Shown: piece by piece, positions 1-42,971 of the stretch
How positions within the stretch are numbered: position 1 is the stretch's first letter
Layout: the number at the start of each line of letters is the position of its first letter
Source of the DNA: Minisyncoccota bacterium
Lineage (GTDB): Bacteria > Patescibacteriota > Minisyncoccia > Phycocordibacterales > UBA1006
DNA length: 42,971 bases
Direction: 5' to 3'
Assembly (NCBI GenBank): GCA_028697455.1
Contig: JAQVEZ010000003.1
Location: 1 to 42,971, forward strand
The notes under the pieces: model-generated
What the model was told of the DNA's origin: nothing
What the model saw: only the letters and a program-made list of their open reading frames with translations
Database searches by the model: none
Made by a program: the position numbers and the translations under genes

Positions 1-127
1 TATCTCTTTACTCTATTTCACAGAACGGAACAACCGATTGGATCTTGGTTGTTCCATTTGCTTGGACATCATTCATTTGTTACAGAACTGTATGGGTATT
101 ATACATATATTTGGGATGGGGGCAAGC

Positions 128-155
128 AGAAAGCACTTCGTGTGAAGTGCTTTCT
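128..155. terminator. 12-bp perfect hairpin AGAAAGCACTTC-GTGT-GAAGTGCTTTCT, probable terminator
   Basis: Perfect inverted repeat with 4-nt loop, just past the stop of the minus-strand gene at 180. Confidence 0.6.
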
Positions 156-179
156 TAAAAAGAAGAATCTTTTAAAATA

Positions 180-734
180 TTATGAATTTTTTTTGAGAAG
201 ATCTATCATCTTTTGGTAGGTTGAAGGCCCTGCCTGTCCGTCAGCATCAAGCCCTTCTTTTGTTTGAAATTCACGGACAAGATCACGAGTTCCGTTTCCG
301 TAATCATTATCAACAGAAACATTCTTATCAGAGAAATAAAGAGCAAGGTATTTTTGTACCGTTCCTACTCGAGTTCCACGACTCCCCACCTTCATATAAA
401 TATTATCACTAATGAGCTTCTCCAGAGCTGAAACAAGTTCTGGATGAGAAGAGCTTTGCTGTTGTTGAGATGGTTGTGAGGAAGTTTCTGATTCAGAAGG
501 AGTGCTTTCAGTTTCTTCAGTAGGTGTTTCGGACCTCTCACCTATTTCTACTTCAGGGAAAAGATCTATCTCCTGATCTTCAATATCATTTTGTTCTGTA
601 AGGTCTTGTTGTTGAACAAGTTTTTCTGAGGTGTAAGAAACCCCGTTATCCAAGTGAGTAAGTGCCCAGTAAGCACCGAGCCCAAGAAGAATTAAAAAAA
701 TAAGTTGGGTTATTTGATATTTTATCTCATTCAT
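180..734 (-). CDS. Membrane-anchored peptidoglycan-binding (PG_binding_1-like) domain protein
   Basis: N-terminal TM helix, Ser/Gln/Glu-rich linker, C-terminal VGSRGTRVGTVQKYLALYF..VDNDYGNGTRDLVREFQTKEGLDADGQAGPSTYQKM. Start at MNEIKYQ preferred (TATACT 8 nt upstream) over the 752 start. Confidence 0.75.
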   Translation of the reverse strand: MNEIKYQITQLIFLILLGLGAYWALTHLDNGVSYTSEKLVQQQDLTEQNDIEDQEIDLFPEVEIGERSETPTEETESTPSESETSSQPSQQQQSSSHPELVSALEKLISDNIYMKVGSRGTRVGTVQKYLALYFSDKNVSVDNDYGNGTRDLVREFQTKEGLDADGQAGPSTYQKMIDLLKKNS

Positions 735-848
735 ATTTTTATAGTATATCAAAAAAAAGAAACAAACAAAAACAAAGATTATATTTTTATAACAAAAAAC
801 AATATAGTCAATTTTTTAAATTTATTTTTTTGATAGTATAATATCGTT

Positions 849-1085
849 ATGATAACACTTGCAAACATACTACCAGTACTTCAGGTTATTACCGCAGTAC
901 TCCTTATTATTAGTATTCTTCCCCAGCAATCAGAAGAATCCCTTGGTGGATCTTTTGGAGGAAGTGATTCTGTCTCATCAGGAAAAAGCACACGACGTGG
1001 TTTTGATAAAGTTCTTTTTCAGTCTTCAATAGTTCTTGGAATTCTTTTTACCCTTATTTCAATAATCATTGTTGTAAGTAAATAA
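849..1085 (+). CDS. secG: Preprotein translocase subunit SecG
   Basis: Two TM helices, ~78 aa, SecG-like (LLIISILPQQSEESLGGSFGGSDS); TATAAT 6 nt before ATG. Confidence 0.85.
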   Translation: MITLANILPVLQVITAVLLIISILPQQSEESLGGSFGGSDSVSSGKSTRRGFDKVLFQSSIVLGILFTLISIIIVVSK

Positions 1086-1098
1086 GTAAAAATAAACC

Positions 1099-2724
1099 AT
1101 GAATAAAAAAACCACATTTAAAAAAAGACAAAAAATATTTTTTTTGGTCTCTCTTTTATTTCTTGCCATTCTTATTGGTCTTTGGTCATATTTAGAATCT
1201 TTTAAGGTCGAGGTAAAATCAATCGGAGGAACGTATAAGGAAGGAATCGTAGGGACTCCGCGGTTTATTAATCCTATTTTGGCACAAACTCAAACAGACA
1301 AGGATCTCACTCGTTTGTTCTTTACCCCACTCCTTTCTCCCAAGGAAGATGGTTCTTTTGACAATCTCCTTGTGGAATCAGTAGAAATATCACCAGACAA
1401 GCTCAAATATCGAATTAATCTTAAAAAAGATATTTATTTTAATGACGGGGTTAATCTTACTGCTGAAGACCTTCTTTTTACTATTGAATCAATTCAAGAC
1501 CCTCTTACAAAAAGCCCGCTTGAATCTACTTGGAAGGGTGTTTCTCCAAAAATCATTGATAAATACAGTATCGAACTGACTCTCCCTCGTCCATTTGGAG
1601 ACTTTCTTTCTTTATTACAAATAGGAGTTATTCCTAAGCATGTTTGGTCAAAAATAAGTCCGCAAGAATTTATTTTCAGTATTCTCAATACCAAACCTGT
1701 TGCTTATGGACCTTATTCCATAAAAAAAATAGAAACGCGAAAAGATGGATCTCCTACTCAATACATTCTCAAGCGTTACAAAAACGCCGTAGAACAAACC
1801 AACATAAAGAAAATCTCTCTTATCTTTTTTGAAAATGAAAATAATCTTATCAAAGGACTCAAGAAAAATAAAATTGATGCTGCTTACGGAATTTCTCCAA
1901 AGCTTATTAATAAGATTCCAAAAAACTACACGGTATACTCAGAAAAACTTCCACGCGTCTTTGCTCTTTTCTTGAATCCAGCTGAAAACACTGTTCTCGA
2001 GTCAAAGAAAATAAGACAGGCCCTTGAGCTTGCAATAGATAAGCAGTCAATTGTCGATACCGTATTTTTTTCTTACGCAAGTGAAATTGATTCTGCCTTG
2101 GGAAATATGAATTTTAATATTCCTTACAACCCATCTGAAGCTGAAAAACTCATTGAAGAAGAGGGCTGGAAAAAGAATGAGGAAGGAATGTATTCAAAAG
2201 AGATAAACAAAAATACAACACTCCTTTCTTTTGATATTGCTTCTCCTGATATTGAAGAAATGAAAGAGGTCGCAGAAGAAATTAAGGCAAATCTGGCACT
2301 CATAGGGGTCACCGTAAGTACTCATTTTTATGAAGAAAACAACCTTACCCAAAACATTATCAGACCAAGAAATTACGATGCCTTACTTTTTGGTTACGAA
2401 ATTGAACGATCTTCAGATCTTTACTCTTTCTGGCACTCAACTCAAATAAGCGATCCAGGACTCAATGTAAGTCTATTCAAAAATACTGAGCTTGATGTTG
2501 CTCTAGAGCAGCTTCGAACGGGATCTGATAATACTGAAAAAATAGAAAACCTTATTAATGCCGGGAAACCAGCTATCTTTCTTTATTCCCCATCGTTTAT
2601 TTACGCATTCCCAAAAAACATAAAAGGGGCAAGCATTTCTGTTACCTCTGCAGCAGATAGATTTAATTCTCTTCGGCATTGGTTTAGTAAAACTCGTCAT
2701 GTTTGGCCATTTTTAATACAATAA
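1099..2724 (+). CDS. ABC transporter substrate-binding protein, family 5 (OppA/DppA-like)
   Basis: N-terminal TM/signal; GTYKEGIVGTPRFINPILAQTQTDKDLTRLFFTPLL, AEDLLFTIESIQDP, YGPYSIKKI typical of SBP_bac_5. Confidence 0.85.
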   Translation: MNKKTTFKKRQKIFFLVSLLFLAILIGLWSYLESFKVEVKSIGGTYKEGIVGTPRFINPILAQTQTDKDLTRLFFTPLLSPKEDGSFDNLLVESVEISPDKLKYRINLKKDIYFNDGVNLTAEDLLFTIESIQDPLTKSPLESTWKGVSPKIIDKYSIELTLPRPFGDFLSLLQIGVIPKHVWSKISPQEFIFSILNTKPVAYGPYSIKKIETRKDGSPTQYILKRYKNAVEQTNIKKISLIFFENENNLIKGLKKNKIDAAYGISPKLINKIPKNYTVYSEKLPRVFALFLNPAENTVLESKKIRQALELAIDKQSIVDTVFFSYASEIDSALGNMNFNIPYNPSEAEKLIEEEGWKKNEEGMYSKEINKNTTLLSFDIASPDIEEMKEVAEEIKANLALIGVTVSTHFYEENNLTQNIIRPRNYDALLFGYEIERSSDLYSFWHSTQISDPGLNVSLFKNTELDVALEQLRTGSDNTEKIENLINAGKPAIFLYSPSFIYAFPKNIKGASISVTSAADRFNSLRHWFSKTRHVWPFLIQ

Positions 2725-2728
2725 AAAC

Positions 2729-3895
2729 ATGCCTCAGAAAAATCTAAAAAATTTAAAAATTGTTTTTCTTGCAATGTTTGCCTTTTCTCTCTATGTTGCA
2801 ATTACTGGTTACATCAACTCAAGTTTTATTGAGAGTTTTGGTTGGGGAAATACAATAATAAGCAGTATCTATATAACAAACGCAATTATAACACTCATCC
2901 TCTTGAGTTTTTCTTCTCAAATAATAAGTAAGCTTGGTGTTCGGAAACTTCTTTTAATAAATCTCTCCACTCTCGGAGGGGTTTTGCTTGGTCTTCTTTT
3001 TCTCCCAGCAAGTTTTTTCCATTTTATTTTGTTTGCATTTATGCTCTCACTGAACTCTTTTATTATTTTCTCTATTGATATTATTTTAGAGCATTTTTCA
3101 ATGGATGAGTTTACAGGAAGAATTCGCGGATTGTTTCTCGTTCTTATAAATCTCACCTGGGCAATTGCTCCTATTCCTGCTGGATATATTATTGACCGTT
3201 TTGGAATTTCGCTTGTGTATGTTCTTGGTCTTCTTGGTGTCCTTGCAGCACTCTTGATTTTTCTCTCTCATTTTAGAAAAGTAGCCTTCAAAAAACCAAA
3301 ACCTGTTTCATTTACCAAGGGAATAAAGAATCTCCTCAGCAACAGAAATAGAAAAAATATCTTTGCCCTTGCTTTCTTTCTTCAGCTTTTTTATGCAAGT
3401 GCCATGATTTACATGCCACTCCATCTTCACAATGCAATTGGCTTTAATTGGTCTGAAATTGGGCTTCTCCTCATGGTTACCAACCTTCCCTTTTTGATCT
3501 TTCTATACCCTGTTGGACAATTGGCAGATAGATATTTTGGTGAACAAGAAATGATGATTTTTGGGTATGTGATTGGCGGAATAGCAAGTGTTTTGTTCGC
3601 CATCGTTACATCAACAAGTGTTCTCGTATGGGCAGGGTTATTCTTCTTTTCTCGAATAGGGATAAGTATTGTAGAAGCAACAACTGAAAGCTATTTCTTT
3701 AAAATTGTTGATGATCACGATGTTGACGCCATAAGCTTCCAAAGAAAAGCAATCCCCCTTGGATACCTTGTTGCGCCACTCATTGCGGTTATCACAGGAC
3801 TCTTTGCTCCTTCCTATAACCTCGTCTTTCTTATTATTGGAATTATGCTTTTTATCGCCCTTTACCCAGCTACTAAGATTGTTGACACAAAATAA
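2729..3895 (+). CDS. Major facilitator superfamily (MFS) transporter
   Basis: About 12 hydrophobic segments; MFS-like loops (PVGQLADRYFGEQEMMIFGYVIGG). Confidence 0.8.
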   Translation: MPQKNLKNLKIVFLAMFAFSLYVAITGYINSSFIESFGWGNTIISSIYITNAIITLILLSFSSQIISKLGVRKLLLINLSTLGGVLLGLLFLPASFFHFILFAFMLSLNSFIIFSIDIILEHFSMDEFTGRIRGLFLVLINLTWAIAPIPAGYIIDRFGISLVYVLGLLGVLAALLIFLSHFRKVAFKKPKPVSFTKGIKNLLSNRNRKNIFALAFFLQLFYASAMIYMPLHLHNAIGFNWSEIGLLLMVTNLPFLIFLYPVGQLADRYFGEQEMMIFGYVIGGIASVLFAIVTSTSVLVWAGLFFFSRIGISIVEATTESYFFKIVDDHDVDAISFQRKAIPLGYLVAPLIAVITGLFAPSYNLVFLIIGIMLFIALYPATKIVDTK

Positions 3896-4602
3896 TGAAA
3901 GAAGAGTCTATGAGAATTGAAAAGTACCTCTCAGAAAGAGGTATTATGTCACGACGTGAGGCAAAAAAATTTCTTCAAGAAGGGAGAATCTTTGTTAATA
4001 ACAAAAGAGTCTCTCCTGGTGAAAAATTCAACCCAAAAACAGAGATATTAAGTTTTGACGAAGAGATTAAAAAAGAACTCAAAGAGAAAGAAACTATTCT
4101 TGTTTATAAGCCCCGAGGAGTTCTCTCCTCAAAGGACACTGGAACAGGAAAAAATATTTTTGATGTATTTCCTCAGTTCTCTCATCTAAACACCGTAGGA
4201 AGGCTAGATAAAGAAAGCGAGGGTCTTATTCTCCTCTCAAACGACGGGATGGTTACCAAGGCTATTACGGGGAGAGATCACCTTATTGAAAAGGAATATG
4301 TTGTAACAGTAAGAGAAGACGTTCTCCCCTTTATGCTCAAAAAAATGTCTCAAGGGATACAGCTCGAAGACGGACAAACCCTTCCAACGAAAACAAAAAA
4401 ACTCTCAAAAAATAGCTTTAGCATTACCTTACGAGAAGGAAGAAAACACCAAATACGAAGGATGGCAAATGCCTGCAATCTTACCGTGCTCTCTCTCAAA
4501 AGAATACGGATCAATACCATCTCTGCTCCCAAAATGCTTCCTGGAAATTTCAAAAAAATTACCAAGGAACAACTCGAAGATATCAAAAAAGTATTGCAAT
4601 AA
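3895..4602 (+). CDS. Pseudouridine synthase, RsuA/RluB/RluF family (S4 domain plus catalytic domain)
   Basis: S4-like RIEKYLSERGIMSRREAKKFLQEGRIFVNNKRV; catalytic GRLDKESEGLILLSNDG; REGRKHQIRRM. Confidence 0.9.
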   Translation: MKEESMRIEKYLSERGIMSRREAKKFLQEGRIFVNNKRVSPGEKFNPKTEILSFDEEIKKELKEKETILVYKPRGVLSSKDTGTGKNIFDVFPQFSHLNTVGRLDKESEGLILLSNDGMVTKAITGRDHLIEKEYVVTVREDVLPFMLKKMSQGIQLEDGQTLPTKTKKLSKNSFSITLREGRKHQIRRMANACNLTVLSLKRIRINTISAPKMLPGNFKKITKEQLEDIKKVLQ

Positions 4603-4615
4603 TGCAATACTTTTT
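4586..4615. terminator. Bidirectional terminator between convergent genes
   Basis: AAAAAGTATTGCA-ATAA-TGCAATACTTTTT, overlapping the rluB-like stop codon. Confidence 0.8.
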
Positions 4616-5183
4616 ATTTTGAAGAATTAAGCGCAGAGGTAAAGTCAATAAGATCATGAGAACTAACAGAAAAGCTTACTCTCTCCTGTCCGTTATTGAT
4701 ATCAACAACATAATCTCCAACATTAAGATTTTCAAGAGAAATTACAACACTTGTTTCAAAAGGAGTTGGAACAGCATCACAAACCCCCTGTCCCTGTGAA
4801 GAAGTAAGGGTCAGATAAAAGGTGTTAACATCCCTCAGTAAAACTGGCTCATTAAGCACTGTACAAGAATGGGAGAACTCTCCTGAAATAAGAATTTTCT
4901 TTTGTGGGGGAAACTGTGAAGTATCAGAAACAACAAGTACTGACTTAATAGGAATAAAGCTTTGTAATGTCCCTTGCTCATCAGAATCATCGGTGTAACC
5001 CATATCGGCTATTTCAAGTGCTTCATCAAGGGGGGTTTTCTTCTCAAAGGTCTTATTGGTATAAAAATACCAAGTAGCGAGAAGTGCAATAATAATAAAA
5101 AAAATAATGTACCAAATAAGAGAAGATGACTTCTTTTCTTCTAAAAAGGGAGTATTTTCTTGGTTGTTTTGTAGTGGATCCAT
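4614..5183 (-). CDS. Hypothetical single-pass membrane protein
   Basis: One TM (SSLIWYIIFFIIIALLATWYFYT) plus exported domain; TATAAT 6 nt before ATG. Confidence 0.6.
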   Translation of the reverse strand: MDPLQNNQENTPFLEEKKSSSLIWYIIFFIIIALLATWYFYTNKTFEKKTPLDEALEIADMGYTDDSDEQGTLQSFIPIKSVLVVSDTSQFPPQKKILISGEFSHSCTVLNEPVLLRDVNTFYLTLTSSQGQGVCDAVPTPFETSVVISLENLNVGDYVVDINNGQERVSFSVSSHDLIDFTSALNSSK

Positions 5184-5255
5184 ATTCTTATTATATCACA
5201 ATTTCAAAAACAAAAAACTTGTTCTTTCTCTAAAACCCATTACAATAGTTGGGAA

Positions 5256-5328
5256 GCCGCTGTAGCTCAGCTGGTAGAGCGCCACCATGGTAAGGTGGAG
5301 GTCCCCGGTTCAATCCCGGGCGGTGGCT
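5256..5328 (+). tRNA. tRNA-Thr (anticodon GGT)
   Basis: Cloverleaf: GCCGCTG/CGGTGGC acceptor, CCACC-ATGGTAA-GGTGG anticodon arm, CCCGG-TTCAATC-CCGGG T arm. Confidence 0.95.
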
Positions 5329-5342
5329 CCGAAAGATTTTTT

Positions 5343-5385
5343 AATAACAAAAACCATACAAATTTTTTGTATGGTTTTTGTTATT
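5343..5385. terminator. Bidirectional terminator between convergent tRNA genes
   Basis: 20-bp perfect stem AATAACAAAAACCATACAAA / TTTGTATGGTTTTTGTTATT with 3-nt loop. Confidence 0.85.
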
Positions 5386-5388
5386 CTG

Positions 5389-5462
5389 TGTCGAGGGTGG
5401 GAATTGAACCCACGACCTTAGGTTTATGAGTCCTACGCTCTAACCGTCTGAGCTACCCCGAC
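5389..5462 (-). tRNA. Elongator-type tRNA with CAT anticodon (Met; Ile2 not excluded)
   Basis: GTCGGGG/CCTCGAC acceptor, loop CTCATAA, GTGGG-TTCAATT-CCCAC T arm; C11:G24 fits an elongator. Confidence 0.9.
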
Positions 5463-5548
5463 AATATGATAAATCCTATCATAAAAACAAAGATTTCCAA
5501 ATTTAAAATCTTGCAAAGAAGCACGAATATGCTAGTATTTTATGTGTT

Positions 5549-5622
5549 GCGCTGGTAGCTCAACTGGTTAGAGCACCCGCCTGTCACGCGGGAGGTTGCG
5601 GGTTCGAGTCCCGTCTGGCGCG
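5549..5622 (+). tRNA. tRNA-Asp (anticodon GTC)
   Basis: GCGCTGG/CTGGCGC acceptor, CCCGC-CTGTCAC-GCGGG, GCGGG-TTCGAGT-CCCGT, discriminator G. Confidence 0.95.
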
Positions 5623-5625
5623 CAA

Positions 5626-5659
5626 AATAAAAAATCATACTTCTGTATGATTTTTTATT
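5626..5659. terminator. Bidirectional terminator between tRNA-Asp and tRNA-fMet
   Basis: AATAAAAAATCATAC-TTCT-GTATGATTTTTTATT, 15-bp perfect stem. Confidence 0.85.
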
Positions 5660-5686
5660 TTCTCAGTATGAAAGGGGAAAATATTG

Positions 5687-5757
5687 TTGCGGGAGCTCGA
5701 TTCGAACGAGCGTCTTCAGGTTATGAGCCTGATGAGATACCATTACTCCATCCCGCT
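5687..5757 (-). tRNA. Initiator tRNA-fMet (anticodon CAT), atypical A1.A72
   Basis: AGCGGGATGGAGTAATGGTATCTCATCAGGCTCATAACCTGAAGACGCTCGTTCGAATCGAGCTCCCGCAA; unpaired 1:72, A11:U24, similar to bacterial fMet tRNA. Confidence 0.85.
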
Positions 5758-5786
5758 ATGGACCTTATCATTACACAAAATAAAAA

Positions 5787-6281
5787 TTATGCAAGATACT
5801 GAGTTCCAAAAAGTATATTTTCGTAAATTTTAAAAGCGCGATACGCTTCTCTATCTGTTAAAAGATAATGCGATCCTTCGTGAGCGAGTTTGTTTCTCAA
5901 AAGATGCACCTCCCATGCAGCTTGAACCCAAGGAATATTGTCTCTTTGCATGTGTTTTAACTTCTCACCAAAAGAATCTTCAACATATCCCATATCGGTA
6001 ATCATTTTTTCTAAAAGAATATCAGCGTCAATAAGAGCCATTCTGATAGCCGCTGGATCTTGAGACCGAAAAAGTTTTGTTATATGATTCCATTTTTCAA
6101 CAGCAGGGTTTACTTGAGTAGGGATATCTTTTTTAAGATAAAAATATTCAGCAAGTTTTTTCGCTTGATTATCCGAAACTTCGGTTTTCCCTAACCAGGA
6201 ACGAATAATTCCGAAAATCAAAGCAGCACAAATAATCCCCGATACAACCTGAAGAAAAAGTAGTAAACCTGAAAAATCCAT
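5787..6281 (-). CDS. Membrane-anchored protein with HEPN-like C-terminal domain
   Basis: N-terminal TM; helical domain with ALIDADILLEKMITDMGY ... VHLLRNKLAHEG (RX4H-type motif); TATAAT 6 nt before ATG. Confidence 0.55.
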   Translation of the reverse strand: MDFSGLLLFLQVVSGIICAALIFGIIRSWLGKTEVSDNQAKKLAEYFYLKKDIPTQVNPAVEKWNHITKLFRSQDPAAIRMALIDADILLEKMITDMGYVEDSFGEKLKHMQRDNIPWVQAAWEVHLLRNKLAHEGSHYLLTDREAYRAFKIYENILFGTQYLA

Positions 6282-6288
6282 ACCCTTA

Positions 6289-7683
6289 TTATAACATTAA
6301 AGACTCAAACTCTTTACCAACTTCAAAAAGTTTTTTCTCACAAAAAAGAGGTGCAACAAAATGTATACTATAAGGAAGCTTGTCTTGGTCAAACCCTGAA
6401 GGGATTGAGAGAGCTGGATTCCCCGATAAATTATAAGGAACGGTAAAAAGGTCTTCTAAATACATAGAAAGAGGATCCTTCTTTTCTCCAAACCGAAAGG
6501 CTGTATGAGGTGTTGTTGGTGTCGCAATAATATCAACATGAGAAAAAGCTTCTTGAATCTCTCGAGTAATAAGATTTCGAAGTTTTTGTGCCTTGTAATA
6601 ATACTCGTCATGATATCCTGATGAGAGAACATAGGTTCCTAACATAATTCTACGTTTTACTTCATCCCCTAGCCCTTTAGTTCGAGTCGATACGTAACTA
6701 TCCAAAAGATCTCCTGCATGATCCGAAGAAAATCCAAAACGAACACCATCATATCGAGCCATGTTAGACGAAACCTCTGCGGGCTGAACAATATAATACA
6801 CCGCAAGTGCTTGATCGAGGTGGGGAAGATCAATATCAACAATACGATAACCAGATTTTTCCATTTTTGAAAGTGATGCATAGAAATTTTCCAAAACATC
6901 TGGAGCAATACCTTCACGTTCAAGAAAGGCTTTTGGGACACCAATCACCTTCCCATTAATATTTTTTTCTTGAAATTTCCTTCGTTCTTCATGCGGAACC
7001 GAAGTGCTATCAAGAGGATCGTGTCGAGCAATCGCCTCGAAGACAAGTTCTGCGTCTTCAACTGATTTAGTAATAGGACCAATAACATCAAGAGAAGAAG
7101 ACATCGCAATAAGCCCACGTCGAGAAACTGCCCCGTAACTAGGCTTAAGACCGACAACACCACAATAAGCTGCTGGTTGGCGGATTGAGCCTCCTGTGTC
7201 ACTTCCAAGGGCATAAGGAGCCATCCCCGCTGCAACAGCCGCAGCAGAACCACCAGAAGACCCTCCAGGAACCCTCAAAGTATCGAGGGGATTCTTTGTT
7301 GCACCATAATAAGAGGTTTCGGTCGAAGACCCCATAGCAAACTCATCCATGTTTGTTCTCCCCAAAAGAGGCGCTCCAATTTCTTTAAAAATCTCAGCAA
7401 CAGCAGAGTCATAGGGGGCTTGATAGTTTTCAAGCATCTTTGAACCAGCACTCATTTTTTTCCCAGTGAAAGCAATATTATCCTTAACAGCGACAGGTAT
7501 CCCAGATAAGGGGTGTTCTGTCTTGTTTGCATCTTCAAAAGAATAGGTCTCAACAAAAGCGTTTATCGATTCATTTCCATTTTTAATTTTATCTTGAAAA
7601 AACAAGAAGAGTTCTTCTCTTGTAATTTTTTCTGTCCTGAGCATCTCTTGTAGCTCCTTAATTCCAAGTTTCTCTAAATTCAT
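6289..7683 (-). CDS. gatA: Aspartyl/glutamyl-tRNA amidotransferase subunit A
   Basis: Amidase signature: PVAVKDNI, GRTNMDEFAMGSSTETSYYGATKNP, VPGGSSGGSAAAVAAG, GSDTGGSIRQPAAYCGVVGLKPSYG. Confidence 0.97.
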   Translation of the reverse strand: MNLEKLGIKELQEMLRTEKITREELFLFFQDKIKNGNESINAFVETYSFEDANKTEHPLSGIPVAVKDNIAFTGKKMSAGSKMLENYQAPYDSAVAEIFKEIGAPLLGRTNMDEFAMGSSTETSYYGATKNPLDTLRVPGGSSGGSAAAVAAGMAPYALGSDTGGSIRQPAAYCGVVGLKPSYGAVSRRGLIAMSSSLDVIGPITKSVEDAELVFEAIARHDPLDSTSVPHEERRKFQEKNINGKVIGVPKAFLEREGIAPDVLENFYASLSKMEKSGYRIVDIDLPHLDQALAVYYIVQPAEVSSNMARYDGVRFGFSSDHAGDLLDSYVSTRTKGLGDEVKRRIMLGTYVLSSGYHDEYYYKAQKLRNLITREIQEAFSHVDIIATPTTPHTAFRFGEKKDPLSMYLEDLFTVPYNLSGNPALSIPSGFDQDKLPYSIHFVAPLFCEKKLFEVGKEFESLML

Positions 7684-7691
7684 AACGCTGG

Positions 7692-7964
7692 TTAAATAAT
7701 TTTTTTAACTTTTATAAAATCCTGTTCTCTTTGTGGCGCTGCAGCAACGAGGACTTCCCCAGAAGAAAATCCCCCTGGGAGCTCGTCCTCTCTGACAACA
7801 TTATGAGTAACAAAAAAAGCCTCTTCGTTTTGGACATCAACTTTTTTAATAGAATCAAGATAAGCAAGTATCTGAGTAAAACCTTCTTGATATGAGTTGA
7901 GCTCTTCTTCACTTACTGATAAACGAGAAAGATCCGCAAGCTTTTTAATATCATCAATATTCAT
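7692..7964 (-). CDS. gatC: Aspartyl/glutamyl-tRNA amidotransferase subunit C
   Basis: IDDIKKLADLSRLSVSEEELNSYQEGFTQILAYLDSIKKVD...REDE. Start at MNIDDIKK (TATACT 6 nt upstream), not the longer ORF. Confidence 0.9.
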   Translation of the reverse strand: MNIDDIKKLADLSRLSVSEEELNSYQEGFTQILAYLDSIKKVDVQNEEAFFVTHNVVREDELPGGFSSGEVLVAAAPQREQDFIKVKKII

Positions 7965-8004
7965 ATAGTTAGTATACAAAAAAATAATAATAAAAAAAGC
8001 TACC

Positions 8005-10657
<2,653 letters not shown>

Positions 10658-10658
<1 letters not shown>

Positions 10659-11224
10659 TAAATAAGATTATTCCACAAGAAGAGATCATTCGTGTATTCA
10701 ACAGAGTTACCTCCCCATTCTACTCGAGAAATAACAACAATTTCTTCTGGGTTATTAGTTGTTTTGAGAAAAATTTTTCTCGTAAACCCACTATCCGAAT
10801 ACCCAGGATTGTTAAGCACTGTCCCAAACTGTCGATAGGTCCCCTGGGTTGAATTTAGATAAACCTTACAATCATCAACACAAGGATGAATTCGAATAGG
10901 AGTATCCCCTGTGGTAAAAGAAAAACTACAAGCTGCACCAAGCTCACTTGCTGATAAGCATCCATCTTGATTAAAGACGGTCTGCCAATTGTTCTGGTTA
11001 GAGAAACGAAGAAGGGCAGAATCTCTAAGGTTTCGAACAACCTCAACCCCCTCAAGAGCAAGATAATCGGCGATAACTTGATTTTGAGATTCTTTTGAGA
11101 TTTTAAGTCCACGAGAAGAAATAGTCATCAAGCCTGCCAAAGCAAGCGAAAAAACAAAAACAGCCAAAATCATCTCAACAAGAGTAAATCCTGATGTATT
11201 CTTTTTTAAGGTATTTTTTTTCAT
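10658..11224 (-). CDS. Type IV prepilin-like protein (PilV-like)
   Basis: Class III signal SGFTLVEMILAVFVFSLALAGL. Confidence 0.8.
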
Positions 11225-11249
11225 AACATTAGTTTATGTAACTCGCGAT

Positions 11250-11837
11250 TTAAACGTCAAGAGATCTTTGGGACACGAGCGTTTGAATTGTTGAAACACG
11301 CGTTTCTCCTTTTGCTCGTGCCTGAACCTGTATCATAATAGCAGGTTGAAGGAGATCGCCTGAACTATATGAATTCATTCCAATTATTGAAAACCGGAGA
11401 TTCACAATATCAACAATCTCCTTTGAGCTTAAATTATCTCTCTGAATCAACTGCCCTGTAGAAAGGCTATAAACACTTCGCTGTATCTTTCCGTCAACAC
11501 CAAAAGAGTACACAAAATATCCTCGCCCATCATTAGCAAGAAACCCAATAGAATTTCCTGATCCGTTGGCTCCTGGTGTTTGTGGATCAATAGAAAGTGG
11601 TAATGAGGCAAAAATTCTATGATTCTTACCAAGTCGTATTTCTCGTGTCATTGACTCAAGGACAAAATTAAGAGAATCGTGAACTTCTTTTTCTTTATGC
11701 GAAACCTGATACGACTGTGTCACATTTACCAACGCCCCCATCCCAACAACCATAATGATGGCAAAAATAGAAACGGAAACCATGATCTCAATAAGGGTAA
11801 AACCTGATTGATTTTTTTTATACAAAACTAAACTCAT
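11250..11837 (-). CDS. Type IV prepilin-like protein (PilW/GspJ-like)
   Basis: SGFTLIEIMVSVSIFAIIMVVGMGALV. Confidence 0.8.
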   Translation of the reverse strand: MSLVLYKKNQSGFTLIEIMVSVSIFAIIMVVGMGALVNVTQSYQVSHKEKEVHDSLNFVLESMTREIRLGKNHRIFASLPLSIDPQTPGANGSGNSIGFLANDGRGYFVYSFGVDGKIQRSVYSLSTGQLIQRDNLSSKEIVDIVNLRFSIIGMNSYSSGDLLQPAIMIQVQARAKGETRVSTIQTLVSQRSLDV

Positions 11838-12484
11838 ATTTTTTTTGCTGCAATTTGTCCTGAAGGAGTTACTTCTACCTTCATCTTCGGATTGTTATTT
11901 TTATCCTTGATGATTAATACAAACTGAGAATAATTTACCCCATCATAACGAATAGAAGGTTCTGGGTACGGACGAGTAAAGGTGATATAAGCATAATTAT
12001 CAGAAGAAAGCTCTTCCTCACATTCACCATTGTCACTGAATATCATCGAGAAACACACCGAAAGCTTCGTTGCACTGTCTGTCACTGTTCTCCGATCAAT
12101 GACAACATCACTTGTCTCATCAAAAATCCTATTTCGATTAGTATCATCAAAAAGAATAAGTGTTTTTTGTTCTGGGTTAATGGCAACACCTCGGATTGAT
12201 CGGTCTTGAGTAATATCAACAATCATACTCCCAAAAAGAACATTAGGGTTGATAACATCTGATCCAATTCGTCGATCGGTTCCCGAAAGTCCATACACTT
12301 GTGCTTGTCGAATTGTAAGAGCAATATCCTGAGCAAGATTTGTATACTCGATACGATTTCGGTAGGCGTTGTAATTAAAGAGGCTCACACTCGACATAAT
12401 GGCAAAAATGATCATTACAACAACAAACTCAATGAGGGTAAAACCTCCTTGTAAGGGTATTTTTTTGTCTCTCTGAAGCAACAT
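11834..12484 (-). CDS. Type IV prepilin-like protein (FimT/GspH-like)
   Basis: GGFTLIEFVVVMIIFAIMSSVSLF. Confidence 0.8.
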   Translation of the reverse strand: MLLQRDKKIPLQGGFTLIEFVVVMIIFAIMSSVSLFNYNAYRNRIEYTNLAQDIALTIRQAQVYGLSGTDRRIGSDVINPNVLFGSMIVDITQDRSIRGVAINPEQKTLILFDDTNRNRIFDETSDVVIDRRTVTDSATKLSVCFSMIFSDNGECEEELSSDNYAYITFTRPYPEPSIRYDGVNYSQFVLIIKDKNNNPKMKVEVTPSGQIAAKKI

Positions 12485-12487
12485 AGT

Positions 12488-13321
12488 TTAAAAAGGAAAA
12501 AAATTAAAATGAAAGAGAATTCCAAGAAGAGATCCCGCAATAAGAAAAGGAGCAAAGGGAATTTCCTTTTGCATTATACCTTTTTTCGTTTCTCGGAGCA
12601 ACGAAGAGTCTAAAAACTGCCTCACATAAAAAAAGAGAAGAAAAACTGCTCCAATCCAAAAAGAAAGCGCAATAACAGAAAAACCCCTCGCAATTCCAAA
12701 AAGAAAACCTATCCCCATCATGAGTTTAACATCCCCTAATCCAAGAAATTTTCCTTTTGAAAAAAGCCAAACAAGAAAAAACGGGAGTGGAACCACAATT
12801 CCCCCAAGAATATCGACAAAAGCTGGTAAATGAATCCCTGAATATACAAAAACCCCTGACTGGAAAGAAAAGAAAAAGAGCGAAACAAAAGCGAGCACAA
12901 CAAAGGCAAAAGAGAAAGTATCAGGAATAATTTTATGTCGAATATCATACAAAAAAATAACAACAAAAAAAGCAGCAAGAACAAAAAGAACAAGTGTTCC
13001 TAACAGATACCCTGTTTCAAAAAAAGAAAATCCCTGCCACAGTCCTCGTGCAGCAACAAGAGCAAAGAAAAGAAATCCCAAACCTTCACCAAGAAAATAC
13101 ATCGGACTAATACGAGAAGAACAATGTCGGCATCTTCCCTTTTGAATAAGCCAAGAAACAAAAGGAATAAGCTCATACCAAGCCAGTGTGTGTCCACAAG
13201 AAAAACACCGGGATCTTCCCCCAAGTCCTTTCTCCGTATTGTGACGAAGAGCAACAACATTTAGAAAGCTTCCAATAAGAGCCCCTAATATCCCAGAAAA
13301 AATAACAAATAAAGCATTCAT
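12488..13321 (-). CDS. pilD: Prepilin peptidase/methylase (PilD, A24 family)
   Basis: GSFLNVVALR, CxxC pairs (CFSCGH..CRHCSS), IPDTFSF, LGLGDVKLMMGIGF. Confidence 0.95.
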   Translation of the reverse strand: MNALFVIFSGILGALIGSFLNVVALRHNTEKGLGGRSRCFSCGHTLAWYELIPFVSWLIQKGRCRHCSSRISPMYFLGEGLGFLFFALVAARGLWQGFSFFETGYLLGTLVLFVLAAFFVVIFLYDIRHKIIPDTFSFAFVVLAFVSLFFFSFQSGVFVYSGIHLPAFVDILGGIVVPLPFFLVWLFSKGKFLGLGDVKLMMGIGFLFGIARGFSVIALSFWIGAVFLLFFYVRQFLDSSLLRETKKGIMQKEIPFAPFLIAGSLLGILFHFNFFPF

Positions 13322-13327
13322 ACAAAA

Positions 13328-13891
13328 CTACCTTGAGAGACTACTTCTAAAATCATAAATCCCATAAACATCATCATTATCAGCATTTGAGATGGGGTCT
13401 CCAGCTCCTTGGCATTTATAACGAAAAGGTGCATTGAGAGCGAGCACTGAGTAATCATGGTCTTCTTTGAGTTCGTTTGATTTTTTATTCTCAAGAACTG
13501 CTCCAATATGATACTCATAACAAGGTCCTCCAAGTGAAGTTGATAATCCTGAATAAAGATATCCAGAGACCTCATTATCATCCGATTCCGAAGAGGATAC
13601 TCCGGGAGGTGTTGGAATTACCCCAAGAAAATCTTTAAGTTTTTTATCACAGGTTCCGACACGTGCGTTGTTAGCATCTCCTATGAGCTGGTTAGGGAAA
13701 ACCCCACAGCTTGAACGATATTGTTCAAGAGCAATGCGGATTTTCTGAATATCACTTACACGGATATCGTCTCGTGCGCGTTGTTTTGAGGTGTTAAAAC
13801 CAGAAAGAGCAATGATGAGAAGCATTGCTGCAAGCCCAATCACCACAATCAACTCGATAAGGGTAAAACCTTCTTGTTTGTTTAAAATCAT
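13328..13891 (-). CDS. Type II secretion/T4P pseudopilin (GspG-like)
   Basis: EGFTLIELIVVIGLAAMLLIIALSGFNTSKQRARDDIRVSDIQKIRIALEQY. Confidence 0.85.
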   Translation of the reverse strand: MILNKQEGFTLIELIVVIGLAAMLLIIALSGFNTSKQRARDDIRVSDIQKIRIALEQYRSSCGVFPNQLIGDANNARVGTCDKKLKDFLGVIPTPPGVSSSESDDNEVSGYLYSGLSTSLGGPCYEYHIGAVLENKKSNELKEDHDYSVLALNAPFRYKCQGAGDPISNADNDDVYGIYDFRSSLSR

Positions 13892-13925
13892 ACTTTTCTA
13901 TTATAACAAATATTTCAGACAAAAT

Positions 13926-13951
13926 AAAAAACAATCATACGATTGTTTTTT
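13926..13951 (-). terminator. Terminator downstream of the major pilin gene
   Basis: AAAAAACAATC-ATAC-GATTGTTTTTT immediately after the pilA stop. Confidence 0.8.
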
Positions 13952-13957
13952 ATGGGT

Positions 13958-14374
13958 TTAGTTACAGCTGTAACCACTTTCCGGATAATCAGTGACAATA
14001 CCTGCAAAACCTGTTGAATCTACACAAAAGACGGTACCATCTTGATTCCCCGCATTAAGATCTGCTGCAAAATAATAATTATCTCCGTCAGTTGCATAGT
14101 CCCAACCTGCATTGTTATTATTTTTGTTAATACTCTCAATAGCATTAACTAACTCACTCTCCATGTCATTTCCCTCTCCTGCTGCTGGATATTCTCCTTC
14201 ATCAAGATTATACATTTCTAAGGTTGTTCGTGCTCCAGAAAGAGCTGCTTGGATTGCTGCATCCTTTGCCTTTGCTCGAGCTGAGGCAAGAGAGGTAAGA
14301 ACAATCGTTGCAAGAATACCAATGATAGCTACCACAACGAGAAGCTCAATCAAAGTAAATCCTTTTTTATTCAT
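13958..14374 (-). CDS. pilA: Major type IV pilin
   Basis: MNKKGFTLIELLVVVAIIGILATIVLTSLASARAKAKDAA; C-terminal Cys pair FCVDSTG...YSCN; own leader and terminator. Confidence 0.85.
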   Translation of the reverse strand: MNKKGFTLIELLVVVAIIGILATIVLTSLASARAKAKDAAIQAALSGARTTLEMYNLDEGEYPAAGEGNDMESELVNAIESINKNNNNAGWDYATDGDNYYFAADLNAGNQDGTVFCVDSTGFAGIVTDYPESGYSCN

Positions 14375-14474
14375 ATGATATAAAAATAGTAATAAATAAT
14401 AATTTATAAATTATAAGGACAGCCAGCTATCTAAAGTGGTCTATCTCCTTAGATTATAACAGAAAAAGAAAAAA

Positions 14475-15680
14475 TTAACCAATACTTCCCGCAATATTGT
14501 AAATCGGAATCATCACAGACATAAGAAGCCCTCCAACTCCAATACCAAGCAAAATAATCATTGCCGGCTCAATCAAGCCAATCAAGGTGTCAACCGTGTC
14601 TGAAACTTCTTTATTATAGAACTTTGCAAGGGTTTCGAGGATTTTTCCAATAGATCCTGATTCCTCTCCGACCTTAACCATCTGAACCATAATCTGTGGA
14701 ATCTCTTCGTGTTTTTCAAAAGCATTTGAAATACTGTTTCCTCCTTTTACTTCTTCGACAGTATCCTGCATGATTTTTTGGAAAATAACATTTCCTACTA
14801 CATCTCCTGCAACCTCAAGGGTTCGAATAACTGGAATTCCCGAGGTAAGCATGGTGTTAATGTTGTCTGAAATACGAGCAAGGTAAATCTTTCGATACAG
14901 TTTTCCAAACCCTGGAAGATTAATTTTGAGATTATCAAGTCGCTCTCTTCCCGATCGTGTTCCCAAAGATCTCCACACAAAGAATGCCGCAACAACAATC
15001 AAGACCAAAAGAAAGACTCCATAGTGAACAAAGAAATCCGAAAGCCCAATAACCACCTTGGTATAAAGAGGAACTTCTTGCCCTGCGTCTTCAATGATTT
15101 CTGCAAGCTGTGGAATAACCTTTATCAGCATCAAAATCATAATAACAACGAACACTACCACAATAAAGGCAGGGTACACTAATGCGTTCTTTGTTTTTGA
15201 ACTCAAGGCGTAGTTACGTTCAAGATATTCAGACAAAAAAGTAAAAGTTTTTGAAAGATTTCCTGATTCTTCTCCAGCTCGAATCATATTTACGTAAAAA
15301 TCTGAAAAGATTTTTGGCTGACGAGCCATTGCTCCTGAGATAGATGTTCCACCTCGAATATCTTCAGCAACTTCAGAAAGAGCATCTTGGATAATAGGAC
15401 TTTCTGAGTTTTGTCCCAAAAGTTCAAAGGTCTTTACCGCAGAAACCTGTGCCTCAAACAAGGTTGATGCTTGTTTGGTCATGAGGACAATGTCCTTCAT
15501 TTTGACAGTATTAAAGAACGGAATACGTTTGAGAATTCCCTTTTGCTGTTGCTGGGTTACTGAAACAACAACATAATCTCTTCGCTGAAGGGTTGCAACC
15601 GCTACTTCGCTACTGACTGCTTCGATTTGTCCTTTCTTTTCAGAACCGTCTTTTGTAATAACTTTATAATTAAATAACAT
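14475..15680 (-). CDS. pilC: Type IV pilus inner-membrane platform protein PilC/GspF
   Basis: Two T2SSF domains (RAGEESGNLSKTFTFLSEYLERN; VKVGEESGSIGKILETLAKFYNKEV), C-terminal TM. Confidence 0.95.
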   Translation of the reverse strand: MLFNYKVITKDGSEKKGQIEAVSSEVAVATLQRRDYVVVSVTQQQQKGILKRIPFFNTVKMKDIVLMTKQASTLFEAQVSAVKTFELLGQNSESPIIQDALSEVAEDIRGGTSISGAMARQPKIFSDFYVNMIRAGEESGNLSKTFTFLSEYLERNYALSSKTKNALVYPAFIVVVFVVIMILMLIKVIPQLAEIIEDAGQEVPLYTKVVIGLSDFFVHYGVFLLVLIVVAAFFVWRSLGTRSGRERLDNLKINLPGFGKLYRKIYLARISDNINTMLTSGIPVIRTLEVAGDVVGNVIFQKIMQDTVEEVKGGNSISNAFEKHEEIPQIMVQMVKVGEESGSIGKILETLAKFYNKEVSDTVDTLIGLIEPAMIILLGIGVGGLLMSVMIPIYNIAGSIG

Positions 15681-15689
15681 ACTCGTTTA

Positions 15690-16754
15690 TTATATCATTG
15701 AATCTAATAATTTTGGATTCAAAGAGTGCCGTCGTGCATCATCAATAGTGATATGCCCTGTTTGGACTAACTCGATAAGAGAGCGGTTCATATCAATCAT
15801 TCCATGCTCAAAACCTGTTTCAATGAGGGTATTAATTTCATGAGTTCTCCCCTCTCGGATAAGATTCGCGATTCCGGGAGTATTAATCATAAGCTCATAG
15901 ACGGGAACCATCCCCCCACGCTGACTCTTGAGCAATCGTTGTGAGAAAATACCAATAAGAGATCCTGCAAGCTGAGTACGCACTTGGTTTTGTTGAGCTG
16001 CGGGAAATGAGTCAATAATACGATCAACCGTTTGTGCAGCGTTGTTGGTATGTAGAGTTGAAAAAACAAGGTGCCCTGTTTCGGCTGCGGTAACCACCGT
16101 TGAAATTGTTTCTGGATTTCTCATCTCTCCCACCATAATCACATTCACATCTTGACGGAAAAGAGACTTGAGTCCTGTTTCAAAAGAAAGCGTATCGGCT
16201 CCAACTTCTCGTTGTTCAATAATAGAAAGATTATCGTGAAAGAGGTACTCAACAGGATTTTCAATGGTAATGATTCTTTCTTTGCGGGACTGATTAATCT
16301 TGGAAATAATCGCTGCCATTGTGGTTGATTTTCCTTGCCCCACAGGACCTACGATGAGAAAGAGCCCTTGTTCCTTTTGAGCAAAAGTTTCCAAAATTGG
16401 AGGAAGGTTGAGATCTTCGAGCTCTCGAACTTCTTGGATAACACGAAAAGCAAGGTTGATTCCCTCGTCCTGAAGATACGCACTTGCTCGCAATCGCATT
16501 TCTCCTTTATATGAATACGAAAAGTCAATTTCTTCACGATGAAGAATATTTGAAATTTTTTGCTCATCAACGAGCTCTTTGAGAATATTAAAGGTGTCAT
16601 CTTTACTCAAAACATCGTAATTTTCCATCGTAATGAGATCTCCCTCTACTCGCATGATTGGCTTTCTTCCGTGAGAAAGGTGGAGGTCTGACGCTCCCTC
16701 TCGTTTGAGAACCAAAAGTAAATTCTCTAAATATTGTATATAGTTGGTATTCAT
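15690..16754 (-). CDS. pilT: Pilus retraction ATPase PilT
   Basis: GPVGQGKSTTMAAIISKIN Walker A, VGEMRNPETISTVVTAAETGHLVFSTLHTNNAAQTVDRIIDSFP. Start MNTNYIQY avoids overlap with pilB. Confidence 0.93.
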   Translation of the reverse strand: MNTNYIQYLENLLLVLKREGASDLHLSHGRKPIMRVEGDLITMENYDVLSKDDTFNILKELVDEQKISNILHREEIDFSYSYKGEMRLRASAYLQDEGINLAFRVIQEVRELEDLNLPPILETFAQKEQGLFLIVGPVGQGKSTTMAAIISKINQSRKERIITIENPVEYLFHDNLSIIEQREVGADTLSFETGLKSLFRQDVNVIMVGEMRNPETISTVVTAAETGHLVFSTLHTNNAAQTVDRIIDSFPAAQQNQVRTQLAGSLIGIFSQRLLKSQRGGMVPVYELMINTPGIANLIREGRTHEINTLIETGFEHGMIDMNRSLIELVQTGHITIDDARRHSLNPKLLDSMI

Positions 16755-16758
16755 ATCT

Positions 16759-18474
16759 TTATAGTAAATTAATTTCGCTAAATGGAATTTCCCCTTCAAG
16801 TCCTTTCAAAAATCCAGAATCTTTAAGCGTTATCATCCCCTTCTTTCGCGCAGCTTCATAAATCTTTTGTTCGGTAGGTTCTTCGAGAATAATGCGCTCT
16901 ATTTCATTATCAACCTTAAACATTTCCATAACAGCAAGTCGTCCTTGCAAACCATTTGGTGCGTCAGCTGTCGGTTGAACATCATAGATAGGTCGATCAA
17001 AATTAATCTTTGAACGATATTCTTCTGGGAGATCAGCGAACTGTTCTTCCATCATCTTTTTGATACTTGCTTGGTTCTGAGACTCAACAGCAGCTCCTGG
17101 AGCAATTTTTCTTACCAAACGCTGAGCTACTCCAAGAATGAGCGTCGGCGCAATCAAATAAGGATCGACTCCCATATCGACAAGACGAGGAATAATTCCA
17201 AGAGAACTATTCGTGTGCAAGGTTGCAAAAACAAGGTGCCCTGTAAGCGCCGCTTGGATAGCGAGCCCTGCGGTCTCCTTGTCTCGAATCTCTCCCACCA
17301 AAATAACATCCGGGTCTTGTCGTACGATAGACCGTAACCCATTCGCAAAGGTATAACCAATCTCTGCATGAACTTGAGACTGGTTAACTCCAGGAAACTG
17401 ATACTCGATAGGATCTTCGAGAGAAACAACGTTTTTCGTCTCTCTGTCGACAATTTCAAGCATCGAATAGAGCGTTGTTGTCTTTCCTGACCCTGTCGGC
17501 CCTGTAATGAGAATAAGCCCATGAGGACGCGCAATTGCCTCACGTATCATTTCATTTTGGTCTTGGGTGAGCCCAAGCTCATCGAGTTTTTTAATCCCCC
17601 GCTGTGAGTCAAGAACACGAATCACAACCTTCTCACCAAAAAAAGTTGGCATTACCGATACACGGAAGTCAATTTTTCGGTCATCAATAATTGCTGGGAA
17701 ACGTCCGTCTTGTGGGCGGCGTCGTTCATCCAATTTCATGGTCTTGGTCATAATTTTGATTCGAGCAACGATAGCGCTGTGGGTATTTTTAGGAAGTTCA
17801 AGATAGGTAGACAAAATTCCATCAAGACGAAATCGCACACGTACAAGTTCTCCCGTGTGTTCAATATGGATGTCTGAAGCTCCCTCCTGAACGGCATGAC
17901 GAATAATGGTCGCAACCATCTTGGTAATAGGAGCATCTTCCGCAATTCGTTCCCCTTCTTGAGATCCTCGAATACCACCAGAAGCAATTGAATCAACAGG
18001 GGCATCAATGTTGACGTACTCTTCAAGAGCATCTTCAACTTCTCCTGAAAGCCCTCGGTATTTTTCCATGAGCTTTTGGTACCCATATTCGGTAAGAATA
18101 TAAATTCGATAAGGAGTTCCTGTCTTCGCAGTAATAAACTGAAGAACATTTTGCGCCTCAATATCGCGGGGGTTAATCATTCCTACTTCAAGAATGCCAT
18201 CATCACTCAAACCAAAAGCTATCATCTGATAAAGACGTGCGGTTTCTTCTGGAATCTTCTTGATAATTTCGATAGGAACATCTTCATAGTTAATTTCTTT
18301 TTTAGGTACAGCAAAATACTCACTCTTGGCATCTAAAATCACTCGATCCTCAATTCCAAGAATCCCCAAAATCTCTTCAATAGTCTTTTCCTCTTTGGTG
18401 CTTCTGGTGATAATTTCATCAACTTGATAGCGAGTGATGAGACCTTTTTTTACTAAAATTTCTAAGAAGTTCAT
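16759..18474 (-). CDS. pilB: Type IV pilus extension ATPase PilB/GspE
   Basis: ITGPTGSGKTTTLYSMLEIVD, VSLEDPIEYQFPGVNQSQVHAEIGYTF, RQDPDVILVGEIRDKETAGLAIQAALTGHLVFATLHTNSS. Confidence 0.96.
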   Translation of the reverse strand: MNFLEILVKKGLITRYQVDEIITRSTKEEKTIEEILGILGIEDRVILDAKSEYFAVPKKEINYEDVPIEIIKKIPEETARLYQMIAFGLSDDGILEVGMINPRDIEAQNVLQFITAKTGTPYRIYILTEYGYQKLMEKYRGLSGEVEDALEEYVNIDAPVDSIASGGIRGSQEGERIAEDAPITKMVATIIRHAVQEGASDIHIEHTGELVRVRFRLDGILSTYLELPKNTHSAIVARIKIMTKTMKLDERRRPQDGRFPAIIDDRKIDFRVSVMPTFFGEKVVIRVLDSQRGIKKLDELGLTQDQNEMIREAIARPHGLILITGPTGSGKTTTLYSMLEIVDRETKNVVSLEDPIEYQFPGVNQSQVHAEIGYTFANGLRSIVRQDPDVILVGEIRDKETAGLAIQAALTGHLVFATLHTNSSLGIIPRLVDMGVDPYLIAPTLILGVAQRLVRKIAPGAAVESQNQASIKKMMEEQFADLPEEYRSKINFDRPIYDVQPTADAPNGLQGRLAVMEMFKVDNEIERIILEEPTEQKIYEAARKKGMITLKDSGFLKGLEGEIPFSEINLL

Positions 18475-18500
18475 ATGCTTAACTAATTCTATAATACCAA

Positions 18501-18531
18501 ATAAAAACTTCTTTGTGAAAGAAGTTTTTAT
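18501..18531 (-). terminator. Terminator between the PilP-position gene and pilB
   Basis: ATAAAAACTTCTTT-GTG-AAAGAAGTTTTTAT, 14-bp perfect stem. Confidence 0.8.
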
Positions 18532-18539
18532 TTATCGTC

Positions 18540-19031
18540 CTAACGAACAGGAAGAACAGGATCAGGAATAATAATATCTCCTTCTCCTAGCTCTCCTCCT
18601 TCAAGAGGGGCTGGATCTTCTCCCCCTTGATCAAAGAAATCTCCTGGTTGTTCTGTTTCAGGGATAGAAATACTTGGAAGCACTACATCAAAACCAATAG
18701 GCAAAAATGGGTTAGGTCTTCCTATACGTGTTGGCTTGAGAATAATGAATCGGGAATCTTGAAGGGACCGAAATACAGGATTACTAAAGATATCATCATT
18801 AAGCGTAATGGAACGAATATTTCCGAGAATTTTCAAAATTTCTGAGTTTGCCAAAGAAACATCAGTGTTCTGAACTTGTCCCAAGGAACCCATTCCTGCA
18901 AGACTTGAAAGTGACCCCTGAGAAGATGGTTTTGCTCCTTCAGGTGAAGATAAAAACGAATACACAACAAGCAGCGCAATAGCAACAACAAGCCCTATGA
19001 TAATTTTTTTTATGTTTTGTTTGTTTTTCAT
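18540..19031 (-). CDS. Hypothetical pilus-cluster protein in the PilP position
   Basis: Single N-terminal TM, exported region, acidic/Pro-rich tail; directly follows pilO-like gene. Start MKNKQNIKK. Confidence 0.6.
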   Translation of the reverse strand: MKNKQNIKKIIIGLVVAIALLVVYSFLSSPEGAKPSSQGSLSSLAGMGSLGQVQNTDVSLANSEILKILGNIRSITLNDDIFSNPVFRSLQDSRFIILKPTRIGRPNPFLPIGFDVVLPSISIPETEQPGDFFDQGGEDPAPLEGGELGEGDIIIPDPVLPVR

Positions 19032-19035
19032 AGTT

Positions 19036-19605
19036 TTAGTAAAGAGCGTCTTTAAGCCAGTAAGTATCAATGGTTATCTTGTATTGGAAGGTAACATACG
19101 AATCTGTTTGAGAGGTTGAAATATCAAGAGAGCGAATATCTGTTAGTCTAAGGTTCCTTTCGATGTCTCGAATAAAGAGAAGGAAGTTTTCATAATCCCC
19201 TCGCAGGCTGAAATCCAAAGTAACGACTCCATAGTCATTTGTTTCGATATCAAAACCTTCTTGAAGCCCGCCAGATTTTGCTTTTTCTTCTTTACTTGCA
19301 GAAACAGAGGCTATTTCCAAATTGTATTTTTGAGCAGTTTGTTCAAACTCAAGTATGAGCTTTACATTATCAGCACTGTCAGGAATCATTTTTTCCAAGA
19401 GCTGAATGTCCGCATTTGAGATAGTGTTTCGTTTTTCCAAGAGCGAATCTCTCATTGACTGCAGTTGTCGTGCGTTTGAGAGAACTCCTTCAAGCTCAGC
19501 GTCCTTTGCATTGAGCTCTCCTATTTGTTCATACTGCGGTCTTACAATAAGAACAAAGATTGCGATAGAGGCAATAATTGCCAAATATGATAAAAGATTT
19601 TTCAT
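19036..19605 (-). CDS. pilO: PilO-like type IV pilus assembly protein
   Basis: TM plus coiled coil YEQIGELNAKDAELEGVLSNARQLQ, LPD-like MIPDSADNVKLILEFEQTAQKYNLEI. Confidence 0.8.
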   Translation of the reverse strand: MKNLLSYLAIIASIAIFVLIVRPQYEQIGELNAKDAELEGVLSNARQLQSMRDSLLEKRNTISNADIQLLEKMIPDSADNVKLILEFEQTAQKYNLEIASVSASKEEKAKSGGLQEGFDIETNDYGVVTLDFSLRGDYENFLLFIRDIERNLRLTDIRSLDISTSQTDSYVTFQYKITIDTYWLKDALY

Positions 19606-19609
19606 AAGC

Positions 19610-20308
19610 TTAATTATTATCTCCTAGATTAAAGTTAACGTTCTCTCCTGTTCCAGCTGACCCTTGATCATCAGGAATGATAATCCCCTCTGGAATAACA
19701 AGATCTGGAATTTGCTGATTAACAACGGTCCTTCCGTAATTGATAAGAGAAGGGTTAAGATAAAAATCAAGAGAAAAAGTAACTCTCCCGGTATCAGTAA
19801 TGGCAAAGTTAGAAAAGATATGGTTCTGAATAAACTGGTTATCTCGGAAGATGTCAGATTGCTGTGCTATTTGTAAATAGCCACGAGCTTCTCCCTTGGC
19901 GCTGATAGTTGATCCTTCTGGAGAATAGTTAAAGGTCAAATTAGCATAACGAATATCTGGAAGAGTTGATTCGGCAAAAGAATCAAAGAAATCTGAAATA
20001 GCAATGTGCTTATCAAGAAGGGTTGTTCCTGCCCTGAGTCTGATATCAAGTTTTTTGAGTTCAACAATTGCAGAAGGTTCGAAGGCTTTTTCTGCTCGGT
20101 TGATAGATTCTATTCGTGAGTTAACGACTGCAGAAAGACTTGTTTTATAAATAAGCACTCCTACCGCTGATACAATAGCAGCGATAAAAACAAGAAAAGA
20201 AAGAATCCCCAAGAGACTCCTTCGGTTTTTTGCACTTTGAGACTCTGGAGCTTTCACCTGAGCCAAGTTTTTCTTTGGAATAAATGTTGTTTTAAATTCT
20301 CTATCCAT
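19610..20308 (-). CDS. pilN: PilN-like type IV pilus assembly protein
   Basis: N-terminal cytoplasmic segment plus TM, position between pilM and pilO. Confidence 0.7.
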   Translation of the reverse strand: MDREFKTTFIPKKNLAQVKAPESQSAKNRRSLLGILSFLVFIAAIVSAVGVLIYKTSLSAVVNSRIESINRAEKAFEPSAIVELKKLDIRLRAGTTLLDKHIAISDFFDSFAESTLPDIRYANLTFNYSPEGSTISAKGEARGYLQIAQQSDIFRDNQFIQNHIFSNFAITDTGRVTFSLDFYLNPSLINYGRTVVNQQIPDLVIPEGIIIPDDQGSAGTGENVNFNLGDNN

Positions 20309-20352
20309 AACTTTACTTATTATAAAGGTTTTTCTCGAAAAAAGAAATAATC

Positions 20353-21462
20353 TTACTCAACCCCCTGAAGAGCAAGCCCTAATGCTACCGCAAACTCAGG
20401 CCCTGCCTTTGAGAGCACATCATCAAGGAAATCTGGTGCTGATGCTTTGCTAAAAGGATCTGCAAAAGCCGTAAAAATATTATAGCGAGACTCTATCTCG
20501 TCTTTCAAAGAATGGAGTCGTGAACCACCTCCAGCAAGGATAATTTTGCTGAGGGGTTTTTGATGGGTTTTTTCAAAGTCAAAAATAACATTTTGTATCT
20601 CAGAAAAAATATACTGCATTCCTGATTGAATAATTGAATACACTTCTTGGCGTGGACTTTCTCGGTTAAGTCCTACTTGTTTCTTAAGATTCTCTGCTTC
20701 TGCAAAATCTACATTGAGAGATTTTTGAATCGTGTTCGTAAAGAAAGCAGACCCACGATTCACCGCTCGAAACTTACGCACAATACCGTGCTCAATAATT
20801 GCCATACGTACTCCTGATGCTCCAAAGTCAAGAAGCATCACCGGAGAAAGCTCGTGTTTTAAACTTCCTCGTGCAGCGCTAAAGGTCTCAATCTCAAGGC
20901 GAACATCTCGAAAGGCTCCAATGCTCTCAGCAATTGTGTTGTAGCGAAAAACAACTTCGTTTCTCACGGCAGTAACGAGGACTTCGGTTTCTCGTTTGGT
21001 AGGAACTCCTGCGGTATCGTACATTTCCCGTTGAGGAATCACCCACCAATCCAAAGAAATTTCCGAAAGAGGAACAGGAATGTATTTTCGTGCTTCATTC
21101 TGGATAACTCCAGCAAGCTCCTTTTCGGTAACAGGAGGTACTTTGAGCACGAAAATAAGACTCGTCGAAGACGATACTGAGATCACGGCACTCTTGGCAG
21201 TAACGTTTGCTTGTTCGAGGAGGTTCTGTAAAGCCTCAGTGATTTTTTCTGCTTCAAGATTTGTCAATTGCCCTGAAAACCCTTCATCCTGATAAGGACC
21301 CAAAGCAATCGAGCCATAGGTATCGAGGAGGATTCTTCCCTTTTCTTTTTTGAGTTGGACAATTTTGATATACGAAGAACCAATATCAATTCCGACAAAG
21401 GTGTCTGATTTTTTGTTTTTTAAGCCAGAAAAAAATTCCGTAACACTATCCTTTATAGACAT
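20353..21462 (-). CDS. pilM: Type IV pilus assembly ATPase PilM (actin-like)
   Basis: TFVGIDIGSSYIKIVQLKKEKG, MLLDFGASGVRMAIIEHG, IILAGGGSRLHSLKDEIE. Start MSIKDSVT. Confidence 0.93.
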   Translation of the reverse strand: MSIKDSVTEFFSGLKNKKSDTFVGIDIGSSYIKIVQLKKEKGRILLDTYGSIALGPYQDEGFSGQLTNLEAEKITEALQNLLEQANVTAKSAVISVSSSTSLIFVLKVPPVTEKELAGVIQNEARKYIPVPLSEISLDWWVIPQREMYDTAGVPTKRETEVLVTAVRNEVVFRYNTIAESIGAFRDVRLEIETFSAARGSLKHELSPVMLLDFGASGVRMAIIEHGIVRKFRAVNRGSAFFTNTIQKSLNVDFAEAENLKKQVGLNRESPRQEVYSIIQSGMQYIFSEIQNVIFDFEKTHQKPLSKIILAGGGSRLHSLKDEIESRYNIFTAFADPFSKASAPDFLDDVLSKAGPEFAVALGLALQGVE

Positions 21463-21505
21463 ACAAAATAAGTATATCACATCTCAAAAATGTTATACTC
21501 ACAAT

Positions 21506-22126
21506 ATGAGTATTTTCTCCTTTTTTCTAGATTTGGTTTTTCCACAACCTTTTTCGAAAGATTTTTTTGAAGAGCTCCCTTCTGCTCCGATACTCCCCGA
21601 CAGGAAACTCTTTGCCTTATATGACTACCACGACCCTCGTGTCAGAAAGCTCATCTTCCATCTCAAGAAATACACAAGCCCTTCTCGCGATGCTCTCATC
21701 AGCAAAGAGCTTTATCAATCCATGATAGAAAATATTTCTGAGTTGCAACAATTCTCTTTCTTCCTCTCCCCTCTCGTTATTATTATTCCTCCTCACAAAG
21801 ACAAAGGGCGAAAACAAGCAAACACCAACCAATGCGAGCACATAGCTCGTCTCTTTGCAAAAGAACTTTCTGGAACTTTCGACAAAAAACTCCTGAACAA
21901 AATAAAACAAACCAAAAAACAAGCGCTCATCAACCACAAACAAGAACGCCTTAAAAACATCAAAAACAGCTTTGCCATAAAGGAGAAAAACCTCTCAAAA
22001 GTTTTCCAACGAGATATCATCATTATCGATGATCTCATTACAACAGGAGCAACCATGAATGAAGCTATTCGTGTATTAAAAAAAGCAGGAGCACGAAACG
22101 TTATCGGCATTGCCCTTGCTCATTAA
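21506..22126 (+). CDS. ComFC-like phosphoribosyltransferase domain protein
   Basis: RDIIIIDDLITTGATMNEAIRVLKKAGARNVIGIALAH (PRPP motif). Start MSIFSFFLDLVFPQPF with TATACT 6 nt upstream. Confidence 0.85.
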   Translation: MSIFSFFLDLVFPQPFSKDFFEELPSAPILPDRKLFALYDYHDPRVRKLIFHLKKYTSPSRDALISKELYQSMIENISELQQFSFFLSPLVIIIPPHKDKGRKQANTNQCEHIARLFAKELSGTFDKKLLNKIKQTKKQALINHKQERLKNIKNSFAIKEKNLSKVFQRDIIIIDDLITTGATMNEAIRVLKKAGARNVIGIALAH

Positions 22127-22130
22127 AAAT

Positions 22131-23099
22131 TTATTGATTCGCAAAACGAATAAGGAGGAGAATCTGAATAACAATAAAAGCAAAATAAATCCCCAAGAGG
22201 ATATATCCCTCGCTACGAGAGAGAATATCTTTGGACCGAATAAAGAAATAGAGCAAAACAAAACCAAGCACCACAAACAAGAACGAAACAAGAAATACTG
22301 ATTGACCAACAACAAAAGGTGCTGAGAAAAGAGCCACAATAGCAAAGGTCAAGGTGTTAAAAGTTGCCGATCCCAAATAATTCCCTAAAGCAACTTCTGC
22401 TCTTTTCTTGAGAACCGAACGAACGGCAACAGCAATCTCTGGGACATTCGTTCCAAAAGACAGCAAGAGAATTCCTATCAAATACTCTGGAGCATTAAAA
22501 TGATGAGCAAAAAAACTCGCTTCTTTAACCAACACATTTCCAGCAACAAAAATAATTCCACTCAAAACAAGGATTTTTGCAATATCAATCCAAAAATGCG
22601 CTGAATAAAGAAACTGTGAAAGAGGGACTTTGACTGCAGAATTAACCTTCTTTTCTTTCTTGATTTTGAGCATAAAAAGAAGCATCACATAAGCTCCCAA
22701 AGCAACCACCCCCGAAATCCAATTAATCGTTCCAAACAAAACAAGAAGCGACGGCACCGCAACAATAGCCAAAACCAAAGCAAGTCGCCATCGGTCAAAG
22801 AACTTATCCATCTTGATACCATTTCCAATCACGGCAAGCAACGGCACAACCAAAATCAACAATGCGAATGACGCTCCAATCGTATTTCCTACCGAAATAG
22901 CAGGTGTTCCACTCGCTAACGAATTCAACGCAACCGAAAACTCTCCCAAAGACGTAACAAAAGCCAAAACAAAAAAAGCAACAAAGAACCCATTCTTGTT
23001 TAGCTTTTTTGCAATACTATCAACGAGATCAACAATAGCTCCAGCGGTGAACCACACGCCACCGATACACAATAAAAACAATCCAATATGACTCAACAT
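22131..23099 (-). CDS. Sodium/calcium exchanger family (YrbG/CaCA-like) membrane protein
   Basis: Inverted alpha repeats: VTSLGEFSVALNSLASGTPAISVGNTIGASF and LLSFGTNVPEIAVAVRSVLKKRAEVALGNYLGSATFN. Confidence 0.88.
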   Translation of the reverse strand: MLSHIGLFLLCIGGVWFTAGAIVDLVDSIAKKLNKNGFFVAFFVLAFVTSLGEFSVALNSLASGTPAISVGNTIGASFALLILVVPLLAVIGNGIKMDKFFDRWRLALVLAIVAVPSLLVLFGTINWISGVVALGAYVMLLFMLKIKKEKKVNSAVKVPLSQFLYSAHFWIDIAKILVLSGIIFVAGNVLVKEASFFAHHFNAPEYLIGILLLSFGTNVPEIAVAVRSVLKKRAEVALGNYLGSATFNTLTFAIVALFSAPFVVGQSVFLVSFLFVVLGFVLLYFFIRSKDILSRSEGYILLGIYFAFIVIQILLLIRFANQ

Positions 23100-23142
23100 A
23101 TCGGATTATTATAACACAGAATATTCAGGATAAATAAAAATT

Positions 23143-23502
23143 TTATGGCGTAACACTGAACACTTCATGTACTTTGATCACCAAAATGCCCGAAACCGTT
23201 CGCTCGGGGAAATGCTCCCCTGCCCAAACGCGTATCTCATCAACGAGAGCTCCTTCGGTCTGATAATCAACAACGCCTTTTATCTGATATCCCTCCATAT
23301 CAATCCACGCTGAAAGAGCCACAGAAGGATGTGCCAGAATATTTTGTAACGTCTTCTTCATAAAATAATTAACAAGAACAACATCATCCCCAACAATTTT
23401 TAAGGTTGAAACAGGAATAACATTGAGTTCTCCCTCAGCAGAAAGCGTTGCAAGCGCCTTTGACTTTGCCGCAAGAAGAAAATCTTTTACCTTTTGATCC
23501 AT
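23143..23502 (-). CDS. Pyridoxamine 5'-phosphate oxidase family (split-barrel flavin-binding) protein
   Basis: LAAKSKALATLSAEGELNVIPVSTLKIVGDDVVLVNYFMKKTLQNI. Confidence 0.75.
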   Translation of the reverse strand: MDQKVKDFLLAAKSKALATLSAEGELNVIPVSTLKIVGDDVVLVNYFMKKTLQNILAHPSVALSAWIDMEGYQIKGVVDYQTEGALVDEIRVWAGEHFPERTVSGILVIKVHEVFSVTP

Positions 23503-23601
23503 AGTGTTGTTTGATTAGTGAGTAATGATTTGATTATAGCTTTTACGAAGGAGAAATGAAATAAGCAAAAATGTGTTTTTGTATCCTTTATCTTAAAGGT
23601 T

Positions 23602-24348
23602 TTATTTCTGAAATATAAATAAATGTTCATGCATGATTAACAAAAAATTGCTTTCTTTGGATTTCTTTACCCAAAAACCAGTAGCCTTGCAATTATATTG
23701 TCTTTTTATAATATCTTCCTTTAGTTGAAATCCTACGTTGAGAAACTTTTCCATAACACGATAAGCGAGTGGTTGATACATTTTATTTCTACGAGTATCT
23801 CCAATTAAAATTGCACAGAATTTGCCAGGCTTAAGAACGCGAAAAAGTTCTTTAGCCACCTTTTCGATCTCATTAGCAAATATTTCGAGATTATGAATAT
23901 TTGAAAGATCCTCTTCTATTTCTCCATTACTGTATTTTATGATATCTGCATACGGAGGGTGCGTGAGAATAAAATCAACACTATCATTTTCAGCCTTACC
24001 CAAATCTCTTGCATCACGTTTTACTACTTTTTGCCAAGACTTATTCTCTACATCAAATTTCAAACTCTCTTTTGTTCGCTCAAGCGCACTATCATTTACA
24101 TCAGAACAAATAATATTTCTATTCAAAATCTTCGCTTCAATAGCAGTTGTTCCACCTCCTACCATTGGATCAAGTAAAATATCACCTTCGTCTGAATAAC
24201 GAAGTATAAGATTACGAGCAACCTCAGGAGACCAATTTCCCCGCCAATCTGATTTGTGTGTTGCCCAATTTCCTCGTCGAGGAAAGGCCCAGACAGTAGT
24301 GCATTCTAATTCAAAATTGTCTGGATGAAGTTTTACCTTTTTATTCAT
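23602..24348 (-). CDS. DNA methyltransferase of an R-M system (N4C/N6A type)
   Basis: Motif I-like LLDPMVGGGTTAIEAK preceding catalytic-like FILTHPPYADIIKYS; TTVWAFPRRGNWATHKSDWRGNWSPEVARNLILRYS. Confidence 0.82.
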   Translation of the reverse strand: MNKKVKLHPDNFELECTTVWAFPRRGNWATHKSDWRGNWSPEVARNLILRYSDEGDILLDPMVGGGTTAIEAKILNRNIICSDVNDSALERTKESLKFDVENKSWQKVVKRDARDLGKAENDSVDFILTHPPYADIIKYSNGEIEEDLSNIHNLEIFANEIEKVAKELFRVLKPGKFCAILIGDTRRNKMYQPLAYRVMEKFLNVGFQLKEDIIKRQYNCKATGFWVKKSKESNFLLIMHEHLFIFQK

Positions 24349-24946
24349 TCCAATATTCTTGTCCGAGCCTAAGTCGTTTTAATATATCCGTAAAACCAAT
24401 ATATTCAATATTCTTATCCTTATAAAAAGCTAGACTTTCTCTTAATTCAGGTGTTTGTTTCTGTGTAACGAGAAGATCTCCAAAACCAAATGCTTCACGC
24501 GCTTCGTACTCTTGATAGCCAACTAGAATAATTTGCAAGGGCTTATCATACAGTCGAGGAACTTCACCATATTTTAAAGGGACCCCAAGTATTTTTTCAC
24601 CAGCAGTTCCAGATGTCGTCCAGTTACGACCTTTCACCTCATAAACAAAATCGTCACATTCCAGGTCGGGTCTATACTCTTTATTGCGAATACTACTCTC
24701 CTTATTCTCTGCACGACGAACATTTTTTCTACCTATTTTCTCTAAAGCTTCTTTTGCTAAACCTTCGCACAGCCTTGTTGTCCATTGCCCATTATTTTCC
24801 GTACCCAATATACTATTTCCCCAATTATCTTCTTCTTTTTTAAAACTTTTTAATATCTTGTTGTTTGAAGTATCTGCTAAGGTTTTTTCTGTAATCCCTC
24901 TAAAACACCATTTAATAATATCATTGTTCTCTAATAAATTATCCAT
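24341..24946 (-). CDS. Type II restriction endonuclease candidate (PD-(D/E)XK)
   Basis: YRPDLECDDFVYEVKGRNWTTSGTAGEKI (PD...EVK); overlaps the adjacent methyltransferase start by 8 nt. Confidence 0.75.
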   Translation of the reverse strand: MDNLLENNDIIKWCFRGITEKTLADTSNNKILKSFKKEEDNWGNSILGTENNGQWTTRLCEGLAKEALEKIGRKNVRRAENKESSIRNKEYRPDLECDDFVYEVKGRNWTTSGTAGEKILGVPLKYGEVPRLYDKPLQIILVGYQEYEAREAFGFGDLLVTQKQTPELRESLAFYKDKNIEYIGFTDILKRLRLGQEYWNE

Positions 24947-24953
24947 CGTTCTC

Positions 24954-25907
24954 TTAATAGTTAGTTATTAATACTTCAGTAATTTTTCCTCGACCAGATG
25001 CTTTCGAATTAATTGAGCGTCCTGCAAAAATCTTATTAATTTTTACTCCTTTTATTCCTGAATATATTTTATTAATAAAAGGTGTGTCTGAATTTGAGAG
25101 CATAACAAAACATCCTCGCTTGGTAAGTTTCACAAAAGTATCTCTTAATTCAATCTGTTCTTTATCAAGAAAAGATTCTTTTGTGTATGAAGTAAAAGAA
25201 GATGTTTTATTTATAGGATAATAAGGAGGATCAAAATAAACAAAATCACCATTTTTCGCATTTTTCAAAACCTCTTTATAGTCTTGGTGTTTAATAAATA
25301 CGTTTTTAAGTACTTTCGAAACCCTTCTCAAATTCTGTTCATCACAAATGAGAGGGTTTTTATATTTACCAAAAGGTACATTAAACTCACCTCGGCTATT
25401 TACTCGATACATACCATTAAATCCAGTACGGTTAAGGTAAATAAAACGTGAAGCAACTTCTAGATCGGATAATTTTTCTACTCTTTGAGAACGAATCTTC
25501 AAAAAATATTCTTTATCATATTTATGTTTTTTAAGTGATTTAATAAGTTTTTCAACATCACTTTTTATAACGTTATAGGTAACAACAAGCTCTCTGTTTA
25601 AATCAGAAAGCTCTGCTTTTTTAGGGAGTAAGTCAAAAAATACCGCACCGCCACCAACAAATGGTTCAAAATAAGTATTGGTAACAGGATCAAAATCATC
25701 TGGTGGATAGAGTCCTAATTCACGAAATTGTTTGAGAAGCTGTCTCTTTCCTCCAACCCATTTAACAAAAGGTTTTGGTTTTTCTTCTAAAATTCTTTTA
25801 ATATCTTCAGTGGAGCTGTTTTCCCCTGAAACGCGGAGGAGATACTGTGCATAAATAGCATTAACGTCGAAAGTATCTGAGATTTTTAAAATAGTTTGCT
25901 TATTCAT
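24954..25907 (-). CDS. Dam-family (D12 class) DNA adenine methyltransferase
   Basis: KPFVKWVGGKRQLLKQF, YFEPFVGGGAVFFDLLP, FVYFDPPYYPINKTSSFTSY. Confidence 0.92.
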   Translation of the reverse strand: MNKQTILKISDTFDVNAIYAQYLLRVSGENSSTEDIKRILEEKPKPFVKWVGGKRQLLKQFRELGLYPPDDFDPVTNTYFEPFVGGGAVFFDLLPKKAELSDLNRELVVTYNVIKSDVEKLIKSLKKHKYDKEYFLKIRSQRVEKLSDLEVASRFIYLNRTGFNGMYRVNSRGEFNVPFGKYKNPLICDEQNLRRVSKVLKNVFIKHQDYKEVLKNAKNGDFVYFDPPYYPINKTSSFTSYTKESFLDKEQIELRDTFVKLTKRGCFVMLSNSDTPFINKIYSGIKGVKINKIFAGRSINSKASGRGKITEVLITNY

Positions 25908-25945
25908 ACTTCCATTTTACACCAAAACAAAAGATTTTCTATACG

Positions 25946-25973
25946 ATAAAAAGCGTAATTTTGCGCTTTTTAT
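25946..25973. terminator. Hairpin ATAAAAAGCG / CGCTTTTTAT, probable terminator
   Basis: 10-bp inverted repeat with A/T tracts on both sides. Confidence 0.6.
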
Positions 25974-25979
25974 GTACTC

Positions 25980-25998
25980 GCGGAGAGTGTGGAATTCG
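25980..25998 (-). pseudogene. tRNA-Ser 3'-end fragment
   Basis: 18/19 identical to 26177..26195 (3' acceptor/T arm of tRNA-Ser). Confidence 0.75.
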
Positions 25999-26072
25999 GT
26001 CACCCTCATGGGTCTCGTTTCGTGCTTTGCACTCACTACGACCTCATTCGCTCGACCCCGCCGCTTGCGACA

Positions 26073-26089
26073 ATCCGCCCAAGGCGGAT
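26073..26089. repeat. Hairpin motif ATCCGCC-CAA-GGCGGAT
   Basis: 7-bp perfect inverted repeat; one of four TCCGCC..GGCGGA hairpins. Confidence 0.8.
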
Positions 26090-26138
26090 CGTAAACCGCT
26101 TCGCTTTTTTCTTATCCCAACTTATCCAGAAAAACAAT

Positions 26139-26167
26139 ACTCATCCAACGCGTTGTGTCGGATGAGT
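26139..26167 (-). terminator. Terminator of tRNA-Ser
   Basis: ACTCATCC/GGATGAGT stem followed on the minus strand by ATTGTTTTT. Confidence 0.7.
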
Positions 26168-26177
26168 TTGTGTTTTG

Positions 26178-26264
26178 CGGAGAGTGTGGGATTCGAACCC
26201 ACGGTCCCTTTGACAGGACGCCTCGTTAGCAGTGAGGTGCTTTCGACCACTCAGCCAACTCTCC
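26178..26264 (-). tRNA. tRNA-Ser (anticodon GCT)
   Basis: GGAGAGT/ACTCTCC acceptor, loop CTGCTAA, long variable arm, GTGGG-TTCGAAT-CCCAC, discriminator G. Confidence 0.95.
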
Positions 26265-26397
26265 GTATTTTTTATTGATTATATTGGAGCCGTAAAAGAA
26301 AGTAAGTAATACCATCTCCCGTGTTGGGTGGTCGAACCAGTTCGTCCGCTCTCACCTATCTCGCAAACTCGATAAAGGCTCGTCCCTCGGGATCGCC

Positions 26398-26416
26398 CCC
26401 AGTCCAAGGGACTGGG
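26398..26416. repeat. Hairpin CCCAGTCC-AAG-GGACTGGG
   Basis: 8-bp perfect inverted repeat abutting the next hairpin. Confidence 0.8.
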
Positions 26417-26431
26417 TCCGCCTCAGGCGGA
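26417..26431. repeat. Hairpin motif TCCGCC-TCA-GGCGGA
   Basis: 6-bp perfect inverted repeat abutting a tRNA-Ser 5' fragment. Confidence 0.8.
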
Positions 26432-26443
26432 AGCCAACTCTCC
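26432..26443 (-). pseudogene. tRNA-Ser 5'-end fragment
   Basis: AGCCAACTCTCC, 12/12 identical to 26253..26264, then diverges into the hairpin. Confidence 0.7.
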
Positions 26444-26565
26444 AATGTGTGCACACAAAGGCTTGTAAGATCAAACAAACAAGCCCTCATGTCGCTTCTA
26501 TCCTATCATTTTCTCAATAAAAATAAAGAACTGGAAATAAAGAGAATCCAGTCTATAATAAAGAC

Positions 26566-26937
26566 ATGGAAAAAAAAGAAAGAAAGAAAATTCTTATCCT
26601 CGAAAATGACGATTTTCTCCGTGAAATACTGGGAAATCTTCTCCACAAAAAAGGTTTCTATATCATCAGCGAGCACCGCATCGAAAAGGGGCTTGATGAA
26701 TCTCACAAACAAAACATTGATTTGGTGATATTAGGGACTTCGTGTTTTGAATACGAGGGAAAAGAAACGCTTTCTCTTATTAGGAAAAAACTAGGGAAAC
26801 CAAACGTTCCTTTTTTTATCATTAACGAGACCAATTCAATCCTTTCTTTTGTCAAAAAAGACGAACAAATCGCAAACAAAGATCTCTCAGTTCAAAGTAT
26901 CATTTCTCGAGTTGAAGAAATACTCTACACTCAATAA
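26566..26937 (+). CDS. Degenerate response-regulator receiver-like protein
   Basis: KILILENDDFLREILGNLLHKKGF...DLVILGTSCFEYEG; acidic pocket kept, phospho-Asp position is Gly. Confidence 0.65.
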   Translation: MEKKERKKILILENDDFLREILGNLLHKKGFYIISEHRIEKGLDESHKQNIDLVILGTSCFEYEGKETLSLIRKKLGKPNVPFFIINETNSILSFVKKDEQIANKDLSVQSIISRVEEILYTQ

Positions 26938-26952
26938 ATAAACCCTCTTCTT

Positions 26953-29139
26953 ATGGATATACATAACGCTATCGAAAAAAACTACAAACTCTCCCCCACT
27001 CAAAAAAAAGCGTTACAACGGCTTGGTCTTGTTACTCTACGAGACCTTCTTTATTATTTCCCCACACGCTACAGCCACATGAGCCACGTCACAACGATAG
27101 CTCAAGCGACTCCTGGTGAGATGGTCAGCATTTATGGAATTGCAAAGAATCCTCGTGTCGGGAAAACCTTCAAAACAAAAATTCCTTCTGCCTATATGGA
27201 GCTCGTTGATATCAATGACGATACGCTGTCTCTGACGTGGTTTCATCAGGCTTTTTTGGCAAAGAAAATAAAAGACGGTCAAAGCATTCGCATCACAGGA
27301 AAAATATCAGAACAAAAAGGCAAAAGAAGCATGCTCAATCCCGAGCTTGAACAGGTTTCTCATATGCCGATTGATGCTCATGAATCGCTTTTCCAAAAGG
27401 AAACAAATGCGCAAGAAGTTTTTGGCTTTCCTATATATCCAGAGTCACGTGGTATCACAAGTAAGTGGATCTATCATGCGATTCTCAAAATCCTTTCGTC
27501 AAAAGAGTTTGAAAATCTCGAGGACCCTTTGCCGCTCTTTATCCGAGAAAAGTATCACCTTCCCAATATCCAAACAGCCCTCGTCTGGCTCCATGCAGCA
27601 AAGAAACAAAGTGATGCTGATGCTGCGCGAAAAAGGTTTGCCTTTGAAGAAATTTTTCTTATTCAATTAGAAAACCAATTGAGAAGGATGAAACACGAAA
27701 AGATGCACAGCTATCAACTCGAATCAAATCCTTCTCTCATGAAATCTTTTATCGGAAGCTTCCCCTTTACTCCTACCGAAGCGCAGATGAATGCTCTTGA
27801 ACACATCAAAAACGATCTTGAACACGTACGCCCTATGACACGATTGGTTGAGGGAGATGTTGGTTCAGGGAAAACTTTTATCGCAGCCGTCGCTGCCTAT
27901 CTCACTATCCAAAACCGCCCTCGCAAAGCCAATGGCCAAAAGCAGGATTTTGGAAGGCTTCAGGTTGCCTATATGGCGCCGACTGAAGTTCTAGCAACAC
28001 AGCTTTTTGAGAACTTTATTCAATACTTTAAAAAATCAAATGTTCAAATAGGGCTCCTGACTGGTTCAGGATGTCGAAAATTCCCTTCCAAGATAGCAAA
28101 AGAAGAATGGACAAACATATCACGAACTCAGCTTCTCAAATGGGTCAAAAATGGAGAAATCCCCATCCTTATCGGAACTCACGCCTTGATACAGAAAAAG
28201 GTAGCTTTCCAGAACCTTGCCCTAGTGATTATTGACGAGCAGCACCGTTTTGGGACAAAGCAGAGAATGGAACTCACAACCAAAGAACACCGAATTCCTC
28301 ACTATCTTTCGATGACGGCAACTCCTATTCCGCGAACCCTTGCCTTGACACTCTATGGAGACCTCGACCTTTCGGTTGTTGATCAGATGCCAAGCGGGAG
28401 AAAACCTGTCCAAACAAGCATCGTTCCCGATGATGAGAACAAACGAGCTGAAGTCTATGAGCATATCTGCAAGGAACTTGAGAACGGGAGGCAAGCTTAT
28501 GTTATCTGTCCTCGTATTGACGAGCCCGATCCTGACAAACAAAATAGCCTTCAATTAAAATCAGTCATGGCAGAAGCACGGCGACTCAAAAAAACTGAAT
28601 TCAAGGACTATCGTATTGGAACGCTCCACAGTAAAATGTCAAAAATAAAAAAAGAAGAAGTCATGAATCAATTCTATAAACATGAAATTGATGTTCTCGT
28701 TTCGACTTCTGTGATTGAAGTTGGGGTCAATGTTCCTAACGCAACGAATATTATTATCGAAGGAGCAGAACGTTTTGGGCTTGCACAGCTTCATCAGTTG
28801 CGTGGGCGTGTTATACGGTCAGAGCATCAGGCATATTGTTTTCTCTTTGCAAAGACCAGTTCAAGCAAGACAACCGAACGTCTCGAAGCTTTAACGCAAG
28901 CAAAGAACGGTTTTGAATTGGCAGAAATAGATCTCACTCTTCGTGGAACAGGAGACCTCCTTGGTTCAAAGCAATGGGGAGTTTCTGATCTTGCGATGGA
29001 AGCAATCAAAAATATCAAAATGGTAGAGTACGCACGAACCGAAGCAGAACATATTGTAAAAAATGATGAGACTTTAGAGAATTTCCCCGAGCTTCAAAAT
29101 ATCCTCAAAGAAAAGAAACACCGTATTCACTTTGAATAA
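26953..29139 (+). CDS. recG: ATP-dependent DNA helicase RecG
   Basis: MTRLVEGDVGSGKTFIAAVAAYL, IIDEQHRFGTKQRMELTTK, MTATPIPRTLALTLYGDLDLSVVDQMPSGRKP. Confidence 0.96.
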   Translation: MDIHNAIEKNYKLSPTQKKALQRLGLVTLRDLLYYFPTRYSHMSHVTTIAQATPGEMVSIYGIAKNPRVGKTFKTKIPSAYMELVDINDDTLSLTWFHQAFLAKKIKDGQSIRITGKISEQKGKRSMLNPELEQVSHMPIDAHESLFQKETNAQEVFGFPIYPESRGITSKWIYHAILKILSSKEFENLEDPLPLFIREKYHLPNIQTALVWLHAAKKQSDADAARKRFAFEEIFLIQLENQLRRMKHEKMHSYQLESNPSLMKSFIGSFPFTPTEAQMNALEHIKNDLEHVRPMTRLVEGDVGSGKTFIAAVAAYLTIQNRPRKANGQKQDFGRLQVAYMAPTEVLATQLFENFIQYFKKSNVQIGLLTGSGCRKFPSKIAKEEWTNISRTQLLKWVKNGEIPILIGTHALIQKKVAFQNLALVIIDEQHRFGTKQRMELTTKEHRIPHYLSMTATPIPRTLALTLYGDLDLSVVDQMPSGRKPVQTSIVPDDENKRAEVYEHICKELENGRQAYVICPRIDEPDPDKQNSLQLKSVMAEARRLKKTEFKDYRIGTLHSKMSKIKKEEVMNQFYKHEIDVLVSTSVIEVGVNVPNATNIIIEGAERFGLAQLHQLRGRVIRSEHQAYCFLFAKTSSSKTTERLEALTQAKNGFELAEIDLTLRGTGDLLGSKQWGVSDLAMEAIKNIKMVEYARTEAEHIVKNDETLENFPELQNILKEKKHRIHFE

Positions 29140-29167
29140 AAAAACTCCTCATACGAGGAGATTTTTT
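29139..29167. terminator. Bidirectional terminator between recG and the cold-shock gene
   Basis: AAAAACTCCTC-ATAC-GAGGAGATTTTTT. Confidence 0.75.
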
Positions 29168-29363
29168 ATATACGAGTTACCTTTACGGCGCTCAATCCTT
29201 TTGGCCCTTCGGCTACTTCGAACTGAACTTGGTCACCTTCATTGAGTTCTTCAAAACGAGCATTTTCTACTTCGTTCATGTGGAAGAAATAATCTTTCTC
29301 TCCTTCAACTCCGATGAAACCAAAACCTTTGTCCATAAGACGTTTGATTGTTCCTGTTTTCAT
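29166..29363 (-). CDS. Cold shock protein (CSD)
   Basis: MKTGTIKRLMDKGFGFIGVEGEKDYFFHMNEV...GDQVQFEVAEGPKGLSAVKV. Confidence 0.95.
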   Translation of the reverse strand: MKTGTIKRLMDKGFGFIGVEGEKDYFFHMNEVENARFEELNEGDQVQFEVAEGPKGLSAVKVTRI

Positions 29364-29506
29364 TACAAAAATTTAACTAAGTGAATAATGTTCAAACTAC
29401 TACACAAAAAAATGAACAAATATCTTAGCCCCTTCCCCTTGTAATGATTTGATACCCTTAATAATAAACCGAAAAGAAATTTAGTCAAATCTCTTTAAAA
29501 TATCTG

Positions 29507-29580
29507 TCCACCCACTTGGATTCGAACCAAGGACCGCAGAGGTATAAGCTCTGTGCTCTAACCAGCTGAGCTATGGGTGG
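29507..29580 (-). tRNA. tRNA-Ile (anticodon TAT)
   Basis: CCACCCA/TGGGTGG acceptor, CAGAG-CTTATAC-CTCTG anticodon arm, CTTGG-TTCGAAT-CCAAG T arm, discriminator A. Confidence 0.92.
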
Positions 29581-29626
29581 GCACATATTTCAAATTTTTC
29601 TTTGTGGAAATAAGTCTCGCACTCAC

Positions 29627-29644
29627 CTCCGCCGTTTGGCGGAG
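29627..29644. repeat. Hairpin motif CTCCGCC-GTTT-GGCGGAG
   Basis: 7-bp perfect inverted repeat of the TCCGCC..GGCGGA family. Confidence 0.8.
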
Positions 29645-29687
29645 AGTTATACGCGGACTATAATTTCTATTCACCTCACTACAAACG

Positions 29688-29740
29688 ATAAGCTCTGTGC
29701 TCTCTCACCATCCGCCAGCCGGCGGAAAGCTGTGGGTGGA
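29688..29740 (-). pseudogene. tRNA-Ile 5'-half copy with D-loop replaced by a TCCGCC..GGCGGA hairpin
   Basis: 29729..29740 matches 29569..29580 at 11/12; 29688..29703 matches 29544..29559 at 16/16; hairpin 29712..29727 lies between. Confidence 0.8.
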
Positions 29741-29747
29741 AAAAAGA

Positions 29748-29772
29748 AAAGGTATTACAACAATACCTTTTT
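29748..29772 (-). terminator. Terminator after the ftsH/small membrane protein genes
   Basis: AAAAGGTATT-ACAAC-AATACCTTTT. Confidence 0.7.
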
Positions 29773-29798
29773 CTAGAATATATCAATACGGCAATTAT

Positions 29799-30005
29799 TC
29801 AACCCTTCCCCCCAGAGCCTGAACTATCAAACGTCCAAGACAAGAGTACCCATCCGATAAAGCCAATGACAATAAAAGAAAAGATATCTTCAAGGGTAAA
29901 GTTCCATGAAAGCCATATATAAAGGAAACGAATAAGATAAAAAACCCCTACAATAAGAAGAATCTTAAAAATAAGTTCAAGAATTTTTCCCGGCCATTTA
30001 AACAT
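29799..30005 (-). CDS. Small hypothetical membrane protein
   Basis: 68 aa, two hydrophobic segments, downstream of ftsH. Confidence 0.55.
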   Translation of the reverse strand: MFKWPGKILELIFKILLIVGVFYLIRFLYIWLSWNFTLEDIFSFIVIGFIGWVLLSWTFDSSGSGGKG

Positions 30006-30044
30006 AGTTCTATACTACCTTTTTCAAGAAAAAAGAAAAACCTA

Positions 30045-31973
30045 CTAAGAGGTTTTTTCTTGTAATTTTTTGATAGGAATCTGATATTTCTCAAGGATGA
30101 GGTTGTATTCTTCTTGCTCAAGAGTTTCTACTTCAAGAAGCTTTTCGGCAATTTCAACAAAAGCTTCATAATAATCAGTAATAACTTTTTCTGCCTTTGC
30201 GAGATTCCGTTGAATAATCTGAGAAACTTCATTATCAATTGTTTGAAGCATATGTTCAGAAAGATTTTTTGATTCTACATTTCCTCCAAAGAGTGTTTGA
30301 GAAGGCTTTCCATCCACAACGACAGGGCCTACGATATCCGACATTCCAAATTTTGTCACCATATCTCGAGCAGTAGCTGTTGCTACCTTAAGATCGTTTG
30401 AAGGTCCCGTTGTAATATCACCAAAGACTTTTTTCTCGGCAACATATCCCCCAAGCCCCATTGCAATATCATCTTCATAATTTGACCGTGTTGGAAGTCG
30501 TCGTTCATCAAGAGGAAGCTTCATAGTAAATCCACCCGCTCGCCCTCGTGGGATAATCGTCACCTTGTGAACAGGGTCTGCATCAGGAAGAACAGAGGCA
30601 ACAATAGCATGCCCTGCCTCGTGATAAGCAGTAACCCTTCGTTCATGTTCACTTGCAAGATGAGATTGTCTTTTGGGACCAATCATAACTTTCTCAAGAG
30701 AATCAAGAAGGTCATTTTGAATAATTGATTTTCGATTATTGAGAGCTGCAAGAATTGCTGCTTCGTTCATAAGAGACTCAAGATCTGCTCCTGAAAAACC
30801 AACGGTTCTCTCTGCAATTGTTTGAAGATCGGTTGATTCATCGAGGGTTTTTTTATTTGCATGAACTTCAAGAATTTTCTTTCTATCCTTTCGATCAGGA
30901 AGATCAAGAACAATCCGTCTATCGAATCTCCCAGGTCGCAAGAGTGCTGGGTCAAGAACATCACTACGGTTGGTTGCCGCCATCACAATGATTTTTTCAT
31001 TCTGTTCAAAACCATCCATTTCAACGAGAATCTGGTTAAGTGTCTGTTCTCGTTCGTCATTTCCTCCTCCGATTCCGACCCCTCGAGACCTCCCAACAGC
31101 ATCAATCTCATCAATAAAGATAATTGCTGGTGACATTTTCTTTGCCATCTTGAAGAGGTCTCGAACACGAGAAGCCCCAACCCCAACAAACATTTCAACA
31201 AAATCAGATCCCGAAAGAAAGAAGAAAGGAACCTTTGCCTCTCCAGCAACGGCTCGTGCAAGCATGGTCTTCCCTGTTCCTGGTCGCCCTGTCATGAGAA
31301 CTCCTTTGGGAATTTTTGCCCCCATATCAATAAACTTTTTTGGGTTTTTCAAAAACTCAACCATTTCTTCGAGCTCTTTCTTTGCTTCTGGATTTCCTGC
31401 AACATCCTTAAAGAGAATTCTTTTGTCTTTATCTCCAGGGAGAATTATTTTTGCACGAGAATTTCCAAAATTAAGTGCCTGAACATTTGACCCCTTAACC
31501 TGTCGAAGTAAAAACCACCCCAAGATAAGAATCATCAAAACAGGAAGAAGGAATGGCATCATTTGTCCAAGCCAAAAGATTATTCCACTTGGATCTTCTA
31601 TCTCAAGAGGAACGGCTCTTAGTGCTTCAGGAGCAACACCATAGTTAACCAAAGTCTCAGAAAAAGCTGCCCCTGATTCTTTCTTTGTTTCTTTTTTGAC
31701 TACCTCACCACCTTCTTCTTCTGGGAGGAGATTTACTTCTACTTTTTCACCACGAACCACAAGGCTCTCAACCTTTCCCTCGGTAATTAATGCAGCTGTT
31801 TCAGAAAGTGATATCTTCTTATCTTGTTTTGGAGAAAACCATCCATCAACAAGAACCCCAAAAAAGGCAATCAAGATGAGCGAAACTAAAATTTGCTGGA
31901 AAAAAGAAAGTTGGGCACTATTTTTATTTCTCTTTTTTTTCTTTTTTCCTTTATTGTTATTAAAAATATCCAT
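30045..31973 (-). CDS. ftsH: ATP-dependent zinc metalloprotease FtsH
   Basis: [49 protein letters not shown] region, [10 protein letters not shown]. Confidence 0.97.
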
Positions 31974-32053
31974 ATGGCTGGATTATAGCAAAGGAAGCAT
32001 AAATGAAAAGCTTCTTTATTATTTCTCCAAAATCATATAATCTATGAGGAGAC

Positions 32054-32497
32054 ATGATATTTCTCGAAAATAAGGGAATACATCATCACTACGAAATCCT
32101 CGAATCTTTTGAAGCAGGGATTGTTCTTTTGGGTTGGGAAGTAAAAACTCTGCGAAAAAAACACGGTTCTCTCAAGGAAGCTTATGTTTCGATTGATAAT
32201 GAATTATGGCTTACCAATGCTTATATTCCTCTCTACCAACCCGAGCAACCATCTCACAAGAACGATGACCCCTATCGCAAAAGAAAACTCCTTCTCTCAC
32301 AAAAACAAATACAAGACCTCAGAACTGCACTCAAACAACAAGGCTTGACTATTGTTCCAATAAGGATGTATAATAAAGGCAACCTTATCAAGGTTGAAAT
32401 AGCTATTGCTCGAGGAAAGAAGCTCTACGACAAGAGAAAAGATATGAAAGAACGAACAGCAAGGAGAGACGCCGAACGAGCAATGAGAAATGGTTAA
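32054..32497 (+). CDS. smpB: SsrA-binding protein SmpB
   Basis: ILESFEAGIVLLGWEVKTLRKKHGSLKEAYV...NAYIPLYQPEQPSHKNDDPYRKRKLLL...KGLVKVEIA-type region, DKRKDMKERTARRDAERAMR. Confidence 0.97.
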   Translation: MIFLENKGIHHHYEILESFEAGIVLLGWEVKTLRKKHGSLKEAYVSIDNELWLTNAYIPLYQPEQPSHKNDDPYRKRKLLLSQKQIQDLRTALKQQGLTIVPIRMYNKGNLIKVEIAIARGKKLYDKRKDMKERTARRDAERAMRNG

Positions 32498-32499
32498 GT

Positions 32500-32796
32500 A
32501 TGTATTGGGTTTATATTCTTTACCGTGAAAAAAATACTCGTCTTTATGTTGGATGTACTTATAACCTTCAAGAAAGAATGCAAAGACATGAAAACGGTTA
32601 TGTTAGAGCTACTCGATTTCGAATACCTCTTAAACTTATTCATACTGAAAGATTTCAAGACAAAACAAAAGCCTTTAATCGTGAACGCTTTTTGAAAAGT
32701 CTTTGGGGGTCAAGAGAAAAAAGAAAAATTAAACAAAAATATCTTGATACTCTAAAAAATAATAACGATTACACGGGGCTAAAACCTCATGATTAG
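32500..32796 (+). CDS. GIY-YIG nuclease superfamily protein
   Basis: YWVYILYREKNTRLYVGCTYNLQERMQRHENGYVRATRFRIPLKLIHTERFQDKTKAFNRERFLKS. Confidence 0.9.
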   Translation: MYWVYILYREKNTRLYVGCTYNLQERMQRHENGYVRATRFRIPLKLIHTERFQDKTKAFNRERFLKSLWGSREKRKIKQKYLDTLKNNNDYTGLKPHD

Positions 32797-32806
32797 ACTC
32801 ATGAGG
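32785..32806. repeat. Hairpin CCTCATGA-TTAGAC-TCATGAGG overlapping the GIY-YIG stop codon
   Basis: 8-bp perfect inverted repeat. Confidence 0.7.
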
Positions 32807-32817
32807 TCCGCCCGAAC

Positions 32818-32834
32818 ATCTGCCCTGGGCAGAT
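32818..32834. repeat. Hairpin ATCTGCC-CTG-GGCAGAT, 7 nt upstream of ssrA
   Basis: 7-bp perfect stem, related to TCCGCC..GGCGGA by one compensatory C-G to T-A pair. Confidence 0.75.
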
Positions 32835-32841
32835 ATTTTAG

Positions 32842-33213
32842 GGGGATGACCGGTTTCGCTAAAAGGAATAGATAAATACAAACTGCATGTCGAGTTGGTA
32901 GTGAACTTGTAAAACGCTACACAGATAACTGGAAACTCAGTTCAGTCTCCTTATGGAGCAGCTCTAGCAATCGCATAACAAACTTTGCAGCTAGTACAGC
33001 CTTTCTCGCGTTCAGAAGAGAAAGATCTGTATTATAACCCTCTGAACTAGGAGCCTATTGGCTTCTCAGATAGGTTCCAAATTTCTGAGAATCGAAAGAT
33101 GAGTATTTGTGATATTTTTTGAGCTCTTCTTTTTAAACACAAAAAGAATATCTACGCATGTAGATGTTTGTGTTTATCCCTTTTATACGGCGGTTCGATT
33201 CCGCCCATCTCCA
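32842..33213 (+). ncRNA. ssrA: Transfer-messenger RNA (tmRNA)
   Basis: 5' GGGGATGACCGGTTTCGCTAAAAGG and 3' CGGCGGTTCGATTCCGCCCATCTCCA pair as tRNA-like domain; tag ORF GNSVQSPYGAALAIA* at 32931..32978; smpB nearby. Confidence 0.95.
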
Positions 33214-33216
33214 CAA

Positions 33217-33246
33217 AAAAAACAAAGCATTTCTGCTTTGTTTTTT
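33217..33246. terminator. Bidirectional terminator after tmRNA
   Basis: AAAAAACAAAGCA-TTTC-TGCTTTGTTTTTT. Confidence 0.8.
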
Positions 33247-33253
33247 AAAATAA

Positions 33254-34654
33254 CTATAAGAGTACCAGAATCTGTCCGATAAGATTAAGGATTTCGGAAT
33301 ATAAAGGAATTAAGGATGTTGCACTTGGTCTTTCTCGACAGAAGGTTGTTACCTCTTCGCTACAAAAACGAGTTCCAAGGATCTTACTATTACTATTTCC
33401 TGTTGATCCTCCCGAAGAACCATTCTCCAAGAAACTGAGTATCCCTGCTCGAAGTAGTGGGCTTTTATCTTCCTGTCCTCCAGTCGCGAATACTAAACCA
33501 TTCGCGAAGTTAATAGAAAGAAGGGTTTCTTCTTGAGGATAGCGTTGTTCACTCCACGAATTCGCATCTCGTGTTTTAATAACTGAATATCCAGGCTGGC
33601 CAGGGTCAGCATCAAAAGCAAACGCAAGGGGAACCAATCCTTTCAAGTTATCTCTAAAAAGAATGGGTGCAAGAGTTGGAACGTCGTGATAAGCCGTCAT
33701 GGCAAAAAAACCATCGGCAAAAGTAATTGAATTAAAATATCCTAGTTCAAAAGGATAACTCTCAACTTCAGACCAATAAATACCGTCAAAAGAAACGAGA
33801 CTCAAAGGAATTTGTTTAGATTCGCTACTATCACTCTGCTTTCCTACAGCAAAATATCTTCCGTTTCCATATGCGACAGAACTTAAATTTCCATTAACAA
33901 TACCTGAAGGGGTGTCATTAACCATAAACCAGCTTTCTCCGTTACTTGAGCGCATCAAAGAAACAAAATATTTATTTACAATAGTATTATAATATGAACC
34001 AACAGCAACAAAGCCATCGTCTCCATACGTTACCGAGCTTAATTCTATCCCCTTTCCAATAGATCCAGCCGGGTAAGAATCTACCTCACTCCAGTTTTCT
34101 CCATTGCTTGATTTTAAGATAAAAGGTTTTTTAGGGTCGCCAGCTTCCTTTTGATAACCAACAGCAAGAAATTTTCCTTGACCATATGAAACTGAAAAAA
34201 GAGGTGCGTCGCCTACGTAATCTTCTGCGAGATCTTCATCCACTTCTTCCCAATTTTCTCCATCAGTTGATTTAAGAATGAGGGGTTTCCCCTTACCAGC
34301 TATATGCTTAGTACCAACGGCAACAAAAATACCATCTTGGTACACAACAGATCGGAGAAGAGCTGATGCTGTAATAAATGTAGGATAATCAGCTGCATCC
34401 CTCCAACTATTTGCATCGTTGGAGACAAAAATACGAGTTCTTGATGTTTCGCTTGTATTTGCTTCCCACCCAAGACTCACATAAACGTCATTGCCTGCAA
34501 CCTCCCCGTAAGTAGTATCGAGAAGAAAACTCTTTACATTAAAAAGATCAGTAAGGTCTTTTTTATCAAGAACATCATCGGCAAACACACTCTGCCCAAA
34601 GGTAAGACCGCACATGAGGACGAGGCTAAAAATAATAAATTTATTTATCTTCAT
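33254..34654 (-). CDS. Secreted beta-propeller-like repeat protein
   Basis: Signal peptide; repeated S[VI]xY/FxxGxFxAVG blades with NSW/ENW motifs; hydrophobic C-terminus. Confidence 0.65.
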   Translation of the reverse strand: MKINKFIIFSLVLMCGLTFGQSVFADDVLDKKDLTDLFNVKSFLLDTTYGEVAGNDVYVSLGWEANTSETSRTRIFVSNDANSWRDAADYPTFITASALLRSVVYQDGIFVAVGTKHIAGKGKPLILKSTDGENWEEVDEDLAEDYVGDAPLFSVSYGQGKFLAVGYQKEAGDPKKPFILKSSNGENWSEVDSYPAGSIGKGIELSSVTYGDDGFVAVGSYYNTIVNKYFVSLMRSSNGESWFMVNDTPSGIVNGNLSSVAYGNGRYFAVGKQSDSSESKQIPLSLVSFDGIYWSEVESYPFELGYFNSITFADGFFAMTAYHDVPTLAPILFRDNLKGLVPLAFAFDADPGQPGYSVIKTRDANSWSEQRYPQEETLLSINFANGLVFATGGQEDKSPLLRAGILSFLENGSSGGSTGNSNSKILGTRFCSEEVTTFCRERPSATSLIPLYSEILNLIGQILVLL

Positions 34655-34698
34655 ACATTATAATTATACCAAAAGAAACTTAATCCTGTAAAGAAAAA

Positions 34699-34737
34699 AG
34701 ACCTTCTTCCTAGCACATGGCAACAGGAAGAAGGTCT
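34699..34737 (-). terminator. 13-bp perfect terminator hairpin
   Basis: AGACCTTCTTCCT...AGGAAGAAGGTCT followed by TTTTTTC on the minus strand. Confidence 0.8.
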
Positions 34738-34878
34738 CGCGGGGCAAATGGAGTTTGGTTTATCTGTAAAAATAACACAGAACATAAAAAAGAGCAAAGC
34801 AAGAAGTTATAAAAGAAAAACAACCTCAAAAGAAAGTTTTTTATGGCGGAAAAAATAATCTATGGATAAACAAAAAAC

Positions 34879-34895
34879 AACCCTCTAAAAGGGTT
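34879..34895 (-). terminator. Terminator after rplE
   Basis: AACCCT-CTAAA-AGGGTT with U-tract (GTTTTTTG) on the minus strand. Confidence 0.75.
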
Positions 34896-35433
34896 ATTTT
34901 TTGAAAGGAACGCCAAGGAATTTCAAATATGCTTCTGCTGATTTTTTGTCTTTTGCGGTGGTCACTACAGTAACAGAAAATCCAAAAACATTTTGCAACT
35001 CTTCATCTCCTGTTTCTGGGAAAATAGTATGCTCTTTGATACCCAAAGTAAGGTTCCCCATCTTATCAACTGACTTAAGATCAATTCCTCGAAAGTCTTT
35101 AGTTCGTGGAAGCGCTACGTGGATAAGCTTGTCAAAGAAAGATCGCATTCTCTCTCCTCGTAAGGTTATCGCTTGTCCTACGATATCTCCCTCTCTGATT
35201 TTAAATCCAGCGATAGAAGATTTTGCTTGACGTGCTGAAGCCTTCTGCCCAGTAATTTTTGCAAGTCGATCAACAATAAAATCATTTGCGTGTCGGTCAC
35301 GTTTTGAACGAGATCCTGTTCCAACATTGATAACAATTTTCTCAATCTTGGGTGTTTGCATTTTGTTTTGAATATTTAATTCACTCTGTAAAGATCCAAA
35401 CACTTCTTTTTGTTTTTCTAATAATGATTTCAT
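34894..35433 (-). CDS. rplE: Ribosomal protein uL5
   Basis: KIEKIVINVGTGSRSKRD, GQKASARQAKSSIAGFKIREGDIVGQAITLRGERM, NLTLGIKEHTIFPE. Confidence 0.97.
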   Translation of the reverse strand: MKSLLEKQKEVFGSLQSELNIQNKMQTPKIEKIVINVGTGSRSKRDRHANDFIVDRLAKITGQKASARQAKSSIAGFKIREGDIVGQAITLRGERMRSFFDKLIHVALPRTKDFRGIDLKSVDKMGNLTLGIKEHTIFPETGDEELQNVFGFSVTVVTTAKDKKSAEAYLKFLGVPFKK

Positions 35434-35440
35434 AGCTTTA

Positions 35441-35749
35441 TTACTTTAACTCTGTTCCACTTTTCTTGTTAATACGAACTTTCTTCCCTTCTTTGTGGGT
35501 GTAGCCTATTTTTGTTCCTTTCCCAGATTTATCATCAAAAAACATAGCATTAGAAACATGAATAGGGTATTCAACGTTTACCATGTTCTTTTTTCCTTGT
35601 GGATCTTGAACGACTTTCTTTTTGATATTTACCCCCTCAACAATTATTTGAGAATCTTGAGAAAAAGTTTTGAGCACTTTGGCTCTTTTATTTTTGTCTT
35701 TTCGTGAACCAGAAATAATGGTTACGATATCTCCTACTTTTATTTTCAT
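35441..35749 (-). CDS. rplX: Ribosomal protein uL24
   Basis: KVGDIVTIISGSRKDKNKRAKVLKTF...VEGVNIKKKVVQDPQGK...PIHVSNAMF. Confidence 0.95.
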   Translation of the reverse strand: MKIKVGDIVTIISGSRKDKNKRAKVLKTFSQDSQIIVEGVNIKKKVVQDPQGKKNMVNVEYPIHVSNAMFFDDKSGKGTKIGYTHKEGKKVRINKKSGTELK

Positions 35750-35753
35750 AATT

Positions 35754-36122
35754 CTAAATAACTTCTGGTGCTAATGAGACGATTTTTTGATATCCTCTCT
35801 CGGCTAATTCACGGGGAATGGGACCAAAAATACGTGCCCCACGTGGTTCTTTTTTTGCATCAATGATAACAACGGCGTTATCATCAAAACGAATATATGA
35901 ACCATCTTTTCTACGATATTCTTTGTTTTGGCGAACAACGACCCCTCGAACGATATCTTTTTTCTTTACGAGTTTTCGTGGTTCAGCGGTTTTTATTGAA
36001 AGAACAACGGTATCACCAAGACGAGCATAGCGTCTTTTTGAACCTCCAAGGATCTTAAAAACCCGTCCTGTTTTTGCTCCGGTGTTATCAGTAATTTTAA
36101 CATTTGTTCCTACTTGAATCAT
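35754..36122 (-). CDS. rplN: Ribosomal protein uL14
   Basis: MIQVGTNVKITDNTGAKTGRVFKILGGSKRRYARLGDTVV...RGVVVRQNKEYRRKDGSYIRFDDNAVVI. Confidence 0.97.
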   Translation of the reverse strand: MIQVGTNVKITDNTGAKTGRVFKILGGSKRRYARLGDTVVLSIKTAEPRKLVKKKDIVRGVVVRQNKEYRRKDGSYIRFDDNAVVIIDAKKEPRGARIFGPIPRELAERGYQKIVSLAPEVI

Positions 36123-36200
36123 ATCTCACTTATATTACCGAGAATTATGGACTACCTTTATTTTTTCAAAAGGTCTCTCATAAGAGCTCGTGTGTATATC

Positions 36201-36440
36201 TTAATAAACAACAGTGAAACTCTTTTTCTTTGAGATAGGTCGAGTTTCTACTATTTCTACGACATCACCAATTTTGTATTGGTTTTTTTCATCGTGTGCG
36301 TGGTATTTTTTAGAAATGGTATAGAATTTCTTGTATTTTGGATGCTGAACGAATCGCCCAACTTCAACCACGACAGTTTTATCCATAGCATCTGACACTA
36401 CTTTACCTTGTAGTGTTTTTTTATTTTTTTCAGTACTCAT
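36201..36440 (-). CDS. rpsQ: Ribosomal protein uS17
   Basis: [64 protein letters not shown]. Confidence 0.97.
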
Positions 36441-36445
36441 AGATT

Positions 36446-36874
36446 TTAATAAATATCGTTTTTACTTACGATTTTAAAAGTAACAGGTAATTTAGTTCCT
36501 GCCTTACGCAAAGCTTCTCGTGCTCGTGCGTCAGAAACATTACCAACCTCAAACATGATTCTTCCTGGGTGAACTTCGGTACAGAATCCTTTTGGATCTC
36601 CTTTACCCTTTCCCATTCCTACCTCTGCAGCTTTTTGAGTAACGGGTCGGTCAGGAAAGAGACGGATGTAATATTTACCAAATTTTCCAACCTCTCGAGT
36701 TAATACCTTTCGAGCTGATTCGATTTGGTTTGAGTTAATACGAGCTCCAGAAGTAGCCTTAAGTCCAAAATCTCCATTCACAATTCGAATTCCTCGAGAT
36801 GCATTTTTGATCTTGTTTGGGTTCTTTCTCCCTGTCTGCCATTTTCGGTGTTTAACTTTCTTTGGAAATAACAT
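36446..36874 (-). CDS. rplP: Ribosomal protein uL16
   Basis: [16 protein letters not shown]...[57 protein letters not shown]. Confidence 0.97.
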
Positions 36875-36886
36875 AGTTTTAAAAAA

Positions 36887-37558
36887 TTATTTTACTGCTC
36901 GTTTGTTTTCAAGGGAGTCTCCTTTATAGATCCATACCTTGATTCCAATAACTCCATAAGGAAGGTTCGCTCGATATGATGCATAATCAACATCTCCTCG
37001 AATAAACTGAAGTGGAATTCCTCCTTTCTTTACTTCCTCATGTCGAGCCATCTCATTTCCTCCAAGTCGACCTGAGAGGCTTATTTTGGCTCCTTTAACC
37101 TCGCGGTTAATCATAATCTTATCCAGCATCTGCTTCATAACTCTTCGAAAAGGAAGACGACGCTCAAGCCCTTCTGCAATTTGCTGTGCAACAATCATGG
37201 CGTTAGCATCAGGGTTTGTAACTTCGATAATATCAAGAGAAAAATTTGTATCGATAGGAAGTTTTTTTCTCTTCATCTCACGAATAATTTTCTTTGTAAG
37301 GTCAGCAACCCCTTCTCCTGATTTCCCAATGATGAAACCTGGGCGAGAAGAATGAATAAGAATTTTTGTTGTTTTTTGGTCTCGTTTGAACTCAATAGAA
37401 CTAACATATTTACCTCGGAGTTCTTTTTCAAGAAATTCTCGAATCAAGATATCAGTCTTGAGATAATCACGATATTTTTGTCCATGTGCAAACCATTGTG
37501 ATTTCCAACCTCGAAGGGTTACCAATCGGTGTGCATAAGGGTGTACGTTATGTGACAT
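36887..37558 (-). CDS. rpsC: Ribosomal protein uS3
   Basis: MSHNVHPYAHRLVTLRGWKSQWFA...SRPGFIIGKSGEGVADLTKKI...GRLGGNEMARHEEVKKGGIPLQFIRGDVDYA. Confidence 0.97.
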   Translation of the reverse strand: MSHNVHPYAHRLVTLRGWKSQWFAHGQKYRDYLKTDILIREFLEKELRGKYVSSIEFKRDQKTTKILIHSSRPGFIIGKSGEGVADLTKKIIREMKRKKLPIDTNFSLDIIEVTNPDANAMIVAQQIAEGLERRLPFRRVMKQMLDKIMINREVKGAKISLSGRLGGNEMARHEEVKKGGIPLQFIRGDVDYASYRANLPYGVIGIKVWIYKGDSLENKRAVK

Positions 37559-37563
37559 AAATT

Positions 37564-37893
37564 TTATTCCTTAACCCCTAAAGAGAGGTAAATATTACTA
37601 GTGCGTTTGTTAATTCTTTTCGCTACTCCTCGAGCCCGCGGACGATAGCGTTTTAAAGTTACTCCTTGGTCAATAGAAATATCTTTGACAATAAGCTGAT
37701 CAGAAGAAACTTTAAAATTATGTTCAGCATTTGCGACAGCCGAGTTAATGAGTTTACTCATTACGTGACTCGCTCGTTTTGGAAGAAATTTTAATTCTCC
37801 AAGTGCTTGATCGACCTTCTTTCCTCGAACGAGGTCAGCAACAAGGCGTACCTTTCGTGGTGATTGTCGATAATTTTTTAGACTTGCTTTCAT
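37564..37893 (-). CDS. rplV: Ribosomal protein uL22
   Basis: YRQSPRKVRLVADLVRGKKVDQALGELKFLPKRASHVMSKLINSAVANAEHNF...LKRYRPRARGVAKRINKRTSNI. Confidence 0.97.
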   Translation of the reverse strand: MKASLKNYRQSPRKVRLVADLVRGKKVDQALGELKFLPKRASHVMSKLINSAVANAEHNFKVSSDQLIVKDISIDQGVTLKRYRPRARGVAKRINKRTSNIYLSLGVKE

Positions 37894-37898
37894 ATCTC

Positions 37899-38231
37899 TT
37901 ATTTAGCATTAGCTTTCGCTGCTTTTGCAGCTTGGATTTCTGCTTCTCGTTTCTTCTGTTCAAGTTCCTTCATCAATTTTCCTCCGTGTCGATGGAAGGT
38001 TCGTGTTGGAGAAAACTCTCCAAGCCGATGACCAATCATGTCTTCGCTCACAAGAACATCAATATGTTTTCGACCGTTGTGTACTGCAAAAGTGAATCCA
38101 ACCATTTCAGGAGAAATCATAGATGCACGTGCCCATGTTTTTACTGCTGGAGTTTGAAGTGGGTCTTTTCCTTCAATTTTTTTAAGGAGCCGTTCATCTA
38201 CGTATGGCCCCTTTTTCATTGATCGTGTCAT
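37899..38231 (-). CDS. rpsS: Ribosomal protein uS19
   Basis: [21 protein letters not shown]...[51 protein letters not shown]. Start at MTRSMKKGP. Confidence 0.95.
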
Positions 38232-38403
38232 GAATATTTTTAAGGGTACTCTGCATCCCAAAGATACAGGTAATTAAAAATGAATAATAATTGTTGGCGG
38301 AGCCAAATAAAAACCCTGTGGAACAGAGATTTATGAATTCTATACTACTTTTTTCTCGCAAAGAGTCAAGCGTACAAAGTATAATATATATGTACAGGGT
38401 GAA

Positions 38404-39393
38404 TTAAAGAAAAACTGACTTAAGCTTAAGCAAATCAATACCGTATTCCCTTTCAAGTTGCTCTAAAAGCTCTTTGAAATAACGTTCTGCTGTTGGAAGT
38501 TGTTGTTGAAAAAATAAATTTCCCTGTTCAAAACCGAGTACACTATAGACACTCATATCATGGATAAGGCGAATGAGAGCAAGGACAAGGAGATATTTTA
38601 TAAAATCTTTTCTTTGTTTTTTATCCTGTGTTTTTTCTCGATAATAATCAACAAGAAGGTCTTTGTATTGATAAGCATACGGAGACTCTGGAGAATAAAC
38701 AAAGGAAGCAAGATCATAAAAACGAGGGCCACACCTACCTCCCTGAAAATCAATAAGAACGAGTTCATCATCCTGATCTACAAGAATATTTCTACTTTGA
38801 AAATCTCGATGCATAAAAACATAGTCATCTTTGGAAATTTCATCAATAATATTTTCTATTTTTGTCTTATCTTCCGTAAAAAAGTCATTATCCACATGAA
38901 GACCTTTGTGTGGAAGATATTTATTTTGAAATGCCCAAAACTCTCTTGCTATTTCATGGTGATCAAAACTCTGAAAAGGGTGACACACAGAAAAATCAAA
39001 ATTGGAGCTCCCTTCATTCTGAACACTTATCAAAAGATCTAGGGTTTTTTTGAGAATTTTTGTTTTGTTTGTCTCATCCTCGAGATACGAAAAAAGATCG
39101 CGATCTCCGCAATACTCTTGTAGATAATAATAGTATGAATTATCGACAATAAAAAAATCAGGCACCCGAACTCCCCTTTCTTTTAATGCCTTTTGTGTCT
39201 GAATAAAGGCTTTATTCTCTTGTCTGTCTGGACCATAAACAGCTATCGCTTTGTGTTTAGCTGACTCAAGAAAATAATATTGCCGCAAAGAAGCATGGGG
39301 AGAAAGTTTTTTCACTGATATAACTTGTTCGTGAAAAAAATCAAAAAATAAAGCTTTGAAAATATCAATATCGTGTTGTCCCTTATTCTTCAT
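38404..39393 (-). CDS. Phosphotransferase (APH/AmgK-like) family enzyme
   Basis: VFMHRDFQSRNILVDQDDELVLIDFQGGRCGPRFYDLASFVYSP. Confidence 0.82.
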   Translation of the reverse strand: MKNKGQHDIDIFKALFFDFFHEQVISVKKLSPHASLRQYYFLESAKHKAIAVYGPDRQENKAFIQTQKALKERGVRVPDFFIVDNSYYYYLQEYCGDRDLFSYLEDETNKTKILKKTLDLLISVQNEGSSNFDFSVCHPFQSFDHHEIAREFWAFQNKYLPHKGLHVDNDFFTEDKTKIENIIDEISKDDYVFMHRDFQSRNILVDQDDELVLIDFQGGRCGPRFYDLASFVYSPESPYAYQYKDLLVDYYREKTQDKKQRKDFIKYLLVLALIRLIHDMSVYSVLGFEQGNLFFQQQLPTAERYFKELLEQLEREYGIDLLKLKSVFL

Positions 39394-40111
39394 TCCCCTG
39401 ATAATAGCACAGAATCCTTATAATTTCATGAGCAAATTTTTGTTCAATAAACCCTGGACTTGTCGCAATGCAAATGGCTTCTGCCTTGTTCCACGCCTTT
39501 CGAATAGCATTCACCTTTGATTCAAGAGAAACAAAATCTCCTTCAGGGCCAAAAATATCAATATCGAGACTCAGAAAAAAAGGGTCTTTAGGAAGAATAA
39601 AATTTTCAAAAGAGTGCGAATCTGTTATTCGATAGACAGAACTAACAATCCCTTTCCCAGAAATAGCATCAAAAAAATCTGAGATCCTTGTTCTGGAAAT
39701 TGTTTTTGCAATTGAGTTTAGTTCAAAATCTTTTTCTTCAAAACGTTGTTCACAAAGAGCATCGTCGTTGTGTGCATCGATGTGCACAACACCAAAGGAC
39801 TCTTTCTTCTGGGTCCTCATTTCCACCAATGGATATAACATCTCATTATGGTTATCAACGATATAAATAAGTTTTCCGCGAACATCGAGAACCTGGCACT
39901 GAGCAAGTCCCAAGTATGATCCATAATCATCACTGAAGACGGGAATTTTTGAAGGGCTTGGGTCAAATTGCTGCACTCTTACAAAACGAGGATAATAAAG
40001 AGAATCACCTTTTTCGTCATAATTACGAGAGATATCAAAAGAACTTGGCAAGGTTTTTTCTTTGCTTTTTTCCCAAAGTTCTTCTATTTTCCAAAAGAGT
40101 TTTTGGTACAT
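39383..40111 (-). CDS. UPF0489/arginase-fold-like metal-binding protein
   Basis: IYIVDNHNEMLYPLVE, FGVVHIDAHNDD, FFLSLDIDIFGPEGDF; overlaps the downstream phosphotransferase. Confidence 0.6.
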   Translation of the reverse strand: MYQKLFWKIEELWEKSKEKTLPSSFDISRNYDEKGDSLYYPRFVRVQQFDPSPSKIPVFSDDYGSYLGLAQCQVLDVRGKLIYIVDNHNEMLYPLVEMRTQKKESFGVVHIDAHNDDALCEQRFEEKDFELNSIAKTISRTRISDFFDAISGKGIVSSVYRITDSHSFENFILPKDPFFLSLDIDIFGPEGDFVSLESKVNAIRKAWNKAEAICIATSPGFIEQKFAHEIIRILCYYQGNEE

Positions 40112-40245
40112 ATACTATTAAGTATAACAAAAAGCGCCTGTATGGTGCAGGGATTTTTAGTTCCTCTCTAAATGACTTTCTGGTATACTAATAAAAACCT
40201 TTTTGCCTATGGAACATAAAACAGATTAAAACTTAACATTATCAA

Positions 40246-40270
40246 AAAACCCGCTCACGCAGCGGGTTTT
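40246..40270 (-). terminator. Terminator downstream of tRNA-Trp
   Basis: AAAACCCGCT-CACGC-AGCGGGTTTT with U-tract on the minus strand. Confidence 0.8.
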
Positions 40271-40368
40271 AAATTCTCACAGGTGACTTTTTTCAATCCT
40301 CTCACACCCATCTCATTCGTACACAATAAATCACACGGCACTATCGTATCGGGTTCATTATCGTATGG

Positions 40369-40439
40369 CGGGCGATGAGGGAATCGAACCCCCAACAAAG
40401 GTTTTGGAGACCTCTATTATACCATTTAACTAATCGCCC
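40369..40439 (-). tRNA. tRNA-Trp (anticodon CCA)
   Basis: GGGCGAT/ATCGCCC acceptor, GAGGT-CTCCAAA-ACCTT anticodon arm, discriminator G. Confidence 0.95.
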
Positions 40440-40477
40440 TGAATAAAAAGGAATAATTCCTTTGAAATTATTCCTTT

Positions 40478-40654
40478 TTATTTTTTCTTATGCATTTTTT
40501 TGGTTTCAATAAATTCAACTCGTTTTTGAAGTTTCTTGCTGAATTTTATCAAACTCAATTTTGCAACATTTGCAAATTTCTTTTTGTTACGTCGTGTAAC
40601 AACATGTTCATTTGCCTCCTTTGAATATAAAGTAATAAGATTGTCTTGTGACAT
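40478..40654 (-). CDS. rpmG: Ribosomal protein bL33 (58 aa, zinc-ligand-free type; absent from the supplied ORF track)
   Basis: Translated by eye: MSQDNLITLYSKEANEHVVTRRNKKKFANVAKLSLIKFSKKLQKRVEFIETKKMHKKK*; next to tRNA-Trp as in the known rpmG-trnW order. Confidence 0.85.
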   Translation of the reverse strand: MSQDNLITLYSKEANEHVVTRRNKKKFANVAKLSLIKFSKKLQKRVEFIETKKMHKKK

Positions 40655-40748
40655 AACAATGAAATAATAAATCTAACTAAAAACGGAAAAGTCTTCCCGC
40701 AATGACCACTAGATTACCCTAAAAAGATAAAAAATCAAGTAACTTAAA

Positions 40749-41153
40749 CTAAAGGTTTTTACAGAAAAATGATGATCTGTTCGGGCTATACATAAGTTCA
40801 CAACTCACCCCAGCACCATCAACACAGTAATATGAACCATTCCGGAGTTTAGTACAAATAAGAATCTGCGAATCTTGGGGTGGGTTTGTTTGGCAAATAA
40901 CCTCCTTCCCATATTCTTGAATAATATCTTGAACAATAGAACCAACATTCCCGGTATAACAGGTATTTTTAAAGCTTCCATCTCCATGATCAAGAAAAAA
41001 TATTTCTCCTTGAATTTGATTCATTAAAGATTTCGTATACATATCTGAAGTTTCTTGGAAAAGAACTTTTACATGGGGAACAGCAAAGACGAACATGGCA
41101 ACAACAGCAATAATAAGAAGGAAGGTTTTTGTTTGAAAACGATAGTAATTCAT
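40749..41153 (-). CDS. Small exported Cys-containing protein, pilin-like C-terminus
   Basis: N-terminal TM; NGSYYCVDGAGVSC resembles the pilA NQDGTVFCVDSTG; TATAAT 9 nt before ATG. Confidence 0.55.
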   Translation of the reverse strand: MNYYRFQTKTFLLIIAVVAMFVFAVPHVKVLFQETSDMYTKSLMNQIQGEIFFLDHGDGSFKNTCYTGNVGSIVQDIIQEYGKEVICQTNPPQDSQILICTKLRNGSYYCVDGAGVSCELMYSPNRSSFFCKNL

Positions 41154-41192
41154 AACATCTTTATTATAACACGGTCAAGGTTAAAGAATAAC

Positions 41193-42971
41193 TTACTTTG
41201 CGTACTTTGTTGCATCTTCAAGTCGCAACGACAACAAGGCAGACGCGTCGTCTCTTCCAAGAGTTACTCCAAAGAGTGTCTGTGCTCGACTCATCGTCTC
41301 TCGGTTGTGAGTAACCACAATAAGCTGGGAGAATTGAGAGAGAGACTCAATCATATCTCCATAACGCTGGGAGTTCGCCTCATCAAGAGCCGCATCTGTT
41401 TCATCCAAAACAAGAAATGGCGGTGGATTAACCTGAGAAAGAGCAAACAAAAGCGCAATTGAGGTGAGGGAACGCTCCCCTCCCGAGAGCATATCCAAAT
41501 CAGAAACCTTTTTTCGAGGAAGAGAGACGTGGATATCAACCCCCGTTTCGGATTCCTTTGAATCATCCTCAGGGAGTAACTCGTCTTCTTGTTCTTTTTT
41601 CTTTCTTTTTTTAGTTTCAACAAGAGAGAGTGCTGCCTTCCCTCCTCCAAACATAAGTTTGAAAAAACGATCAAACTGCTCATTAATTTTTTCAACTCCA
41701 AGAAAAAATTCCTTATCAAGTGTCTGTTTTAGCTCAGAGATAATATTCTCGAGTGATTGAATCGAAAGATTAATATCGTTAATTTCCCTTTCCAAGAAAA
41801 GATCCCTTTCTTGCGCTTCCTGGTATTCTTCAAGGACGTCTCCTCCAGAACCACCACCAATATCTTCAATACGGATTTTAATTCGTTCAATTTCTCTTCT
41901 AAACTGTTCTTGCTCGTGCGGATCAATCACTTCATCCATTGCTGTGTCTTTTTCAGCAAGATGTGAGCTTATTGCGTCTCCAAGATTCCCCAAAAGGACC
42001 ATCGCTTCGTGGTATTCTTCTTCTCTCGACTGCACTCTCAAAGAAAGTGCTGATTTTTTATTCTCAAGGAGTGAGATTTTTCCAAGAAGCTCTTTGTGCT
42101 GCCCAAGTGATTCGTAATAAACTCTTTCTTGCTTTCGCCATTCTTCTTCTTCTTGTTTTATAGAAAGGGCTAACTCTGAAAGTTTTTTTTGTTCCCGTGA
42201 TTCTGTTTCAAGGGTTTTGTTTATTTTATCCTGGAGAGTTTCTATCTTTTCAAGCGTAAGAGAAAGTTCCCTGTCATCGACAAAGGGTTTATCATTTTTT
42301 TCTTGCTGATCCAAAAAATCATGTATGGTATGCAAAAGAGCACTTTTTTCGCTTGAAAAGTTTTCTTCAGTGAGTTGCTCAAGTTTTTGTCTAAAAGAGA
42401 GAAGAAATTCTTTTACTTCATGATAAGAAATAATTTTTTCTTTTGTGGTGTCTTGAGATTGTTGTTTTTTGAGTACACTCAAAATACCTTCAAGGCGACT
42501 TTGTTCTTGCCTGAGAAAAGAGAGCTCTTCTCGAAGGTTCTTTATTTTTTGCTCTTGATTCTTAAGCTCCTCTTCAAAACTCGAATGAAAGGTACTCTCT
42601 TCGGAATAGTTTTCCAGAAGAGCATCGATTCTTTCCTTTTCTTGCTTCAAAAAAAGTTCTTCTTTGTGAATGTCTTCTTGAAGAGAATGAATAAGCCGAT
42701 CCTCACGAGCAAAATAAAGCAAATACTTTTCAAGAAGTTCTTCTCGAAGTACTTTTGCTTTTTCGATAATTTCAACTTGCTTTTTAAGAAACCTCAAGTG
42801 TGGAGCAATTTCACGCCGCAAAAGCTCTGATTCACGAAGGTTTGCAAGAGCTTGCTTAAGTTTTTTTTCAGATTCTTTTATTCGATATTGGTAAATCTTT
42901 AAACCAAGAGCTTCTTCAATGAGCTCTTTTCTGTCTTTTGAATTAGCGTTGAGATACCTATCAGCTTCACC
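41193..42971 (-). CDS. SMC-family ATPase (5' end outside window)
   Basis: Frame stays open to the window edge (GEADRYLNANSKDRKELIEEALGLKIYQYRIKESEKKL...); LSGGERSLTSIALLFALSQVNPPPFLVLDETDAALDEAN. Confidence 0.9.
   Translation of the reverse strand, partial: GEADRYLNANSKDRKELIEEALGLKIYQYRIKESEKKLKQALANLRESELLRREIAPHLRFLKKQVEIIEKAKVLREELLEKYLLYFAREDRLIHSLQEDIHKEELFLKQEKERIDALLENYSEESTFHSSFEEELKNQEQKIKNLREELSFLRQEQSRLEGILSVLKKQQSQDTTKEKIISYHEVKEFLLSFRQKLEQLTEENFSSEKSALLHTIHDFLDQQEKNDKPFVDDRELSLTLEKIETLQDKINKTLETESREQKKLSELALSIKQEEEEWRKQERVYYESLGQHKELLGKISLLENKKSALSLRVQSREEEYHEAMVLLGNLGDAISSHLAEKDTAMDEVIDPHEQEQFRREIERIKIRIEDIGGGSGGDVLEEYQEAQERDLFLEREINDINLSIQSLENIISELKQTLDKEFFLGVEKINEQFDRFFKLMFGGGKAALSLVETKKRKKKEQEDELLPEDDSKESETGVDIHVSLPRKKVSDLDMLSGGERSLTSIALLFALSQVNPPPFLVLDETDAALDEANSQRYGDMIESLSQFSQLIVVTHNRETMSRAQTLFGVTLGRDDASALLSLRLEDATKYAK

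Follow-up and report, generated by a model that had tools for sequence, protein, structure and literature searches.

The tRNA-Ser(GCU) gene studied here is intact, yet it is bracketed by fragments of itself, which raises the question of what these fragments are and how they arose. The gene lies in a window of about 43 kb (the whole stretch of DNA that was analysed), which is the start of a 112-kb contig in a 531-kb genome of six contigs. The host order belongs to Ca. Paceibacterota, ultra-small bacteria with genomes of about 0.5 Mb.

The tRNA-Ser(GCU) locus

An earlier note on this sequence had described a copy of the tRNA 5' end upstream of the gene and a copy of its 3' end downstream, each paired with a TCCGCC..GGCGGA hairpin, and had read the two as one further tRNA-Ser copy split around inserted palindromes. 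The description was reproduced in every detail. The 5'-end copy at 26432-26443 was identical at 12/12 positions and ran directly into TCCGCC-TCA-GGCGGA (26417-26431), ATCCGCC-CAA-GGCGGAT lay downstream of the gene at 26073-26089, and the 3'-end copy at 25980-25998 matched at 18/19 positions. The junction of 'GCT' with a hairpin recurred, as had been noticed, in a partial tRNA-Ile copy (29728-29739; hairpin 29711-29726). Within the 43-kb window, the 19-mer of the tRNA-Ser 3' end was found at two sites with up to 3 mismatches (0.00 by chance), the 12-mer of its 5' end at two sites with up to 1 mismatch (0.12 by chance), and the TCCGCC..GGCGGA pattern at four sites (0.01 by chance). The flanks are genuine tRNA-Ser copies joined to palindromes.

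The proposed splitting of a single copy had to be given up. The fragments belong to two independently occurring classes of element, called 3' and 5' units below, and in each class the element has a folded body of its own as well as a stretch antisense to the tRNA end that it copies. The upstream fragment comes from a second, mirror-image class, so that upstream and downstream fragments do not add up to one split copy. The TCCGCC..GGCGGA hairpin can be exchanged: in related units its position is taken by other hairpins. It was found at six places in the own genome, four of them at these tRNAs and two on contig C6 (L039, G000; 521-536 and 1350-1365), where it is followed by AACTCTTATTCACTTTTT with no tRNA in the surrounding 2 kb and forms a separate small repeat.

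Directly behind the tRNA-Ser unit (23602-25907, minus strand), genes for a D12 adenine-class and an N6/N4-class DNA methyltransferase flank a 201-aa ORF that gave no Pfam match. These methyltransferase genes possibly represent a restriction-modification system.

Anatomy of the 3' unit

The 3'-end copy found downstream of tRNA-Ser closes a 3' unit of about 200 nt. Read in the sense of the tRNA, the gene is followed by a trailer hairpin (T), a strand complementary to the tRNA 3' end (S'), the body, a sense copy of that 3' end (S) and a terminator. The features at tRNA-Ser are as follows.

26264-26177, minus strand: intact tRNA-Ser(GCU), between the two units (ARAGORN and Rfam tRNA)
26129-26176, minus strand: trailer hairpin T, terminator-like (about 50 nt in nearly all units)
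26111-26128, minus strand: S', the antisense counterpart of the tRNA 3'-end copy, to which it is only partly complementary in this unit
25998-26110, minus strand: folded body, based on alignment, covariation and a match to covariance model R1 (25989-26120, E=2.5e-22)
26062-26043, minus strand: block GGCGGGGTCGAGCGAATGAG of the body, following the P2 hairpin
26042-26012, minus strand: P3 of the body
26011-25998, minus strand: block CCATGAGGGTGACC of the body
26074-26088, minus strand: TCCGCC..GGCGGA hairpin, the apical part of P2 in the tRNA-Ser copy
25980-25997, minus strand: S, copy of tRNA-Ser positions 57-74 (17/18)
25946-25973, minus strand: terminator-like inverted repeat after S

The same plan was seen across the family. 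The 3' part of S', GGRNTYGAA, complements the 3' side of the tRNA T-arm, and some S' span the whole acceptor strand. S' pairs with S to form helix P1, which varies by isotype (CTTG..CAAG at the own tRNA-Leu, TTCG..CGAA at most tRNA-Ser). S' is followed by AAAAG or CCGAG, by the variable hairpin P2, by GGCGGGGTCGAGCGAATGAG or its variants, by P3, a variable stem with a GAG/CGAA internal loop, by CCATGAGGGTGACC or its variants, and then by S (tRNA positions 57-74), behind which there is usually a terminator-like hairpin. In some units a hairpin interrupts S' at the junction of acceptor and T-stem (His in G009 and G013, Ser at L092, Asp at L109), which inflates the S' mismatch count; occupying the place at which a tRNA branches into its D and anticodon arms, this hairpin gives the units a tRNA-like look.

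As the earlier note had anticipated, the composite recurs at other tRNA genes, in the own genome and in relatives. A similarity search of the own genome with this region gave matches at four more tRNAs, Leu(CAA), Gln(CTG), Arg(TCG) and Pro(TGG), and tRNA-Tyr bears a sixth 3' unit; examined as stretches, the genome holds at least six. The elements at Ser, Leu, Arg and Pro close with GGTGACC and, behind it, the 3' end of the tRNA that each adjoins, namely CAAGTCCCACCTCCGGCAC at Leu, CGAGTCCTGGCGGGTGGAC at Arg, CGAATTCCACACTCTCCGC at Ser (1 mismatch) and a less exact copy at Pro. They thus have a common body but an end fitted to the tRNA. At Gln, GGTGACC and the tRNA-copy end are gone.

The 5' unit, a mirror-image class

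Upstream of tRNA-Ser, and likewise upstream of a tRNA-Ile in the window, the arrangement is reversed.

26323-26443, minus strand: 5' unit of tRNA-Ser
26443-26432, minus strand: 5'-end copy
26431-26417 and 26416-26398, minus strand: hairpins
26370-26349, minus strand: stem
26338-26323, minus strand: antisense copy of part of the D-arm
29506-29580, minus strand: tRNA-Ile(UAU), with its own 5' unit upstream
29612-29739, minus strand: 5' unit of tRNA-Ile
29739-29728, minus strand: 12-nt 5'-end copy (1 mismatch)
29726-29711, minus strand: hairpin
29703-29688, minus strand: exact 16-nt copy of the anticodon-arm region
29643-29628, minus strand: hairpin

A 5' unit starts with promoter-like sequence and then repeats the tRNA from its 5' end to the D-loop, continues with a hairpin (often with a CTGC loop) and more stems, and ends with part of the tRNA 5' end in antisense and a spacer before the intact tRNA. 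Several 5' units have a UGUGAG..CGAA stem resembling that of the 3' body. Copies of the 5' end were present upstream of 22/174 tRNA loci, a set enriched for units, as compared with 0.5% in controls. At the four loci checked (L081, L012, L106, L100), the leader that precedes the 5'-end copy is repeated before the tRNA, which mirrors the duplicated terminator of the 3' class.

Outside the window, Ser(GGA) of the own genome has a 5' unit, and the own tRNA-Leu, tRNA-Arg and tRNA-Tyr have 3' units without a 5' unit. At Ser(GCT), both classes occur in the own genome and in G009, and the 5' class occurs alone in G005 and G007; the classes are thus independent.

Distribution and tailoring to the tRNA

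Model R1 detected 3' units in at least 48/397 genomes and at least 34/180 genera of the order, both counts being lower bounds with at most eight candidates scored per genome. In a phylum-wide sample only 2/380 genomes had units, and both came from the same order of Ca. Paceibacterota. Among the 91 units in fetched loci, 75 had a same-strand tRNA within 400 nt upstream, with a gap from tRNA to modelled unit of 51-59 nt in most loci. The isotypes concerned include Ser, Leu, Arg, Pro, His, Gln, Cys, Val, Tyr, Trp, Asp, Lys, Ile, Met, Ala, Gly and Phe, and they differ between genomes of one family. About half of the 16 units without such a tRNA are at contig starts, and units were also found behind protein genes. 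One 3' unit lies 75 nt behind a tmRNA gene (L152, G347:C6, 3546-4151), where S', interrupted by a hairpin, resembles the complement of the tmRNA 3' end. The 3' end of tmRNA is tRNA-like.

The ends follow the adjacent tRNA closely. In 66 close units, S was exact (18/18) in 30 and had at most 2 mismatches in 38. A permutation test of the kind that the earlier note had proposed gave a similarity far above chance: S differed from the adjacent tRNA by 3.1 mismatches on average as compared with 8.3 when the tRNA ends were permuted, the lowest of 300 permutations being 7.8. An exact S tends to go with a partly decayed S', and vice versa (Spearman -0.29, p = 0.02).

Fold and covariation

In 94 aligned units, 93.6% of cells pair, with 297 double-change cells as compared with 84 +/- 8 in shuffles and a covariation score of 0.467, slid structures reaching 0.107 at best; since the units had been aligned by fitting to the model, the alignment leans towards the structure. 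The two body helices contain 17 G-U and 6 A-C pairs, a mild sign that the folding strand is that of tRNA sense, as RNA or single-stranded DNA. At the gathering score, Rfam reported only the tRNAs and tmRNA, and permissive scans of the units gave scattered sub-threshold matches alone, with no known RNA family, group I intron included. A hammerhead-like reading of the UGAG..CGAAA motif was rejected because the catalytic core is absent.

Spread, direct repeats and empty sites

Body identity averaged 0.65 among other tRNAs of the same genome, as compared with 0.54 for the same isotype in other genomes. The nearest body was in the same genome for 22/75 units and at the same isotype for 4/75, with 2.5 expected in each case. 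Bodies are thus similar by genome and not by isotype, and therefore propagate within genomes, by insertion or gene conversion.

At the own tRNA-Tyr, an 89-bp perfect direct repeat (C56-S-T-S'-GAAAAAA) surrounds a 100-bp body, and at a tRNA-Trp in a genome of another family an 88-bp perfect repeat with the same limits surrounds a 115-bp body. Both of these [S-T-S'] repeat cases are recent. Tandem units occur at L110, L114, L113 and L124. Empty sites, which the earlier note had suggested looking for, do exist. The tRNA-Ser of G003, G010 and G011 has no unit, and the locus of tRNA-Tyr and a gene that we take by eye to be clpB-like is syntenic in G011, G002, G004 and G001, where a plain trailer is found and the unit is absent; these syntenic sites come from other species, not strains.

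Units near protein-coding genes

No ORF was found in 66/75 tRNA-linked units, which are placed directly behind the tRNA. A few loci combine units with ORFs. In L153 (G393:C14, 1-8001), several T-S'-body units and ORFs take turns behind a tRNA-His; the ORF products include a cupin protein, a D-Ala-D-Ala ligase and a HIT-domain protein, and a second repeat, GAGTTCTAAYCCCGTCTACGACAGTACAC, comes after ORFs. In L147, tRNA-Ser(UGA) and a unit with an S' matching it enclose an ORF with DUF695. L215/L150 (G010:C3, about 96,800-103,200) is a cassette-like ORF array with repeats of 90-180 bp that are 79-90% identical; the last repeat is joined to a 3' unit, and the repeats between ORFs are mostly without a body. 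At L151/L213 (G058:C10), a 3' unit without a tRNA in the 17 kb upstream is closely preceded by CBASS-like genes (SMODS synthase, SAVED-HNH). In L148 (3180-3720), imperfect repeats with motifs like GAGCCATTTGAGCCAT and GTCCGATTCGTCC lie upstream of tandem units. The units may play an integron-like role at ORF arrays; most units are geneless.

At the end of G015 C14 (L145), an HTH/zinc-ribbon-like ORF runs in frame through the unit into an antiporter-like ORF. We considered whether this might be an autonomous element whose body holds a gene (L045/L145) but rejected it as probably an assembly chimera, as the ORF runs on into a second gene and its start looks foreign.

Search for a mobilising enzyme, a phage carrier and earlier descriptions

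The units themselves are non-coding. A tyrosine recombinase was present as a single copy in 9/10 unit-bearing genomes tested, and that of the own genome is on another contig (C2); we take it to be Xer-like only because it is the sole copy. Reverse transcriptase was absent from the own genome, G015, G006, G342 and G390, and Y1 transposase, the enzyme associated with IS200/IS605-REP elements, from the own genome, G015, G014, G009 and G231. Hence no dedicated integrase, reverse transcriptase or Y1 transposase was common to the unit-bearing genomes tested. Carriage by phages was rejected as well: the one IMG/VR match was inside a coding region of a contig without an R1 match and is attributed to chance.

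A description of the family was absent from Rfam and from the literature searched, which is weak evidence, with subscription journals and preprints mostly outside. The family is apparently undescribed.

Origin of the tRNA-Ser flanks

By a narrow balance, we consider it probable that tRNA-Ser is flanked by two structured elements, non-autonomous and probably mobile, whose family was seen in a single order of Ca. Paceibacterota only and which arose by insertion with duplication. The 3' class would insert in the T-loop of the tRNA gene and the 5' class in the D-loop, with duplication of the adjacent tRNA end and of the terminator (3' class) or the promoter/leader (5' class), so that one intact tRNA gene would always remain. 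A helix between the sense copy of the host tRNA end and its complement closes the element around a conserved folded body in tRNA sense. In favour of this reading are ends matched to tRNAs of nearly every isotype, the covarying fold, the spread of bodies within genomes, the long direct repeats, the tandem units, the 5'-end copies with their duplicated leaders, the syntenic loci without a unit and the confinement of the family to one order; against it are the lack of a dedicated enzyme in the genomes tested and the fact that the syntenic empty sites come from other species. We infer that gene conversion is not the sole cause of the spread and that transposition-like insertion is involved, that recognition probably falls on the folded strand, be it RNA or single-stranded DNA, and that an enzyme from the host or a helper presumably acts in trans. 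A host recombinase may be the mobiliser, or mobility may have been lost locally. S' might originate by snap-back copying from the terminator hairpin, an idea with which the continuous S-T / T-S' inverted repeat of some units (e.g. L069) is consistent. A wider claim is held more tentatively, as a possibility that we would not yet favour: the units would form a new class of mobile element that docks at both ends of tRNA genes. Such an element would build tRNA-like hairpins anew from the sequence of the local tRNA, using its acceptor and T-stem strands and in some cases a CTGC-loop hairpin where the two meet. It would travel with the help of a host enzyme, either as RNA or as a folded single strand, and could put together arrays of genes behind tRNAs in reduced genomes.

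Parts of the evidence could be explained otherwise, as direct repeats could arise by tandem duplication or unequal recombination and bodies could spread by gene conversion. Such gene conversion belongs to a reading that we regard as rather unlikely, in which the units are cis-acting RNA modules, co-transcribed as leaders and trailers, that control tRNA folding or processing through competition among S, S' and the tRNA end. The covariation of the fold, the excess of G-U over A-C pairs with its preference for the tRNA-sense strand or RNA, and an S' built for pairing with the adjacent tRNA end all suit this reading, as does the promoter-like sequence before the 5'-end copy in several 5' units, with which the unit would be transcribed as a leader. 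It fits poorly with a terminator-like hairpin standing between tRNA and 3' unit, with units behind protein genes, and with a patchy occurrence in which close relatives lack the unit at the same tRNA and the isotypes served vary among genomes of one family.

The ORF-bearing loci point to another reading, in which S'-body-S acts like an attC hairpin and the units are recombination sites of tRNA-anchored cassette arrays, with T-loops as docks and ORFs carried between sites. The alternation of units and ORFs behind tRNA-His in L153, the ORF enclosed by tRNA-Ser(UGA) and a unit of matching S' in L147, and the array of L150/L215 with a unit at its end speak for it, but most tRNA-linked units stand geneless and directly behind the tRNA, and the inter-ORF repeats of L150/L215 mostly lack the body; we judge it improbable. 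Closest to the view of the earlier note is neutral debris, that is, decayed tandem tRNA duplicates that acquired palindromes and became pseudogenes. Longer tRNA parts are indeed kept in the 5' units of the own tRNA-Ile and of the tRNA-Leu at L106, and leader and terminator are duplicated as they would be under tandem duplication. Decay would not give conserved blocks and covarying helices common to bodies across tRNAs and families, and a single model finds the family order-wide, which makes this origin very improbable.

If the insertion of mobile structured elements is the true explanation, bacteria with genomes of about 0.5 Mb harbour folded elements that are parasites or helpers of tRNA genes and remake their ends to suit each tRNA. 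This would be a new way to occupy tRNA loci without harm and a new conserved RNA/DNA fold, and would possibly explain some gene islands behind tRNA/tmRNA genes in Paceibacterota.

Comparison with known systems

Islands and phages that integrate into tRNA genes (P4/T-loop type) and tycheposons leave a copy of the tRNA 3' end distal to the intact tRNA. The 3' units likewise have a copy from the T-loop to the end of the tRNA distal to the gene and preserve one intact tRNA. In contrast to those elements, they measure about 200 nt without integrase or cargo, at their inner end the tRNA end is copied in antisense, they have a mirror-image counterpart in the 5' class, and a covarying body is common across isotypes. 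The direct repeat of the 3' end is present and an integrase within the element is absent, and because of the latter we did not file the units with tRNA-targeted integrative elements.

Integron cassettes consist of an ORF and an attC site and are inserted at attI by IntI, with core sites R' GTTRRRY and R'' RYYYAAC. The units resemble attC in being folded sites with complementary ends, which at some loci alternate with ORFs. They differ in that their ends are local tRNA copies, their body has conserved blocks and most of them are geneless; in place of the integron core sites, the unit ends, read by eye, are GGRNTYGAA and GGTGACC|RANYCC, from the tRNA T-arm.

Tandem tRNA duplication (e.g. eLife 2020, PMC7661048) also duplicates parts of tRNA transcription units locally, whereas here the ends alone are duplicated and a conserved extra body is added.

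REP/BIME, Rickettsia palindromic elements and MITEs are short, non-coding, hairpin-forming, genome-repeated and non-autonomous. The units share all of these properties, but they are tied to tRNA genes, the own genome is without a Y1 transposase, and ends taken from the host tRNA replace fixed termini.

Follow-up and report, generated by a model that had tools for sequence, protein, structure and literature searches.

Classical integrative elements use tRNA genes as integration sites and restore them. Smaller elements with exact target requirements have also been described. IS608 inserts 3' of a tetranucleotide via guide pairing (PMC5934647), and among the left cleavage motifs that an IS605 survey names, TTAT is the commonest (PMC9956272). 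In halophilic archaea, small repeats insert into the palindromes of other small elements, the PATEs (PMC3119063). REP/BIME sequences, mobilised by RAYT, are dispersed intergenic hairpins, and archaeal tRNA introns, as presented where Fujishima 2010 is cited in PMC10714607, are inserts of the anticodon region that are mobile between loci. We describe here a locus in which a half-copy of tRNA-Ile(UAU) is probably the relic of a nested insertion, left when a small element (X) carrying an intact tRNA-Ile(UAU) split an older tRNA-Ile at the anticodon.

The locus lies in the window, by which we mean the whole stretch of 42,971 nucleotides analysed, from the 0.53 Mb assembly of a Minisyncoccota bacterium. 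A preliminary description had reported on its minus strand a tRNA-Ile(UAU) 5' half, terminating at the anticodon and carrying the palindrome TCCGCC..GGCGGA in its D-arm, and this proved accurate. The half reads CCACCCACAGCT-TTCCGCCGGCTGGCGGA-TGGTGAGAGAGCACAGAGCTTAT; compared with the intact tRNA-Ile(UAU), which starts 107 nt past its anticodon end, it agrees at 11 of the first 12 nt and at all of the last 16. None of 200 shuffles of the upstream sequence attained the 5'-half alignment score, 16, and the match is therefore beyond chance. A second, middle 5' half had been overlooked. It is located between the outermost half and the tRNA, reads CCGCGTATAACTC-TCCGCCAAACGGCGGA-GGTGAGTGCGAGACTTAT and is more decayed. 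No outer 3' half was found within 400 nt downstream.

Features of the tRNA-Ile(UAU) locus in the window (listed from the outermost half inwards)
Feature	Position	Strand	Remarks
Outermost tRNA-Ile(UAU) 5' half	29688..29739	-	Ends TTAT at anticodon position 36; 11/12 + 16/16 match
Palindrome TCCGCCGGCTGGCGGA	29711..29726	-	D-arm of outermost 5' half; secondary insertion; one of 6 in the genome
Remnant of X left arm (CGTTTGTAGTGAGGTGAATAGAAATTATAGT)	29657..29687	-	Aligns, jointly with the middle half, to the X-left arm of congener G004
Middle tRNA-Ile(UAU) 5' half	29610..29656	-	Ends TTAT; acceptor CCGCGTA; homology to G004
Palindrome TCCGCCAAACGGCGGA (TCCGCC..GGCGGA)	29628..29643	-	D-arm of middle 5' half; same D-arm site as in outermost half
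Presumed left-arm remnant of innermost X	29582..29609	-	Presumed from position after TTAT and before the tRNA; complementarity to downstream side weak (z about -1)
Intact inner tRNA-Ile(UAU)	29506..29580	-	68.6 bits, RF00005; sole intact copy found
Possible X right-arm remnant	29469..29505	-	Weak partial complementarity

Searching 196 genomes of relatives with the window tRNA and its upstream region revealed intact tRNA-Ile(UAU) genes with half copies on their flanks, arranged in one topology: an outer 5' half (..CTTAT), an insert, an inner tRNA-Ile(UAU), the rest of the insert (..ATAT) and an outer 3' half (ACC/ATC..). With other tRNAs masked, a half meeting the anticodon was counted at 23 of 86 tRNA-Ile(UAU) loci from the same order versus 3/58 other tRNAs, and both halves met it at 14 of the 86 versus 0/58. 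Loci L015, L022, L024, L079, L084, L085 and L123, which are not anticodon-nested but represent a different class of partial copy with repeats of the T-arm, were left out of the 23. Recurrence in relatives was the test that the preliminary description had proposed for itself, and these nested loci support its suggestion of a remnant of a tRNA-targeting mobile element. The break point followed TTAT in nearly all nested loci, giving the layout TTAT-insert-A, and the empty outer site is ..CTTATACC... When the insert was deleted in silico and the outer flanks were joined, 11/16 outer copies were called as tRNA-Ile(tat), indicating that in these loci the insert neither adds nor removes a base. The acceptor stems of outer and inner copies differ in L065, L067 and L112 and are identical in L098 and L113. 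Further clean cases (L226, L240, L261), each with an intact inner copy, came from 85,462 species genomes scanned without conditioning on an intact tRNA. In all, tiny bacteria of Parcubacteria type from about twenty families have the nested arrangement, which reaches up to three layers. In an empty-site comparison of two congeners, G044 and G122, the insert was present in one and absent from the other, with unclean borders.

A genome of the window's own genus, G004, contains a perfect three-level doll, in the order outermost 5' half, X, middle 5' half, X, inner tRNA, X, middle 3' half, X, outermost 3' half. Its two inner X arms are identical, and hairpins occupy the D-arm of its outermost 5' half. 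After removal of the palindrome, the window spacer and middle half aligned to the X arm and tRNA of G004 with a score of 23 (0/5000 shuffles), and the middle-half acceptor CCGCGTA is that of tRNA-Ile(UAU) in another congener, G011, where the gene begins CCGCGTATAGCT. On account of this alignment and of the shared acceptor, the window is read as an older, decayed doll, with two successive 5' halves and an intact inner tRNA, whose 3' halves would have been lost. The covariance model of X (R1) gave no match in the window, the X arms there being too decayed, and we infer the membership of the window in the X-nested class from its sequence homology to G004. Taken alone, the window, with its truncated copies and missing 3' half, would fit an ordinary tandem duplication of the tRNA, the copies having decayed neutrally and the D-loop palindrome having been inserted by chance. 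This explanation is very unlikely when the relatives are considered: their loci contradict it, in particular the 14 with both halves exactly at the anticodon against none for other tRNAs, as do the identity of the G004 X arms at two levels and the homology of the window spacer to the X-left arm of G004.

The insert corresponds to X, a unit of about 65-70 nt with the order TTAT, stem P1, AGYGAGGA, P2, CCGAGYGA, P1', ATAT; a small hairpin that closes with ATAT comes next. X thus has hairpins near both ends: HP1, deduced from covariation, with an AGYGAGGA / CCGAGYGA internal loop, and HP2, the small hairpin ending ATAT, which was read off the sequences (ATAT..ATAT). Among 16 units, two-sided changes were found in 15/18 pairs. 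The covariation score was 0.572 versus 0.212 +/- 0.025 for shuffled units (0/500), and sliding gave no more than 0.163. The value of 0.572 is somewhat favourable, since both the choice of units and the definition of the pairs were manual. The ATAT of X is predicted to pair with the left TTAT and with the right ATAT. With the covariance model, X was detected in 85/196 genomes of the order (E<=0.01), with a maximum of 24 copies per genome, and in 7/288 genomes of a phylum-wide sample (E<=1e-5), 4 of the 7 being from the same order. Rfam holds no family for X or for the half, and a search of ten loci at E<=1 returned only tRNA and chance matches. The inner tRNA sits within the P2 loop in L063, L065, L067, L112 and L113, and within the HP2 loop in L011, L030, L064, L098 and L226. 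L098, L106 and L240 have tandem arrays that combine empty and loaded X units, and in genome G053 the empty and the loaded unit are identical. At G053:C20 (L098) and at L240, two or three identical or near-identical units occupy the same TTAT; these runs suggest, from their sequences, repeated recent insertion at one site.

Away from tRNAs, a simple ORF test placed 18 of 22 inspected X copies between genes, and YTAT stood to the left of 20. The many copies of this kind bear on the possibility that the locus is the remnant of a classical integrative element, moved by a tyrosine recombinase with tRNA-Ile as attachment site. Although the known use and restoration of tRNA genes by such elements would agree with this explanation, the break lies at the anticodon, the whole insert measures only about 100-250 nt, and the intact copy stands in the middle of the insert. 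No larger relative with an integrase and matching att sites was noticed. We give this explanation a slimmer chance than tandem duplication.

The position of X also raises the question of whether it might be a new bacterial tRNA intron, the outer transcript folding as a tRNA from which X is excised and the outer halves joined. The joined halves form a canonical tRNA in the 11/16 loci mentioned above, and the anticodon loop, which X occupies, lies close to where tRNA introns usually occur. Base pairing also links X with both exons, through P1 at the end of the 5' exon and through HP2 on the 3' exon side, and the fold of the L226 transcript encloses one tRNA in another (z -5.1). On the other hand, an intact uninterrupted tRNA-Ile was present in every locus seen, partly owing to how the loci were found, although the unconditioned scan agrees. 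Outer copies are often broken (L018, L020, L031, L104, L119, L125 and the window), X elsewhere is mostly intergenic, and in the ten loci compared with Rfam no intron family matches and no group I/II or other known self-splicing catalytic core was recognised. To our knowledge, no bacterial enzyme for such tRNA splicing has been described. We therefore consider an intron unlikely, and less likely than a mobile element. Slightly more doubtful still is a new intron class holding a complete tRNA, in which one transcript would yield both the inner and the joined outer tRNA-Ile. As far as the account citing Fujishima 2010 in PMC10714607 goes, X resembles the archaeal tRNA introns in its anticodon-region position and its mobility between loci, and differs from them in being bacterial, in having an intact tRNA within the insert and in not needing splicing. 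A literature search that covered mainly openly available papers found no account, for CPR/Patescibacteria, of introns in tRNA genes or of one tRNA nested in another.

Independent of X, TCCGCC..GGCGGA is a dispersed palindrome of its own. The window genome has 6 sites (0 in a backwards control): two in the tRNA-Ile halves, two flanking tRNA-Ser(GCT) and two near no recognised tRNA. As a candidate part of X it was rejected, since X occurs without it and it also occurs elsewhere, at tRNA-Ser and at the two non-tRNA sites. Pieces of the outermost-half palindrome TCCGCCGGCTGGCGGA have matches in many relatives. At tRNA-Ile loci, D-arm palindromes were confined to outer copies, and other such palindromes were present in the decayed outer copies of L006, L031, L104 and L125 and in the outermost copy of G004. 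Thus, of the interpretation given in the preliminary description, the tRNA-targeting mobile remnant stands, whereas the hairpin is no longer its defining part and the half no longer a module of its own. The splitting would be done by X, with the half as left exon of the outer gene cut at TTAT and the intact tRNA downstream as the cargo of X. The same description had also considered a tRNA-half-like regulatory RNA, for which we found no support. Folding of the window transcript is indeed better than that of shuffled sequences (z -4.0), which the intact tRNA and the palindromes explain; the halves decay freely, D-arm palindromes vary among copies, and the half-plus-hairpin form as such is not conserved. 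A functional tRNA-half or tRNA-like RNA is accordingly the least credible of the explanations weighed here.

Partial tRNA copies of two other kinds were noticed. The tRNA-Ser(GCT) gene of the window (26264-26177, minus strand) is flanked by its own pieces (26443-26417 and 25997-25980, minus strand); the upstream one contains GGAGAGTTGGCT, directly followed by the TCCGCC..GGCGGA palindrome, and the downstream one is CGAATTCCACACTCTCCGC. Judged by its sequence, this resembles a further dismantled outer tRNA in which the palindrome occupies the same point of the D-arm. In L015, L022, L024, L079, L084, L094 and L123, a different, degenerate type of partial copy lies downstream of tRNA-Ile(UAU), with an inverted T-arm piece GGACTCGAAC and, at a distance of about 100-290 nt from the tRNA, the T-arm 3' end in direct orientation; it possibly reflects a further small element with the T-arm as its target.

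Returning to nested insertion by X, the best reading of its class is a non-autonomous, IS200/IS605- or PATE-like single-strand element for which tRNA-Ile is both cargo and target. Such an element would insert 3' of the tetranucleotide TTAT, which is present in the anticodon loop of tRNA-Ile(UAU). A loaded X, which holds an intact tRNA-Ile(UAU) within one of its hairpin loops, could enter the resident tRNA-Ile and leave the cell alive, since it supplies a working copy, and rescue of this kind would be the cause of the nesting. Re-insertion of the loaded element into its own cargo copy would then produce Russian dolls, whose outer halves, released from selection, could gain other palindromes in the D-arm and then decay. 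Movement would proceed as single-stranded DNA, with a Y1-type transposase acting in trans.

Y1_Tnp genes were found in 9/20 genomes, with no tracking of X copy number, and several genomes with 10-14 X copies have none. No X was found beside Y1_Tnp or RAYT-like genes, nor was any transposase tied to X, and for this reason we do not claim membership of IS200/IS605. X nevertheless shares with IS608 and other IS200/IS605 elements (PMC5934647) an exact insertion 3' of a fixed tetranucleotide, which is retained in the left flank, with no target duplication, and imperfect hairpins near both ends. It differs from them in having no tnpA, in its tRNA cargo and in the pairing of P1 with the TTAT flank, which is ordinary complementarity forming a plain continuous stem, unlike the guide arrangement of IS608. 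The PATEs of Haloquadratum (PMC3119063) are, like X, transposase-free, with near-end palindromes, a short left target and no target duplication, and they host other small repeats in their palindromes, as the outer tRNA copies here take TCCGCC..GGCGGA. X is unlike PATEs in that no autonomous parent was found and in that some X carry a tRNA gene and insert into it themselves. With REP/BIME, X has in common dispersed intergenic hairpins and the occurrence of RAYT-like Y1 proteins in some X-rich genomes, whereas the precise TTAT target sets it apart and no RAYT gene flanked by X hairpins was seen.

No TilS gene above the curated cut-off was found in 36 genomes, in which weak sub-threshold matches exist; this suggests that tRNA-Ile(UAU) is needed to read AUA. 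Within the window's genus, tRNA-Ile(UAU) is present in genomes G000, G004 and G011 and was unrecognised in congeners G001-G003 and G005-G010, of which G003 and G010 are 99% complete, so that its distribution may be patchy.

In this interpretation, a tRNA gene is the cargo of the very type of hairpin element that inserts into that same gene, which would explain how an element can land in an essential single-copy gene. Within the Candidate Phyla Radiation the loci supply, as a natural series, exact sites in the empty, the filled and the re-filled state. Swaps of the acceptor stem of tRNA-Ile(UAU) between related genomes may be explained in this way, and caution is called for with tRNA annotation in these genomes, which hides split copies. 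RNA splicing of X, if true, would be categorically new.
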